From NCBI GenBank assembly GCA_027487795.1, contig JAIYCX010000036.1:1-64000 (forward strand): a DNA stretch of 64,000 bases, written 5' to 3'. The notes below the pieces were generated by a model, which was not told where the DNA came from, searched no databases, and saw only the letters and a program-made list of their open reading frames with translations. Positions 1 to 64,000 of the stretch are shown here, in pieces. The DNA comes from Pseudomonadota bacterium (GTDB taxonomy: Bacteria > Bdellovibrionota_C > UBA2361 > SZUA-149 > DAOLCO01). The position numbers and the translations under genes were made by a program. Position 1 is the stretch's first letter. Every line of letters begins with the position of its first letter.

Positions 1-150
1 AGAGCTATTTTTACAAATGAGCTTTTTAAACTTAAGCCCTTATTCATTACTGATACCATTTTACCTCTATAGATTATTGGTAGATTTTAAATTACGGAGA
101 AGTATTTACTTTACTTAGAATAGCTTAACAATCATTTTAAAATTATTTAA

Positions 151-1866
151 TTAAAAAGTTACTCCGTTAATTAACTCGGAAATTAAAAACGCTATTCTCT
201 CATTGTTAGCAGATCCCTCACTAAAATACCGAACAATCGAGTCGCAGTTATTCTCACTAAGTTCTACTTTTAATGAAGCAAGGTTTATAGGCAGTAAATT
301 TAAATTAGAGAGACTGAAATGATTTGGAAAAACCCCTAAGTAATTTCTAATGAATGACGGAGCCAGTAGTGGTCTAGAAACTGACGCACTTAGTGCGAGT
401 TCGTTAGAAATATCAGTACTCGGGAATAACTCTACATTGTCTATAACTGAGGGTAGAAAATTAGCTATTGAAATTACAGCATCAACGCTTCCAAGAGAAT
501 TTAAAAGTGCTAAGGGTCTATAAGATATCTCTTTATTTAGCTGTTCATTCAATGTAGAAATAATTCTTAAATTAGGAGAAAGGTCGGAACTTAGATGAAC
601 TAATTTAGAAAACTCTAGTTCCCCTTCGTTTTCAACAACAAGTACTATTCCAATATTTTGATGGGATTTTACGAATTGTCCAATATTACTAGCAAGTGCT
701 TGCTGCGAGAGGTTAAATTTTTCTAAATTAGAGTTTATATCAGGACAGAAAAGTAAAAGTCTTCCTTCTTTATGATCACTGCCGAAAAGACCTAAATCTC
801 TTGATCTAGCTCTGGTCATTAAAATATCTAAATCGATACCTGGTCTCAGATGATAATTTTGACCATTGATGATCAATGGTTCTACTTTTTGTCTATATAA
901 ATGGCCTTGGTGAATTAGACTTGAAGAAGCTAGGTAATTTATTTTTACTGGATTTATTTCTGTGGAAAAATTTTTAGGTTTTTGTTTGAATTTAAGAGTT
1001 AGTGAAGATTTTTCTTTTTCTAAATTTAAATTTTTTGTCTTCACGGAAGAAGTTAAAAAATTAAATAGAGAGAAATATTTTGACTGTAAATCTTTAAATT
1101 TCTTATTATCAAGGTTCGCTGTTAAGGACTCTTCATGTAGTCTGTAATAATACATAGGGTTTGTTAGCCCTATATGGCTAATTTCATCAAACAGGTTAAT
1201 ATTTAACCAATTCAAATAGTCTTCGAAACCAAGTGCTTCTTTTTTGTACGGACAAACGAATTCTTCAATTCTCGCTCTTGAGAGGAAGCAAGCATTGATA
1301 AAATTATCATTGTATAAACTTAATGTTTGACCACTGTAGTTTAGATCTAGATAATTTGAATTTTTCGGATCATTTTTTTGATCAAGAAGTCTGTAATTAT
1401 ATTTTGTACTTTTTTCGCCATTTTCTTCAATTATTTGAGTATTGGCATATGTAAGTGCTAGATCAGGATTTGCAGATAAAAATTGAGATAATATATTTAA
1501 ACAATTTTTCTCAGAGTATAAATTATCTGCCGAATGCCAAGTTATAAAATCAGCTTTTCCTCTTATGCTGGACTTTAGATTGTTTAGAGCTGTTGGTAGT
1601 CCTTGGTTCTCTTGTCTGGTAAAATGAACTCTAGGATCATTTAAAAGACTACCTAATTCATCAAATGGCGAATCTGTTGAGCCATCATCAAGTATTTGAA
1701 CAGTAAGATTTTCTACCTCTTGAGCAAGGACGGAAGATAGGGATTCTTTAAGGTAGGATTTATGATTATAAACTGGCAGCAATAAGCTAATTCTTGGATA
1801 TTCAACCCATGATGGTATTGAATAATCTCTTTTTGCTGTTAAAAAGTAGTTTTCCCGTAGACTCAT
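151..1866 (-). CDS. Family 2 glycosyltransferase with an unrecognised C-terminal domain
   Basis: The first 270 or so residues form a GT-A glycosyltransferase: PRISLLLPVYN at residues 24-34, the nucleotide-binding DDGS at 60-63, and a metal-site-like SAD at 112-114. It should transfer a sugar from a nucleotide donor at the cytoplasmic face of the membrane. Residues from about 330 to 571 form a second region (LLLFCPDINSN, later GSVDAVISIANFLPS) that looks like an alternating alpha/beta fold, possibly a degenerate second glycosyltransferase, but I cannot name it. Start is ATG with no clear Shine-Dalgarno sequence. It is divergent from another glycosyltransferase 72 bases away, so both probably belong to a surface polysaccharide locus. 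Acceptor and donor are unknown. Confidence 0.8.
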   Translation of the reverse strand: MSLRENYFLTAKRDYSIPSWVEYPRISLLLPVYNHKSYLKESLSSVLAQEVENLTVQILDDGSTDSPFDELGSLLNDPRVHFTRQENQGLPTALNNLKSSIRGKADFITWHSADNLYSEKNCLNILSQFLSANPDLALTYANTQIIEENGEKSTKYNYRLLDQKNDPKNSNYLDLNYSGQTLSLYNDNFINACFLSRARIEEFVCPYKKEALGFEDYLNWLNINLFDEISHIGLTNPMYYYRLHEESLTANLDNKKFKDLQSKYFSLFNFLTSSVKTKNLNLEKEKSSLTLKFKQKPKNFSTEINPVKINYLASSSLIHQGHLYRQKVEPLIINGQNYHLRPGIDLDILMTRARSRDLGLFGSDHKEGRLLLFCPDINSNLEKFNLSQQALASNIGQFVKSHQNIGIVLVVENEGELEFSKLVHLSSDLSPNLRIISTLNEQLNKEISYRPLALLNSLGSVDAVISIANFLPSVIDNVELFPSTDISNELALSASVSRPLLAPSFIRNYLGVFPNHFSLSNLNLLPINLASLKVELSENNCDSIVRYFSEGSANNERIAFLISELINGVTF

Positions 1867-1938
1867 TATTTAAACTTAAGATAAGAAAGCAGCTCTATTA
1901 CTATTATTTATTCATAAGCGTAAGACACATATTACATT

Positions 1939-3162
1939 TTGCTAAAAAATAACGAAGTACCACTTAAAAAATCTACTCTTTCATTAGGGTCGTTAGAACA
2001 ATTATCTGTAGCTATATGCGGAACTAGAGGGGTGCCTGCCCGTTATGGTGGATTTGAAACTTTTGCGGAAGAGTTAGGTAAAAGATTAGTTGGAAAGGGT
2101 GTAAAAGTTCGTGTTTATTCAAGGTTCTTTTTTGGAGAGAGTCAGCCCAAAGAGACAAAATATTTGGGTATAGATTTAAAAGCGATTTTTACGATTAAAC
2201 ATAAATATTTTGAGACTCCATTACATTCATTTTTTTGTTTCTTACATTTAATTACCAACAGAGTTGATGTTGTTATTTTATGTAATGCTGCAAATAGTCC
2301 ATTTGCTTGGATACTTAGGCTTTTTAATATCCCATTTTTAGTTAATGTCGATGGTATCGAAAGATCAAGGAGAAAATGGAATTCACTTGGAAAGGCTTGG
2401 TACTATATTGGGGAGGCTTGTTCTAGCTTATTTGCCAATAAAGTGGTCTCGGATGCAACTTACATACGTGAATACTATTTATCAGCTTACGCAACTGATT
2501 CTGCTCTAATACGCTATGGCTCAAAGACTCTATTAAGAAATTTAGCCGATAAAAAAATAGAAAGTGATTCTTCGTGGTTATCAAAAGAGCAAGAAGAGAT
2601 ATTAAGTAGTTTTAAGGTTATGCCAAATTCTTACTTTTTATATGTCAGTAGGCTTGAGCCGGAGAATAACGCAGATAAAGTAATTATTGCATATTCTAAG
2701 TTGCCAGCTGAGGTTCGATCTAATTTCCCCTTACTTATTGTAGGAGACGCCCCATATGCCAAGGCTTTTAAAGAGCATATACGTTCTATCGCTGCCCCAG
2801 AAGTACAATTTCTAGGGTATCAATTTGCAGAAATATACGAAACTTTACAGTCAGCTGCATATTTATACATACAAGCTACTGAAGTAGGAGGAACTCATCC
2901 TGCCTTAGTCGAAGCTATGGGTTTTGCAAATTGTATCATTGCTAATAGAGTAATGGAGCATGAAGAGGTCTTGTTAGATACTGGTTTTTACTATGATTAT
3001 AACAATGTTCAGCAGCTATCTGAGCAAATTTTAGAATTGGCCCAAAATAGTAATCTAGTTAGGGAGAGTAGGCGAAAAGCTTTTGAGCGAGCCATGGTAG
3101 AGTATGATTGGGGGTCTATAACTGAGTCTTATCTATCTTTAATTCAAAGCTTAAAATCTTAG
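1939..3162 (+). CDS. GT4 glycosyltransferase, rhamnosyltransferase-like (DUF1972 type)
   Basis: The N-terminus carries GTRGVPARYGGFETFAEEL (residues 28-46), the hallmark of the DUF1972 N-terminal domain found in rhamnosyl- and related GT4 transferases. The C-terminal Rossmann half has YVSRLEPENN and EVGGTHPALVEAMGF, the usual donor-binding E-x7-E region. Length 407 residues is normal for a two-domain GT-B enzyme. The only usual start codon in front of the domain is TTG at 1939; there is no ATG or GTG and no obvious ribosome site, so the start is uncertain. It probably adds rhamnose or a similar sugar to a lipid-linked or surface glycan. Confidence 0.85.
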   Translation: MLKNNEVPLKKSTLSLGSLEQLSVAICGTRGVPARYGGFETFAEELGKRLVGKGVKVRVYSRFFFGESQPKETKYLGIDLKAIFTIKHKYFETPLHSFFCFLHLITNRVDVVILCNAANSPFAWILRLFNIPFLVNVDGIERSRRKWNSLGKAWYYIGEACSSLFANKVVSDATYIREYYLSAYATDSALIRYGSKTLLRNLADKKIESDSSWLSKEQEEILSSFKVMPNSYFLYVSRLEPENNADKVIIAYSKLPAEVRSNFPLLIVGDAPYAKAFKEHIRSIAAPEVQFLGYQFAEIYETLQSAAYLYIQATEVGGTHPALVEAMGFANCIIANRVMEHEEVLLDTGFYYDYNNVQQLSEQILELAQNSNLVRESRRKAFERAMVEYDWGSITESYLSLIQSLKS

Positions 3163-3268
3163 TCATGTCATATTTTTCTTGACCAAATGGGGAGAAAGAA
3201 AGTATTTGTCACAACTGTTAGTTAGAATTAATTTAAATTAGTTTTAAAGAAGTAATTTCAAAATATTT

Positions 3269-3273
3269 GGAGG
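3269..3273 (+). promoter_or_regulatory. Shine-Dalgarno GGAGG of the HU-like gene
   Basis: GGAGG lies 7 bases before the GTG at 3281. It fixes that GTG as the start and shows that this genome does use strong ribosome sites, in contrast to many neighbouring genes that lack one. Confidence 0.8.
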
Positions 3274-3280
3274 ATCCATA

Positions 3281-3898
3281 GTGGCATCTAAAAAGACCGC
3301 AAGTAAGAAAGTAGTTAAAGCTCCTGCTAAGGCAGTTGCAAAGAAAAAAGTAGCAGCTCCTAAAAAGGCAGCAGCTAAGAAGCCAGCTCCTAAAAAAGCA
3401 GCTCCTAAAAAGGCTCCTGCAAAAAAGGCAGCTCCTAAAAAAGTAGTTAAGAAAGCACCTGCAAAAAAAGTTGCTGCAAAAAAAGCACCAGCTAAAAAAG
3501 TTGCTACTAAGAAAGTAGTTGCTAAGAAGGTAGCTCCTGTAGTTGTAAAAGTAAAAAGACCAATGGTCGTAGAAGCAGTTAAGCCAGTACTAGTAACTCC
3601 TAAGAACACAAAAACTTTACAGTACAATCAATCAGAATTACTTGATTGCATGACTCAATTCTGTGGATTTGAGAAGAGAAAAGTTACTAAGGAATACTAT
3701 GATAACTTTAGCGCTATGATTACTACTGCTTTAAAGAGCGGTTATAAGTTAATGCTTCCAGGACTAGGAAAACTTCAAGTAAGAAAGACTAAGGCAAGAA
3801 TGGGAATTAATCCTAAGACTCAAGAGCCAATCAAGATTTCTGCAAAGAAGAAGGTTGCATTTACTCCAACTAAAGTTCTTAAAGAAGCAGTTCTTTAA
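3281..3898 (+). CDS. HU-family nucleoid protein with N-terminal histone H1-like Lys/Ala/Pro tail
   Basis: Residues 1-105 are a low-complexity run of Lys, Ala, Pro and Val built from AAPKK and APAKK units, like the tails of eukaryotic H1 and bacterial H1-like proteins. Residues 108-205 resemble an HU/IHF fold (ELLDCMTQFCGFEKRKVTKE, then LPGLGKLQVRKTKARMGINP), including the GKLQVRKTKAR-x-GxNP segment that corresponds to the HU DNA-binding arm. The order, tail first and HU second, is the arrangement known from Deinococcus HU and opposite to mycobacterial HupB. It should compact DNA. Start GTG with a strong ribosome site. It has its own 118-base upstream region and probably its own promoter. Confidence 0.88.
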   Translation: MASKKTASKKVVKAPAKAVAKKKVAAPKKAAAKKPAPKKAAPKKAPAKKAAPKKVVKKAPAKKVAAKKAPAKKVATKKVVAKKVAPVVVKVKRPMVVEAVKPVLVTPKNTKTLQYNQSELLDCMTQFCGFEKRKVTKEYYDNFSAMITTALKSGYKLMLPGLGKLQVRKTKARMGINPKTQEPIKISAKKKVAFTPTKVLKEAVL

Positions 3899-3938
3899 TT
3901 TTAGTTAGTTAATACCAAATATGAGAAGTGAAAGTTTT

Positions 3939-4472
3939 ATGAAATACTCTAAGAAGAATTTTTTTAACGTCACTTCTCATTTTTTATTTCTGTTTATTGT
4001 GTGTTCTGACATTAAAGCAGAAGAAAATTGTACATCTTCTCTTAGTGTTACAGATGTTAAATCTGTAGAAACAAAATTAGCAGATTTACATGCTACAGAT
4101 GTTAGTCTTAAGGAAAGTTTCTCTGTCTATCCTAATGATGATTTACTTTGCACTCTTCTTTCATTAAGACTGTCTAGTCACCCTAGGATTGCTCCTAGAA
4201 GTGAAAAATTATTACTTTCTTATTTAGCAACTTCAAGTAGCAAAATTACTACTACGGTAAAAAATGCACTCATTGAGGACGTTGCTAATAAAGACAGGAT
4301 TGGACTAGCTTCTGTCATCTTGTCTAATTTAAACTTAGTTGAAAACGATTTTTCATCAAAGCTTAGATTACAGGCTGAAAATGCTGTTTCTGTTATTGCA
4401 AGCCAAAAGTCTAGTGACGAATCAAGTAAGCTTTATAAAAGCAGAGTTTCAGCACTTCTAGCTGAAAAATAA
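3939..4472 (+). CDS. Secreted protein of unknown function
   Basis: I do not recognise this 177-residue protein. From ATG 3939 it starts MKYSKKN, then a hydrophobic stretch HFLFLFIVC and a plausible signal peptidase site after IKA, so it is probably exported to the periplasm. An earlier in-frame ATG at 3921 would put six polar residues in front and looks less like a signal peptide. The mature part is helical and Ser/Leu/Lys rich with a single Cys pair (ENC at its start, LLC near residue 69) that could form a disulfide. It sits 40 bases after the HU gene and may be cotranscribed with it. Confidence 0.6.
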   Translation: MKYSKKNFFNVTSHFLFLFIVCSDIKAEENCTSSLSVTDVKSVETKLADLHATDVSLKESFSVYPNDDLLCTLLSLRLSSHPRIAPRSEKLLLSYLATSSSKITTTVKNALIEDVANKDRIGLASVILSNLNLVENDFSSKLRLQAENAVSVIASQKSSDESSKLYKSRVSALLAEK

Positions 4473-4509
4473 TATTAATTCCCCTATATCCTACCTTTTT
4501 CTCACATAA

Positions 4510-4558
4510 TTGACATTTTAGGTCAGGTTTGTTAGTTTATCTTTACTTATAGACCTAA
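4510..4558 (+). promoter_or_regulatory. Candidate promoter region with inverted repeat
   Basis: A consensus -35 box TTGACA lies at 4510-4515. Just after it is a 7-base inverted repeat, TTAGGTC at 4518-4524 and GACCTAA at 4552-4558, bracketing the area where a -10 would fall. No good -10 hexamer is seen at the right distance, so the call is tentative. It would drive the gene starting at 4569. Confidence 0.3.
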
Positions 4559-4568
4559 CATAGAGAAA

Positions 4569-6110
4569 ATGAGAAGAATAAACTTCCCACTCTTATTTAG
4601 TATTGGATTCTTAACCGTAATTATTGCTGGTATGTTTGGACCAGCTAAAAAATCATCAAACGCAGACTTTTTTAAGGAATCAGAGAATTCATCTGATTCA
4701 AATGATCGAGATAATGGAAAAAGATTTAGAGTAAGTGCCTCTAAACCGTCCAGTATCAAGATATACCTGGATCAAGCAAGAAATACTTTACTAGATGTTA
4801 ATTCTAAGGGCCTAGTAAATGATAGTCTTGAGTTTTTAAGATCTGAAAGAATAGAGGATGATCCAACATTTGAAATGGCAGTAATGCCAGAATTAAAAAG
4901 TTTAGTACTTGATGGCTTAATTAAAAGATTTTCCAGAGCAGATTGGCTTTTTTGGAAAGAGTCGCTAGTTCCAACCAGTTATTCTGATGAAAAGATAACC
5001 AATACTACGAATTATTATAAGCAACACAGAACTGCTGCAAGAATTTATGTTGATCAAATAAAAGTAAAAAATATTACCTTAGGTAAATATTTAGAATCTG
5101 CTGCCTTATTATTTTCGGCACTATATTTATCTACAGATCAGGGAAAAGTATTTAGTGTTGAAGAAGAGTTATATTCTCTTTCTAGTAGTGCTCATTCGAT
5201 ATTTAGAACTCGTACTGCTCATGGGATATCACCTAGATCAAATCTAGATTTAGAAATAACAACTGACCCACCATTTATTTTTTGGTTAGAAAGTTTGAGA
5301 GCAAGTTTTATTATTCTTTTCTGCAAGAGAGAGAAGAAGCAAGTTGAAACTCAATTTGAATTATTATCAAGTATACAAAATACTCAATTTAATGAAGCTC
5401 TAATAGACGCCTATAGTAATCTTTATAAAATTTCTTCAACTTCCATTTCTCCAAGATTTAGAGAAGAAATTAGGTTGAAGTATAATGATCCCAATAGGGA
5501 AAGAGAATTATCTGCTCGTTCTAAAACATATAGAGATAGTTTTTTAAATTTTAATGAATCATTATTTACAGATGCTATTTCAAATAAGGATATTGGAAAA
5601 GCAAAAGGTATAGTTTTAAGTCTATCAGCCGTATTTCCCCAAGATACAGTGATAAATACTTTTGAGGAGAGAATTGAAGCTTTAAAGAACGAGATTAAAG
5701 ATCGTAAAATTGAGGAAAGTATTTCTAATAAACAAAACACTGAAAAAACAAACTATAAAGGTATTTTACCTGATTCAATTTTTGGAGATAAGGTATCATT
5801 TAAATCATCAAATTTAACTAATATAATAGAACGGTTGGGTCTAATATTAATTGGTTTAATGTTTCTCGCATTGCTATTATATAAGGGACTACCAAAAATA
5901 ATTGAATATTTTCCAAGAATACTTTCTTATTTGAATTTTTCTAAGACTAAAATTATGAAAAATAAAGATTCTGAAAATATTAGTGTTGTAACAGACGAAG
6001 ATAAGCTAGAAGATGTTTTACAAGCTAGCATAAGTAGCCCAAATAGCGGACAGGTACGCTCAATCAAAGAAGGTATACAACTAAGAGAAAAGAAGAGAGC
6101 AGTTGGGTGA
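4569..6110 (+). CDS. Two-helix membrane protein of unknown function
   Basis: Not recognised. The 513-residue protein has one membrane helix at the N-terminus (residues 4-25, INFPLLFSIGFLTVIIAGMFG) and one near residues 418-440 (LGLILIGLMFLALLLYKGLP). Between them are about 390 residues, probably periplasmic and mostly helical, and after them a polar cytoplasmic tail of about 70 residues. The helical middle part could be a TPR-like array but I see no clear repeat consensus. Its stop overlaps the start of the next gene in a GTGA, so the two are translationally coupled. The context suggests a role in envelope or glycan assembly, which is only inference. Confidence 0.7.
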   Translation: MRRINFPLLFSIGFLTVIIAGMFGPAKKSSNADFFKESENSSDSNDRDNGKRFRVSASKPSSIKIYLDQARNTLLDVNSKGLVNDSLEFLRSERIEDDPTFEMAVMPELKSLVLDGLIKRFSRADWLFWKESLVPTSYSDEKITNTTNYYKQHRTAARIYVDQIKVKNITLGKYLESAALLFSALYLSTDQGKVFSVEEELYSLSSSAHSIFRTRTAHGISPRSNLDLEITTDPPFIFWLESLRASFIILFCKREKKQVETQFELLSSIQNTQFNEALIDAYSNLYKISSTSISPRFREEIRLKYNDPNRERELSARSKTYRDSFLNFNESLFTDAISNKDIGKAKGIVLSLSAVFPQDTVINTFEERIEALKNEIKDRKIEESISNKQNTEKTNYKGILPDSIFGDKVSFKSSNLTNIIERLGLILIGLMFLALLLYKGLPKIIEYFPRILSYLNFSKTKIMKNKDSENISVVTDEDKLEDVLQASISSPNSGQVRSIKEGIQLREKKRAVG

Positions 6111-7399
6111 GTAACGGCAAAAAGAAGCTTGCATGGGTAGGAAGGTTAAGTAATAGTCAACTAAATAGTGATTCAAATCTACTTGTAGATCTAAGAAAAT
6201 ACTTAGAAGCTGACTATAAGATCGAACTTTATACTATTCGAGAAGATCTTAACTTTAGTCCGAATACAAATTCTATAATTTCATTAATACCCGAAGTATT
6301 AAATGATAATCCAGATATTATCATTTACAATATATCAAACTATAGGGATTGTTATCTATTCTATAGGATGTTTAAGATATTACCAGGAGTAGTTATACTG
6401 CATGATATCAGTATTCTAAAGCTATTAGTTGATAAACATAAATATTCTCTTGATAAGCAAGTAATAAATCATGAATTATTAGAGAATAATAATTACCATG
6501 ATAAAGTTATTAGATTAGATATCGGACAAGAATTCATATTAGGGCGATCAGTAGAAATCTATAATCAAATATTACCATGTCTAGATAAAATATTAGAATT
6601 AGCAAACTCTATTATCGTCACAGAAAAAAAGCATCATAATTACCTTATTGATAGTTATGCAACACTTAATCGAGATAAGATTTTTACATTATCTAGAATT
6701 CTTCAAGAATTTTCTGTAACTGAGTTAGTTGATAATACTGGCTTTAGTCAATATCGCTACATTCATTTTGAAAGTCCTTTTAGTAATCTATTTAGTGAAT
6801 TTCAAGATCAAATTTATTCTATTGAAGGTGTTTCGTCTTATCGAACTCTTAAATTCCCACTTCTGTATCAATATTTTTATGAAAATGAAGTTCATAAATT
6901 AGTTAAAATTAAAAGTTCAGAAATAGATGAAAGTATTATTAACTCAAATACTGCGTTAATAATTTCAGGTAGTTCAGAATTTAATAGTTTAAAACCTTTT
7001 ATATTATTGTCTGCTTTAAATGGTTCTGTAATAGTTTCAGATAACGATATTTTTTCAGAAGATCTTAGAGAGAAATTATTGTATGAAACATATTCTAAAA
7101 ACTATGGTATTGATCATATATTAAAAGTAGTTGAGTTGTTAGAAAGTCAAAATAGAACTAAGTACAAGTTTGCTTATGATTCAAATACAATATCAAGTCT
7201 AAGAGAATTACTTTCAAAAAATACGAATCATTTTACACAACAAAAACAAATCTTATTTAATAATTATTTAGATATGATTAGGCAGCAGGAAAATTCTCAA
7301 GAAAATAGTCTAGTAAAAGATGATTTAGATATAGAGCTATCTAAAATCTATCAGATCACTATATCTGATAATTTAGATATTTTTAAACTCAATAACTAG
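6107..7399 (+). CDS. Divergent GT4-like glycosyltransferase
   Basis: The strongest signature is PGVVILHDISILKLL near residues 94-108, which matches the PGxVVLHD-x-xLH segment at the end of the N-terminal domain of many GT4 enzymes. The C-terminal half, with ALIISGSSEFNSLKPFILLSALNGSVIVSD, resembles a worn Rossmann domain but lacks the usual donor-binding E-x7-E motif. The protein may therefore be a weak or non-catalytic partner. Start GTG at 6107 overlaps the upstream stop by four bases. The next gene follows after 32 bases and is a full GT4 enzyme. Confidence 0.6.
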   Translation: MSNGKKKLAWVGRLSNSQLNSDSNLLVDLRKYLEADYKIELYTIREDLNFSPNTNSIISLIPEVLNDNPDIIIYNISNYRDCYLFYRMFKILPGVVILHDISILKLLVDKHKYSLDKQVINHELLENNNYHDKVIRLDIGQEFILGRSVEIYNQILPCLDKILELANSIIVTEKKHHNYLIDSYATLNRDKIFTLSRILQEFSVTELVDNTGFSQYRYIHFESPFSNLFSEFQDQIYSIEGVSSYRTLKFPLLYQYFYENEVHKLVKIKSSEIDESIINSNTALIISGSSEFNSLKPFILLSALNGSVIVSDNDIFSEDLREKLLYETYSKNYGIDHILKVVELLESQNRTKYKFAYDSNTISSLRELLSKNTNHFTQQKQILFNNYLDMIRQQENSQENSLVKDDLDIELSKIYQITISDNLDIFKLNN

Positions 7400-7431
7400 C
7401 ACTAGTTCGTACTACGTTATATATGAATTGA

Positions 7432-10610
<3,179 letters not shown>

Positions 10611-10625
10611 TATTCTAAATTAGCA

Positions 10626-11522
10626 CTAAACAACATTACCTACATTTTTCTTTAGTAAGTCAATAAAAGCATTAGCAGGTTCTGACATGTTTTTACTTTT
10701 TCTAGTTAGTATTCCAGTTTCAGCTTTACCAAAATACTTAGACATATTTTTTACGAATAACTGTTTTTTATCATCTTCAGTCACATAGTATTCATTGATA
10801 ATAGAAATACCAAGATCCATTCCAACGTAAGCTTTTATTGCAGTTCTTCCAACTACTTCCATTGTGATCTCGTAGGTTAAATTTTCAGAATTAAATACTG
10901 CATCAATAGTTGTTCTGGTATTTGAGTCTGGTGTTGGCACAACAAGTGGATATGAAGCTATATCTTTTAGGGTAATAATCCCTTTCTTTGATAAGGCGTG
11001 GTCTTTATTGGCAATGAGTATTCTATTATATCTCGAAAATACTTCGTAATCTAGGCCACCTGGAGGAGAATCTACAGAAGTAATTCCGAAATCTACTTCA
11101 CCATGTTCGAGCATAGATATTATTTCACGTCTTGATCTGTTTAGTATTGCTAATTTAACTTGCGGGTATAGTAGCTTAAACTTCTTTATAATTTTAGGAA
11201 GAAGATAAATCATCACAGAGCTATGTGTAGCTATCTGAATATTGCTTGTATGGAATAGCCCTCTAGCTTCATTAAATTTAGCTTTAATATTTATAAAATC
11301 TTGTAGTAGGGGAGTTGTAATTTCTAAAAATATTTCCCCTTCTCTAGTGAGAGTTACTTTTTTTGGGCCAAGCCTTTCAAAAAGTTTTACTCCTAAGTCA
11401 TCTTCTAGTGCTTTTACTTGAAGACTTATGGTTGGTTGTGTCCTATGTGTCTTTTGTGCGGCTACTGTGAAATTTTTATACTTTGCAACTGCGTGAAACC
11501 CTTTAAGCTGTTGAACTTCCAT
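10626..11522 (-). CDS. LysR-family transcriptional regulator (CysB-like)
   Basis: 298 residues. Residues 1-60 are the LysR winged helix-turn-helix (MEVQQLKGFHAVAKYKNFTVAA, then QPTISLQVKALEDDLGVKLFER). Residues 90-290 form the periplasmic-binding-protein-like effector domain, with HGEVDFGITSVD typical of the family. The HTH reads like the CysB/Cbl group, which suggests sulfur or a related nutrient, but no target gene is adjacent. LysR proteins usually sit divergent from their target; here the neighbour upstream is a recombinase gene on the same strand, 70 bases away, so the regulon cannot be read from context. Confidence 0.92.
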   Translation of the reverse strand: MEVQQLKGFHAVAKYKNFTVAAQKTHRTQPTISLQVKALEDDLGVKLFERLGPKKVTLTREGEIFLEITTPLLQDFINIKAKFNEARGLFHTSNIQIATHSSVMIYLLPKIIKKFKLLYPQVKLAILNRSRREIISMLEHGEVDFGITSVDSPPGGLDYEVFSRYNRILIANKDHALSKKGIITLKDIASYPLVVPTPDSNTRTTIDAVFNSENLTYEITMEVVGRTAIKAYVGMDLGISIINEYYVTEDDKKQLFVKNMSKYFGKAETGILTRKSKNMSEPANAFIDLLKKNVGNVV

Positions 11523-11592
11523 TATTTTATTTAATTGTATAGTTATAAATAATAGTTTTTATCTATTAAAAAAACTAATAGATCGCAAGTCT

Positions 11593-12699
11593 TTAACGTA
11601 ATTTTTTTGACTTTGTATTTGAAATTTCTATAGCATTTCTGAGTTCATCTTTACTTCGCTCAGTATAGCGCATAGTAGTTCTAACGTCGCTATGACCTAG
11701 TGCCTGGGCTACTAATCGTATATCTTGTGATGAATCCAGCAGTCCGTGGGCAAATGAGTGTCTTAATTTATGAGGATGTATTCTAGGAAATTTGTTATTT
11801 ACAGAATCAAAATCTGGTGAATATGATGCCGATAGTCCAAAAGCAGAAATTATTCTCCAGAGTGTTTTTGGATCCATAGTAAAAGAGCTAGGGTTCGAAA
11901 CTTTAGAACCTTTGACACTTGGAAATACTGGGAGCTGAAGATAAGCCTTACTTGGAAGTTGGTTATATTCAGGAAAGTGATCTAGTATATATTGTCTTAG
12001 TGAATTAGTATAACTTTTTAGTAATTCTGATAATTCAGAATGAAGATAAACTTCTCTAAATTTTTTACCCTTAGTTCTAACATTTGTTAGCCAACTAAAA
12101 TCTTCCTTAATTTGAGATATTTTAAGTAATCTGACCTCATCTGCTCTTAGTCCTGTGCCTAGAAGTACCTCTAATAAAACGAGGTTTCTAAGGTTAATGA
12201 ATTTATTGGGATCTTTTTCAAATTTCTCTTTAGCTATTTTTCTTAGAAAATTAATTTCTTCTGAGTTTAGTCCTTGAGGCTTTGTACTATCAAATTTGGG
12301 ACTTTTAGCTTCTCTAGCAGGATTAACAAATCCAGGGATTCTTTCTGAAAGCGTTCTGCCTAAGTGTTTGATTGTGGCTAATCTTCTATTTACGGTAGAA
12401 GGGGAGTCTCCACTGGCAAGCCTTTGGTCTATAAAGTCTTTTGTAATTTGTAGAGTCCAATCTGATACTAATGGAATCTTACGTCCAGATTCGTTAATTA
12501 TAAAAGATACAAAATATGATAAATCGTATCTCTTTGCCTTAGCAGTATGGCTTTCACCATCAGCATAGTATAGTTTATAACTATCTACTATAGATTGAAG
12601 AGAAACATTATTAATATCTTTTTCCTTGATATTAGTGGCAAGATTGTTAGAATCTGCTTCTAATAGAGCAAAGTCATTTTGTGTATTATCAAAAGGCAT
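11593..12699 (-). CDS. Tyrosine recombinase, XerC/XerD-like
   Basis: 368 residues with a SAM-like N-terminal DNA-binding domain (about 30-125) and a C-terminal catalytic domain. Catalytic residues are visible: Arg in GTGLRADEVRLL, Lys in RTKGKKFREVYL, His and Arg in HPHKLRHSFAHGLL, His in LGHSDVRTTMRYTE and the nucleophile Tyr at about 345. It could resolve chromosome dimers with FtsK at dif. It is longer than typical Xer proteins (about 300), with an N-terminal extension of about 30 residues and a longer loop between motifs. No phage or transposon genes, direct repeats or att-like sites surround it, so a housekeeping Xer role is favoured over an integrase. Confidence 0.85.
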   Translation of the reverse strand: MPFDNTQNDFALLEADSNNLATNIKEKDINNVSLQSIVDSYKLYYADGESHTAKAKRYDLSYFVSFIINESGRKIPLVSDWTLQITKDFIDQRLASGDSPSTVNRRLATIKHLGRTLSERIPGFVNPAREAKSPKFDSTKPQGLNSEEINFLRKIAKEKFEKDPNKFINLRNLVLLEVLLGTGLRADEVRLLKISQIKEDFSWLTNVRTKGKKFREVYLHSELSELLKSYTNSLRQYILDHFPEYNQLPSKAYLQLPVFPSVKGSKVSNPSSFTMDPKTLWRIISAFGLSASYSPDFDSVNNKFPRIHPHKLRHSFAHGLLDSSQDIRLVAQALGHSDVRTTMRYTERSKDELRNAIEISNTKSKKLR

Positions 12700-12754
12700 G
12701 ATTAAGTTGTATCATAGTAATTTATCTTAGGTAAGAAAAAATTAATTATGTTAA

Positions 12755-12760
12755 TATAAT
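12755..12760 (+). promoter_or_regulatory. Candidate -10 box of the HEAT-repeat gene
   Basis: A perfect TATAAT ends five bases before the ATG at 12766. If it is a real -10, transcription would begin at about the start codon, giving a leaderless or nearly leaderless mRNA. No Shine-Dalgarno sequence is present and no good -35 is seen, so it may also be chance in AT-rich DNA. Confidence 0.35.
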
Positions 12761-12765
12761 TATAT

Positions 12766-13983
12766 ATGAGTGAAATAGAAGAATTAGCAAAAGAGAGGGA
12801 ACTTAAAGAATTAGCAATAATTTCTTCTGAAATTAGCAATGATGATTGGCAGATAAGAATCAGAGCTATAAATAAGCTTATTGCTTTTAAGAAATCTGAT
12901 GAGTTTTTTAAAGAATGTATTCCTAAGTTAATTGAAGCTACTAAGGACGAATCTTCTTTGGTAAGATTAGCAGCAATCCCAGCACTTGGTGATCTTGGCC
13001 CAAAGGCTAGGACTTGTACTAATAGATTAATCGAGGTGCTTCAATCTAGAGAAATAGAAGAAGTTAAGGCAGCAGTTCATTCATTAGGAAAAATTGGCGA
13101 CGATAGTGATCTCGTTATTACTAAACTTCTAGATTTATATGATGCTGATTATTTAAATAACTCTTCTGAGGAATTGTCTAAATCATTATCTTGGGCATTA
13201 GGTATTCTTGGACCAGCAGCTATTCCGCATTTTAGAAATCGCATTAAAAATGGCTCTATAAATTTGCAGTGTGGTATATTGCAAGCGGTTGGTATAATGG
13301 GCCCTCCAGCTATTTCACTACTCGAGGAGTGTATAATTTGTTTAAGCAGTGAAGATATAAATGTAAGAAAAGAAGCTGCTAAAGCTGTCGGAAATCTTAG
13401 AGCTAGCAACGAAGTTGAAAAAGCTGTCCCTTATTTAATTTCTGCTCTTAAAGACAATGATCCAGATGTTAGATGGCTAATGTCAGAAGCTTTAAGAAAA
13501 ATAGGTTCACCTAAGGCACTAGAAGCCTGGGCAAGTTATGAGCCTATAAATTCAGTTTCGGCTTTATCTAAACAGTTAAGTAATGCTGATAAAGCTGTTA
13601 GAGAAAATGCAGCTGAAAATCTTTTTCCGCTATTACAGAAAGGTGTAACTTTTGAAGCTGCAGATTTTAAAGCAGCTTTGAAGCAAACTTCACATATTAA
13701 AATGTTAGTTTTGTTAATAGAAGCTTTATCTAATTTGGAAGAAGATTCTTTAGTCTTTATAAATGAGCTAGAAGACTTGCTGTCGCATGAATCAAAAGAA
13801 GTAAGAGCAATGGTCTGTGTCTTATTTTCAAGGCTCCCTGAGCTACCATCAGTGCTCGTACCAAAGCTTATAATTTCATTGCAGGACGCTGATAAAGAAG
13901 TCAGACTTAAGGCTGCTTTAGCTTTGGAAAATTCACAGGACAAGCAAGCAGTTAAAGCAATTGAGAATTTTGATTGGTACTAA
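12766..13983 (+). CDS. HEAT-repeat protein
   Basis: 405 residues made almost entirely of roughly 31- to 39-residue HEAT/PBS-lyase-type helical repeats, such as IPKLIEATKDESSLVRLAAIPALGDLG, VPYLISALKDNDPDVRWLMSEALRKIG and VPKLIISLQDADKEVRLKAALALENS. Each has the D-x-x-VR-x-x-A-A-x-ALG pattern. No enzymatic domain and no signal peptide are present, so it is probably a cytoplasmic scaffold for protein-protein contact. It is followed, after a 124-base gap with an inverted repeat, by a FapA-like gene. It is divergent from the recombinase gene. Confidence 0.85.
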   Translation: MSEIEELAKERELKELAIISSEISNDDWQIRIRAINKLIAFKKSDEFFKECIPKLIEATKDESSLVRLAAIPALGDLGPKARTCTNRLIEVLQSREIEEVKAAVHSLGKIGDDSDLVITKLLDLYDADYLNNSSEELSKSLSWALGILGPAAIPHFRNRIKNGSINLQCGILQAVGIMGPPAISLLEECIICLSSEDINVRKEAAKAVGNLRASNEVEKAVPYLISALKDNDPDVRWLMSEALRKIGSPKALEAWASYEPINSVSALSKQLSNADKAVRENAAENLFPLLQKGVTFEAADFKAALKQTSHIKMLVLLIEALSNLEEDSLVFINELEDLLSHESKEVRAMVCVLFSRLPELPSVLVPKLIISLQDADKEVRLKAALALENSQDKQAVKAIENFDWY

Positions 13984-13990
13984 TGCCCCA

Positions 13991-14024
13991 TTTATGCCCG
14001 ATAACTTTACTTATAGGGCATAAA
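13991..14024. promoter_or_regulatory. Inverted repeat between HEAT and FapA-like genes
   Basis: TTTATGCCC at 13991-13999 is exactly complementary to GGGCATAAA at 14016-14024, separated by 16 bases. It starts 8 bases after the HEAT-gene stop codon. It could be a weak terminator, though no T-run follows, or an operator for the gene at 14108. Confidence 0.45.
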
Positions 14025-14107
14025 GCAAGTACTCTGATTTATTATATATAAGGCTGCCCTGCCGCAATTCACTCAAGTTCTTCTAATTTATAGACGTTTC
14101 ACTATAC

Positions 14108-15661
14108 ATGGGTACTAACGAAGATGTCCTACATAGTATAACTATAAATGAAATTTTATGTTCTCTAAAAATTTCTGCTGATCGTTTAAAGGCTTTTATA
14201 TCTTTTTCTCAATTAGATAAGTTAACAAAAGAAAATTTAGAGAGCTTAAATTGGATAAACTTTGACGATCAACTATGTGATTGGATCGAACAATTTTTAG
14301 ATGTTGAAATGGTAGATGATCGAAGTTTAAAGTCAGCTATCGATTCATTAAAACAAACCTTAATAAAAGAAACCAAAGATTCTAAAATAGCTGAGAGAAA
14401 GATTTCTCAGGGAATTGCCCCTACTATACCAAAAGATGGAAAGTATATACTTCTAGTGAAGCCTTATACTGAAAACTTTAGTGGAGGATATGATTTATCA
14501 AATAAATTTCAAAAAAGATTTGATTCAGTTTTAACAAATGCTCCAGTAATAAGAGTTTATCCTCCTAAGAAAGGTGATCCTGGTAAAGATGTTAAGGGAA
14601 TGTCTATTCCTGCCCTAGAAGGAAATCCATGTAACTTAGTTATTGGAGAAGGATTAGTAGAAAAAAAAGATTCATCTAAGGCTTATTCGGAGTTGTTAGC
14701 GAATAAAGATGGTTATTTAAAAATTGATAGTAGTAATAATGCTATAATCTCAGATAAAATTGAGATAAAATCAGATATAGACCATCATACTGGGAGTATA
14801 GATTTTTCAGGATCTATACTAATTAAAGGCACAGTTAGGCCGGGTTTCTCAGTCTTTGCAAATAAAGAAATTGAAATTACCGAAGACGTTCTCGATAGTT
14901 CAATTAAAAGTATACATGGAGATATAAAGATTAAGGGAAAGGTACTTGGTACCGATATGTTAAAAGACCTAAATCCAGTAAATTTTCATGAGGATGATTT
15001 TAGACGAATAGAAGTTGGGAATAATTTTAATTGTGATGAACTACAATCATACGCAGTATTTACAAAAGGTAATATTTTAGTTTCGAAAAATGTTTCTAGA
15101 TCTATGCTTTGTTCCGCTGGTGGTGTTATTATAGAAAAATCATTATTTTCTTCAAGAGTAAGAACTGTTTGTGGATTGCAAGTGAGCACACTAGGAAATG
15201 ATTCTGAAGCACCTAATCTTATTGAGATATTGTCAATTAATGAGGCTAGTAGAGAATATTTATTAGCAAAAGAAAAACTTGAAAAGCTAATACATCAAGA
15301 AGGTATTTTAAATACTTTCTTAGGCCCTTACGCTAATGATATGTCAGCAATTAAAAAATTATCTAATATACATAGATCAAAATTAGAAGTTACTTTAAAA
15401 AAACTTGTAGATATAAAAAAGTTAATCAGTTTAGCACAACTTGAGTTAGATAATTTTTCTAATGATAATAAAAGTACAAAAAGTAGTAATGTTAATATTA
15501 TAAAATTAGCTTATCCTGGGACAATAATTAGAGCAGAAAATAAAGAATATTTTATTAATGAATTATTAAAAGGCCCTTTTACCATTTCTTATAATTTTGA
15601 AAGTAAGGAATTTTTAAAACAAGATCTTCTTCCACTTGAATGTATTTTTAATAATAAATGA
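14108..15661 (+). CDS. FapA-family (DUF342) protein
   Basis: 517 residues. The region from about 85 to 375 matches the FapA/DUF342 family (flagellar assembly protein A): VYPPKKGDPGKDVKGMSIPALEGNP, then a right-handed beta-helix-like stack of short repeats such as GSIDFSGSILIKGTV, IHGDIKIKGKVLG and NILVSKNVSRSMLCSAGGVIIEKSLF. The C-terminal part from about 380 to 460 is a coiled coil, as in the family. FapA-like proteins are polymerisation or scaffold proteins linked in some species to flagella and c-di-GMP. No flagellar gene is in the window, so the role here is open. A CBS-pair gene follows 15 bases later. Confidence 0.85.
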   Translation: MGTNEDVLHSITINEILCSLKISADRLKAFISFSQLDKLTKENLESLNWINFDDQLCDWIEQFLDVEMVDDRSLKSAIDSLKQTLIKETKDSKIAERKISQGIAPTIPKDGKYILLVKPYTENFSGGYDLSNKFQKRFDSVLTNAPVIRVYPPKKGDPGKDVKGMSIPALEGNPCNLVIGEGLVEKKDSSKAYSELLANKDGYLKIDSSNNAIISDKIEIKSDIDHHTGSIDFSGSILIKGTVRPGFSVFANKEIEITEDVLDSSIKSIHGDIKIKGKVLGTDMLKDLNPVNFHEDDFRRIEVGNNFNCDELQSYAVFTKGNILVSKNVSRSMLCSAGGVIIEKSLFSSRVRTVCGLQVSTLGNDSEAPNLIEILSINEASREYLLAKEKLEKLIHQEGILNTFLGPYANDMSAIKKLSNIHRSKLEVTLKKLVDIKKLISLAQLELDNFSNDNKSTKSSNVNIIKLAYPGTIIRAENKEYFINELLKGPFTISYNFESKEFLKQDLLPLECIFNNK

Positions 15662-15676
15662 AAACCTAATAATATT

Positions 15677-16099
15677 ATGACTAGAAATTTAGATAATACA
15701 TACCTATCAAGCAGTATCGGATTATTAAACCCTGTTGATCCTATTTTAATAGAATCAAATTCATCTTTAGATGAAGCCATAGATTTGTTGAAATCTAGTA
15801 ATGGTGGAGCAATTTTAGTAGTAGATAGTGATGAAAAATTAATGGGTATATTTACTGAGCGAGATGTTCTTAAAAAAGTAGTTAAAAATAACCTATCTTA
15901 CTTGCAACCACTTTCTCAAATAATGACAAAAAATCCAGTATCTATTCAAATGACTACACCAATAGGTTTCGCTTTACAGCTAATGAGTCAGGGCGGATTT
16001 AGACATCTTCCTATTACAGATGAAGCCGGAGTCGCTATTGGTATGGTCTCTATTAAAGATATAATAGACGAATTAGTAAGAAAATTTATAATTGATTAA
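15677..16099 (+). CDS. Tandem CBS-domain protein
   Basis: 140 residues containing two CBS motifs (roughly 17-70 and 82-138): SLDEAIDLLKSSNGGAILVVDSDEKLMGIFTERDVLKK and TPIGFALQLMSQGGFRHLPITDEAGVAIGMVSIKDII. Such stand-alone pairs bind adenine nucleotides and act as sensors for partner proteins. It sits directly after the FapA-like gene and is probably cotranscribed, so it might tune that protein. Its stop overlaps the stop of the convergent kinase gene by four bases. There is no clear ribosome site before the ATG. Confidence 0.88.
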   Translation: MTRNLDNTYLSSSIGLLNPVDPILIESNSSLDEAIDLLKSSNGGAILVVDSDEKLMGIFTERDVLKKVVKNNLSYLQPLSQIMTKNPVSIQMTTPIGFALQLMSQGGFRHLPITDEAGVAIGMVSIKDIIDELVRKFIID

Positions 16100-17586
16100 T
16101 TATTAAATTGATTTATTTTAGAATGACGAATAAAAATCTGTCCTAAATCGCTTCTTAAAGTTTTAAAGAATTCATAATATTCAGAATAAACTTTGATAGC
16201 TTCTGCTGTTGGTTCAATGACTTCTGTGCATTGGACCATATTATCAAAGGCTTCTTCATGAGACTTATAAAAGTTTTTTGCTACAAGCCCAATCATAGCA
16301 TTACCAACAATCGCAACTTCTTCACCTTTAGGTACTCTAATTGGTCTTCTAAAAACATCTGCAAAAATTTGTGTCCATATTTTTGATCCAGCTCCCCCAC
16401 CTCCAATTCTAAGTTCTTCAATTTTAACACCTTCATTTTCAAGCGCTTCATTAACTGCGTATAGTGAAAAAGCGACCCCTTCCATAACTGCTCTAAGCAT
16501 GTCTCTCTTTGAGTGATAGTCTCTCAAGCCAAAGAACACACCACTAGCATAAGCACCAATCTTAGCATCACGTTCACCAGTTAAATACGGGAGGCAAAAA
16601 AGAGGTGGTCCTTTTTTTTCTCTAAGCCCTGGAACATCATTTAAATCAGCAGGCACAACTTTATCTCTCAGCCAGTTGATTGATGATGCTGCATTATTTA
16701 AGGCACCACCGTTAAGATATAAACCTTGCGCTAAACAATACGGATGAAGTCTCATATCTTCACTTTGATCAAATACTGGCTTAGGGCCAGGTGCTCTAAC
16801 TAAAGCTGAAGTTCCGACATTCATAACGCCGATATTTTCTTTTAGTCCACTTAAACCAACTGCTAAGGCACCTCCATCATATAGGCCCGGTATGATGTCT
16901 ATAGTTGTTGAAGTAAGTCCAATTTCTCTCCTAACACTTTCTAAAACTGGTATTGCAGTATGAAAGCCATCCATAACTTTTGGTAGTGATTTTTCGCTGA
17001 CCCCAGCAATAGATAAGCATTCTTCATCCCATTTAAACTCTGAGATATTAAAAAGCTGAGTAGCCGCAGCCATACTAGCTTCAGTTACTAACTCACCAGT
17101 AAATAAATATATAAGATAATCTTTTGAGGATAAAAAATATTTTGCCTTAGAAAAAAGATCATTACGTTTTTTCCTAAAGTAGAATAATCTAGCGAGTGGA
17201 TATTGAAACATTGGCGGACAGCCAGTTCTTAGATAAATCTTGTTCCAATCTGCTAGCTCTCGTAGTTCTTCGATTGTTTCTCTTGCTCTAAGGTCAGACA
17301 ATAGTGTCATTCCAGTTAGTGGAGAAAAGTGCTTGTCTAACATTATTAGACCTAACTGATACGATGAAATAATAATTTGCTTTATTTCATGCTTGTACTT
17401 ATTTGAAACGTCTTTTGATAGTGAAATTATTAAATCCCACAATTCTTGACCAGGATGTTCTACTGCTCCTTGTTCAGGTCTAAAAACAGGACTCCTAACT
17501 CTTCTTAGAGCTAAGATATTTCCTTTTTCGTCAACAACACCTGCTTTTAAATTTGTAGTTCCAACGTCTATTGAAAGTGAAAGCAT
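16096..17586 (-). CDS. FGGY-family carbohydrate kinase
   Basis: 496 residues, the usual length for xylulokinase, gluconokinase and relatives. The N-terminal phosphate-binding motif is LSIDVGTTNLKAGVVD, and the C-terminal ATP-binding signature is LRIGGGGAGSKIWTQIFADVF. It phosphorylates a sugar, sugar acid or polyol; substrate residues do not let me choose one. It is last in a minus-strand operon, 16 bases after a 2-hydroxyacid dehydrogenase, suggesting a short catabolic route that oxidises a hydroxyacid and phosphorylates a sugar-like compound. An AI-2 kinase (LsrK-like) role cannot be excluded but no other lsr gene is near. Confidence 0.9.
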   Translation of the reverse strand: MLSLSIDVGTTNLKAGVVDEKGNILALRRVRSPVFRPEQGAVEHPGQELWDLIISLSKDVSNKYKHEIKQIIISSYQLGLIMLDKHFSPLTGMTLLSDLRARETIEELRELADWNKIYLRTGCPPMFQYPLARLFYFRKKRNDLFSKAKYFLSSKDYLIYLFTGELVTEASMAAATQLFNISEFKWDEECLSIAGVSEKSLPKVMDGFHTAIPVLESVRREIGLTSTTIDIIPGLYDGGALAVGLSGLKENIGVMNVGTSALVRAPGPKPVFDQSEDMRLHPYCLAQGLYLNGGALNNAASSINWLRDKVVPADLNDVPGLREKKGPPLFCLPYLTGERDAKIGAYASGVFFGLRDYHSKRDMLRAVMEGVAFSLYAVNEALENEGVKIEELRIGGGGAGSKIWTQIFADVFRRPIRVPKGEEVAIVGNAMIGLVAKNFYKSHEEAFDNMVQCTEVIEPTAEAIKVYSEYYEFFKTLRSDLGQIFIRHSKINQFNN

Positions 17587-17602
17587 GTGTAATATTATTT
17601 AT

Positions 17603-18625
17603 TTAATTTTTATAATTTTTTGCTCTATAATTTTCGTTGAGAACTTCCTTATTAAGAATAGTACCAGGTAGTTCACCCTTAACAAAAACAGCTTTCATGT
17701 CTCTAACCATAGTCTCACCCATTTGTCTTAGAGATTCATCAGTCTTATCACCTAGATGAGGATTAATCATGACATTTGTATATTTTAAAAGTCTATGGTT
17801 CCCATCAATTGGCTCTCCTTCAACAACGTCTGCTCCGTAAGCTCTTATAGTCTTATTGTCTAATGCCTCACAGAGCGCATCTTCATCCAATAACTCACCT
17901 CTACAAGTATTAACTAAGAGAATACCTTTTTTAACTTTTTGGAAAACTTCTTTTGAAAACATTCTTTTGGTTTCATCTGTCAGTGGACAATGAAATGATA
18001 TGATATCAGAGTCAGAAATGATTTTTTCTAATGATACAGGCTCTGCGTTTCTTGCTTTAATTTCATCTGAAGTAAGATACGGATCATATGCTAAAACTTT
18101 AGATTTAAAACCTAGTGCTAGTATTTCAGAAACTCTGCGACCAATGTTCCCTATTCCTATTAGACCAACTGTCTTACCTTTAAGTTCAACTCCTAGATAT
18201 TTTGATCTATCCGACCAACGACTATTAAGAACCGAAATATACCCAGCATGAGCCATTCTACCAGAAGCAAGCATAAGATTTACAGCTTGTTCAGCAACTG
18301 CTTCTTGCTCTACTTCCCCTGCTACCCTACTAACTATAATTCCTAATGATGTAGCTGTCTTCGAATCTACATTGTTACAACCGATACCATGACGTGACAA
18401 TAACAAAAGAGAATCTAAACTTTCTAAAACAGCCTTTGGAAAATTAGGTGTAACGCTAGCAATTATACCACTAACTCCTTTCAATTCTCTTGATAAGTCT
18501 TCATCTGAAATTGTTATTGGAACTCTTACTCTTCTAATAGTAGAAAAAGTTTCCAGTTCACTAATATGTTCTTTGAAGTGTTGTCCAAAAGTATCTGAAT
18601 TTACAATTGCAATTTCTGGTTTCAT
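17603..18625 (-). CDS. D-isomer-specific 2-hydroxyacid dehydrogenase
   Basis: 340 residues. The NAD-binding Rossmann motif is GLIGIGNIGRRVSEIL (near 148-163). The catalytic triad is visible as Arg in NTCRGELLDED, Glu in VVEGEPIDG and His in MINPHLGDKTDES. It reversibly oxidises a D-2-hydroxyacid with NAD(P). No ACT domain is present, so it is not the serine-pathway SerA found at the end of this window. Gene order is di-haem peroxidase, this gene, then FGGY kinase, with gaps of 18 and 16 bases, so they form one operon. The substrate is unknown; a sugar acid fits the kinase neighbour. Confidence 0.9.
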   Translation of the reverse strand: MKPEIAIVNSDTFGQHFKEHISELETFSTIRRVRVPITISDEDLSRELKGVSGIIASVTPNFPKAVLESLDSLLLLSRHGIGCNNVDSKTATSLGIIVSRVAGEVEQEAVAEQAVNLMLASGRMAHAGYISVLNSRWSDRSKYLGVELKGKTVGLIGIGNIGRRVSEILALGFKSKVLAYDPYLTSDEIKARNAEPVSLEKIISDSDIISFHCPLTDETKRMFSKEVFQKVKKGILLVNTCRGELLDEDALCEALDNKTIRAYGADVVEGEPIDGNHRLLKYTNVMINPHLGDKTDESLRQMGETMVRDMKAVFVKGELPGTILNKEVLNENYRAKNYKN

Positions 18626-18643
18626 AGTATCTTATTTAAATTA

Positions 18644-19615
18644 TTACTTCGGTAGTTCACCAGTTAGGGAACCTAAAAATGTTTCTATAGATTTAACATC
18701 TGCTTCACTTAGATCTCTGCCTAGCTGATGTTTACCCATTAAGGTAATAGCCTTACTAAGTGTATCAACACTACCATCATGGAAGTAAGGAGCAGTTTTT
18801 GTAATGTTTCTTAAAGAAGGAACTTTAAAAACATACTTATCACTTTCTAATTTAGTAACTTTAAATCTCCCTTCATCAGAGGTGGTGTAAGGAACTACTA
18901 AACCTAGTTTTTGATACATTCCACCGCCAACCCCTACACCACTATGGCAAACAGTACATCCGCTCTGAACAAAAGTCATTAAGCCCTTCTTTTCATCCTC
19001 CGTTAAGGCAGATTTATCGCCATCAATATAGGAATCGAATCTAGAAGGAGTGATCAAAGTTTTTTCAAAAGCTCCTATAGCGCGCCCCATATTTTCAAAA
19101 GTTATAGCATTCTTATCTTCAGGAAATGCTTTAGCAAACATTGCAATATAATCTTTGTCGGAAGATAATACTTTTTCTACATCTTCTTTTGATTTTAAGC
19201 CCATTTCGATTGGATTTAGAACTGGTCCAAGTGCTTGAGCTTCTAAGTCCGCTGCTCTGCCATCCCAGAATTGAGCTATATGAAGGGCAGCGTTAAATGA
19301 AGATGGAGAATTTCTATCCCCATTTTTTCCATCTGAGCCTGGAGATACTTTTTTATTATCTACGCCGTATGTATTTAGATCGTGACAACTATTACAGGAC
19401 TGATTTCCATTCTTAGATAATTTTGTATCCAAATAAAGTTTTTTACCTAGTTCTACTTTTACTGAATTATCTTCTACTTTTTTTATTGACTTAAAACTAC
19501 TTAGTAAAGGCGCAATTTGTGCATCTAGTTCAGTATTTGCAAAAGACTTTTCAGTATTCAAGCTAGCAACTAACAATGTAGTTGCATATAGAAAAGCTAT
19601 ATATTTAGAATTCAT
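18644..19615 (-). CDS. Di-haem cytochrome c peroxidase family protein (CcpA/MauG type)
   Basis: 323 residues with an N-terminal signal peptide (IAFLYATTLLVASLNTEKSFA) and two haem c motifs: CNSCH in GNQSCNSCHDLN near residue 80, and CTVCH in SGCTVCHSGVGVGG near residue 220. RNSPSSFNAALHIAQFWDGRAADLEAQA is typical of the family. In the periplasm it should reduce hydrogen peroxide with electrons from small cytochromes, or oxidise a protein substrate as MauG does. It leads an operon with a hydroxyacid dehydrogenase and a kinase, which is an odd partnership for a peroxidase. Confidence 0.93.
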   Translation of the reverse strand: MNSKYIAFLYATTLLVASLNTEKSFANTELDAQIAPLLSSFKSIKKVEDNSVKVELGKKLYLDTKLSKNGNQSCNSCHDLNTYGVDNKKVSPGSDGKNGDRNSPSSFNAALHIAQFWDGRAADLEAQALGPVLNPIEMGLKSKEDVEKVLSSDKDYIAMFAKAFPEDKNAITFENMGRAIGAFEKTLITPSRFDSYIDGDKSALTEDEKKGLMTFVQSGCTVCHSGVGVGGGMYQKLGLVVPYTTSDEGRFKVTKLESDKYVFKVPSLRNITKTAPYFHDGSVDTLSKAITLMGKHQLGRDLSEADVKSIETFLGSLTGELPK

Positions 19616-19680
19616 AATTTAAGATTAAATAATGTGTTTAATTTTCATTATTTATATACTACTCAATATAAGTGAGCAAA

Positions 19681-20379
19681 TTATAGGTATTCTTTAATTT
19701 TTCTAAATAACCTTTCCTCAGGAAACTTAGTATGTATTTCTGGAATATTTTGTATATTTTTATCTAATATTTCTAATCTCTTTTTAAGATCTTCTTTTTC
19801 TTTGGAATTTGGAGATAGTTCACTAAATTGTATACGTAGGGCACTATAGAAATATTTTGGATCTATAAAAGATCCGCTAAGTATTCTAGAAGCTGTTTTA
19901 TCAGCCTTTATTTCCTTATCAAGATCAAATGAGATGAAATCCTCGTCATTAGATTCTTTTAATATACACGCGTCTCTGCTTGAAATATGAGCTATCTCGT
20001 GCGCTATGATAACACTAAGATCAGCTAAGCTTGCTAAGTTCTTAATTAAGCCTTCTGTTAAATATATAGTACCATTACATTGTGAAAAAGCTGCATTACT
20101 TTTAGACTTTAATACATAAAACTTTCCTGGCCGTGAACCTTGTTTAAATGTTGTATCCGTTGCTTGAATTCCAGATTTTAACCGACTTAGCACACTCTGT
20201 AGTAATACTTGTATATCCTGATTCTCATTATAGCCATAAGTGGAAAGTATAAAAACAGTGGTGTTATGTTCCTCCTCTTCACTAGGACCTGTTAAATTTT
20301 TATTTTGAGTGCTGCAACTGCAAATAGCGATAACACATGAGATTAAAAGAAGTTTATAAAATGAGTATTTTGTATGCAC
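19681..20379 (-). CDS. M48-family metalloprotease lipoprotein
   Basis: 232 residues. The N-terminus (KLLLISCVIAICSCSTQNKN) has a hydrophobic core ending in cysteines that fit a lipobox, so it is probably a lipoprotein. The zinc site is HEIAH (IIAHEIAHISSRD) with the third ligand in EIKADKTASRIL. It resembles a short BepA/LoiP-like periplasmic protease that degrades or matures outer-membrane proteins, but without a TPR region. Start is GTG at 20377-20379, the only usual start before the signal sequence. The 5' end overlaps the 5' end of the divergent ComEC-like gene by six bases. Confidence 0.85.
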   Translation of the reverse strand: MHTKYSFYKLLLISCVIAICSCSTQNKNLTGPSEEEEHNTTVFILSTYGYNENQDIQVLLQSVLSRLKSGIQATDTTFKQGSRPGKFYVLKSKSNAAFSQCNGTIYLTEGLIKNLASLADLSVIIAHEIAHISSRDACILKESNDEDFISFDLDKEIKADKTASRILSGSFIDPKYFYSALRIQFSELSPNSKEKEDLKKRLEILDKNIQNIPEIHTKFPEERLFRKIKEYL

Positions 20380-21828
20380 TTGAATTACTTAAGTTTAATA
20401 AAACCAATACTAACATTAGTTATTATTATCACAACTCAATTTTTAGAGGTTAACCCTCTTAAAGGAGTTTTCTTTAGTGTTTTTATAATACTATTAAGCT
20501 TAATTCTACCTCAAAAAATCAGAAATTCATTATTAGCTATAATCGTATGTTTATTATTATCTTTTATAATTCATCCAGAATCTAATAGAGAAAAATTTTT
20601 AAAATTGAGATCACTTTCTCCTTCAGACCTGGAAGGTGAGGCTATTAATATTATAGCAAAAATTGAGCAAGAGTTACCTGCTAAACGATCCGGTGAGAGA
20701 ATATTTCAGATAAATATATTGAACTTAGGAATATCAAAAACTAAAAATTTAATTGAGATAAATATTCCAGATTTACCTTGGAGGCCTGAGTTTTATCTTT
20801 CAAAAGGAAATTATATAAAATGTTTTTTAGATTCTAATCAACTATCAAAAGAATTTGATATAGCAAGAAGTTATATAGACGGAGTTATCGGACGATTTTA
20901 CTTATCTGGAAAAAATTATTTTTGCGAAATTTTAAATAAAACAGATAACAAAGATATAAACGAAATAACTTTAGTATCTAAAATACTTGATCAAGTTCCT
21001 AGTTCAAGTAAAAGAAGTATAGGCGTGATTCTAGCTGCAACAATAGGTAATGAGACTAATTTAGATGAGGGAACTAGGTCTATCTTTAAATTAACTGGAT
21101 TGTATCATTTGTTAGTAGTGTCAGGTTATCACTTAACTTTATTTCTAACTTTTTCAACACTGGTATCCAGAGTATTAATAAAAAAATTTCCAATATTTTT
21201 ATTAGATTATTCAAGTCAGTTTATCACTTCGATAGTTACTATATTAATAACAATATCATTTTTATTGATAGCAGAGATTGGAACTCCTTTAGTTAGAGCA
21301 ACATTAATGTCGTCATTGTTACTCCTAGCAACAGGATTAAGAAGAAAGTTAGCACTATCAGAGACAATATTATGGTCTTTAGTATTTATATCTATATTAA
21401 TACCATTTTCAATATTTAGTATTAGTTTACAGCTTAGTTACTCTGCTTTAATAGGTGTATGCAGTGGTGGTTATGTTTATAATAAAGTTAAAGATAGTAT
21501 AGTTCTTGGTAATGAAAATAAGTTCAATCTCGATTATAATCTAACTACCGTTAATAAGTTATATTATTTTCTTCTTGAAAGCAGTTTAATCTCTATAGGT
21601 GCATTTATCTTCTCATTACCAGTTCAGTTGTATTGGTTTGGAATCTTCAATCCATTATCTCTATTGTATAATATACTCTTTGGATTTATTTTTACCTTTC
21701 TAGTAATTATTTGGGGTTCCGCTAGCATTAGCGTGCTAATAATTATCCCAATGATTGGAATCCCAGTGATGAACCTTAACTCTTATTTTATAGAATTAAT
21801 GTTATCTGCAATAGAATATTTATCCTAA
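20374..21828 (+). CDS. ComEC/Rec2-like DNA uptake channel, lacking the nuclease-like domain
   Basis: 484 residues: two N-terminal membrane helices, an OB-like segment (about 85-170), then the Competence domain with several helices. LTGLYHLLVVSGYHLTLFLTF matches the conserved ISGLH-type motif of ComEC, and IAEIGTPLVRATLMSSLLLLATGL the following conserved helix pair. The typical C-terminal metallo-beta-lactamase domain is absent, so this is a short form. It should move single-stranded DNA through the inner membrane if functional. ATG 20374 overlaps the divergent protease start; TTG 20380 is an alternative that would avoid this. Its stop overlaps the convergent fmdB-like stop. Confidence 0.85.
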   Translation: MHLNYLSLIKPILTLVIIITTQFLEVNPLKGVFFSVFIILLSLILPQKIRNSLLAIIVCLLLSFIIHPESNREKFLKLRSLSPSDLEGEAINIIAKIEQELPAKRSGERIFQINILNLGISKTKNLIEINIPDLPWRPEFYLSKGNYIKCFLDSNQLSKEFDIARSYIDGVIGRFYLSGKNYFCEILNKTDNKDINEITLVSKILDQVPSSSKRSIGVILAATIGNETNLDEGTRSIFKLTGLYHLLVVSGYHLTLFLTFSTLVSRVLIKKFPIFLLDYSSQFITSIVTILITISFLLIAEIGTPLVRATLMSSLLLLATGLRRKLALSETILWSLVFISILIPFSIFSISLQLSYSALIGVCSGGYVYNKVKDSIVLGNENKFNLDYNLTTVNKLYYFLLESSLISIGAFIFSLPVQLYWFGIFNPLSLLYNILFGFIFTFLVIIWGSASISVLIIIPMIGIPVMNLNSYFIELMLSAIEYLS

Positions 21829-22136
21829 GTATCGCTTTTTGCTGCTGCCGCCGGTGCCGTTACTGGTTCAGACTTAGTAACTTCTTTTGGAGTACTAGAT
21901 ACTGTATTCGTTGAGCTTGAAGTACCAGAGCTACTAGTTGAGCTGGAATTTGTCCCCGATGCGTAATCTGTTTTATACCAGCCATTTCCTTTGAGATGAA
22001 AGGCAGCTGCTGTAACTAGCCTTCGCAGTGTTGGCTTGCTACATTCTGGACAATCTTTTAGTGAATCCGCAGTTATCTTTTGAACAGCTTCAAAGCCATG
22101 TTGACAAGAATCGCATTGATAAACGTAAGTAGGCAT
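21825..22136 (-). CDS. FmdB-type zinc ribbon protein
   Basis: 103 residues. The N-terminus is the conserved FmdB/CxxC_CxxC_SSSS regulatory-type zinc ribbon: MPTYVYQCDSCQHGFEAVQ then CPECSKPTLRRLVTAAAFHLKGNGWYKTDY. Two CxxC pairs bind zinc. The C-terminal 40 residues are low complexity (Ser, Thr, Ala), as is common. Function of the family is not settled. It is the last gene of the long minus-strand series of yggT, yggS, maf and the cell-shape genes, and its stop overlaps that of the convergent ComEC-like gene. Confidence 0.9.
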   Translation of the reverse strand: MPTYVYQCDSCQHGFEAVQKITADSLKDCPECSKPTLRRLVTAAAFHLKGNGWYKTDYASGTNSSSTSSSGTSSSTNTVSSTPKEVTKSEPVTAPAAAAKSDT

Positions 22137-22182
22137 CGTTTTAAATTAATTGTAAAATATAAAATGTTCTATGTTGACTGGA

Positions 22183-22210
22183 AGTTAATGATGATAACTA
22201 AACTAGTCAA
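22183..22210 (-). promoter_or_regulatory. Candidate promoter of the fmdB-like gene
   Basis: Read on the minus strand, TTGACT (22205-22210) and TTAACT (22183-22188) are separated by 16 bases, a fair sigma70-type pair, placing the start of transcription near 22176, about 40 bases before the ATG at 22136. A 14-base palindrome (arms AAATAAG, 22233-22246) just upstream covers the yggT stop and could insulate the two genes. Confidence 0.35.
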
Positions 22211-22240
22211 GCTTGATATAAATGAAATACAAAAATAAGC

Positions 22241-22561
22241 TTATTTATTAAAGGATAAACTTTCTCTCAAAAATAATTCCCCTTGTGTAATTAAAGAGTT
22301 AGCTATTAACTGGTCTATAAACATAAGTGCTGCTATTAAAATTATTGGTGATAAATCTAGCATTCCGACAGTGGGGACATATTTTCTAATTCTGTAATAA
22401 AGCGGTTCTGTCACACCTCTGACAAATTGGACTAGCCCATTTCTTGGGTCTGCTGAAACCCAGGACATGACAACTGATGCAAAAACTAAAATATTTGCTA
22501 TTGAAATAAAGAAACTTATTAGTTTACCAAGACCTATTAATAAATTACCGAGAATGATCAT
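22241..22561 (-). CDS. YggT-family membrane protein
   Basis: 106 residues with two membrane helices (about 3-30 and 75-95) joined by VVMSWVSADPRNGLVQFVRGVTEPLYYRIRKYVP, which is the conserved YggT/YlmG core with its WvxaDp and RxvTEPll motifs. YggT proteins are linked to cell division, osmotic tolerance and, in plastids, thylakoid protein assembly; the mechanism is unknown. Its position next to yggS is the classical genomic pairing. Confidence 0.93.
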   Translation of the reverse strand: MIILGNLLIGLGKLISFFISIANILVFASVVMSWVSADPRNGLVQFVRGVTEPLYYRIRKYVPTVGMLDLSPIILIAALMFIDQLIANSLITQGELFLRESLSFNK

Positions 22562-22642
22562 GAAGATTTATTTGTTATATTAATTAATGAGAACATATTA
22601 GTATTATTGAATTACTATGTAAATTAATAATTTAGCTAATCT

Positions 22643-23326
22643 CTATCTAGTACCAAAAATAGCGCTCCCTACTCTCACTATAGTAGAGCCACATTTTATG
22701 GCTAGTTCATAATCATCACTCATACCCATAGACAATTCTGGAAGCATTATTGAAAATTTACTTTCAAGTTTATCTTTTAAGGACTTTAATTTAATAAATT
22801 CTGTTTCTTTAACTTCATTATCCTCAGTAAAGCTACCTATCATCATCAGTCCTTTAAGATTTAAGGATTTTAAGCTTAATATATTGGAAACCAAAGATTC
22901 AAGTTCTTCTTCGACTACTCCACTTTTTTGAGGTTCATTACTGATATTAACTTGTATTAAAATATTCTGAGTTTTATTAATTTTTTCTGCGTATTTATTT
23001 AGTTCATTAGCTAGTTTTGTACTTTCTACTGATTGAATTAGTGAAAAAGTAGAAACTGCAAGTTTTGATTTATTGCTTTGTAGAGGTCCTATTAATTCGA
23101 AATCTGGTTTTATAGTGTGTGAACTAAAAAAATCTTTTTTGTTCACAGCTTCTTTTACGTAATTTTCTCCAAAAGACCTTACTCCTTTGCTAAGAAGTTC
23201 CTCAATCATTGATTCAGGTTTGGTTTTTGATACTGCGAGTAGTCTAACTTCGGATGGTATACGGCCATACTTTTCGCAGGCGATATTAATTTTATCTTGA
23301 ACTAAATTATAATTATCTAATAACAT
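22643..23326 (-). CDS. YggS/PROSC-family pyridoxal phosphate homeostasis protein
   Basis: 227 residues. The PLP-binding lysine is in RLLAVSKTKPESMIEELL (near residue 33). GVRSFGENYVKEA, FELIGPLQSNKSKLA, SMGMSDDYELAIKCGSTIVRVGSAIFG are all family signatures. It binds PLP as a monomeric TIM barrel and balances vitamin B6 and amino acid pools rather than acting as a racemase. Its start overlaps the 3' end of the maf-like gene by 14 bases, so the two are coupled. Confidence 0.96.
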   Translation of the reverse strand: MLLDNYNLVQDKINIACEKYGRIPSEVRLLAVSKTKPESMIEELLSKGVRSFGENYVKEAVNKKDFFSSHTIKPDFELIGPLQSNKSKLAVSTFSLIQSVESTKLANELNKYAEKINKTQNILIQVNISNEPQKSGVVEEELESLVSNILSLKSLNLKGLMMIGSFTEDNEVKETEFIKLKSLKDKLESKFSIMLPELSMGMSDDYELAIKCGSTIVRVGSAIFGTR

Positions 23327-23903
23327 TTAGTTTAATTAAATTAGATTTAAGTTCTGAAATGGGTAGTCCAATAACATTCGAATACGATCCATCGATCCTT
23401 TCAATAAATGAAGAACCGCTTCCTTGAAGAGCATAACCACCCGCTTTATCAAGTCCTTCTTTCAGCTTGCAATATGACTCTATTTCATCTGTGTCTAAAT
23501 ATCTAAAGGTCACATTGGTTTTTTCTATTGAACTATACACTGGCGTCTCAGGTTTGAAAATTGATACGCTGGTATAAACTGTGTGTGTTTTTGATGATAA
23601 AAAAGATAAAAATAATTTATTTTCTTCTTCAGAACTAGGCTTACCAAGAATTTTTTTACCTAATACTACAATAGTATCGGCAGAAATTATAACTTGTTGT
23701 TTATGTATAATATCTGAATCAATAATCGCCTGACCCTTTTCTAAAGACATTCTAAGGCAGTATGCAGTCGGATTTTCATTAGTGTGTACTGATTCATCAA
23801 TATTACTGACTTTAATAGTATATTGATCTCCTAGTATGCTAGATAATAATTCTTTCCTTCTCGGTGAGCCAGAGGCTAGTATTATCGGATAGAGTAATTT
23901 CAT
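23313..23903 (-). CDS. Maf-like nucleoside triphosphate pyrophosphatase
   Basis: 196 residues, normal for Maf. ILASGSPRRKELLSSI is the N-terminal signature with the SxSPRR phosphate-binding loop, followed by ISADTIVVLGKKILGKP and GGYALQGSGSSFIERIDGSYSNVIGLPI. Such enzymes hydrolyse non-canonical or canonical NTPs to NMP and pyrophosphate. It lies three bases after the rodA stop, in the conserved mre-mrd-maf neighbourhood. Confidence 0.95.
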   Translation of the reverse strand: MKLLYPIILASGSPRRKELLSSILGDQYTIKVSNIDESVHTNENPTAYCLRMSLEKGQAIIDSDIIHKQQVIISADTIVVLGKKILGKPSSEEENKLFLSFLSSKTHTVYTSVSIFKPETPVYSSIEKTNVTFRYLDTDEIESYCKLKEGLDKAGGYALQGSGSSFIERIDGSYSNVIGLPISELKSNLIKLNVIR

Positions 23904-23906
23904 ATT

Positions 23907-25022
23907 CTATGAAAAAAGATATCTTCTTGAAGAAAATCCAGCAATCATTCCTAGTAACCACATTGTAGTGACGAGGCTGGACCCACCATAACTAAGCATA
24001 GCTAGTGTGATTCCGACAACAGGAAGCACTCCTATTACCATTCCAATGTTAATGAATGTATGCCAAAAAATTAATGCTGCTGTCCCTATGGTGACATAAA
24101 AAGAAAATAAATCATCTATTCTACCTGCTACTTGAAGTAGATTAAACACAAGAAATGAGTATAGTGAGATAGTAATCACGCTACCTAAAAACCCCCATTC
24201 TTCAGCTAGAACAGAAAATATGAAGTCAGTAGTTTGCTCTGGCAAAAATCTTAATTGAGTCTGTGTACCTTTTGTAAAACCTTTACCATATAGTGAGCCA
24301 GAACCAACCGCTATTCTTGATTGCATCGAGTGATACCCCCTTCCAAGTGGATCTTTCTCTGGAGAGATAAAAGTTATTACTCTTTGTTTTTGATACTCTT
24401 TAAGTTGGAAATGCCATAGTGGTACACTTAGAATAATTATAGGAAGTACCATTACAAGAATAGATTTAAAACTTATTCCAGCTATAAATAATATACTTCC
24501 TCCTATAGCAATTAAGCATAAACCAGTACCAAGATCGGGCTGTTTTATAATTAAAAGTGAAGGTATTAGTATAATAATAAGTGGAATTAATGCTTCCTTA
24601 AATCCGAATGCAACTTCTTTTGTACGTTTATTACTTAATATCCTAGATAAAAAAAGTATTACTGCAACTTTACAAAACTCTGAAGGTTGAATTCGTATCG
24701 GTCCTAATGGTATCCATCTCCTTGCACCACCGGCAACAATTCCACCTTTAAAACTAAGATAAAGTAATAATAATATTCCAATTATAAATATTAACGGACT
24801 TACACTTCTCCAAAAACGTGGAGGGATCAGTGCTGATATTAAAAAAATAGCCCAGCCTATTCCATAGTAACTTGCTTGAGACTTGTATACGATGCTTTCT
24901 CCTGTTTCTGGGTCCAGTCCTGCACTATATAAAATAGTAAGGCCAATACAAGAAATCAGAAGTGGAAGAATTACTATGCCCCAATCTAAGTTAGAAAAAA
25001 ATTTAATAATTTTATTATTAAT
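23907..25022 (-). CDS. rodA: Rod-shape peptidoglycan glycosyltransferase RodA, non-standard start codon
   Basis: SEDS-family peptidoglycan polymerase working with PBP2 in the elongasome. The frame is open without interruption from 25037 to 23907 and reads SNLDWGIVILPLL, then GGARRWIPLGPIRIQPSEF (the SEDS signature), then SRIAVGSGSLYGKGF, FIFSVLAEEWGFLGS and MLSYGGSSLVTTMWLLG. The first ATG, GTG or TTG is at 24452, in the middle of the protein, which would lose half of the membrane helices. I therefore propose ATT at 25020-25022, seven bases after AGG (25030-25032), giving 371 residues, close to E. coli RodA (370). CTG at 25035-25037 or ATA at 25032-25034 are alternatives. It starts four bases after the mrdA stop, so coupling may help. 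Confidence 0.9.
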   Translation of the reverse strand: MNNKIIKFFSNLDWGIVILPLLISCIGLTILYSAGLDPETGESIVYKSQASYYGIGWAIFLISALIPPRFWRSVSPLIFIIGILLLLYLSFKGGIVAGGARRWIPLGPIRIQPSEFCKVAVILFLSRILSNKRTKEVAFGFKEALIPLIIILIPSLLIIKQPDLGTGLCLIAIGGSILFIAGISFKSILVMVLPIIILSVPLWHFQLKEYQKQRVITFISPEKDPLGRGYHSMQSRIAVGSGSLYGKGFTKGTQTQLRFLPEQTTDFIFSVLAEEWGFLGSVITISLYSFLVFNLLQVAGRIDDLFSFYVTIGTAALIFWHTFINIGMVIGVLPVVGITLAMLSYGGSSLVTTMWLLGMIAGFSSRRYLFS

Positions 25023-25026
25023 AACG

Positions 25027-26973
25027 TTACCTATCAGTTGTTAATGAATTAAAAGTATCTTCTGCAAACTCTGGCTCCCCTAAATCTTCTTCTAGATCTA
25101 TATGTTCATGATCTTCTTCAATTGGATTCTTTGAGTCTATTTCTTTATTTTCTATTTCTGAGTCCTCTTTAAGCATTCCATTTTTTTTGAAAAAAACTTC
25201 CATAACTTTTTTCGCTACAGGTGCAGCAAATTCACCACCATGACCAGAATTTTCTACTATTACGGATAAAGCAATTAAAGGCTTTTCTACTGGCGCATAT
25301 GATATAAACCATGCATGGTCTTGGAAGGTATTTGATATTTTATCCATACCAACTTTGCCTACTTGAGCAGTTCCTGTTTTTCCCCCTACTCTTATACCTG
25401 GCAATGCCGCCTTACTACCTGTACCTCTTTTGTTTTCTACTACCGAAGCCCCCAATTCTCTAACCGTTTGGAAAATTTCTTTTGGTATATTTGTGAGTTC
25501 ACTTATTAACTTAGGATTTTGAGGAATGATAGTATTTGATTCTCTAGAATAATGAGCTTTTACTAATTGAGGTGCATATATTTTACCATCATTTGCAATT
25601 ATCATAGCTAATGTAGCTAATTGTATCGGGCTAGCTACAAAATATCCTTGTCCGATAGATACTGGCACAGTATCTCCTGGGTACCATCTTTTATTATATC
25701 TTTTTAATTTCCACTCTTCTCCAGCTAGTATGCCTGCTTGTTCTTCAGGTAAATCAATCCCGGTTGTACTACCAAATCTAAACATTCTTAAATAATCAGT
25801 CATCTCAGTAATACCGAGACTTTGACCTAAGTTATAAAAGTAAGCATTACAGGAAACAGTAATTGCAGTTTCTAGATTTACTGGGCCATGTCCAGTTTTC
25901 TTGTGACACATATATTTTCTGGAACCTAGAGAAAAGTAGCCCGGGCAGTTTATCATCGTATTCTTAGTAATCTTACCACTATGTAATCCCGCAATAGCCC
26001 ATAATAATTTGGAAGTAGATCCTGGTGGATATACTTGTGATATTGCTCTATTTAACATAGGCTTTTTTGTATCTTTTATAATCTCATCCCATTCTTTAGC
26101 TGAAATCGAGCCAGAAAATAAATTAGAATCAAATGTTGGCACTGAGACTATGGCAAGAACAGCACCATTTTCTGGATTTAATGCTACAATCGCTCCTCTT
26201 TTTCCCTTGAGTGCCTCTTCTCCTGCTTCTTGTAAATCCTTGTCTAAGTTTAAGTAAATATCTTGACCTACTATTGGAAGTGTAACTCCTAATTTCCCTC
26301 TTCTTCTTCCATTAGCATCAACTTCTATTTGTTCAAATCCTGAATAGCCTCTTAATGTTGATTCATATTTTTTTTCTAGACCAGACTGTCCTAATACATC
26401 ACCTAATACGTAGCCTTCATCTACTAAGTTAGTTAGTTGATTCTTATTAACTTCTCTAACATACCCGAGTACTTGTGAAGCTAAGCCATTTTCTGGATAT
26501 AATCTTTTGGGGATAGTTTCAATTATGATACTTGGAAATCTATATATTTGAGCTTTGATTTTTGACATATCTTCTCTTGATATATCTTTTAATATTGGCT
26601 TTGGTTCAAATCTTCTAGATTGTTTATCCGATTTAAACTCTGCTAAAACTTTTTCACTATCCCGCCCTGTTATGTTTGCAATTTCTTTAACTACTTCATA
26701 TGGCTTGTCTGTGTCTTCAACCATTAAAGAAGCATTAAAACTCGCTATATTTGTTACTAAGCGACGATCGTCTGCATCACGTATGTCCCCTCTTTGAGGC
26801 GCTGTTCTAATTGTTCTAATTCTATTATTCTCTGATTTATCTCTGTAGTAAGAGCCATAAAAGCATTGAAGAAACCATAATCTAATAAGTAATGTTGAAA
26901 AAGCTACAAAAATAAAAATTTTAGAAATTCTTAATCGTTTTTCGTTGAGTTCACTTATTACTAAAGGAGGCAT
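25027..26973 (-). CDS. mrdA: Penicillin-binding protein 2, elongasome transpeptidase
   Basis: 648 residues. An N-terminal cytoplasmic stub and one membrane helix (about 18-36) precede a dimerisation region and the transpeptidase domain. Active-site motifs are present: SxxK with Ser319 and Lys322 (PGSTSKLLWAIAG), SxN in VSCNAYFYNLG, and KTG in VGGKTGTAQVG near residue 530. It cross-links peptidoglycan in the periplasm, paired with RodA. The C-terminal 60 residues are acidic (ENKEIDSKNPIEEDHEHIDLEEDL) and probably disordered. It sits in the mreB-mreC-mreD-mrdA-rodA order found in many Gram-negative bacteria. Confidence 0.97.
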   Translation of the reverse strand: MPPLVISELNEKRLRISKIFIFVAFSTLLIRLWFLQCFYGSYYRDKSENNRIRTIRTAPQRGDIRDADDRRLVTNIASFNASLMVEDTDKPYEVVKEIANITGRDSEKVLAEFKSDKQSRRFEPKPILKDISREDMSKIKAQIYRFPSIIIETIPKRLYPENGLASQVLGYVREVNKNQLTNLVDEGYVLGDVLGQSGLEKKYESTLRGYSGFEQIEVDANGRRRGKLGVTLPIVGQDIYLNLDKDLQEAGEEALKGKRGAIVALNPENGAVLAIVSVPTFDSNLFSGSISAKEWDEIIKDTKKPMLNRAISQVYPPGSTSKLLWAIAGLHSGKITKNTMINCPGYFSLGSRKYMCHKKTGHGPVNLETAITVSCNAYFYNLGQSLGITEMTDYLRMFRFGSTTGIDLPEEQAGILAGEEWKLKRYNKRWYPGDTVPVSIGQGYFVASPIQLATLAMIIANDGKIYAPQLVKAHYSRESNTIIPQNPKLISELTNIPKEIFQTVRELGASVVENKRGTGSKAALPGIRVGGKTGTAQVGKVGMDKISNTFQDHAWFISYAPVEKPLIALSVIVENSGHGGEFAAPVAKKVMEVFFKKNGMLKEDSEIENKEIDSKNPIEEDHEHIDLEEDLGEPEFAEDTFNSLTTDR

Positions 26974-26982
26974 TTTGTATCT

Positions 26983-27474
26983 TTAAGCTCGATGTTTCTT
27001 TTTTGATTTGACTAAAAAAAGAAATACAATTGAACCAACTACTGAAGATGAGATAGCTTTATAAATAAAATCCAAGATTGAAAAAAAATCGTGATCTCCG
27101 CTTCTATCAAAAAAATAAATAAGAATAAAAGATGAGGTAGTTTTTATTAAAGAGGCTATAAAAATAAGTATACACGTTGATAATATTTGTTCTGAAAATA
27201 GATTCTTTGATAGTGACTTGATACAAGAGGAAGATAAAATAGCTCCTAATGAATTTGGTCCAAGATAAATTCCTGTTGATAGATCTTGAATGAGACCTAG
27301 AAAAAATGAAGCAGAAATAGAAATATTTTGTGAGTAATTTAATGAAATGTAAGAAATTAAAATAACTGCAAGATCAGGAAAATATTTAGAAGGAAAAATA
27401 ATTGAGGATAATGAAGATTCTAGAGCAATTAAACAAAGTGAGAAAACTACAAAGACGATGATATTTTTACTCAT
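26983..27474 (-). CDS. mreD: Rod shape-determining protein MreD
   Basis: 163 residues, almost all membrane helices (five or six), with PSKYFPDLAVILISYISLNYS and FFLGLIQDLSTGIYLGPNSLGAILS, the latter being the conserved G-x-x-x-D-x-x-x-G-x-x-x-G segment of MreD. It anchors the elongation complex in the inner membrane. Identification rests on this motif and on its place between mreC and mrdA, since MreD is poorly conserved in sequence. Confidence 0.93.
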   Translation of the reverse strand: MSKNIIVFVVFSLCLIALESSLSSIIFPSKYFPDLAVILISYISLNYSQNISISASFFLGLIQDLSTGIYLGPNSLGAILSSSCIKSLSKNLFSEQILSTCILIFIASLIKTTSSFILIYFFDRSGDHDFFSILDFIYKAISSSVVGSIVFLFLVKSKKKHRA

Positions 27475-27482
27475 ATTATGAA

Positions 27483-28432
27483 CTAATTACTATCTGTTAA
27501 CTTAGTTTTGTTTTTACTAACTATTTTATCTATCGTCTTATCATCTTTTTCTTTTATTTTTTCCACTATCGTTTGCTCTGTTGGCATCTCGAAAGGAATT
27601 TCTATATCTTTACTTTCAGTAATAATGAAAACATTTTCAATTGTAGAGAAGTCGACTACTGGCTTAACTAGTATTTTTTGAAATAGTCCATCTATTTTAT
27701 TTCCGACCTCAACAATTTCGCCAACTAAATATCCTTTTTTGAATATTCCATCCATGCCAGAAGTCAAAACTTTTTCACCCTTTGAAATTGCAATACCACT
27801 TGAGGTATCAATATAATTAAGTTCTAATAAATCTTTTTTTAATGTCCCCTCTGCTAGCCCAGTAAGTCTAGAATTTTGTAGTAAGACTCCGATTGAGCTA
27901 GATGTATCAGTTGCTAGTAATACTGTAGATGTTGTTTCAGCTACTGCTGCAATCTTTCCTACAATACCAATGCCGTCAGTCACAGGTAGAAATTCTTTAA
28001 TACCGTCCTTACTGCCCTTATTGATAGTTAAAGTCATGAGCCAATTACTAGGTTCTTTGCTTATAACTTGAGAAACTATACCCTTACTATTCGATTTTTC
28101 AGTAAAATCTAAAATAGTACGTAGGCTTTTATTTTCGTATTCTAGTTCCGTTAATGAGAGGTTTTTTGATTTTAGTTCTTTTAATTGAATTTCAAGAACA
28201 TCTTTTTGTAATGAGACATCTTTCAACCATACATATCTCTTCCATACATAGTCACTAGTTTGAGAAATTTCATAAATAGATTTTCTGATAGGAGAAAATA
28301 TATTTTCAAGTAAGGACCAACCTAGTTTTGGGATTTCTGGTTTCCTTAAGCTAAGACTCATCAGCTGAAAGCTTATAAAAGAATAAGCAATAATCAAAAA
28401 AAGACTGCTATGTTTTCTTAGCTTAGAAACCA

Positions 28433-28433
<1 letters not shown>
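27483..28433 (-). CDS. mreC: Rod shape-determining protein MreC
   Basis: 316 residues. A membrane anchor (about 10-28) is followed by a coiled coil (about 65-105) and the periplasmic beta-barrel pair with ISKEPSNWLMTLTINKGSKDGI, PVTDGIGIVGKIAAVAETTSTVLLATD and GEKVLTSGMDGIFKKGYLVGEIVEV, all typical MreC. It activates PBP2. The C-terminal 40 residues are Lys/Asp/Glu rich and probably disordered. Its start codon shares one base with the mreB stop (TAATG), so translation is coupled. Confidence 0.97.
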
Positions 28434-29533
<1,100 letters not shown>

Positions 29534-29583
29534 CTATGTGGAGTGAAATAAAATTAAAAATTTATGAAATTTTTTTATAAATT

Positions 29584-29832
29584 TTAATTTGCTTGTACTT
29601 GGCTAAGCCTAGTATATTCGTCGTAAATAAGTTCTAATTGAGCTTTAAGGGTAAGGTTTTTATCAACAAAAAAACAGTTTTCATTTTCTAAAAAGCATTG
29701 TCCACTTCTAACTCTAAATCCAGAGCCTTTAGTCAGCTTTTCTCTTCTTACATGAAGCCCTAAATCTTCTATTTTTTTTATAGTAGAAGAAATACTTTTT
29801 TCAATTTCTAGGTCGGTTTTGTTCTTAGACAT
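29584..29832 (-). CDS. Small conserved-looking protein of unknown function
   Basis: 82 residues, charged, no signal or membrane helix. An N-terminal helix with coiled-coil character (EIEKSISSTIKKIEDLGLHVRRE) is followed by SGFRVRSGQCFLENENCFFVDKNLTLKAQLELI. The pattern R-x-G-x-C-x-L then F-F-V-D-K-x-L resembles small uncharacterised proteins I associate with deltaproteobacteria, but I cannot name a family. It lies between lptB and mreB on the same strand, 39 bases upstream of lptB, so it may be transcribed with the LPS transport genes or stand alone. Confidence 0.65.
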   Translation of the reverse strand: MSKNKTDLEIEKSISSTIKKIEDLGLHVRREKLTKGSGFRVRSGQCFLENENCFFVDKNLTLKAQLELIYDEYTRLSQVQAN

Positions 29833-29871
29833 TTAGTCTCAATTATATTGTATTGTTTACTATTATTCTTA

Positions 29872-30609
29872 TCACAATTTAAAACCTTCACCAAGATAGT
29901 ACTTCCTAGCTATATCAGAATTAGCTACTTCCATAGCAGGACCGGAAACAAGTACTTTTCCATCTGAAAGTATATAAGCTTTATCGCAAATACCCAGTGT
30001 TTCTCGGACGTTATGGTCGGTTATTAAAACGCCGATACCCTTGTTTTTTAGTGTGGAAACTATGCTTTGTAATTCTGCTACTACAATTGGATCAATGCCA
30101 GCAAAAGGTTCATCTAGTAGTATAAAATCAGGATCTGTTGCTAAAGCTCTAGCAATTTCAACCCGTCTTCGTTCTCCACCAGAAAGAGAAAATCCTCTTG
30201 AATTTATAACTTTTTCTAGCTGTAATTCTTCTACGAGTTCATTTAGTCGAACCTTTTGAGAATTTAAATTGTCTTTATATTTAGGAAGTATTTGGAGTAC
30301 TCCTAAAATATTGTCGTGAACAGTAAGTTTTCTAAAAACTGAAGGTTCTTGTGGTAAATAACTGACTCCTTTTAACGCTCTACTATACATAGGCAATTCA
30401 GTTATTTTCTCTTGTCTCAGCCAAACGTCGCCAGAGTCTGGTTTAACGAGTCCAACTACCATATAAAAAGTAGTTGTCTTTCCTGCTCCATTAGGGCCCA
30501 ATAAACCAACCACTGTACCAGCTTCGACTTCGATTGAAACATCAACAACAACTTTTCTACCTCCATAACTTTTAGATAGATTAGTACAAGATAGTGTTTT
30601 TTGTTTCAT
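29872..30609 (-). CDS. lptB: LPS export ABC transporter ATPase
   Basis: 245 residues (E. coli LptB 241). It powers LPS extraction from the inner membrane together with LptF and LptG. Walker A is GPNGAGKTTTFYMVVGL (near 35-51), the signature is LSGGERRRVEIARALA and Walker B is DFILLDEPFAGIDP, followed by the H-loop ITDHNVRE. The PEPSVFRKLTVHDNILGVLQ segment is specific to the LptB branch. It follows lptA by 21 bases in an lptC-lptA-lptB order. Confidence 0.98.
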   Translation of the reverse strand: MKQKTLSCTNLSKSYGGRKVVVDVSIEVEAGTVVGLLGPNGAGKTTTFYMVVGLVKPDSGDVWLRQEKITELPMYSRALKGVSYLPQEPSVFRKLTVHDNILGVLQILPKYKDNLNSQKVRLNELVEELQLEKVINSRGFSLSGGERRRVEIARALATDPDFILLDEPFAGIDPIVVAELQSIVSTLKNKGIGVLITDHNVRETLGICDKAYILSDGKVLVSGPAMEVANSDIARKYYLGEGFKL

Positions 30610-30630
30610 TTCAAAATTACAATTTCAGAA

Positions 30631-31206
30631 TTATTTTTTAGACTTACCAGGAATCTGTATTCCTTTCTCTTGATCTTTAACAACCTTTACTCTGACATTT
30701 CCTTCAGCTTCGCTCTTGTCTTCATTGGCATAAACAATTATTTTGTCAGCAGCTAAGACATTTATCCCTCTGGTAAGTTCAGGCTCTTGAGTTAATTCAA
30801 TCTTGCCGCTTTTTATGTTGTAATATGCTCTATTTGATGTAGCTCTCATCTCTGCACCACGTGTTACTACTACATTACCTTGACATACTACTGTTTCAAG
30901 TTCCTGTTTTTCTGAATATTGTCCGATCATTAAATCGGTTGTTATTTCTACTTCTCCTCTGACTACTTTTACATTTCCTTTATAAGTAAATAGTCTGTCT
31001 TTTGAGTTTAAATTCAATGTATCAGACTTTATAAATACTGGGTCTTTGCTATCGCCAGATGCTATAGTGTTATTTAGTTCAGATGATTTTTTATTTTTAC
31101 TTTCTGCTTTTGTTTCAGCTGCTGCTTCCTCTATTTGTATTAAAAACAAAGAACAGAGATTACAAATAAGTAATAAATTAATAGTTAATGATTTAAAATA
31201 TTGCAT
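30631..31206 (-). CDS. lptA: LPS transport periplasmic protein LptA
   Basis: 191 residues with a signal peptide (SLTINLLLICNLCSLFLIQIEEAAA). The OstA/LptA beta-jellyroll is seen as repeated short strands: DPVFIKSDTLNLNSKDRLFTYKGNVKVVRGEVEITTD, TVVCQGNVVVTRGAEMRATSNRAYYNIKSGKIELT, DKIIVYANEDKSEAEGNVRVKV. It forms the periplasmic bridge carrying LPS to LptD. Its start overlaps the lptC stop by one base (TAATG). Confidence 0.93.
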   Translation of the reverse strand: MQYFKSLTINLLLICNLCSLFLIQIEEAAAETKAESKNKKSSELNNTIASGDSKDPVFIKSDTLNLNSKDRLFTYKGNVKVVRGEVEITTDLMIGQYSEKQELETVVCQGNVVVTRGAEMRATSNRAYYNIKSGKIELTQEPELTRGINVLAADKIIVYANEDKSEAEGNVRVKVVKDQEKGIQIPGKSKK

Positions 31207-31832
31207 TAATCTTTCTTGTTAATATTAAATGTAGGGATCTTATTGATAGATTTAAAAGTTGATTTAACTGTTCCGTTTATTATGCAAGAATCAGTACTTA
31301 GATCAATATCCATTTTATCTCCACTTATTTCATATCCCATTCCTGTAATATTTGAAGGGTCAGGGCAATGAACAACGTTTTTGAGAGATGAATATTCCGC
31401 AGTGCTGGTTCTAAGTGTAGTTTTATCTTTTAACAATATTATAACATCACCCTCTAATAATGCTGATTCTACTTTACCTTCACTTTTAGAGATAATTTTT
31501 GCTGAACTAGCATTAATCTCAGTTGGTGGATTGTTTGAATTATCTTTGTCATAAACGAAAATATTAGGTTTAACTAATCTCGCCTCTCCAGTAGTCGTAT
31601 TATATGTAGTGGTAGAAGCAATTATCTTTAACTTTATCTCCCCGTTTTCAAAAGTCGATCTATTAAAATTATTTATTTCAACTCCTGCATTTTTTTCTTT
31701 AATATCTGGAGCATCTTTGCTTGCGACACTGGAGCTAGAACTTGATAATAGTATGAATAAAAAAATTAATGAACTATAAAAACTACCGACCAGTAGACTT
31801 ACTTTCTGTATTAAGTTTTTATTACTTTTCAT
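31206..31832 (-). CDS. lptC: LPS export protein LptC
   Basis: 208 residues with a single N-terminal membrane anchor (about 10-32) and an OstA-like jellyroll: FENGEIKLKIIASTTTYNTTTGEARLVKPNIFVYD, NASSAKIISKSEGKVESALLEGDVIILLKDKTTLRTSTAEYS. It links the LptBFG transporter to LptA. The sequence is divergent, but its anchor, fold pattern and position immediately before lptA and lptB support the call. It starts three bases after the kdsA stop. Confidence 0.88.
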   Translation of the reverse strand: MKSNKNLIQKVSLLVGSFYSSLIFLFILLSSSSSSVASKDAPDIKEKNAGVEINNFNRSTFENGEIKLKIIASTTTYNTTTGEARLVKPNIFVYDKDNSNNPPTEINASSAKIISKSEGKVESALLEGDVIILLKDKTTLRTSTAEYSSLKNVVHCPDPSNITGMGYEISGDKMDIDLSTDSCIINGTVKSTFKSINKIPTFNINKKD

Positions 31833-31835
31833 ACA

Positions 31836-32696
31836 TTAAGAAAGTAGTGCACTTTTTATCTTATACATGTCTAGTATTACAGATTCTAGTTCAGATAACT
31901 TAATCATGTTTGGACCATCAGAGGGAGCTAGTTCTGGATTTTCGTGACATTCAAGAAATAAACCATCTATTCCAAAAGCCATCGCCGCTCTTGCAAGATG
32001 TGGAACGAACTTAGACGCTCCTCCAGATTTACCGTCTAGCCCTCCCATGCTTTGTACGGAATGAGTTGCATCAAAGATTACAGGTCTTCCAATCTCTTTC
32101 ATTATTAATAAACCTTTAAAATCTACCACTAGGTCTCTGTATCCAAAACAACTACCTCTTTCGCAAAATAAAATACGATTTTCTCCAGCCGTTTTTATTT
32201 TCTCAGCAGAATATTTCATGTCACTTGGATGCAGAAATTGACCTTTCTTTATTAGTATAGGTTTCTTCCCACTAGCCGCTGCTACTAATAGATCCGTTTG
32301 TCTGCAAAGAAAGGCTGGTATTTGCAAGATATCAACTACCTCTGATACGGGTATTACTTCTTGTTCAGTGTGAATATCTGAAATAACAGGCAGATTAAAT
32401 TCTTTTCTTACTTCAGATAGAATCGATATCCCCTGCTCTAATCCAACTCCTCTAAAACTAGCTCCGCTAGTTCTATTGGCCTTATCATATGAAGCTTTAA
32501 AAACTAAATTGATTTTGACTTCCGATTGAGGAATCTTTGCTATGATTTTTTTTATTTTTTCAGCATGTCTTAAAACATGTTCTCTCGATTCAATAACGCA
32601 AGGACCGCAAATAAGTAATAGTTCATTTTTATTACCTATTAAGTATTCAGAAGAATTATCTGGTAGTTTTAATTTAAACGGATTGAATAGTTCCAT
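31836..32696 (-). CDS. kdsA: 3-deoxy-8-phosphooctulonate (Kdo-8-phosphate) synthase
   Basis: 286 residues (E. coli 284). It condenses phosphoenolpyruvate with arabinose 5-phosphate to Kdo-8-phosphate for the LPS inner core. Motifs include LLICGPCVIESREHVLRHAE, LVFKASYDKANRTSGASFRGVGLEQG and ERGSCFGYRDLVVDFKGL. The residue after RGSCFGY is Arg, followed by an N-less DLVVD segment, so the metal-dependence class should be checked by alignment. The ATG is preceded by a strong AAGGAGG (32700-32706) lying within the end of the upstream glycosyltransferase, which it overlaps by 23 bases. Confidence 0.97.
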   Translation of the reverse strand: MELFNPFKLKLPDNSSEYLIGNKNELLLICGPCVIESREHVLRHAEKIKKIIAKIPQSEVKINLVFKASYDKANRTSGASFRGVGLEQGISILSEVRKEFNLPVISDIHTEQEVIPVSEVVDILQIPAFLCRQTDLLVAAASGKKPILIKKGQFLHPSDMKYSAEKIKTAGENRILFCERGSCFGYRDLVVDFKGLLIMKEIGRPVIFDATHSVQSMGGLDGKSGGASKFVPHLARAAMAFGIDGLFLECHENPELAPSDGPNMIKLSELESVILDMYKIKSALLS

Positions 32697-33501
32697 TCTC
32701 CTCCTTGATTAACTTTTTATTGCCAAGTTTTTTTCCTGTAAGGGCAAATAAAATAGTTGAAAAAAGTAAAGGTAAGTACCATTTTAAATATTTTGGAAGC
32801 CAAGCCCAAAGTTTGAAATTACTTTCTCCGGCGGTACGATCCCACCATTCTGTAGGAAGTTCTTGAATTTTTTTATTTTCATAATAAGCTTTAGATATAA
32901 GCTCTAAAGCAATTTCAAATCCACCAGTACTTTCAATATCAATTTTACTTACCCAACTTCCGTCATATAATTTGAAGTTGTTGGTAGGGTCCGATGTTGG
33001 AAAGCCAAAAAGGTTTAGAACTTTTCCAGAAGTACCAGAGAGTATTTTTTTAAAAACAGGACCGCCATGTTGCATCCCACCTTTTGAATATCTGGATGGA
33101 CAAACTACTGTCGCACCTTTTTCCCATAAGCTTAGCATCTCGGGAATCACTGAATGTTTATCTGAGTTATCAGCCATTATCACTACCAAAGGACCAGGCT
33201 TCGCGATTTTAAAAATGCTTTTCATCGCATTCAATACGCCAACACCATAAACATTTTTTTCTGCTCGAACTCTAGAGTCTTTATTGTGTAACTGCTCTAT
33301 GAAAGGAAGGGTATTGTCGTTATCTCTATCATAAACAAAAAAGAGTTCATCAAACTCAACACCAGACTTTATGATATTATCATAAAGTCTGATTACTTGG
33401 TCACCTTCGTTATAGACTGGGCTACCAAGCTGTACTAACTTAGTATTACTATTAGCACTAGAGTCTATATTCGTACTCCAATTTGTATTTAGTCCAGTCA
33501 T
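32674..33501 (-). CDS. Family 2 glycosyltransferase (polyprenyl-phosphate-sugar synthase-like)
   Basis: 275 residues. The GT-A core is LVQLGSPVYNEGDQVIRLYDNI, FFVYDRDNDNTLP (donor-binding acidic pair) and VVIMADNSDKHSVIPEM, then PTSDPTNNFKLYDGSWV, a layout like dolichyl-phosphate mannose synthases. One possible C-terminal membrane segment follows (YLKWYLPLLFSTILFALTG). It may load a sugar onto undecaprenyl phosphate. It overlaps kdsA by 23 bases and follows an epimerase gene in the same operon. Confidence 0.85.
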   Translation of the reverse strand: MTGLNTNWSTNIDSSANSNTKLVQLGSPVYNEGDQVIRLYDNIIKSGVEFDELFFVYDRDNDNTLPFIEQLHNKDSRVRAEKNVYGVGVLNAMKSIFKIAKPGPLVVIMADNSDKHSVIPEMLSLWEKGATVVCPSRYSKGGMQHGGPVFKKILSGTSGKVLNLFGFPTSDPTNNFKLYDGSWVSKIDIESTGGFEIALELISKAYYENKKIQELPTEWWDRTAGESNFKLWAWLPKYLKWYLPLLFSTILFALTGKKLGNKKLIKEENGTIQSV

Positions 33502-33529
33502 AGACTGAAATTACCTATTAATGAAAGTA

Positions 33530-34558
33530 TTAGATTGCACCAATCTTAACTTGATCTGTAACCCAAGGGATTACTTCGTCTAATATTTCATCTAGTGAAG
33601 TAGTTGCTTCGAATCCAAGTAACTTTTTTGCTTTTGTACAATCAGGAACACGTTTTTGAACGTCATGTTCGTAAGGTTTATCTGACATGATATTTAATGG
33701 CTCATCGCCTTTAATCTTCTTCCAAATAATCTCAGCTAATTCTCTAACGTTTGTTGAAACTTCTGTTGATATATTAAAATCTTCGTTAGTTGCATTTGGA
33801 TTTTCAACGCAAACTCTTATACCTTTAGCTAAATCTCCACCGTATGTATAATGTCTTACTTGTTGACCATCACCTAGAATATGTAAAGGATTTTGGCCTT
33901 TGACTATTTTTTGAATGATATCTGGTACTACGTGACTCATTGCTAGCTTAACGTTGCCTGACATAACTTCTTTATCAGTAAGTGCTCGTTTCTCACCAAC
34001 ACCAACACAATTAAAAGGTCTTACGATTGTATAAGGTAGACCGTATTGTTGGAATGCTCCTTTACAGAAAAATTCACATGCTAGTTTTTGAAAACCATAT
34101 GTACTTAATGGTGGTGGGCATTTTAATTCTTCTCCTTCAGCGCTTGGAAACTTTGTAGCTGATTCGAAAACCATACTGGAGCTTAGTACCGTTATCTTTT
34201 TTACTTTCCCCTTCTTCCAAGCATCAATAGTAGCATCAAAAGTAGATGCCATGATCCTTTCATTTTCTGCTAATAGATCATATGCAAATTCATGAAAATA
34301 ACTTATTCCACCAATCATTGCAGCAACTGCTAAAACTTGCTCGCAATCAGAAGCTAGTTCTTTCATAAGGTCAGTATTCTTTACATCACCTTTTACGAAC
34401 TGATACTTTGGATGATTGTCGTAGCTTTTTTCTACTGGTCCATATTTAGAAAAATTATCAATACCAAGTACCGTCCAACCATTGGATAGTAATTCTTCAA
34501 CTATATAACCGCCAATAAACCCTGCCGACCCTGTAACTAAAATTTTCTTTTCAGACAT
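33530..34558 (-). CDS. NAD-dependent epimerase/dehydratase (extended SDR)
   Basis: 342 residues. NAD-binding motif GSAGFIGGYIVEELL at 9-23, catalytic Ser-Tyr-Lys as LSSSMVF and STYGFQKLACEFF, and the substrate-domain start YTIVRPFNCVG. It should interconvert nucleotide sugars; the specific reaction is uncertain. It lies just downstream of a UDP-sugar 6-dehydrogenase, so a UDP-uronate (epimerase or decarboxylase) substrate is plausible. GGAAAT before the ATG is the recurring ribosome site in this operon. Confidence 0.88.
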   Translation of the reverse strand: MSEKKILVTGSAGFIGGYIVEELLSNGWTVLGIDNFSKYGPVEKSYDNHPKYQFVKGDVKNTDLMKELASDCEQVLAVAAMIGGISYFHEFAYDLLAENERIMASTFDATIDAWKKGKVKKITVLSSSMVFESATKFPSAEGEELKCPPPLSTYGFQKLACEFFCKGAFQQYGLPYTIVRPFNCVGVGEKRALTDKEVMSGNVKLAMSHVVPDIIQKIVKGQNPLHILGDGQQVRHYTYGGDLAKGIRVCVENPNATNEDFNISTEVSTNVRELAEIIWKKIKGDEPLNIMSDKPYEHDVQKRVPDCTKAKKLLGFEATTSLDEILDEVIPWVTDQVKIGAI

Positions 34559-34574
34559 ATTATTTCCTAATTAA

Positions 34575-35843
34575 TTATAAATTTGAAACTTTCTTTTGCT
34601 CTATAGACGCATTTTTAGGAGAATCATAAACTTCTAAATCTCTTTTTGTAAAATTCCCCCAAACGTCGATTATAGGCATATTAAACGTTAGATTTTGATA
34701 TTCCTTGTGAGGAGTACCAATAATGATCGCATCAGATGTAGATAAAATGGTATCTAATTCTGTACTTTCATCTAGATATGGGTCATGAATCATAATTTCA
34801 GCTCCTTTAAATTCAAGGGCTTTTTTCACTCTATAACTTAAAGATTCTCTAATATCATCATTGTCAGCTTTGAAAGTCATTCCAAGTAAGCCAACTTTTT
34901 TACCCCACAGACCTTCTTCGCCAGTAGTTTTATTTAATACACTAAGTAATTTGTCTACTAAAAATCCTGCTAGCCCTTCGTTAACTAACATAGCTGAATG
35001 GCCCATATAGAATTGATGGTCAAAGAAACTAGCTAATTGCATAGTGTCTTTAAACAAACATGGTCCTGCTGATAAGCCAGGTGATTTATATCCCTTCGCT
35101 CTTGGATAGTCATGTCTTATCGCGTCATATATTTTAAAGAAATCTAGTCCTTTGGACTCAGCAATCATGTAAAATTGATTTGCAATTGCAAATTCAAGAT
35201 ATCTCCAAGAATTGGCCATCAGTTTTGTTAATTCTGCTTCTTTAGGATCTAAGCGAATAATTTTTGGTGCTATCTTATTGAATATTTCTAATGCCGATTT
35301 GAAACTTTCTTCATCGAAGGCTGATACTATTTGTGGTAAGGTATCAATTTCATCTAAAGCATAACCTTGAGCTACTCTTTCTGGGCAAAACGCTAATTTT
35401 AGGTTTTTTGGAAATTGACCAGTAGATTTTTTTGACATCTCTGTAATTCTATTTTTAAGATGCTCCATTGTCCCAGGGAAGAGAGTCGAGCGCATTATTA
35501 CCAGAGCACCGTCTTTTAACAGAGGTAGATAGTAGTCAAAAATCTTTATTACATCTGATAGTTTTGGATTTAGATGTTCATCAACAGGTGTTCCAATTAC
35601 AAAAACTATAGCATCTGCAGTTTTACAGCTTTCAATATTAGTTGTAGCAGTCAAACCAACTGAAAGAGATTCTTGTAACTGCTTATCTCCTCCAAGCTCT
35701 AAAAAAGGAAAAGTTCCAGAGTTAACTTTATCCACAGCTTTTTGATCAATATCAACTAATGTTGTTTCAAAACCACAAAGTGCAAATTTAACACCTAGTG
35801 GAAGTCCAACATGTCCACATCCTCCAACAACAACTATTTTCAT
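34575..35843 (-). CDS. Nucleotide-sugar 6-dehydrogenase (UDP-Glc/GDP-Man dehydrogenase family)
   Basis: 422 residues. Begins with the Rossmann motif VVGGCGHVGLPLGVKFAL. The central domain has the alignment point ELTKLMANSWRYLEFAIANQFYMIAES and the catalytic cysteine in GLSAGPCLFKDTMQLASFF. The C-terminal domain starts KVGLLGMTFKADNDDIRESLSYRV. It oxidises the C6 hydroxyl of a nucleotide sugar to a carboxylate with two NAD. A second, distinct member is at 54314-55606, so the cell makes at least two acidic sugars or one sugar through separate clusters. Confidence 0.92.
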   Translation of the reverse strand: MKIVVVGGCGHVGLPLGVKFALCGFETTLVDIDQKAVDKVNSGTFPFLELGGDKQLQESLSVGLTATTNIESCKTADAIVFVIGTPVDEHLNPKLSDVIKIFDYYLPLLKDGALVIMRSTLFPGTMEHLKNRITEMSKKSTGQFPKNLKLAFCPERVAQGYALDEIDTLPQIVSAFDEESFKSALEIFNKIAPKIIRLDPKEAELTKLMANSWRYLEFAIANQFYMIAESKGLDFFKIYDAIRHDYPRAKGYKSPGLSAGPCLFKDTMQLASFFDHQFYMGHSAMLVNEGLAGFLVDKLLSVLNKTTGEEGLWGKKVGLLGMTFKADNDDIRESLSYRVKKALEFKGAEIMIHDPYLDESTELDTILSTSDAIIIGTPHKEYQNLTFNMPIIDVWGNFTKRDLEVYDSPKNASIEQKKVSNL

Positions 35844-35868
35844 GTTTTAACCTAATATTTCTTTATAA

Positions 35869-36573
35869 TTAACTTATTTTAGATTCTTTACTTTTAGTAG
35901 CAATAACTAGTGTTTGTGCACCAAAAAACTTCCATACAAAAGGCATATTCAAATAAGCTCGAACTAAACTTTTAGTAGGAAGCATGGAAGATATAACACC
36001 TATAGTTGATTTCGCAGTATATGGTAAAAACTGTGGAACCATTTTGGTAATAGTAAATCCAGATATTTCTAAAGCTTCTCTAAGAGAATGTTCCGTAAGA
36101 GCAACATGATGATCTATATAGTCCCAATATGCAGGTCCAACATAACGAATATTTGGCTGAAGAATAATTACTCTACCACCTGGCTTTAATGCTCTTAAAC
36201 AATCATCGAGAACTTTTAATAGCGTAGACTTATCCGGCATATGCTCTAAGAAGTTACTCATAAAAATAACATCAACTAATTCTGGAAGAGCAGAACTAAA
36301 ATTGGTTCCAGGTACTAGAAGAACAGTAATGCCTTTTTCTTCCAATTTTTTTACGTGAGGTGATAGATCTACTGCATATCTTTTTTTACATTTTATTTTT
36401 GTAATAAATAAGCCGTCCCCAGCACCAAGATCACATACTACTTGATCTTGCGTAATTAGTTTTTGAAAATAATCAGTAACTAAAACATCCCAAGTGTCTT
36501 CCCTGGCTTTATCTTGATCTGTAGAAAATCTGGAAGTATAAATTTCTTCTTCTCTACCTATTCCTTCTGACAT
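35869..36573 (-). CDS. Class I SAM-dependent methyltransferase
   Basis: 234 residues. SAM-binding motif I VVCDLGAGDGLFITKI near residue 44, the acidic second strand YAVDLSP, and motif IV-like VDVIFMSNFLEHMPDKSTLLKVLDDCLRALKPGGRVIILQPN. It resembles methyltransferases embedded in O-antigen and capsule clusters, which methylate sugars or lipids. The ribosome site AGGAA lies six bases before ATG. It is separated from the upstream glycosyltransferase by 59 bases. Confidence 0.88.
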   Translation of the reverse strand: MSEGIGREEEIYTSRFSTDQDKAREDTWDVLVTDYFQKLITQDQVVCDLGAGDGLFITKIKCKKRYAVDLSPHVKKLEEKGITVLLVPGTNFSSALPELVDVIFMSNFLEHMPDKSTLLKVLDDCLRALKPGGRVIILQPNIRYVGPAYWDYIDHHVALTEHSLREALEISGFTITKMVPQFLPYTAKSTIGVISSMLPTKSLVRAYLNMPFVWKFFGAQTLVIATKSKESKIS

Positions 36574-36632
36574 TTTATTTCCTAGTTTTTTACGGCTATA
36601 TTAATTAATTACAAAACACATAAAATCATTAT

Positions 36633-38459
36633 TCATTTAGTCGAGGAGGCTTTTACTAGGTATCTGAGTTTGGGTAAAGCGCGCTTTTTAATTGCTCTTA
36701 CTACTCTTAAATACTCACCTTTTTTAATCATCCAAATAACTCGCTCTGCTTTATTAATAAAGTAATAAAGCCTTCCAAACCCAGGATAGAATTTTAAGGC
36801 CAAAACTGGATTGTTATGTTGGGAATTGCTAATTTGAGTACTACTTAATTTACCAAGTGGGTAAATAGCCTTTTGCAGTCCTTTAAAACTTAAATCTGTA
36901 GCAGCTGGACCAGAGATATTTATTATGATTTGCCCTGTACTACCTCCTCTTGGTCTTAATAACCTTGAAAGTGTGAGCATAATTGAACCTTCTATATTTA
37001 GATTCTGATTATTTGAAAAAGTAGAGCTTGCAAGTTCAGAGATTTTACCTGTTTTTTTCGAAACAGTAATGCCGAGTGAATTTTTTACTGAAATATTAAA
37101 ATCGGTACTATTTAGTTCATCTATAGATTTTGTATATAAACAGTAAGGGATTTCTAAAGCCCATATACCTTCGGCTGGATATATAAATTCTTGAACAATT
37201 TTGAGTTGATTACCACTTTCAATACAAATTTTAACTTGGTCACTATCATTTGGACTTAAATATGGAGCTCCTACGTAAACATGACCAATAGCAGCTTTTG
37301 ACTGAGTTCTAACTACTGGATTCTCTAAAAAATTAACTAATGGTAGTATAGTCTTGTCCCAACTAAATCTATCTCTAACTAATTTTTGCGCATTTTCTGA
37401 TTTAGTTTTAACAATTTCAGGTGATGAAAAAATTGTTTCTAAACAACTATCAAGTTGTTCAGGTTTCTCCGGATCAATAGTCCAGCCTGCGTCATATTCT
37501 TTTATATGTTCAGATATCTCTGAATAATCATTGTAAATAACAGGCAAGCCACACCATAAGTATTCTATTGTTCTGGTTGTAAATGCAAGTTCTCTTTCGA
37601 GATTTTTTTTCATTAATTCAACAGCAACAGATGCCCTTCTATATTCTAAAAGCAATTCATCTCTTCCTAAGTACCCTACTACTTTTATTCTAGGTTCCGT
37701 GCTTGCTAGTTCTGTAATTTTAGTGAAAACTTTTCTGATTTCTAATTCTTCTTTAGATATTGTTTCTTGGTTATGGGGTGTTCCAAAAATTTTAAACTGT
37801 CCTTTTTTCGAATTGCAAACCGTCTCAGATATTCTAAAAATAGCCCTAGATTGATCCTGCCACGGGAACCAACCACCACCGCTAACGAATAGCGGACTTT
37901 CATCGGTTGATCTAAGATGATCTTGTCTTTCAAATTTTTCAGGTGATACAGATACAGGAATATAACGAATAAAATGTTCACCAAGCGGGACTCTTCCCGC
38001 TTGTGTTAGCCAACCATAGAAGTAATTTCTTTGTCTTTTACCAGCTGTTAATAGACAGTCTGCTTTAGAAAATACATCAACTTTCTTGTTTGGATCTTGA
38101 GGATTACCAAACAGACTGGTTTCTATAAGTCTTGATCCATGAAGATCTACAATTAAAGGAACTGAAGGCTTTTTACTTAAATTATAATGATCCCAATTAG
38201 AAGCGAATATAACAGCATCGGGTTTTACTCTGGCTAATATTTCGTCTTGAGTATGCCATTCCCATAGATAAGATTTTACATCCTCAGGAATTTGGTCAAA
38301 ATATTTTTGAGTCAAAAATGTGAATGCTGGCATTGAGGCAATGACTTCTATGCCTTTAGAAATAAGACCTTGATAAAGTTGCCAACAGCGTAGTCCACCA
38401 CCGCTTGTTGGTAAGGCGCCAAAGGGCATTGTATCGTTGCTGAATAATAGAACTTTCAA
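36633..38459 (-). CDS. GT4 glycosyltransferase with C-terminal beta-rich domain
   Basis: 608 residues. N-terminal GT-B part (1-375): GALPTSGGGLRCWQLYQGLISKG, then PLFVSGGGWFPWQDQSRAIFRI at the donor domain and LERELAFTTRTIEYLWCGLPVIYNDYSE in the donor site. The C-terminal 230 residues are beta-strand rich (VKICIESGNQLKIVQEFIYPAEG, STGQIIINISGPA) and look like a carbohydrate-binding sandwich, then a basic helical tail. A related but shorter architecture is encoded divergently at 38603. It heads the long minus-strand polysaccharide/LPS run. Confidence 0.85.
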   Translation of the reverse strand: MKVLLFSNDTMPFGALPTSGGGLRCWQLYQGLISKGIEVIASMPAFTFLTQKYFDQIPEDVKSYLWEWHTQDEILARVKPDAVIFASNWDHYNLSKKPSVPLIVDLHGSRLIETSLFGNPQDPNKKVDVFSKADCLLTAGKRQRNYFYGWLTQAGRVPLGEHFIRYIPVSVSPEKFERQDHLRSTDESPLFVSGGGWFPWQDQSRAIFRISETVCNSKKGQFKIFGTPHNQETISKEELEIRKVFTKITELASTEPRIKVVGYLGRDELLLEYRRASVAVELMKKNLERELAFTTRTIEYLWCGLPVIYNDYSEISEHIKEYDAGWTIDPEKPEQLDSCLETIFSSPEIVKTKSENAQKLVRDRFSWDKTILPLVNFLENPVVRTQSKAAIGHVYVGAPYLSPNDSDQVKICIESGNQLKIVQEFIYPAEGIWALEIPYCLYTKSIDELNSTDFNISVKNSLGITVSKKTGKISELASSTFSNNQNLNIEGSIMLTLSRLLRPRGGSTGQIIINISGPAATDLSFKGLQKAIYPLGKLSSTQISNSQHNNPVLALKFYPGFGRLYYFINKAERVIWMIKKGEYLRVVRAIKKRALPKLRYLVKASSTK

Positions 38460-38499
38460 AGCAATATATAAATAATAATTTATTAAATTACACTTTTCA

Positions 38500-38544
38500 C
38501 TAATCTGTCAGATATGTTACCAGTGACTTTTCAAAACAGATTAG
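38500..38544. promoter_or_regulatory. Palindromic operator candidate between paralogous glycosyltransferases
   Basis: In the 143-base divergent intergenic region there is an exact 5-1-5 palindrome, ATCTG T CAGAT (38503-38513). In addition CTAATCTGT (38500-38508) is exactly inverted as ACAGATTAG (38536-38544), 27 bases further on. The shared half-site looks like an operator bound by a dimer, which would let one regulator control both genes. No matching regulator is in the window. Confidence 0.4.
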
Positions 38545-38602
38545 CTTCTAGGACACATAAGGCGTCTTGTAAAGAATTTAGAGTTAGTCTTAAACACTTA
38601 GT

Positions 38603-40210
38603 ATGAAAATTTTAATTTTTACAACAGATCTACCACCATTAAAAGGCTATCCGACCTCAGGTACTGCCTTAAGAACATATAATTTAGCCCTTGGATTAAG
38701 AGAATTGGGTAACGAAGTTATAATTTCACCACCAAAATCAGCATTAAGCTCTTTTCTGAATTCAAATTCTGAAAATACTTCTGATAATTTAGAGATTGAA
38801 GAATATAAGAAATTTTCATTCGATTCTAATAATCAAGCTTCAGTTATTGCAGAAGTTAGGCCGGATTTTATTATTTGTGGTCATTGGCCAGCTTGGACAT
38901 TAGGTAGGAAGCCGGATGTGCCACTTGTAATTGATATCGCAGGACCTCACTTGTTAGAAAAATATTATCAAGGAGATTCTGACCAGACTGCTGCGGTAAT
39001 GGGTAAGCTTCGAAGTTTATCATGTGCTGACTTTTTTATAGTTTCGGGCCCTAAACAGAGACTTTACTTTATGTCTTTCATATTGAGAGCAAAGATACCG
39101 GAACCTGATAAAAGAATAATTACAATTCCTATGCCACTGGGAGAAGTTAGCTCTGCAGAAAACAAAGAGATAAATACTAATTATCCTTCTTTTATTTTTG
39201 GAGGAATTTTTCTACCTTGGCAGAATCCTTCATGGGCATTAGGAAAACTTTCTGAGGAGTTACTAAATAAAGAAACTGGAAGTCTTACTCTTGTCGGAGG
39301 TCCGCATCCACACTACGAAATCAAATCTGGTACTTATGAAAAGTTATTTAAGAACTTGGAGTCAAATAGCAAAGTAAAAAGATTACCATTACTTCCATAT
39401 GAAGATTTTTTATCTATGCTACCGAATTCTGACGTTGCAATAGATGTAATGGAATGGAATTTAGAACGGGAGTTAGCAATTACAATTCGTACAACTTCTT
39501 ATCTTTGGTCAGGAGTTCCTGTTATTTATAATGATTATTCAGATCTGTCTGATTTGATTAAAAAATATGATGCTGGTTGGTGTATTTCACCTGGTGATGA
39601 GTCTGGCTTTGATAAAATTTTAGAAGAAATTTATGCAAATCCTAGTTTAGTAAAGCAAAAAGGATTAAATGCTAAAAAACTAGCTGCAGAAAATTTTGAT
39701 AGAAAAACTCATGCTAAAAATTTAATAGAACTAATTAATTCTCCTAGGGTCATATCTAAAGAAGTTATAGATATCGCTATAGAGACAGCTGAAAACTGCG
39801 ATTATCAATTTGATAAATACAATGGACTAACTCAAAGTTTCTTTTCAAGAGTAAATGGACTGTCAAGGGTAGAGCTACTTTTCGGATTACACGGTGAGAC
39901 ATCAACAGATAGTTTGAAAATCACACTAACCGATAAAATTACAAAATCTATTGTTACTGATACTGAATTCTCTCCTTCAGAGATTAACAATAATGAATGG
40001 ATTACTTTAAATTTTTCACCTATCGCGGATTCTGCGGGACGTAGTTATGACTTGAAAATAGAGTCTTTAAATAAAAATACAACTTCTAAATTAAGTCCTT
40101 GGGTTTCTGGTGCTAGTCCGTATCCTTTGAATGGATTGTTCATTAATAAAAAAAGACTTGGTTCAAATAGTTTATGTATTAAGACTTACTCACAACGACT
40201 AGGATTTTAA
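38603..40210 (+). CDS. GT4 glycosyltransferase with C-terminal beta-sandwich, paralogue of its divergent neighbour
   Basis: 535 residues. The N-terminus (DLPPLKGYPTSGTALRTYNLALGL) aligns with the gene at 36633-38459, as does MEWNLERELAITIRTTSYLWSGVPVIYNDYSDLSD in the donor domain. The C-terminal 140 residues contain GLSRVELLFGLHGETSTDSLKITL and NNEWITLNFSPIADSAGRSYDLKIES, a beta-sandwich-like module that may bind glycan. Start ATG with no clear ribosome site. The pair probably acts on related acceptors in the same surface glycan. Confidence 0.85.
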   Translation: MKILIFTTDLPPLKGYPTSGTALRTYNLALGLRELGNEVIISPPKSALSSFLNSNSENTSDNLEIEEYKKFSFDSNNQASVIAEVRPDFIICGHWPAWTLGRKPDVPLVIDIAGPHLLEKYYQGDSDQTAAVMGKLRSLSCADFFIVSGPKQRLYFMSFILRAKIPEPDKRIITIPMPLGEVSSAENKEINTNYPSFIFGGIFLPWQNPSWALGKLSEELLNKETGSLTLVGGPHPHYEIKSGTYEKLFKNLESNSKVKRLPLLPYEDFLSMLPNSDVAIDVMEWNLERELAITIRTTSYLWSGVPVIYNDYSDLSDLIKKYDAGWCISPGDESGFDKILEEIYANPSLVKQKGLNAKKLAAENFDRKTHAKNLIELINSPRVISKEVIDIAIETAENCDYQFDKYNGLTQSFFSRVNGLSRVELLFGLHGETSTDSLKITLTDKITKSIVTDTEFSPSEINNNEWITLNFSPIADSAGRSYDLKIESLNKNTTSKLSPWVSGASPYPLNGLFINKKRLGSNSLCIKTYSQRLGF

Positions 40211-40388
40211 TTAGTTGGGATATGAAGTTAAATTATGAATAAAATTAGCTAGTTATAAACTTTTATGGCTAAAATGTTATTTTTTATAATAAATTTTATA
40301 TATAATTGATTGTAAAACAGCATAATAAATGAAGTATCGTAGGAAAGTTTTTAATCTTCTTATTATTTATACTTAAGGATTTAACTAG

Positions 40389-41081
40389 GTGAGCGAAAAA
40401 ATAGGTACTAGGGAATATCTCAAGAGCATTGTGAAAGATCCTCTAGTTGCGTCAGTAACTCCTACTTCTAAATTTGGAGTAAATTGTTTATTGAAAAATC
40501 TAGATTTTTCAAAAGATATGCTTGTTGTTGAGTATGGTCCAGGTGGAGGAGTCATAACGAAATCATTGTTATCTAGATTAACTCCAAATAGTAAACTTAT
40601 TGCTATAGAAAACAATGAAATTTTTTACAAAGCTTTAAAACATAATTTAAAAGATTCTAGATTGATTCTTTTTCTAGATTCAGCTGAAAATATTCAATCA
40701 ATACTTTCAAATTTGTATAAAGAGGGGCAAATTGCTTCAGAATATGCCGATGTTATTATCTCTGGGATACCATTTTCGATGTTTCCAAATGAGATGAAAG
40801 ATAAAATTCTTGAAGATACTAGAAATTCACTTATACCTGAAGGGCGATTTTTAGTTTACCAATTTTTAGTTTCATTAACTGTTGGAAAGACTGATATTAA
40901 GCTTAAATTAAGACAGTATTTTGATATGAAGCGATCTCATATTGTACTTCGTAACGTCCCGCCACTTAGAGTCTTTGAAACAGTTAAAATGAAGTCAATA
41001 GATCTAAAAAGAAAACAAATTGATATTAGCAGCTTTATAGATACTCAAAATAATGTTAAGATAGTAGCAAACGACTCTTAA
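40389..41081 (+). CDS. PmtA/KsgA-like SAM methyltransferase, likely phospholipid N-methyltransferase
   Basis: 230 residues. SAM motif I is VVEYGPGGGVITKSLLSRL (near 54-72) and motif IV is VIISGIPFSMFPNEMK. The SGIPFS motif and the N-terminal VTPTSKFGVNCLL are like Rhodobacter-type PmtA, a relative of rRNA adenine dimethylases that methylates phosphatidylethanolamine. True KsgA has NxPY instead. Start GTG 40389, with AAGGA about nine bases upstream. A phosphatase-fold gene follows after seven bases. A second such methyltransferase is at 52604-53317. The substrate is an inference. Confidence 0.8.
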   Translation: MSEKIGTREYLKSIVKDPLVASVTPTSKFGVNCLLKNLDFSKDMLVVEYGPGGGVITKSLLSRLTPNSKLIAIENNEIFYKALKHNLKDSRLILFLDSAENIQSILSNLYKEGQIASEYADVIISGIPFSMFPNEMKDKILEDTRNSLIPEGRFLVYQFLVSLTVGKTDIKLKLRQYFDMKRSHIVLRNVPPLRVFETVKMKSIDLKRKQIDISSFIDTQNNVKIVANDS

Positions 41082-41088
41082 CTTCTAC

Positions 41089-41766
41089 ATGTTAATCAAT
41101 CAATTTTTAAAAAAGACCTTAAAAGTACTTACTGTATTTTCAGTTTTATTCTGTATTTTTGGATTTACTAGTCAAATAGTTACTGAAAGTACATGGTTTA
41201 CTTCTGGTTTGTCTTATTTATCTACAAAAAACAACTTTCATGTTGTTAAAGAGGGATCACTTTACAGATCTGGGACTTTAAGTCAGGAAGACTTAATTCA
41301 GGTTGTAAAAGAAAATAATATTAAGTTAGTGGTCGACCTAAGAAAAAGTGGTGATGAGCCTGAACAACATGGTTTTTCTGAAAGCCAAATAGTCAGATCA
41401 CTTGGTTCTCGTTACGAATGGATTCCAATGGTTGGATCAAATACTAAACAACTCTCTCCCCTATCTAAGCTTATAGAGCTTTCTAAAGATGAAACTGGAC
41501 CAGTCTTGATACATTGTTCAAGCGGAACTCATCGTTCTGGAGTAGCTACCGCAGTATGGTTAATGGAAAAAGAAGGTGTGAGCCCAGAGGAAGCATCTAT
41601 GCAACTTAGTCCAAACTATGGATACTTTTCTTGGGAACGTAATTTAAAGAGTGCAATCACTGGAAGTAAAACCATAGATTATGTTATTTGGAATTATTTG
41701 TCTTCTTTTCGGGCGACTGGAATTAAATTTTCTGATTGGCTAATGAGCAAAAATGATCCGTTATAA
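41089..41766 (+). CDS. Membrane-anchored dual-specificity phosphatase-fold protein
   Basis: 225 residues. An N-terminal membrane helix (about 10-32) is followed by HVVKEGSLYRSGTLSQEDLIQVV and the phosphatase loop HCSSGTHRSG with Cys143 and Arg149, and general-acid region DLRKSGDEPEQHG. It belongs to the tyrosine/dual-specificity group. Members of this fold include phosphatidylglycerophosphate phosphatases (PgpP, PTPMT1), so a lipid substrate is plausible next to a PmtA-like methyltransferase. It could also be a protein or polysaccharide-linked phosphatase. Confidence 0.85.
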   Translation: MLINQFLKKTLKVLTVFSVLFCIFGFTSQIVTESTWFTSGLSYLSTKNNFHVVKEGSLYRSGTLSQEDLIQVVKENNIKLVVDLRKSGDEPEQHGFSESQIVRSLGSRYEWIPMVGSNTKQLSPLSKLIELSKDETGPVLIHCSSGTHRSGVATAVWLMEKEGVSPEEASMQLSPNYGYFSWERNLKSAITGSKTIDYVIWNYLSSFRATGIKFSDWLMSKNDPL

Positions 41767-41781
41767 TATTAATATTATAAC
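41760..41781. promoter_or_regulatory. Perfect 22-base AT palindrome containing TATAAT on both strands
   Basis: The two 11-base arms, GTTATAATATT (41760-41770) and its exact reverse complement (41771-41781), meet with no spacer. The first arm carries TATAAT at 41762-41767 and the palindrome gives the same box on the other strand. It covers the stop codon of the phosphatase gene and lies 18 bases upstream of the pyrF start. It could be the pyrF -10 region with a bound dimer, or a weak AT-only terminator, since a T-rich stretch follows. Confidence 0.4.
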
Positions 41782-41798
41782 TTGTTTTTACGCTTCAA

Positions 41799-42641
41799 AT
41801 GAATTTATTTTTTAATAATTTAAATAGCCGTTACTCAAAGATTAAATCTTTACTCTGTGTTGGTTTAGATCCAGAAATGGAATATCTCCCTGAGGATCTG
41901 AAAAAAACTGAATTACCATTTTTTGAATTTAATAAATTAATAATTGATAATACACACGAACAGGTCCTTTGCTATAAGCCACAATTCGCTCATTATTCAG
42001 CATTAGGCAAGGAAGCCGAGCTACAGCGCACTATCAATTATATAAAAGAAAACTATCCTGATATCCCTGTTATTCTTGATTCTAAGCGAGGTGACATTGG
42101 TAATACTGCAAAACATTATGCCGCTGAATGTTTTGATAGATATCAGTCTGACGCTACTACGGTAAATCCTTATATGGGATATGATTCTGCGGAACCATTT
42201 TTGGAGAGGAAAGATAAAGGTATTTTTTTTCTGTGTAAAACTTCTAATCCTGGAGCCAGTGATTTTCAGAATTTAATTGTTGAAAGTAGTACTCCACTTT
42301 TTGTTCGTGTCGCTCAGGAGATAAATAGTAAATGGAATAAAAACGGTAATTGTGGCATCGTTGTCGGTGGAACTAATTTAGAGGACTTTTCTAGTATCTA
42401 TAATGGTAACTTTAATTTACCAGCTTTAATTCCAGGTATCGGGGTTCAAGGTGGCTCAGTTAGTCAAGTTCATAGTCAGATGAGGAATGAAAGTAAATTT
42501 CCGAGATTATTTATTTTTTCTGTTTCCAGAGGGATTATTTATCCTGATAAGGCTAAGAGTTCAAATTTATTAGATTATTTAAAACTAGTTAAAGAATCTG
42601 CAATAAATTATGCTTCTCAAACTAGAGACTTTACATTTTAG
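41799..42641 (+). CDS. pyrF: Orotidine 5'-phosphate decarboxylase, type 2
   Basis: 280 residues. It decarboxylates OMP to UMP in pyrimidine synthesis. LLCVGLDPEMEYLP starts the barrel and VILDSKRGDIGNTAKHYA holds the catalytic Asp-Lys-Asp network. The length (about 280) and the PGIGVQGGSV phosphate-binding loop belong to subfamily 2, found in actinobacteria, myxobacteria and others, rather than the 230-residue E. coli type. It stands alone here without other pyr genes. Confidence 0.96.
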   Translation: MNLFFNNLNSRYSKIKSLLCVGLDPEMEYLPEDLKKTELPFFEFNKLIIDNTHEQVLCYKPQFAHYSALGKEAELQRTINYIKENYPDIPVILDSKRGDIGNTAKHYAAECFDRYQSDATTVNPYMGYDSAEPFLERKDKGIFFLCKTSNPGASDFQNLIVESSTPLFVRVAQEINSKWNKNGNCGIVVGGTNLEDFSSIYNGNFNLPALIPGIGVQGGSVSQVHSQMRNESKFPRLFIFSVSRGIIYPDKAKSSNLLDYLKLVKESAINYASQTRDFTF

Positions 42642-42753
42642 GTTTATTTAGTATTATCCACCCAAATTTATGAATTATAAGTAGCATATTTACTGGTGTG
42701 CTAATCTGGTATCAGAAATGGATACTCCTCAACATAGGTATAGATAAGATTGA

Positions 42754-43059
42754 ATGGCTAAGAAAAGCAAAATCGAAAGAAATAAGCAACGTATTGAAAT
42801 GGTTAAGAAGTATGCGGTTAAGCGTGCTGAGCTTAAGGAAACAATAAGAAGTCCTCATTCAAGTTGGGAACAAAGAGAAGAAGCTAAAGCTAAGCTTCAG
42901 TCATTACCAGCAAATTCTTCTGCTACAAGAATCAGAAACAGATGTTTTCTTACTGGTAGAGCAAGATCTTACTACAGAAAGTTTGGCCTAGGTAGGTCAA
43001 TGGTTAGACTTAAGGCACTACAGGGATTACTACCTGGTGTTACTAAAGCTAGTTGGTAG
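42754..43059 (+). CDS. rpsN: 30S ribosomal protein S14, zinc-free form
   Basis: 101 residues, the long S14 type (E. coli 101). [21 protein letters not shown] and [40 protein letters not shown] are diagnostic. The four zinc-binding cysteines of the short type are absent; only one Cys (RNRCFLTGR) remains. It is not in an S10/spc ribosomal operon but next to a zinc-free L31, an arrangement known for zinc-sparing paralogues under Zur control. I see no convincing Zur box upstream. Confidence 0.96.
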
Positions 43060-43095
43060 TTATATTTTTAGAGTTATATTTAATAAGTATATTTT

Positions 43096-43116
43096 GCAGT
43101 TTTAATAACTGCTTTT
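43096..43116 (+). terminator. Hairpin with T-run after rpsN
   Basis: GCAGTT (43096-43101) and AACTGC (43107-43112) form a six-base stem with a five-base loop, followed by TTTT. It fits a short intrinsic terminator or an attenuator between rpsN and rpmE2. Confidence 0.55.
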
Positions 43117-43145
43117 AAAGTGATTAAAATTAGGACGTACTAGTT

Positions 43146-43394
43146 ATGAGAGAAGATATTCACCCAAAAGGATATAGAGAAGTTTTATTTACAGATGGAA
43201 CTTCAGGAAAATCATTTGTTACAAGATCAACAGTCAAGACTGATAGAACTGGTGAATTTGAAGGTAAGGAATATCCTCTTTATCAACTAACAATCTCATC
43301 ATATTCTCACCCTTTTTATACTGGCGCACAAAGACTTGTAGATACTCAAGGTAGAATCGATAAGTTCAATAAGAAGTACGGTAGACAGTCTTAA
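43146..43394 (+). CDS. rpmE2: 50S ribosomal protein L31, type B (zinc-free)
   Basis: 82 residues. [50 protein letters not shown] match type B L31. No cysteine is present, so it is the C-minus form that binds no zinc and, in other bacteria, replaces the zinc-binding L31 when zinc is short. It follows rpsN by 86 bases with a hairpin between, so it may have its own promoter or depend on readthrough. Confidence 0.96.
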
Positions 43395-43439
43395 TTATAG
43401 ACTTTCTTATTTTTGCTAGTTAATTCTTAAGCAGGTGGA

Positions 43440-44801
43440 ATGCATAATTTTGCAATAGTTGGAGCTGGTCCTTCTGGAATTTATGCAGCGGATGCCCTAG
43501 CTAATAAGTTTCCAACAAGTAAAATGTTAATATTTGATTCGATCTCATCTCCATACGGCCTAGTAAGATCAGGTGTTGCGCCTGATCATGAAAAAATAAA
43601 AGAAGTTAGTAGAATTTTTGATAAAGTTTTTTCCAAAGATAATATTCAGTTTGTCGGAGGAGTTAAAATTGGATCAGATATTGGCATAGAGGAATTAAAG
43701 CCATACTTTTCAGCAATTGTACTCTGTCATGGTGCTTCACTCGATAGGAAACTTGGAATAGCAAATGAAAATTTAAAAAATGTAATTCCAGCTACTAGTT
43801 TTGTTGGTTGGTATAATGTTAATCCAGAATATAGCAATTTTATTTTCCCAGAACCTAAGGATAAAAATAATTGTTCTGCTGTCATTATCGGTCAAGGAAA
43901 TGTTGCAATAGATATTTCTAGAATACTACTTAAGTCTTCAATCAAAGAATTATATAACGGACTTTCCGAGACAGATATTTCGAGAACTGCGTTAAGTGAA
44001 TTAAGAAAATATAGTTTTAGAAAAGTACATTTAGTTGGTAGACGAGGACCTCTTCAAGCTGCTTGTACAGATAAAGAACTAAAAGAATTGTGTAAGCTAG
44101 AAGGTGTTTCAGTAATCATCTCTGAAGATGAATTAAAACTATCGGAAGAAGAGCAAAATTGGCTTACTCAAGCTCCAAAAGGAATTCAAAAAAACTACGA
44201 GATACTAACAGAATTTGCACAAAATAAATCTAATAATGATTTTGAGTTACATATTAAATTTTGTCTAAGTCCACATTCTTTTATTGGAGAACCTGAACTT
44301 CAAGCAGTTTCCTTTTCAAAAACAAATCTTAGCGGAACACCTGAAAGAAGATCTGCAATAATAACCAATGAACAAGAAGAGATAACTGCTGACTATGCTT
44401 TTGTAAGTGTAGGTTACAAGGGGAAATCAATCCCCGGTGTAAATTTTGATGATTCATCTAATACATATCCTAATGTCGCAGGACGTATTGAAAACGAAAA
44501 TGGACTCTATACTTCTGGTTGGATCAAGAGAGGGCCATCAGGAGTAATTGGTACCAATAAGTCAGACAGTGTAGAAACAGTTACTACAATTGTAAATGAT
44601 ATTGAATCAGGTTTAATTAAAGAATCTAGTAAGGACTTAAAAGAGTTACTAGAAAAAATAAGTAATAAAATGTTTACAAGTTCGTATCTCGATTGGAAGA
44701 AATTAGACGCTGAAGAACTTAGATTAGGCGCAACATATAATAAATCTCGCGTTAAATTTGAAACACAAGAAAAAATGTATGATTTTCTAAAAGGAGATTA
44801 A
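43440..44801 (+). CDS. Ferredoxin/adrenodoxin-type NADP reductase
   Basis: 453 residues, an FAD flavoprotein of the FprA/adrenodoxin reductase class. FAD motif FAIVGAGPSGIYAADAL at 4-20, the segment SSPYGLVRSGVAPDHEKIK, NADP-binding VIIGQGNVAIDISRILL, then HLVGRRGPLQAACTDKEL and the C-terminal FAD contact GWIKRGPSGVIGTNKSDSVETV. It transfers electrons between NADPH and a ferredoxin in the cytoplasm. GCAGGTGGA directly precedes ATG. It overlaps the next gene by one base. Confidence 0.95.
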   Translation: MHNFAIVGAGPSGIYAADALANKFPTSKMLIFDSISSPYGLVRSGVAPDHEKIKEVSRIFDKVFSKDNIQFVGGVKIGSDIGIEELKPYFSAIVLCHGASLDRKLGIANENLKNVIPATSFVGWYNVNPEYSNFIFPEPKDKNNCSAVIIGQGNVAIDISRILLKSSIKELYNGLSETDISRTALSELRKYSFRKVHLVGRRGPLQAACTDKELKELCKLEGVSVIISEDELKLSEEEQNWLTQAPKGIQKNYEILTEFAQNKSNNDFELHIKFCLSPHSFIGEPELQAVSFSKTNLSGTPERRSAIITNEQEEITADYAFVSVGYKGKSIPGVNFDDSSNTYPNVAGRIENENGLYTSGWIKRGPSGVIGTNKSDSVETVTTIVNDIESGLIKESSKDLKELLEKISNKMFTSSYLDWKKLDAEELRLGATYNKSRVKFETQEKMYDFLKGD

Positions 44802-46183
44802 TGGAGCAGGTAAAAGTACATTTTCTTGGCGCTTCAGGAACAGTCACTGGTTCAAAATATTTAATAGAATACTCTGGTAGAAGAATATTAGTAGATTGTG
44901 GTTTATTCCAAGGTCGAAAAGAATTAAGAGATAGAAATTGGAAATCATTACCAGTACCACCATCTTCAATTTCTGCAGTAATATTAACACATGCTCATTT
45001 AGATCATACTGGATATCTACCTAGACTAGTTATGGATGGGTTTTCTGGTCCTATCTACTGTACTGCTCCTACAAAAGAACTTACTAAATTTATATTATTA
45101 GATTCAGCTTTTCTTCAAGAAGAAGAAGCTAGATTTGCAAATGAAAAGAAATCTTCTAAACATAAACCTGCACTACCTCTCTATACAGTTGAGGATGCGG
45201 AATCAGCAATTAAAAAACTTACAGTAATTCCTAAATCAGTAAATTCTGAGATACTACCTGGTGTTAAAGTCTTTCCTCTTTGTTCAGGACATATTCTTGG
45301 TGCTGTTAGTTTGACTATAACATTGGGGAATAAAAGAATTGTATTTTCTGGTGACGTAGGTAGATATAATGTTCCAATATTGCCAGATCCTAAACCTGTT
45401 GAGCATGGTGAACTTTTTATCTGTGAGTCTACCTATGGTGATAGACTTCATGAACATAATAATATTGAAAATCAGTTAATAGAATTAATCAATAAGGTAT
45501 CAAATAAGCAAGGACCGCTTTTAATTCCTTCGTTTGCAATAGGTAGATCGCAACATCTACTATTTTTACTTTCTAAATTAGAAAGAGAAGGAAAAATTCC
45601 TGCTATTCCTGTTTACATAGATAGTCCAATGGCTATTAATGCTACAGAAATATATCAGCAGTTTAAGTATGATTTTGATGATGAGGCTTCTGATATTATT
45701 AAAAAAGGACTAGATCCATTATCTTCTAAACGATGTCACTTTCTAAGGACAGCAGACGAGTCAAAAAAATTAAATAAAACTAAAGGTGCTTTCGTTGTTA
45801 TCGCTGGTAGTGGAATGGCGACGGGAGGTAGAATATTACATCACTTAGCTAGATGGCTGCCTTATCAAGAAGCAACTGTCGCATTAGTCGGTTATCAAGC
45901 AGAAGCGACTAGAGGAAGACAGCTTCAAGAGGGTGAGCCTAGTATTAAAATATATGGGGAGCATATTCAAGTTAATGCAGAAGTTGTTAACTTATCAGGA
46001 TTATCAGCTCATGGTGATAAAGAAGAGCTTACAACTTGGTTAAAATCTTGTTCTCAGAGTCCTGAACAAGTTAAAATAGTTCATGGTGAGCCAGCAGCAT
46101 CCAGTTCTTTTTCAAAACATTTAAACAAGACATTTACATGGAATTCCTCACCAGCAGTTCATGGTGAGATAGTAGTAATTTAG
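44801..46183 (+). CDS. Metallo-beta-lactamase beta-CASP RNA nuclease-like protein
   Basis: 460 residues, related to CPSF73 and bacterial YsgA/TTHA0252 RNases. Zinc motif HAHLDHTGYLPRL with His64, His66, Asp68, His69; SGDVGRYNVPILPDP; the beta-CASP domain with FAIGRSQHLLFLLSKLE; and the late motifs GSGMATGGRILHHLARWLP, VGYQAEATRGRQL and SAHGDKEELTTWL. It should cleave RNA. A single-base overlap couples it to the ferredoxin reductase gene, although no functional link is known. It ends three bases from the convergent smpB. Confidence 0.93.
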   Translation: MEQVKVHFLGASGTVTGSKYLIEYSGRRILVDCGLFQGRKELRDRNWKSLPVPPSSISAVILTHAHLDHTGYLPRLVMDGFSGPIYCTAPTKELTKFILLDSAFLQEEEARFANEKKSSKHKPALPLYTVEDAESAIKKLTVIPKSVNSEILPGVKVFPLCSGHILGAVSLTITLGNKRIVFSGDVGRYNVPILPDPKPVEHGELFICESTYGDRLHEHNNIENQLIELINKVSNKQGPLLIPSFAIGRSQHLLFLLSKLEREGKIPAIPVYIDSPMAINATEIYQQFKYDFDDEASDIIKKGLDPLSSKRCHFLRTADESKKLNKTKGAFVVIAGSGMATGGRILHHLARWLPYQEATVALVGYQAEATRGRQLQEGEPSIKIYGEHIQVNAEVVNLSGLSAHGDKEELTTWLKSCSQSPEQVKIVHGEPAASSSFSKHLNKTFTWNSSPAVHGEIVVI

Positions 46184-46186
46184 ATT

Positions 46187-46669
46187 TTATTTACTTCTTT
46201 GTTTTAATGCTCTATCAAGAGTTTTTTTAACTTGCTTATCTTTGTCAGCTTCACGTTTGTCAAAGTTCTTTCTACCCTTACCTACTCCTATTTCAATTTT
46301 CAACCTACCATTTTCTTTGAAGTAAGCACTGAGAGGTACCAAAGTTAGTCCTTTTGTTTGTAATTTAGCACCAAGTTTTATTATGTCCCTTTTATGTAGT
46401 AAGAGTTTTCTATCTCTATTTGGTTCTGATGATCCTTTCCCAATTAATTGATCATCTCTTGAGAATTTATAAGGAGCAATATGAGCATCCATTAAGTAAC
46501 ATTCATTGTTCTTAACTTGTACGTAGCTTTCTTTTAGAGATAACCCCCCTCCTCTTATAGATTTAAGTTCCCCCCCAAATAAAACAATACCGGCCTCAAA
46601 GACTTCTGTTATTTCGTAATCTCGCCTAGCTTTTTTATTAACTTCTACTGTCGAACTTTTACTGTTCAT
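46187..46669 (-). CDS. smpB: SsrA-binding protein SmpB
   Basis: 160 residues, exactly the E. coli length. It binds tmRNA and rescues stalled ribosomes. Signatures: ARRDYEITEVFEAGIVLFGGELKSIRGGGLSLKESYV, AHIAPYKFSRDDQ and the C-terminal GKGRKNFDKREADKDKQ with basic tail. No tmRNA gene is adjacent: only 56 bases separate it from the divergent nagZ. Confidence 0.97.
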   Translation of the reverse strand: MNSKSSTVEVNKKARRDYEITEVFEAGIVLFGGELKSIRGGGLSLKESYVQVKNNECYLMDAHIAPYKFSRDDQLIGKGSSEPNRDRKLLLHKRDIIKLGAKLQTKGLTLVPLSAYFKENGRLKIEIGVGKGRKNFDKREADKDKQVKKTLDRALKQRSK

Positions 46670-46725
46670 TGATTTTAAATTATTTTATATTTTATAATAT
46701 TTATTAAATATATAGTCTTTCTTAT

Positions 46726-47784
46726 ATGATTTCTTCCCTAGGTCGTAACTTTATAACTGGTCTATCTTCCACTTCTCTATTAGATGAAGAAAAGGCTATT
46801 TTAGCTGAACTAAAGCCTTTAGGAATCATTTTTTTTGCTAGAAACTTTATAGCAGAAAATAATGATAAAATAATAGAAAATATCGGAAATTGGGAAAGTG
46901 CCTTCAAAAAATTACTCAATGATATAAACGAAGTAACAGAAGGTAAAACTACTCTTTTATCAATTGATTTTGAAGGTGGTCGTGTAAATCGATTTCCCAC
47001 AAGAAGTAACGCTCCAATATTTCCTTATGCCAGATATTGGGCGGCCGATTCTTATAGGCTTGGTTTTAAAATGGCATCATATTTAGCTAAATTAGGTATC
47101 AATCTTAATTATGCACCAGTTCTTGACCTAGATCTTGAATCAACTAATCCCGTCATTGGTCCAAGGTCATTTTCTTCTAATCCAGAAATTGTCGAATATG
47201 CTGCAAGAGAGTTTATTAGGGGAAGCTTAAATGCAGGAGTATTATCTTGTATAAAACATTTTCCTGGCCATGGTAGAACTACTAACGATTCACATTTTGA
47301 ACTCCCTAAATTAGCTCTAACAAAAACAGAACTGGAACTTGATATTTTACCCTTTAGAAATCTAATCAAAGATCAGAGTGTCTCTTTATTAATGACAGCT
47401 CATGTTATTTATGAAGCATTTGACTCAGCTTATCCTGCGTCTATTTCTAGAAAAATAATAACAGATTTATTAAGAGAAGAATTAAAATTTCAAGGTTTAG
47501 TAATTAGTGATGACTTCGATATGAAGGCACTAAATTTTCTAGATATAGAAGAAAGAGCTGAGTTAATGCTAAAAGCTGGAACGGATGTTATACTTATTGG
47601 TAATGGTATGACCTCCAACTCAGTTGTTCAATCTTATCAAATTGCAAAGTCATTAGAACAAAAAATAGTTAAAGATCATAATTTAAGAAAATCAATTGAA
47701 TCCTCTTGGCAAAGAAATTCTATCTGTGAGCCTATGTTATTATCTAAAATAATAAATAAATGTCCTACTCTAAATTCATTATAA
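46726..47784 (+). CDS. nagZ: Beta-N-acetylglucosaminidase NagZ (GH3)
   Basis: 352 residues (E. coli 341). It removes GlcNAc from anhydro-muropeptides in peptidoglycan recycling. LLSIDFEGGRVNRFPT, SCIKHFPGHGRTTNDSHFELP (the GH3 KHFPGHG and catalytic Asp-His loop) and LVISDDFDMKAL (nucleophile Asp in SDDFDM) are clear. No signal peptide, so it is cytoplasmic as expected. A TATATA at 46709-46714 could be a -10 giving a very short leader; no ribosome site is seen. Confidence 0.95.
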   Translation: MISSLGRNFITGLSSTSLLDEEKAILAELKPLGIIFFARNFIAENNDKIIENIGNWESAFKKLLNDINEVTEGKTTLLSIDFEGGRVNRFPTRSNAPIFPYARYWAADSYRLGFKMASYLAKLGINLNYAPVLDLDLESTNPVIGPRSFSSNPEIVEYAAREFIRGSLNAGVLSCIKHFPGHGRTTNDSHFELPKLALTKTELELDILPFRNLIKDQSVSLLMTAHVIYEAFDSAYPASISRKIITDLLREELKFQGLVISDDFDMKALNFLDIEERAELMLKAGTDVILIGNGMTSNSVVQSYQIAKSLEQKIVKDHNLRKSIESSWQRNSICEPMLLSKIINKCPTLNSL

Positions 47785-47800
47785 GTTTTATTTTATAAAA

Positions 47801-48172
47801 TTAGCCCATTAAAACTCTATCTATACGTCTTGCTAAATCACTTGGTCGAAATGGCTTAGAAATAAAATAATCAACTTGATCAAACGAGATTTCATTTTTA
47901 ACAGTATGCTCTGGGTATCCACTAGAAAGAATTATTTTAATATTTGGAAATTTGGACTTTAACCTACTAATGAATTGTACAGCATCTAAACCATGTATAG
48001 AGTAATCCAAGACCACACATTCAGGAATACTAACTGAGGTATCAATATTTAATTCCTCAAGAGCCATAATTGCACTAGAAAGACCTCTTACGCTAAATCC
48101 TGAACTACTAAGAACTTCGCTTAATGTAGTTAAAACTTGTAAATCATCTTCTATAATTAGGATAGTCGCCAT
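47801..48172 (-). CDS. Stand-alone response regulator receiver (CheY-like)
   Basis: 123 residues, a single receiver domain. Acidic pair Asp9-Asp10 in ILIIEDDLQVL, phospho-acceptor Asp56 in CVVLDYSIHG, Thr/Ser in ILSSGYPEHT and Lys in DYFISKPFRPSD. The start at ATG 48172 is favoured by GGAG six bases upstream; a further in-frame start at 48193 exists. No output domain and no adjacent histidine kinase, so its partner is unknown. It is divergent from mprF across a region with a palindrome. Confidence 0.93.
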   Translation of the reverse strand: MATILIIEDDLQVLTTLSEVLSSSGFSVRGLSSAIMALEELNIDTSVSIPECVVLDYSIHGLDAVQFISRLKSKFPNIKIILSSGYPEHTVKNEISFDQVDYFISKPFRPSDLARRIDRVLMG

Positions 48173-48254
48173 AATAATCTCCAAAATGAGCATTCATTAA
48201 AAATTCTAGCCTTATTTCTAATCTTAACCTAATTTTACCTTTTATTTTATGTTG

Positions 48255-48268
48255 ATATCGTCCGATAT
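48255..48268. promoter_or_regulatory. 6-2-6 palindrome upstream of mprF
   Basis: ATATCG (48255-48260), TC, then CGATAT (48263-48268) is an exact inverted repeat in the divergent region between the receiver gene and mprF, about 65 bases before the mprF ATG. It is a plausible operator. A receiver protein without an output domain cannot itself be assumed to bind it. Confidence 0.35.
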
Positions 48269-48317
48269 GGGGCATTTACAGTTTTTAAGAATACTATGAA
48301 AATATCCAATTAGAGTT

Positions 48318-48323
48318 TATACT
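48318..48323 (+). promoter_or_regulatory. Candidate -10 box of mprF
   Basis: TATACT ends nine bases before the ATG at 48333, so transcription would start two or three bases before it. There is no Shine-Dalgarno sequence, so a near-leaderless mRNA is possible. No good -35 is visible. Confidence 0.35.
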
Positions 48324-48332
48324 GTGTAGACT

Positions 48333-50888
48333 ATGTTATTGAAATTATTAAAACCTAGTATAATTTTAGCTATATTTCTGGGTTCGCTTTTTGCCCTGTA
48401 TTCTGAACTTTCGGAAATCAATCCTAGTGATGTTTATAAAAATTATAAAGATTTTCCAGTATGGATCTTTTTATTATCCGTACTTTGTTCGTTTGCAGGT
48501 TATTTAACATTAGTTTTTTATGATTTAACAAGTTTATCTTACGCAGGTGTTAAACTAGGTTTTTTCAGAACTGCTATTACTTCATTCATTTCATTTGCCT
48601 TGTGCAATGTACTAGGTTTTCCATTATTAACCGGGACGGCAACTAGATATCATTTTTATTCTTCTTGGGGAGTAGAAACAAAGAAAATAGCAAAAGCGAT
48701 TGCATTTAACTCAACTATAATTTGGTTAGGTTTTACAATTCTTGCAGGAATACTATTAACTTTAGGTTATGGTCATATCTTATTTAAAAACTTTGATAGT
48801 ATAAATATTTATATTTCTAATATTTTAGGAGTTTTTTTAATCTCTGTTCCCGCAGTAATTTATATTTGCAGTAAACTATCTTTATCACTTTCGCTACCAT
48901 TTGTTAGTTCAAATAAGTTTAAATTTCCTCAACCAAAATTTATCATACAGGGCACTTTTGTATCTGCACTTGATTGGTTACTGGCTGGAATATCTTGCTA
49001 CATCTTAATTGCCTATTATGCCGATATTTCATTTTTAGAATTTTTAACTATTATTTTATTAGCGCAAGTTTGTGGTTTGCTGAGCCATATACCTGGAGGA
49101 ATTGGTGTATTTGAATTGATAATGATTAAAGGATTATCTGCTTCAATAAACGTAGATGTTCTCTTAGGAGTTTTAATACTTTATAGAATTTCATATAATT
49201 TAATACCATTTGTACTAGCTTTAATTGTATTAACTACCTACGAAGCTAATCGTAGTAAAGAGCAGTTAGATAAAGCAAGAAAAGCAATAAAGACAACTGT
49301 AACCTCTTTTGGAAGTTATTTGCCACCTGTTTTAGCTGGTGCTTGTTTAATCGCTGGAACATTATTAGTTCTTGATGGACAACTACCACCGAGCGACTCA
49401 AATTTTGCTTCCCTTCCTTTATTCTTACTTGAATTTTCTCACTTCGGCGCCAGCGTGTTTGGTACTGTATTAATTCTTTTATCAAGAGGACTTTTAAGAA
49501 GAGTAAATTTAGCTTATTTAACTTCAGTGACGATGTTAGCTGGAGCATTTGTATTAAGTCTTGTTGGCCACTTCCATCCTGAAACCTCTATTTTCTTATT
49601 GATTTTACTGATCATTATAATCCCTTCAAAAAATCTCTTTTATAGAAAAGCAGCACTACTGACAGATCCATTCTCTAGTAGATTTACCTTAGTTATTTCT
49701 ATTATTTTTTGTACAGCATTTTGGATACTTTTATTTTCATATAAGCAAATACCATATGGTCATCAACTATGGTGGGAATTTACTTTTGAAGGAAATGCTT
49801 CAAGATCATTAAGAGCTCTTATAACTACTTTAGTGATATTTAGCGCATGGACTCTACATCGTATATTCGTTCCAGGTAGAGGTAGTATTTCAGATTGTGA
49901 TCAGAATGATTATAGTATCGCCTCTACTCTTTTAAACTCTACATCTGAGACAAGAAGTAATTTACTATATTTAAACGATAAACTTATATTTTTATCTCCT
50001 AGTAATGACTCTCTCCTGCTATATGCAAATAGTGGTAAAACTGCTGTTGTGTTGGGTGATCCTTTCGGTAATCCTGAAACAGCTGTTGAATTAATTTGGG
50101 ATTTTTATGAAAAATGTGAACAGAAAGATTATTTGTGTTGTTTCTATGAAGTCAGTAATCACTATTTAGAAGCTTTTTCCGAGATTGGTCTTAGAGCATA
50201 TAAAATTGGTGAACTTGCTAGAATAGATCTAGTAAACTTTAGCATGGCAGGTAAAAAAAGACTCTCTCTTAGAAACGTTAGGAGTCGAATATCACGAGAA
50301 GGATATACCTATCGGGTAATAGAATCAAAAGATATAAAACAGTATCTTCCTAGGATGAGGGAAATTTCAGACGCTTGGCTAAAGGAAAAAAGTGGAAAAG
50401 AAAAAAAGTTTTCTTTAGGATATTTTGATGAAGAGTATTTATCTCGCTTTAATCATGCAATGGTATTTAAAGGAGATGAATTAATTGCTTTTACAAATTT
50501 ATGGGAGAACGATTCTCTTGAGGAGATTTCTGTTGATTTAATGAGGTATTTGCCTAAGCAGACATCTAATTTAATGGATTTTCTTTTTGTAGAGTTATTT
50601 TTATGGGCTCAAGCTAAAGGTTATAAATCTTTCAATTTTGGGATGGCACCCTTCTCAGGTTTAGAAGATGAGACTAGTTATAAGTGGTGGGCAAAAATCG
50701 GACATTTTATATTTACTCATGGTGAGGTATTGTATAATTTCCAGGGATTACGTGCATACAAAAATAAATTTAATCCAGAATGGGAAAATCGTTACTTAAT
50801 AATTCCTAATGAAATACATTTACCAAGGGTGATAAAAGATTTAGCGAAGCTAGTGTCTGGAGGAATTAGCAGTGCTATCGTCAAATAG
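48333..50888 (+). CDS. mprF: MprF-type phosphatidylglycerol aminoacyltransferase
   Basis: 851 residues, the full two-part architecture. The N-terminal 500 residues hold about 14 membrane helices (lipid flippase part), including CGLLSHIPGGIGVFELIMIKGL. The C-terminal 330 residues are the DUF2156 synthase domain: KTAVVLGDPFGNPETA, FYEVSNHYLEAFSEIGLRAYKIGELARIDL, DLMRYLPKQTSNLMDFLFVELFLWAQAKGYKSFNFGMAPFSGL. It moves lysine or alanine from tRNA to phosphatidylglycerol and flips the product, lowering envelope negative charge and raising resistance to cationic peptides. It overlaps the next gene by 17 bases. Confidence 0.95.
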   Translation: MLLKLLKPSIILAIFLGSLFALYSELSEINPSDVYKNYKDFPVWIFLLSVLCSFAGYLTLVFYDLTSLSYAGVKLGFFRTAITSFISFALCNVLGFPLLTGTATRYHFYSSWGVETKKIAKAIAFNSTIIWLGFTILAGILLTLGYGHILFKNFDSINIYISNILGVFLISVPAVIYICSKLSLSLSLPFVSSNKFKFPQPKFIIQGTFVSALDWLLAGISCYILIAYYADISFLEFLTIILLAQVCGLLSHIPGGIGVFELIMIKGLSASINVDVLLGVLILYRISYNLIPFVLALIVLTTYEANRSKEQLDKARKAIKTTVTSFGSYLPPVLAGACLIAGTLLVLDGQLPPSDSNFASLPLFLLEFSHFGASVFGTVLILLSRGLLRRVNLAYLTSVTMLAGAFVLSLVGHFHPETSIFLLILLIIIIPSKNLFYRKAALLTDPFSSRFTLVISIIFCTAFWILLFSYKQIPYGHQLWWEFTFEGNASRSLRALITTLVIFSAWTLHRIFVPGRGSISDCDQNDYSIASTLLNSTSETRSNLLYLNDKLIFLSPSNDSLLLYANSGKTAVVLGDPFGNPETAVELIWDFYEKCEQKDYLCCFYEVSNHYLEAFSEIGLRAYKIGELARIDLVNFSMAGKKRLSLRNVRSRISREGYTYRVIESKDIKQYLPRMREISDAWLKEKSGKEKKFSLGYFDEEYLSRFNHAMVFKGDELIAFTNLWENDSLEEISVDLMRYLPKQTSNLMDFLFVELFLWAQAKGYKSFNFGMAPFSGLEDETSYKWWAKIGHFIFTHGEVLYNFQGLRAYKNKFNPEWENRYLIIPNEIHLPRVIKDLAKLVSGGISSAIVK

Positions 50889-52311
50889 TAGTCCAGATAG
50901 TTTTTTATATAGAAAACTTCCTACTAGATTAACTATATATATTAAATTATTTATATTATCTGTTTATTTATCTTTATTAGGTGGCGGTGCGTTGGTTTAT
51001 AAACTAGAAGCATCGAACTTAAATCTTGATCGCACAGCTGGGATCGAAATATTTAATGTTCATATTTCTTATTCATTCGTTCTAATACTTTTTTCTGCTT
51101 TTTTATTATTATCTAAGAGATTAAATAGATTTAAAATTTTCTTATACCTAGCTTCTTTAGTAACATTTTTTTTATATCTTTTTCCTGAAATTCCTAATCA
51201 TCGATATCTTATCTTATTTACATTACCTCTTGTTATAAGCACATTATTTAAGAATCGAAGTATTAATAATGTAAAACAGTCGTATATAATTTTAAGTATA
51301 GTTTATTTTTATGCTTTTCTTGCGAAACTGAATTATTCTTACATTAATTCTGATATTTCCTGCGCTGCCATATTTCTTAAAAATATATTAAGTTTAAATT
51401 TATTCACACCTAACAATTCGTTAATAAATATAAAATGGCTTAATTATTTATCGATCTATTCAAGTATTATACTAGAGTTTTTATTTTGTTTTTTTATTTT
51501 ATTAAAAAGAACAAGGAAAGCAGTTATCATTGCAGCAATGATATTTCATTTTTGCTTAGCTGAAGATCTAATTAAGTACTTTATAAATTTTTCAGCTATA
51601 ATGTATTTTTTACTGTTTAGTAGCCTTGGTAAACTGAGCTTAATCAAATTAACTCAAACTTTTAGCAATATTTCTAAGATTGCAAAGTTAGTTATTTTAA
51701 TAATTATAATATGTCCAATACTTTCACATTTGAGTCTTGCCTTTGCGGATCAAAATAACCTTTATAACAGTTTTAAGTTTCTTAGCTTATCAAGACATTT
51801 ACTTTGGGTAAGTTTTTCCTTTGTTATATTTAGTCATGTAATTTTTTCAAAATTAAGCTCTTATGAGAGTGATTCAAAAGTTTCCACAGGTTATATCTTA
51901 CTATTTGTCCTATTAATTGTTAATGGAATATCGCCATATTTAGGCTTGAAAACCAGAACATCTTTTAGCATGTATAGTAATCTTATAATTACTGATGAAA
52001 GTTCAAATCACTTGTTTATCAGCAAAAGCTTGGACATCTTGGGTATTTTAAAAAATAGAGCATATATTTTAGATGTTACTGGTCCTTGCATTAGTCAATT
52101 TATTAAAGGCGCAGAATATCCAATTTTTGAGCTATCTAGGATTATGTATAAGTGTCCAGACGCTGATATAAAATTTGATTACAAAGGTGTCAAATATAGC
52201 TCTGATCAAATTGAAGGTATGACACTTCTATCTGAGTCATCTAATTCTTTTCTTAGATCATTTTTAATATTCTCCCCAACGGATAATAATGCTGAGCAAT
52301 GTATCTGGTAA
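50872..52311 (+). CDS. Multi-pass membrane protein, HTTM-like
   Basis: 479 residues with about nine predicted membrane helices and a C-terminal periplasmic or cytoplasmic part of about 110 residues. AKLNYSYI and YSSIILEFLFCFFILLKRTRKAVIIAAMIFHFCLAED resemble HTTM (vitamin K-dependent carboxylase-like) membrane proteins, but no catalytic signature is clear, so the family call is tentative. GTG 50872 is preceded by GGAGG (50859-50863), eight bases upstream and inside mprF, showing coupled translation with mprF. A function in membrane lipid modification fits the pairing but is inference. Confidence 0.7.
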   Translation: MLSSNSSPDSFLYRKLPTRLTIYIKLFILSVYLSLLGGGALVYKLEASNLNLDRTAGIEIFNVHISYSFVLILFSAFLLLSKRLNRFKIFLYLASLVTFFLYLFPEIPNHRYLILFTLPLVISTLFKNRSINNVKQSYIILSIVYFYAFLAKLNYSYINSDISCAAIFLKNILSLNLFTPNNSLINIKWLNYLSIYSSIILEFLFCFFILLKRTRKAVIIAAMIFHFCLAEDLIKYFINFSAIMYFLLFSSLGKLSLIKLTQTFSNISKIAKLVILIIIICPILSHLSLAFADQNNLYNSFKFLSLSRHLLWVSFSFVIFSHVIFSKLSSYESDSKVSTGYILLFVLLIVNGISPYLGLKTRTSFSMYSNLIITDESSNHLFISKSLDILGILKNRAYILDVTGPCISQFIKGAEYPIFELSRIMYKCPDADIKFDYKGVKYSSDQIEGMTLLSESSNSFLRSFLIFSPTDNNAEQCIW

Positions 52312-52343
52312 TGTTACTTATGTATTGAATTATGATATTTTAA

Positions 52344-52358
52344 TACGAAATTTTCGTA
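52344..52358. promoter_or_regulatory. 7-1-7 palindrome before a small membrane gene
   Basis: TACGAAA (52344-52350) and TTTCGTA (52352-52358) flank a single T. A TATGAT at 52331-52336 lies just upstream and could be a -10. The element could be an operator or a short hairpin ending the mprF transcript. Confidence 0.3.
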
Positions 52359-52383
52359 CTTTAATCTATGTTACTTTCTTTTG

Positions 52384-52593
52384 ATGAAGAGTAATAATAA
52401 GTCTATGGGAGACAATTTTTTTAAAATATTTTTCTTTGCAATGTTTGGCTTGCTAGGCTTAGTAGGAATAATTACTGTTCTACGTTGGGAAAAAGAATCT
52501 AAGGACTATAAAGATCAAAGAATGTTTATAGAATCTAGAGGAGCAGCTGATATTCCTGATAGTTGGAAAGGAAAAATTGGCGGCGGTATTTAA
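52384..52593 (+). CDS. Small single-helix membrane protein
   Basis: 69 residues from ATG 52384; a TTG at 52381 would add one residue. After a polar N-terminus comes one membrane helix (FFKIFFFAMFGLLGLVGIITVL), then a charged tail WEKESKDYKDQRMFIESRGAADIPDSWKGKIGGG. I do not recognise a family. It could be an assembly or regulatory subunit. It follows the mprF pair by about 70 bases and ends ten bases from a convergent methyltransferase gene. Confidence 0.5.
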   Translation: MKSNNKSMGDNFFKIFFFAMFGLLGLVGIITVLRWEKESKDYKDQRMFIESRGAADIPDSWKGKIGGGI

Positions 52594-52603
52594 ATTTTAA
52601 TAT

Positions 52604-53317
52604 TTAATCTTTAGTCCTGACTGTATTCTGTAAACATAAGGAATATGCTGGAGGTACATTCATAACTGATAGTTTTTTCGCGATCCTTTTCTTAGTACCA
52701 CACCAACTTTTTAATAATCTATTTACTTCTCGAATCCTTTTCCCAGTTTTGAAATTAGGAGAAAAAGAGCTCATCTTTGATAAGCCTGCATAATGAAAAA
52801 AAGTAATTATAGCTTCAGGTTTTAGTACGCTATCATAAAAATTTAAAAAGCTTTTAACTAAATCTGGTGAAAAACTTTGAAATGGTAAAGATGAAACTAT
52901 ATAATCAAAACCATCAAGTTTAAGATCTGCTGGAAGATCTAAAACTGAGCCTTCGAAGAAAAAAATATTATTTTTATTTTTGATAAAATCTTTATTAGTT
53001 TCAAGAGATTTTATTAAAGTTTGAATAAATTTATGATTAATCTCACAAATTACTAAAGTATCTTCTGGTCTCATTAAAGAAATTATTCTTCTAGTAAATG
53101 GTCCAGTTCCAGGACCAACTTCAAGTACTCTGCTTGGACCTTGGTTTTTATTTCTCTTACTTATTGGTTCACACATTGAGTAAGTAAGATGCTTAGAACT
53201 TGGCAGCATTGCACCTATTTCTGAATATGATTTTGGAAGTTCTTTAATAAAAGCTAAGTAATCATTAACAGCGACTCGTAGTGGTCTTCTTTTATGCATA
53301 TCCCCTTGGTTCCTCAC
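52604..53317 (-). CDS. PmtA-like SAM methyltransferase
   Basis: 237 residues. N-terminal LPSSKHLTYSM, SAM motif I VLEVGPGTGPFTRRIISLM, second strand VICEINHKFIQTL and motif IV IVSSLPFQSFSPDLVKSFL are those of phospholipid N-methyltransferase-like proteins related to KsgA. NVPPAYSLCLQ near the C-terminus corresponds to NVPPLRVFETV in the paralogue at 40389. GTG 53317 directly follows the upstream stop, matching the other junctions of this cluster; ATG 53299 is an alternative. The cluster context of sugar genes suggests it may methylate a lipid or a sugar-lipid. Confidence 0.75.
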   Translation of the reverse strand: MRNQGDMHKRRPLRVAVNDYLAFIKELPKSYSEIGAMLPSSKHLTYSMCEPISKRNKNQGPSRVLEVGPGTGPFTRRIISLMRPEDTLVICEINHKFIQTLIKSLETNKDFIKNKNNIFFFEGSVLDLPADLKLDGFDYIVSSLPFQSFSPDLVKSFLNFYDSVLKPEAIITFFHYAGLSKMSSFSPNFKTGKRIREVNRLLKSWCGTKKRIAKKLSVMNVPPAYSLCLQNTVRTKD

Positions 53318-54313
53318 TTAAGATGAAGCAACTGTTTTAAAGATACCCTCTCTAAGGAATACTTTAGGCTCATAGTTAATCAAGCTTTTGGATAATGAAA
53401 TATCAGCTAAGCTAGCACGAACATCCCCTACTCTAAAATCTTCTTTTTTTGGCTTTATTTTTTCTGAACCTTCACCGACTATTGATTCAGCGATAATATC
53501 AAATAATTGGTTCAGTGTTGTATTTTCGTTACAGCCTATATTTATATAGTAACTTTGATTTTTTAGATTCTCACTAAGAGCTGCTTTGATATTTGCATAT
53601 ACTACGTTACTTATATAGCAAAAATCTCTACTAGTTTCTCCGTCACCATAGATTGTAGCAGTCTCATTTTTTTTGATAGCACTTACCCATCTAGGTATAA
53701 CTGCTGCATATGGTCCATTTGGATCTTGTCTTGGTCCAAAGACGTTAAAATATCTAAGACCAATTATGCTAATTCCATATGATTTAGAAAATGCATCTGC
53801 GTATATTTCATTAATTCTTTTAGTAGCTGCATAAGGAGAAAGAACATGACCTTCTTCACCTTCTTTTTTAGGTAATTTAGAAGAATCTCCGTATACGGAA
53901 CTTGAAGATGCGTAGACGACCCTTTTAATGTTCTTGTGAGATTTTACAATATCTAAAAGATTCAAAAATCCATTAACATTTGAATTATGTGAATTAACTG
54001 GAATTTCAACTGACCTTGGTACTGAACCTAGGGCAGCTTGATGAATTACATATGAGCATTTAGATACTAGCGAAGTGATTGCTTCACGGTTATTGATATC
54101 TGTTTCAAAAAACTTAAATTTATCTTTACTAATATTATTAAGTAAATCTATGTTTTGTTGTTTGCCTGTCGAAAAATTATCTACTCCGTAAACTGTTTGT
54201 CCGCAGTTTAATAGTGTCTCAGCAATATGAGAACCTATAAAACCAGCCACTCCAGTTACTAACCATATCTCAGAGGTAGTTTCTAAGAGTTGTTTTTCAA
54301 GATCGGCATCCAT
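53318..54313 (-). CDS. UDP-sugar 4-epimerase-like SDR
   Basis: 331 residues. WLVTGVAGFIGSHIAETLLNCG is the NAD motif, YASSSSVYGDSSKLPKKE and SPYAATKRINEIY carry the catalytic Ser, Tyr and Lys, and LRYFNVFGPRQDPNGPYAAVIPRWV is a substrate segment typical of WbpP/TviC-type UDP-N-acetylglucosamine 4-epimerases. Paired with a UDP-HexNAc dehydrogenase-like gene, it would make UDP-GalNAc-uronic acid, as in Vi-antigen synthesis. The start codon directly abuts the previous stop. Confidence 0.9.
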   Translation of the reverse strand: MDADLEKQLLETTSEIWLVTGVAGFIGSHIAETLLNCGQTVYGVDNFSTGKQQNIDLLNNISKDKFKFFETDINNREAITSLVSKCSYVIHQAALGSVPRSVEIPVNSHNSNVNGFLNLLDIVKSHKNIKRVVYASSSSVYGDSSKLPKKEGEEGHVLSPYAATKRINEIYADAFSKSYGISIIGLRYFNVFGPRQDPNGPYAAVIPRWVSAIKKNETATIYGDGETSRDFCYISNVVYANIKAALSENLKNQSYYINIGCNENTTLNQLFDIIAESIVGEGSEKIKPKKEDFRVGDVRASLADISLSKSLINYEPKVFLREGIFKTVASS

Positions 54314-55606
54314 TTATAAACACCAGTAAGTGGTATTCTTTGGTAAGGAAGATGGAACAACTATACCTTTTACATCTACAAGAACAGAGTCTTTTTTCAT
54401 AATCTTTGTGACTTCATTTTTAAGATAATTTTTATAGCTAGAATGAGATACAGCAACTATCAATCCATCTAAGTTTGTTAGCTCTTCAATAGGACTAATA
54501 TTTAGATTAAATTCATGCAGTACTTCTTTAGGATCTGCATATTGATCAGTTACTATTATATCTACTCCATATTCTTTAAGTTCATTTATAATATCAGGAA
54601 CTCTAGAATTTCTAATATCAGATACATTCTCTTTGAAGGTAAGTCCAAGAATGCCAACTTTAGCGCCTTTTATTTGAGTACCATTTTTGATTAATAATTT
54701 AATCATTTTTTGTGCAATAAAAACTCCCATTCCATCGTTTATTCTACGACCTGCTAGAATTACTTGTGGGATTATTCCTAATTGTTCTGCCTTTGTTGTT
54801 AAGTAATAAGGATCAACTCCAATACAATGACCTCCTACTAAACCAGGACTAAATTTAAGAAAATTCCATTTAGTACCTGCGGCTTCTAGAACTTCATTGG
54901 TGGAAATATTTAACTTATCAAAAATAAGTGCTAACTCATTCATTAAAGAAATATTGAGGTCTCTTTGAGTATTTTCGATAACTTTTGCTGCCTCCGCTAC
55001 CTTGATGCAAGAAGCTTTGTATACTCCCGCAGTGATAATAGCCGAATAAACTTTTGAAATAAGTTCTAATGATTTTTCCGTGTCCCCAGATACTACCTTT
55101 ATTATTCTCTCTAGAGTATGTTCTTTATCACCTGGGTTAATTCTTTCTGGTGAATAGCCTAGCGAAAAATCTAATTTTTGTTTCAATCCTGAGATTGATT
55201 CTATAATTGGTCCACAGAATTCTTCAGTTACACCAGGATAGACTGTTGATTCATAAACAACAGTAGCACCGACAGAAATATTTCTAGCAACAATTTCAGA
55301 AGCTAATTTAAGTGGAGTTAAATCTGGTCTTTTATCTTCATCTATAGGAGTTGGAACTGCAACTATGAAAAAGTTGCAGCCTTTAAGATCTTTTTCGTTA
55401 GTCGTATACCTAATTTTGCTTTCTATTAACTCTGAGCTTTCAAGATCTTTATTCTTATCAATATTATTATTTAGACTATTTATTCTATCTAAAGAAAGAT
55501 CAAAACCAACGCTATCTTTAAATTTTTTACCAATTGCTACAGCAACAGGTAGTCCAACATAGCCAAGACCAATTATTCCAACTTTTATAGTACTTAAGTA
55601 CTCCAT
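54314..55606 (-). CDS. UDP-N-acetyl-hexosamine 6-dehydrogenase-like (TviB/WbpO/WbpA type)
   Basis: 430 residues. Rossmann start IIGLGYVGLPVAVAIGKKF, EAAKVIENTQRDLNISLMNELALIFD, catalytic Cys in GLVGGHCIGVDPYYL, and C-terminal KVGILGLTFKENVSDIRNSRVPDII. GHCIGVDPYYL is the form used by the UDP-HexNAc branch, unlike the GPCLFKD of the paralogue at 34575. It oxidises the sugar to its uronic acid with NAD. It sits between an epimerase and an aminotransferase without any spacer. Confidence 0.93.
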   Translation of the reverse strand: MEYLSTIKVGIIGLGYVGLPVAVAIGKKFKDSVGFDLSLDRINSLNNNIDKNKDLESSELIESKIRYTTNEKDLKGCNFFIVAVPTPIDEDKRPDLTPLKLASEIVARNISVGATVVYESTVYPGVTEEFCGPIIESISGLKQKLDFSLGYSPERINPGDKEHTLERIIKVVSGDTEKSLELISKVYSAIITAGVYKASCIKVAEAAKVIENTQRDLNISLMNELALIFDKLNISTNEVLEAAGTKWNFLKFSPGLVGGHCIGVDPYYLTTKAEQLGIIPQVILAGRRINDGMGVFIAQKMIKLLIKNGTQIKGAKVGILGLTFKENVSDIRNSRVPDIINELKEYGVDIIVTDQYADPKEVLHEFNLNISPIEELTNLDGLIVAVSHSSYKNYLKNEVTKIMKKDSVLVDVKGIVVPSSLPKNTTYWCL

Positions 55607-56755
55607 TTACCAAGCCCCGCATTCTTTTCCTGTCTTAACTAACAGTTCTGCTACTTGCTCGAGGTCGGACTTTGGTGCTTCAGGGTAAATCGGTAGTGCT
55701 ACTGTTTGAAGTGCTGCAGTTTCACTTACTTTAAAATCACCTTCTTTGAAACCCATACTAGAGAAGCATGGTTGTAAATGTAGGGGAAATGGATAGTATA
55801 CCATAACTCCAATATTTGCATTCTTTGCAGCTTCAAGAAATTTATCTCTAAAAGGTATTCTAACAACAAATTGATTGAAAGTATGAAAAGAAGGAGATTC
55901 TTCTTTAGGAAGCGTTATCGCTAAACTATCTAATGTCCCTTTTGGTAATAGATCGTTAAACAATGTGTAATAGATATTTGCATTTTGTCTTCTTGATTCT
56001 ACCCAAGAATTTAAATGAGGTAATTTAACTTTTAAAATAGCAGCTTGAAGAGTATCTATTCTAAAATTTCCCCCAACGTATTGATGTTGATATTTAACGG
56101 CAGGATTTTGTCCGTGATTTCTTATTGAACTGAGTTTGTGAAATAATTCTTCGGAATTTGTTGTAACCATCCCTCCATCACCAAAACAGCCAAGATTTTT
56201 AGATGGGAAGAAACTAAAACAACCGATATCACCAATATTACCTACTTGTTTCCCCTCATAGGTAGATCCAATTGCTTGCGCAGCGTCTTCTATAACAGGT
56301 ATATTATATTTCTTTCCAAGTTCAATTATCTTATCCATCTTTGCTGATTGTCCAAATAAGTGAACAGGCATTATGGCTTTAGTTTTTGATGTTATTTTTT
56401 CTTCAATTCTTTGTGTGTCAATATTGTACGAAGTATCACAGATATCAACAAATACTGGGGTAGCACCTACTCTGTAAATACTACCAACTGTAGCAAAAAA
56501 ACTATAGGGTGTAGTGATGACTTCATCACCAGGGCCGATATCTAAAGCCATTAGTGCCATAATCAGGGCATCTGATCCAGAAGTAACACCAAGAGTGTAC
56601 TTTGAACCAATGTAGCCAGCTGCATCACATTCAAATTCTTGTACTTCTTTTCCTAGTATGAATTGTTGAGATTCGATAACGCCGCTAATGGCATTATGTA
56701 ATTCTGATTTTAAGGACTCGTATTGTGGGCGTAAATTTAGTAATGGTACTGACAT
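55607..56755 (-). CDS. DegT/DnrJ/EryC1/StrS-family sugar aminotransferase
   Basis: 382 residues, a PLP enzyme acting on keto-sugars. Start LLNLRPQYESLKSELHNAI; SGSDALIMALMALDIGPGDEVITTPYSFFATVGSI; IEDAAQAIGSTYEGKQVG; and the PLP lysine in CFSFFPSKNLGCFGDGGM. The set of dehydrogenase, epimerase and aminotransferase points to an amino-sugar (possibly 3-amino-uronic acid type, as WbpE with WbpA) for a surface polysaccharide. It is first in the four-gene cluster, so the promoter should lie in 56756-56925. Confidence 0.94.
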   Translation of the reverse strand: MSVPLLNLRPQYESLKSELHNAISGVIESQQFILGKEVQEFECDAAGYIGSKYTLGVTSGSDALIMALMALDIGPGDEVITTPYSFFATVGSIYRVGATPVFVDICDTSYNIDTQRIEEKITSKTKAIMPVHLFGQSAKMDKIIELGKKYNIPVIEDAAQAIGSTYEGKQVGNIGDIGCFSFFPSKNLGCFGDGGMVTTNSEELFHKLSSIRNHGQNPAVKYQHQYVGGNFRIDTLQAAILKVKLPHLNSWVESRRQNANIYYTLFNDLLPKGTLDSLAITLPKEESPSFHTFNQFVVRIPFRDKFLEAAKNANIGVMVYYPFPLHLQPCFSSMGFKEGDFKVSETAALQTVALPIYPEAPKSDLEQVAELLVKTGKECGAW

Positions 56756-56925
56756 TTAATGTTTCTCAATCGTCAAATTAATTAGGAATTAAATACAACA
56801 TTAATTCTGGCTAGTCACTCTATGATTATATATTTAATGGCCATGTGATTTTTGTTGTACTTTAGATAGGATTTTTATTTATTTTTTATTGTGTTTTAAT
56901 CACTGAATTTAGTTTTATTAAAAAG

Positions 56926-58548
56926 TTGAAAATTAAGAATTTCTTCTCAAATCATTTCTCTTTTAAGTTAAGTTTCATATCAATCTCATTAGCTATTTTA
57001 ATGCTAGTGGCTTCACAGTGGCAGTGGAAACGTTATCATGAAAAACTATTGATTGAGAAAGATTTTGATACATTAAAAAAGTCTATTTTTGATCAAGATA
57101 ATTCAGGTGCAATAGACATAACAGACTATTTAAATACTGATTTGTCGATTTTCGTCAATAAATTAGTCAAGATAAATGGTAGCTATGATTTTTCGAAACA
57201 GGAACTAATACTCAATCAGCGAACAAAGAATGGTCCAGGAGCATGGATTATAACTAAATTTCAGTCTGACGCTTCTAAAGAAGTCCTTTTGAAAGAAATT
57301 TATATATCTAGAGGTTTTATACCGTTCGCTAAAGCCAATTTAAGGAGTATCAATGATTTCAATTTCCAAGAAAATACAGTTTTTGGCATATTAAAGAAGA
57401 GTGTATCTAAAAGAAGTTTTTTATCTCCTGGTGCTGCTACCAATATTGAAAAAGAGTGGCTTTATCCTGATATTAAATTGATAAACGATAGTTTAGCAAA
57501 CAAGGATACAAGTAAATCTGTTATTGACGATTTTTTCATACAAAGAGTTGGTAAATCACCTCAAGGAGATTATCCTGAACAGGATATCAGTATACAAGTT
57601 CCTTCCTCGACTCACTTTTGGTATACTATTGAATGGATTTTTCTCGCAATATTTACATTATTTATATCTCTAGTTATACAAATATTCAGACCAAAGAAGA
57701 GGTCAAACCTCACTAGTTCTATGTCTAATATGATTAAATTTTTCTTCATATTTACTTTTGCTTTGATATCTTGCCTAGATTCTTCATATGCCATTACTGA
57801 TATTCCTTCAGTGGAGCAGAAAGCTGGAATCGTACAAAGACTTGGTGAAAAAATTGATTTAAGTCTAGTTTTTACTGATGAGACTGGAGCTAAATTACCA
57901 TTATCTAGTTTTATTTTACAAGATAAACCACTTATTATAGCTCCTGTTTACTTTGAATGTCCTAGGCTCTGTACCTTGACGCAAGAAGGATTGGTTAATA
58001 GTCTGTCTAGATTGGATTTAAAGTTAGGAGTCGATTATAAAATATTATCCGTAAGTATTAACCCCAGAGAAACGTCAATAATTGCAGCTAAAAAAGCAGA
58101 AAAATATCGTTCTCTTTTAAATTTTAGCAAATTTGATAAAGATAATTCTGCTGAAAGGGCAAATAAAGAGGGCTGGAAATTTCTTATCGGCGAACAAAAT
58201 AGTATAACTACCTTGATGGAAACGCTAGGTTTTAAGTATGAAATAGATAAGGGCGAATTCTTACATGCTGCTGGTATAATCGTTTTAACGCCAGATGGGA
58301 GTATCTCTAGATATCTTTTAGGTATAGATTATCCCAAAAGAGATTTTACTTTGGCACTAGTAGAGGCTTCTCAAGGAAAGATTGGTAGTTTAATTGATCA
58401 AGTTTTAATGTTTTGCTTTCGATATGATCATATTAAAGGTCAATATACTTTTGCAATTTGGGCAATTATTCGTATTGTCTCAATTGGCTTTGCAGTAGTA
58501 CTATTAAGTGCGCTTATTTTGCTAAAAAGAAAAGAAAACCTAGGTTAG
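56926..58548 (+). CDS. SURF1-SCO1 fusion, cytochrome oxidase assembly factor
   Basis: 540 residues in one uninterrupted frame. Residues 1-255 are SURF1: N-terminal helix, VASQWQWKRYHEKLL, VKINGSYDFSKQELILNQRTKNGPG, LLKEIYISRGFIPF and a C-terminal helix near 232-252. Residues 266-540 are SCO1/SenC: a signal-like helix, then YFECPRLCTLTQEGL with copper ligands Cys345 and Cys349 and His447 in FLHAAGIIVL, and a final helix. SURF1 aids haem a insertion and SCO1 delivers copper to the CuA site. In-frame ATGs at 57721 and 57730 could give separate SCO1. Start TTG 56926 has no clear ribosome site. It leads the oxidase operon. Confidence 0.85.
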   Translation: MKIKNFFSNHFSFKLSFISISLAILMLVASQWQWKRYHEKLLIEKDFDTLKKSIFDQDNSGAIDITDYLNTDLSIFVNKLVKINGSYDFSKQELILNQRTKNGPGAWIITKFQSDASKEVLLKEIYISRGFIPFAKANLRSINDFNFQENTVFGILKKSVSKRSFLSPGAATNIEKEWLYPDIKLINDSLANKDTSKSVIDDFFIQRVGKSPQGDYPEQDISIQVPSSTHFWYTIEWIFLAIFTLFISLVIQIFRPKKRSNLTSSMSNMIKFFFIFTFALISCLDSSYAITDIPSVEQKAGIVQRLGEKIDLSLVFTDETGAKLPLSSFILQDKPLIIAPVYFECPRLCTLTQEGLVNSLSRLDLKLGVDYKILSVSINPRETSIIAAKKAEKYRSLLNFSKFDKDNSAERANKEGWKFLIGEQNSITTLMETLGFKYEIDKGEFLHAAGIIVLTPDGSISRYLLGIDYPKRDFTLALVEASQGKIGSLIDQVLMFCFRYDHIKGQYTFAIWAIIRIVSIGFAVVLLSALILLKRKENLG

Positions 58549-58557
58549 ACTTTATTT

Positions 58558-59505
58558 ATGTTAGATTGGATTTTAGAAATATTTGATTTTATGCCAGTTG
58601 AAGCTTCTTCGTGGGCTTCTAGAGTGGATTATATTAATAATGTAATCACAGTAATATCTGTTTTTTGTACAGTTGCTATCACTTTTGTGATGATACTATT
58701 TGCATGGAAGTATCGTCGTAAATCTGAAAATCAAAAGACTGCTTATATAACTCATAATGCAACATTAGAGACTATTTGGACTATCATACCTACGATAATT
58801 TGTTTTGTGTTATTTTATTTTGGTTACACAGTTTATCATGAAATGAGAAATCCACCCGTAGGAGCAAATGAAGTATTTGTGAAGGGTCAAACTTGGTATT
58901 GGGATTTTCAATATGCGAATGGTAAAAAAAGTACTGGTGAATTAGTTGTTCCAGTAGGGGAGCCTGTTAAATTAATTATGACTTCGGCGGATGTTCTACA
59001 TAGTTTTTTTATCCCTGCTATGAGAGTCAAAGAAGATATGTATAACGGAAATTATTCTTATTTATGGTTTACTCCGACTTCTTCTGGAACATTTGATATA
59101 TTTTGTACTGAATATTGTGGGACGCAGCACTCAGGTATGACAGCAAAATTAAAAGTCGTTTCTAAGGAAGCATACAATGATTGGTTAAATGAGAAAAAAG
59201 ATCCATCAGCTGAACCAGTTTTGCCTGAAGTTACTGGAAAGGCTATATATACTGCTAAATGTGCTGCATGCCACTCCTTAGACGGTAGTAAAGTCGTTGG
59301 TCCTTCTTTCAAAGGTATATATTCTGGAGCAAAACATGTTCTTCAAGACGGAACAGAAGTTGTAGTTGATGATAATTACATTAGAAATTCTATAGCGAAT
59401 CCCCTATCTCAAATAGTTGCTGGCTACCCTCCAGTTATGCCTGCTTTTCAGCTAAGTGAAGATGAATTGATAGGTGTAATCAGTTACATGAAAACACTTA
59501 AATAG
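58558..59505 (+). CDS. coxB: Cytochrome c oxidase subunit II with fused cytochrome c domain (caa3 type)
   Basis: 315 residues. Two membrane helices (about 25-50 and 70-92) are followed by the CuA cupredoxin domain: GQTWYWDFQY, SADVLHSFFIPAMRVKEDMYNG and CuA ligands Cys183, Cys187 in CTEYCGTQHSGM. From about residue 225 a cytochrome c domain has CAACH at 235-239 and Met in PPVMPAFQLSEDELIGVISYM. It accepts electrons and passes them from CuA to subunit I at the periplasmic face. The fused haem defines a caa3-type oxidase. Starts nine bases after the fusion gene. Confidence 0.97.
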   Translation: MLDWILEIFDFMPVEASSWASRVDYINNVITVISVFCTVAITFVMILFAWKYRRKSENQKTAYITHNATLETIWTIIPTIICFVLFYFGYTVYHEMRNPPVGANEVFVKGQTWYWDFQYANGKKSTGELVVPVGEPVKLIMTSADVLHSFFIPAMRVKEDMYNGNYSYLWFTPTSSGTFDIFCTEYCGTQHSGMTAKLKVVSKEAYNDWLNEKKDPSAEPVLPEVTGKAIYTAKCAACHSLDGSKVVGPSFKGIYSGAKHVLQDGTEVVVDDNYIRNSIANPLSQIVAGYPPVMPAFQLSEDELIGVISYMKTLK

Positions 59506-59539
59506 TATTAGTTTTAGTTAATTTGGATATAAATATAAT

Positions 59540-61219
59540 ATGAGTAACGATACAAATCATCATACAGATAAACATTCAGGAGACGTGAATTATCTTAATT
59601 TTGAAAAAGGTTTCATGTCTTGGTGGATGTCAATCGACCATAAAAGAATCGGCTTAATGTATTTAGTAAGTATGATATTCTTTTTTGCTATAGGAGGTCT
59701 TCTTGCCTTGGTTGTAAGAACTGAGCTTATGAAAAGAGGTCAGACTATCATAGACAATGACACTTATAATATGGCCTTTACTCTTCATGGGGTAATAATG
59801 ATATTTTTATTTATTGTTCCTGGAGTACCAGCAACACTAGGAAATTTTTTATTACCACTAATGATTGGTGCAAAAGACGTTGCTTTTCCAAGATTAAATA
59901 GACTTAGTTATTGGGTTTATGTTTTTGGTAGTTTCTTTGCATTCTTAGCAATATATTTTAAACTTGATACTGGATGGACTTTCTACAGTCCGTATAGTTT
60001 GAGAAATGCACCTGCTGTTATGTCGGCAACTATGGCTGCTTTTGTTCTTGGATTTGCAAGTATTCTTACTGGAGTAAATTTTCTTGTTACTATTCATAAG
60101 ATGAGAGCCCCTGGACTTACTTGGGATCGTTTACCATTATTCGTATGGGCTACATATGCTACAGCTCTTCTTCAAGTAATTGCTACTCCTATCATAGGAA
60201 TAACTTTATTATTATTGTTCTTAGAGAACGCTTTTGGTATCGGTGTATTTAGACCTGATGTAGGAGGTGATCCTGTTCTTTTTCAACATCTTTTCTGGTT
60301 CTATTCTCATCCAGTCGTTTACATAATGATTCTTCCTGCAATGGGAATCGTGAGCGAAATAATTCCAGTATTCTCGAGAAAACCAATTTTTGGTTACAAA
60401 GCTATTGTTTGGGCTAGTGTTGGTATCGCTGCTATATCATTCCTAGTTTGGGGACATCATATGTTTGTCTCTGGGATGTCTGATTTTGTCAGATATTTAT
60501 TTTCATTTTTAACCTTCTTTGTTGCGGTACCTACGGCAGTTAAAGTTTTTAACTGGGTTGCTACTATATATAAAGGCTCAGTGGAATTTACTTCACCTAT
60601 GCTTTATGCGATGGCTTTTGTTTTCTTGTTTATGATAGCTGGAACAACAGGAATACACTTAGCTACTTTGGCAACGGATGCTCACTATCATGACACATAC
60701 TTTGTAGTAGCGCATTTCCATTACACTATCCAAGGTGGTGCCGTAATAGGATTATATGCTGGCCTACATTTTTGGTTCCCTAAAATATTTGGAAGGATGT
60801 ACAATGAAAAATTTGCAAAGATTGCTTTCTGCCTTCTTTTCATTGGCTTCAATGGAACTTTCTTACCACAATTTGTTCTTGGTATGATGGGTATGCCTAG
60901 AAGGTATGCAGACTATAGCACTTTTTCTAATGTCGATACTTTTGAGTATTTACACTTTATATCTACCTGCTTCTCATATATCAACGCCTTAGGTTACAGC
61001 TTAGTTTTAGTTAATCTAGGTTATGGTGCAGTAAAAGGCGTTAAGGCTACTGCTAACCCTTACAACTCTCTTGGTCTAGAATGGCAAACACCTAGCCCTC
61101 CTCCACATGACAATTTTGAAACAATACCTGTTGTTACAGATTGGAGTTATGGATATGGTGAGGAATATTCAGATCATGATCATAATGGAAATAAAAAGGT
61201 TGTAGCTAAGCCAGCTTAA
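59540..61219 (+). CDS. ctaD: Cytochrome c oxidase subunit I, A2-type
   Basis: 559 residues, twelve-helix haem-copper oxidase core. WWMSIDHKRIGLMYL, HGVIMIFLFIVP (haem a ligand), the CuB His and cross-linked Tyr in YSHPVVY (255-261), WGHHMF and HDTYFVVAHFHYTI. YSHPxVY in place of GHPEVY is the YS motif of A2-type enzymes, which lack the usual proton-channel glutamate. It reduces oxygen to water and pumps protons. A TATAAT directly before ATG is probably chance, because it lies within the operon. Confidence 0.98.
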   Translation: MSNDTNHHTDKHSGDVNYLNFEKGFMSWWMSIDHKRIGLMYLVSMIFFFAIGGLLALVVRTELMKRGQTIIDNDTYNMAFTLHGVIMIFLFIVPGVPATLGNFLLPLMIGAKDVAFPRLNRLSYWVYVFGSFFAFLAIYFKLDTGWTFYSPYSLRNAPAVMSATMAAFVLGFASILTGVNFLVTIHKMRAPGLTWDRLPLFVWATYATALLQVIATPIIGITLLLLFLENAFGIGVFRPDVGGDPVLFQHLFWFYSHPVVYIMILPAMGIVSEIIPVFSRKPIFGYKAIVWASVGIAAISFLVWGHHMFVSGMSDFVRYLFSFLTFFVAVPTAVKVFNWVATIYKGSVEFTSPMLYAMAFVFLFMIAGTTGIHLATLATDAHYHDTYFVVAHFHYTIQGGAVIGLYAGLHFWFPKIFGRMYNEKFAKIAFCLLFIGFNGTFLPQFVLGMMGMPRRYADYSTFSNVDTFEYLHFISTCFSYINALGYSLVLVNLGYGAVKGVKATANPYNSLGLEWQTPSPPPHDNFETIPVVTDWSYGYGEEYSDHDHNGNKKVVAKPA

Positions 61220-61248
61220 TATATTAAAGAAGATAATTTTATATAACT

Positions 61249-61881
61249 ATGAGTCATCACGAAACACTACCGGCAGGACACTATCATCACCTAGAACCTG
61301 AACAGGCCTATCACTCTGCTAAATTAGCAATGTGGATATTTCTTGCTACAGAAATACATTTATTTGGTGGGGCATTTTGTGCATTTGCTTTTTTTAGATG
61401 GAGATATTTCGATGATTTTAATCACTATGCTGGTCAATTAAATTGGCAGTTGGGGGCATTAAACACTTTAGTGCTACTAACCTCATCTTGGGCTATGGTT
61501 CGCGGAGTTGATGCCGCACAAAAAGGTCTTAATAAGCTTTGCGGTAGATGGTTAATTGTTACAATTATTTTAGCATTTGTTTTCTTTGGCATTAAAGCTA
61601 TAGAATACAGTACTAAGCTATCTCACGGTATATATCCTTCTACTCATATTTTTTGGGGGTTATATTATACTATGACTGGAATACATGCTCTTCATATCGC
61701 AGTTGGTATAGGCTTAATTTATTGGCTTTATTTACTGACAAAGAAAGAGCGCTTCTCTACTGTGTATTACACACCAGTTGAGGTGATTGGTCTTTATTGG
61801 CACTTAGTTGATGTTATTTGGATATTTTTGTTCCCTCTACTTTACTTACTAGGTGGAGTTGGGGCTGGGGCACATCATTAG
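61249..61881 (+). CDS. coxC: Cytochrome c oxidase subunit III
   Basis: 210 residues with five membrane helices. AKLAMWIFLATEIHLFGGAFCAFAFFRWRY, THIFWGLYYTMTGIHALHIAVGIGLIYW and VEVIGLYWHLVDVIWIFLFPLLYLL are typical. It is the short bacterial form lacking the first two helices of the mitochondrial subunit, as in caa3 and bo3 oxidases. It stabilises subunit I and oxygen access. It follows subunit I by 29 bases. Confidence 0.96.
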   Translation: MSHHETLPAGHYHHLEPEQAYHSAKLAMWIFLATEIHLFGGAFCAFAFFRWRYFDDFNHYAGQLNWQLGALNTLVLLTSSWAMVRGVDAAQKGLNKLCGRWLIVTIILAFVFFGIKAIEYSTKLSHGIYPSTHIFWGLYYTMTGIHALHIAVGIGLIYWLYLLTKKERFSTVYYTPVEVIGLYWHLVDVIWIFLFPLLYLLGGVGAGAHH

Positions 61882-61899
61882 AAGATAATTAGAGGAAAT

Positions 61900-62361
61900 A
61901 TGGAACATACTACAGAATGGAAAAGACTTGGTAAAGGTGACTTACCTACGGAAGATATGGATACAGGCTTAGGTCATATTGTACCTATTGATGTCTATAA
62001 TAAAGTTTTTGCTGCTTTAGTGGTGCTAACACTCGCCACTGTTTGGGCTGCTACTTTAGAGGTTAGTGGTACGGCACATATAATAGTTGCTATGTTTATC
62101 GCATTAATTAAAGCTGCTCTTGTATATGGCTGCTTTATGCATCTTTTATTTGAAAAGAAGATAATATGGATAATTGTCACTTATCCTTTATTTATACTTG
62201 CGCTTATGATTCTTGGAACAACAGGAGATGCCAGTGTAAAGAGAGAATCTATACCTTCAAATGTTGAAATCGAATACAAAAAAGGGAAAGGATTTGGTGT
62301 TAATGATGAATTTCTTCAAGCTCCGGATGTTAAAGAAGATACTGCACATTCAACGCACTAG
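61900..62361 (+). CDS. caa3-type oxidase subunit IV
   Basis: 153 residues. Three membrane helices (about 35-52, 57-78, 84-107): VFAALVVLTLATVWAATL, HIIVAMFIALIKAALVYGCFMHL, IWIIVTYPLFILALMILGT, matching prokaryotic cytochrome oxidase subunit IV, a small non-catalytic subunit. A polar tail of about 45 residues follows and is unusual in length. Strong ribosome site AGAGGA precedes ATG. Its 3' end overlaps the next gene by 35 bases. Confidence 0.9.
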   Translation: MEHTTEWKRLGKGDLPTEDMDTGLGHIVPIDVYNKVFAALVVLTLATVWAATLEVSGTAHIIVAMFIALIKAALVYGCFMHLLFEKKIIWIIVTYPLFILALMILGTTGDASVKRESIPSNVEIEYKKGKGFGVNDEFLQAPDVKEDTAHSTH

Positions 62362-62950
62362 TATCGTTAATAATAGTTTATTTTGGTATTTTTTATTAAG
62401 CTTATTTATTAGTTGTTTAACTAATAATTCTGTAGCTACTGAAGATTTAAAACTAATTAACTTAGGCCCAGCTCCGGTTATATCTGGTTTTAATCAAGAT
62501 AATCTGGAAATAAATTATAATCCTGTAACGTCAGGTGAAATAACACTAGTTAATTTTTTCTTTACTTCTTGTCATGGGCCATGCCCAATAATAATGGAGA
62601 ATGTTAAAAGATTACTAAACAATTCTAAGTGTAAAAAGTTAAAAGCCATATCAATTTCAGTTGATCCTGATTTTGACTCACCTAAGATTTTAAAAGATTA
62701 TAAAGAATCTAGGAATTTTGATGATCCTAGATGGTCTTTATTAAATTCTTCAAAGGAGCATATTAATAATCTTTTAAATAAAGGCTTTAAATTAGGTTCT
62801 GGAGCTAATTTTGCTGAACATACTGTTAGGATAGTACTAACAGATTCTAAAGGCGACATCCGAATTTTAAAGCAAGGGAACGGTAGTCCTGATGCTGGTG
62901 AAATGTCTCAATTAGCATCCGCGATAACTGAGCTATGTCCAGATAAGTAG
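62327..62950 (+). CDS. Second SCO1/SenC-like copper chaperone
   Basis: 207 residues from ATG 62327, inside the end of the subunit IV gene; an upstream frame start at 62261 would add 22 charged residues and is less likely. After a short leader comes a membrane anchor (SLFWYFLLSLFISCLTNNSVA), then TLVNFFFTSCHGPCPIIMENV with Cys82 and Cys86 and the third ligand His165 in NFAEHTVRIVL. These are the SCO1 copper ligands. It loads or reduces CuA of subunit II. It is the second SCO in this operon, the first being fused to SURF1. Confidence 0.93.
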   Translation: MLKKILHIQRTSIVNNSLFWYFLLSLFISCLTNNSVATEDLKLINLGPAPVISGFNQDNLEINYNPVTSGEITLVNFFFTSCHGPCPIIMENVKRLLNNSKCKKLKAISISVDPDFDSPKILKDYKESRNFDDPRWSLLNSSKEHINNLLNKGFKLGSGANFAEHTVRIVLTDSKGDIRILKQGNGSPDAGEMSQLASAITELCPDK

Positions 62951-62964
62951 ATAAGTAAGGTAAA

Positions 62965-63351
62965 TTACATTAAGATTGCTTCATCTTCTTTAAAAATCCT
63001 TTTTAGTCTTTCAAGCTCTATTTCTAAATTATTTATAGTATCTCTTACATAGGTAGATTTTAGTTTGCCTAATCCATCTTCACCCAAATCTTCTGTTACT
63101 ATGGTTAGGCTTTTGATCATAACTTGACTTAATACCAGTATTGAATCAAGTCCAACATTAGTGCCAAAATTATCTAGTAATAATGTTGTAAGACGCTCAA
63201 TTCTATCCTCATAAGGTTTCCATTTTTGAACACCAGCAACTGCCCTATCACTTGGTGTTCGAGAATCTACCGTCCTTCTAATTTGATTATCTATCGCCTC
63301 TAAAGCTTTAATTAGAGATTCATCAAGAATTGGTGTTTTAGGTTTAGCCAT
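62965..63351 (-). CDS. Helical protein of unknown function
   Basis: 128 residues, charged, no signal or membrane helix and no recognised family. ALEAIDNQIRRTVDSRT, KWKPYEDRIERLTTLLLDNFG and LSQVMIKSLTIVTEDLGEDGLGKLKSTYVRDTINNLEIELERLKRIF suggest a four-helix or coiled-coil protein. AAGGAA seven bases before ATG gives a good ribosome site. It lies 14 bases downstream of serA on the same strand, so they are probably cotranscribed. Confidence 0.6.
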   Translation of the reverse strand: MAKPKTPILDESLIKALEAIDNQIRRTVDSRTPSDRAVAGVQKWKPYEDRIERLTTLLLDNFGTNVGLDSILVLSQVMIKSLTIVTEDLGEDGLGKLKSTYVRDTINNLEIELERLKRIFKEDEAILM

Positions 63352-63365
63352 TTTGAGATTCCTTC

Positions 63366-64000
63366 TTAAAATAACATTCTTGTTTTTATACTTTTAGGAA
63401 GTTCTGCAATTCTCTTTCTTATTTCTTCTGATACATCCTGGTTAATATCCATTATTAAATAACCAACATCAGAATTTGTCCCTAAATATTGTGATTCAAT
63501 ATTTGCCCCTACCTCTGAAATTACCTGAGTTATTTCAGATAGTGCTCCTGGAATATTTTTATGTATATTTAAAATTCTATGAGTTTTTTCATGACTTGGT
63601 AAAAATACATTTGGAAAATTAACAGCGCCTAAAGTTGAACCAACGTCTAAAAAAGATATTAATGATTTAGCAACTTCAATTCCAATATTTTTTTGTGCTT
63701 CAAGAGTACTTCCACCAATATGTGGAGTCAGTATGACATTTGGTAATCCTTGCAGTGGAGATGTGAATGGTGCTGAATTCTTATTAGGCTCACTTGGGAA
63801 AACATCTAATGCTGCTCCTCCAATTTGGCCATTTTTTATCCCATCAACAAGAGAATATAGGTTAATTACTTTTCCCCTACTATGATTTATAATATAGGCA
63901 CCTTTTTTCATCTCTTTAATTGAAGATTCACAGATTATATTTTCTGTTTCTTGAGTTGCCGGAACATGCAGTGAAATGTAATCACATTTTTTATAAAGCT
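63366..64000 (-). CDS. serA: D-3-phosphoglycerate dehydrogenase, 5' end beyond the window
   Basis: The frame runs off the window edge: upstream of ATG 63911 it continues in frame as CDYISLHVPATQETENIICESSIKEMKKG, so the true start is outside. Visible parts are the end of the NAD domain with YIINHSRGKVIN and the catalytic His in ILTPHIGGSTLEAQKNIG, then a C-terminal ACT domain (THRILNIHKNIPGALSEITQVI) that binds serine for feedback inhibition. This layout matches the short E. coli type SerA. It makes 3-phosphohydroxypyruvate, the first step of serine synthesis. Confidence 0.95.
   Translation of the reverse strand, partial: LYKKCDYISLHVPATQETENIICESSIKEMKKGAYIINHSRGKVINLYSLVDGIKNGQIGGAALDVFPSEPNKNSAPFTSPLQGLPNVILTPHIGGSTLEAQKNIGIEVAKSLISFLDVGSTLGAVNFPNVFLPSHEKTHRILNIHKNIPGALSEITQVISEVGANIESQYLGTNSDVGYLIMDINQDVSEEIRKRIAELPKSIKTRMLF

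Follow-up and report, generated by a model that had tools for sequence, protein, structure and literature searches.

Is a SURF1 protein that runs without interruption into a SCO protein one working unit, or are two proteins made from one gene? SURF1 handles haem and SCO handles copper in building cytochrome c oxidase. Gene fusions often flag proteins which act together, and a SURF1–SCO fusion ties the haem branch of oxidase assembly to the copper branch, two topics usually investigated separately. The fate of the chain, cleaved or left whole, is a direct test of whether both factors must share the same place. Here we examined such a frame in a stretch of 64,000 nucleotides of contig JAIYCX010000036.1, the window.

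All features lie on the forward strand. Translation of 56926–58548 gave a single stop-free open frame of 540 residues with a TTG start and a stop codon at 58546-58548; this agreed with the preliminary description, which had claimed that no stop separates SURF1 from SCO. The nearest upstream in-frame stop is at 56863. TTG 56926 is most likely the start of the fused gene because it aligns with the ATG starts of the relatives and because the next in-frame ATG (57001) falls within the first membrane helix. The joint comprises residues 254-269 (57685..57732). It is basic and carries two in-frame ATGs at 57721 and 57730 (residues 266 and 269), both correctly seen before; frame 0 has no stop here. 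According to the hydrophobic segments it is cytoplasmic and lies between two membrane helices, so the topology proposed earlier holds. Beside the internal ATGs the two other frames are closed by stops, at 57714 and 57731.

The phylum sample consisted of 46 genomes, 15 of which belong to the order of the window's genome (G000). The search of relatives suggested in the preliminary description uncovered a second case, and two of the ten SURF1-bearing order members, the window's genome and G001, thus have the fusion. The G001 protein of 541 amino acids is encoded in one continuous frame on MAG contig JAKPSH010000021.1, an independent assembly. In seven order genomes (G004, G007, G009, G010, G011, G012 and G014) SURF1 is followed by a separate, adjacent SCO with stops between them, and in G005 SURF1 is on a different contig. 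The gap from the SURF1 stop to the SCO ATG is short in three relatives (about 2-30 nucleotides; 2 bases in G007). Therefore, losing one stop suffices to fuse the genes. Seemingly shared long frames in G004, G009 and G011 were rejected as fusions because stops lie between the genes.

Could an assembly or sequencing artefact have produced the frame? A base lost or gained near the joint would hide a stop, and the genes would be separate as in the relatives. With the stops at 57714 and 57731 one indel would indeed yield a normal gene pair, and the draft genome comes in 71 contigs. Yet the SURF1 homology stays in frame up to the joint, which confines an error to about 30-50 bases without long homopolymers, and the same fusion is found in the independent G001 assembly. 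We regard an artefact as very improbable.

The survey covered relatives of this SCO subtype and a small sample from other phyla. Adjacent SURF1 and SCO genes were not found outside the order. Among 383 genomes, 47 of them with SURF1, the other SURF1 frames were too short for both domains, bar one very long frame without SCO. The 74 loci from named genomes contained no further fusion besides G001's own record JAKPSH010000021.1. Three long frames were examined and discarded: a SURF1 frame of 1052 amino acids in the distant genome G289 and a SCO frame of 540 amino acids (L086) look like chance open frames without a SCO and a SURF1 match, respectively, and a frame of 406 amino acids in G040 has SURF1 only. 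In a Dadabacteria MAG (CSP1-2; L113:908-1791) two overlapping frames make up the SCO homolog, which may reflect a frameshift or a sequencing error.

The fused gene was said to head an oxidase operon, and the downstream matches bear this out. It is followed by cytochrome c oxidase subunit II with a C-terminal cytochrome c domain, i.e. of the caa3 type (58558..59505; TIGR02866, PF00116, PF00034), subunit I (59540..61219; TIGR02891, E=1e-197), subunit III (61249..61881; NF050119, PF00510) and the caa3-type subunit IV (61900..62361; TIGR02229, PF03626). A second, ordinary SCO (62261..62950; PF02630, E=1.5e-12) closes the operon. The first 101 bases of its frame are shared with the end of the subunit IV gene, which is read in a different frame, and the true start of this SCO is probably downstream of 62261. 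The fused gene is the sole SURF1 found in the window's genome, which is 91% complete. The genome also has a haem A synthase, and together with SURF1 this indicates that the haem-a oxidase pathway is present. One signal peptidase I was found. A gene which by its sequence resembles DegT-type aminotransferases (55607-56755 in the window; L034, L033) adjoins SURF1 or SCO in the window, G005 and G010.

The SURF1 half comprises residues 1-258 (56926..57699), as delimited by PF02104, alignment, hydrophobic segments and fold. PF02104 matched residues 22-242 with E=6.6e-14 and about 53-56 bits (53.2 against a cut-off of 23.4). Helix 1 (residues 11-29; 56956-57012) and helix 2 (residues 235-253; 57628-57684) enclose a periplasmic beta domain; the earlier assignment of a complete SURF1 with two helices is confirmed. 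His230 (57613-57615), beside helix 2, is conserved in the alignment with relatives within a common THFxYTIEW motif. In the window (57610-57639) this reads THFWYTIEW; W replaces the G of the aligned relatives. Thus, the half shares with the SURF1 family (PF02104; Surf1c of Paracoccus denitrificans) the two helices flanking a periplasmic domain, the conserved His after the domain and a gene position with the oxidase genes, and by this likeness it would act on haem. It differs in that SCO is fused to its C-terminus and in its score, the lowest of the phylum's SURF1 matches; full-length others reached about 94-128 bits.

The identity of the second half is less obvious at first sight, as PF02630 alone scored 13.1 bits, below the cut-off of 22.8. 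Low scores were also obtained with most SCO homologs of the order; several pass, including the fused SCO of G001. The identification relies on other evidence. The SCO half is about 45% identical to the SCO genes of the relatives, and its sequence matches 3me7, the Aquifex Sco aq_2194, with 9e-10. In the AlphaFold model the thioredoxin fold of the SCO half has a pLDDT mostly >90, and the top fold match in the PDB is again 3me7 (TM 0.87 over the target), with BsSco, human SCO1 and other Sco proteins among the top matches. The thioredoxin-fold mature part (57793..58545) was delimited by residues, hydrophobic segments and sequence and fold matches. It contains the CxxxC motif with Cys345 (57958-57960) and Cys349 (57970-57972), the distal His447 (58264-58266) and a hydrophobic C-terminal membrane helix (residues 514-532; 58465-58521). 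Judged by sequence and model the second half is a complete SCO despite the sub-threshold profile score, and presumably it has a role in copper delivery. The model also matched some Tetrahymena complex IV chains over about 300 columns.

A complete SCO had been described before, including both cysteines, the histidine and the trailing helix, all of which are present. The 'own leading helix', however, does not appear to be a plain membrane anchor. As far as can be read from the sequence it is a Sec signal peptide (residues 266-289; 57721..57792) with a conserved cleavage-site position, and a signal peptidase I site is predicted after Ala289. A cleavable-type site with small residues at -1 and -3 past a hydrophobic leader was present in 62 of 63 unfused SCO homologs, and nearly all scored SCO proteins have the C-terminal membrane helix. 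Ala289 is invariant across nine aligned proteins. It precedes the copper motif by exactly 50 residues, and the spacing from site to motif is likewise 50 residues in five of seven unfused order members. The SCO half is thus built like that of its unfused relatives, with signal peptide and C-terminal helix, a subtype of the SCO/SenC/PrrC chaperones whose nearest structure is 3me7 and with which it shares the CxxxC, the distal His and the thioredoxin fold. What differs is that the signal peptide is internal, behind SURF1.

The site of the window protein, Ser-Tyr-Ala, is a weaker version. With a matrix trained on the unfused homologs it was outside the top six positions of the protein, whereas the G001 site was second of all positions. 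The low rank is due to Ser at -3 and unusual residues ahead of it. In addition, a lipobox-like LISC is found at residues 280-283, a motif which occurs in one of the 63 unfused leaders, and signal peptidase II could cut there instead of at Ala289. In either case the cut would part SCO from SURF1. The AlphaFold model has a helix at 264-283 followed by a low-confidence stretch, residues 284-296, which probably is flexible.

We therefore asked which product the fused gene is expected to yield. On balance we lean towards a real fusion whose product is a polyprotein that bears the SCO signal peptide internally. Signal peptidase would probably divide it into SURF1 and a SCO which its C-terminal helix anchors in the membrane. 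By in-frame fusion SURF1 would have been joined to the neighbouring assembly gene, which encodes a SCO with a signal peptide and a C-terminal anchor. The chain would start with SURF1 helix 1, continue with the periplasmic haem-a domain, return to the cytoplasm with helix 2 and form a short basic loop. Behind this loop the SCO signal peptide would re-enter the Sec machinery, and signal peptidase most likely would cut at or near Ala289. SURF1 would then be left with an additional membrane stub, and the mature SCO would stay in place through the helix at its C-terminus. The position of the signal-peptide site, which is that of unfused relatives, and the C-terminal anchor suggest that the second half can be set free as an ordinary SCO. 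A possible benefit is that both factors would be made in a fixed ratio and delivered together from the first gene of the operon. A precedent is FbcH of Bradyrhizobium japonicum, a cytochrome b/c1 polyprotein whose internal signal peptide is cleaved post-translationally. Similarly, one gene would specify two respiratory membrane proteins parted by an internal signal peptide; FbcH, however, consists of oxidoreductase subunits whereas SURF1 and SCO are assembly factors. If the chain is cut, it adds to the respiratory polyproteins of bacteria in which a signal peptide lies inside the chain.

The internal ATGs, which had been taken to leave open a separate SCO, permit another reading. The fused chain may be made while most functional SCO originates from ATG 57721 or 57730, and the fusion would be neutral read-through. 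Both ATGs are ahead of the full signal peptide, and in some relatives the SURF1 stop and the SCO start are near each other. On the other hand, SURF1 could be made only as a fusion as frame 0 has no stop, and G001 lacks any ATG, GTG or TTG able to start the whole SCO leader; its only in-frame start falls halfway through the signal peptide. No recognisable ribosome site precedes 57721 or 57730, though this is uninformative in this genome: in the window, Shine-Dalgarno-like matches upstream of 54 gene starts, mechanically set at the first ATG, were no commoner than at random positions, and translation in this genome may be initiated by other signals. Taken together, we consider dual products improbable.

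What if the chain remains uncut? It would be a four-helix, two-domain membrane protein through which the chaperones for haem a and CuA copper reach the nascent oxidase together. The frame is continuous, the topology is consistent, haem and copper go into the same enzyme, and the fusion is present in two lineages. SURF1, however, serves oxidase subunit I and SCO serves subunit II. Further, the SCO leader has retained the cleavage-site position of the unfused relatives, it is not needed as an anchor because SCO has its own at the C-terminus, and with two of ten SURF1-bearing order members fused this is not a conserved design. An uncut product is possible, but we hold it to be unlikely. The more specific idea that such a bifunctional factor links the insertion of haem a and CuA temporally and spatially, and arose twice in one order, appears doubtful to us. 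Joint delivery of haem and copper by one polypeptide, as put forward in the preliminary description, accordingly is conceivable and unsupported; the SCO half has kept its signal-peptide site position and its own anchor.

Next, the relationship between the two fusions was considered. In a tree of SURF1, SCO, COX1 and COX2 the window's genome and G001 were apart, and they were united in none of 200 bootstrap trees. The AU test against uniting them gave p=0.041. In the SCO tree the window's SCO paired with the unfused one of G010 (91/88), a pairing absent from the combined tree. Probably there were two independent fusions, which is the simpler reading; on these trees a single common origin is disfavoured.

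The literature searched, which lacked most subscription journals, contained no prior report of a SURF1–SCO fusion. Likewise, a term search of a review on the proteins that assemble bacterial oxidases retrieved no such fusion; the review mentions fused CtaA–CtaB haem synthases and CcsB–CcsA and states that the mechanism of haem a insertion and the role of SURF1 are still unclear (PMC9145763). The SURF1–SCO fusion is comparable in that oxidase or cytochrome biogenesis proteins are joined in one polypeptide in some bacteria. In CtaA–CtaB and CcsB–CcsA, however, integral membrane proteins of one pathway are united, whereas here a haem factor is combined with a copper factor and an internal signal peptide. 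We consider the fusion as real and of modest novelty; its product most likely is a polyprotein that undergoes processing.

The G001 operon shows another fusion. Oxidase subunits I and III are joined in one frame of 758 amino acids (L131:974-3247; G001:C12); in other order members with a COX3 match its frames have 195-228 amino acids.
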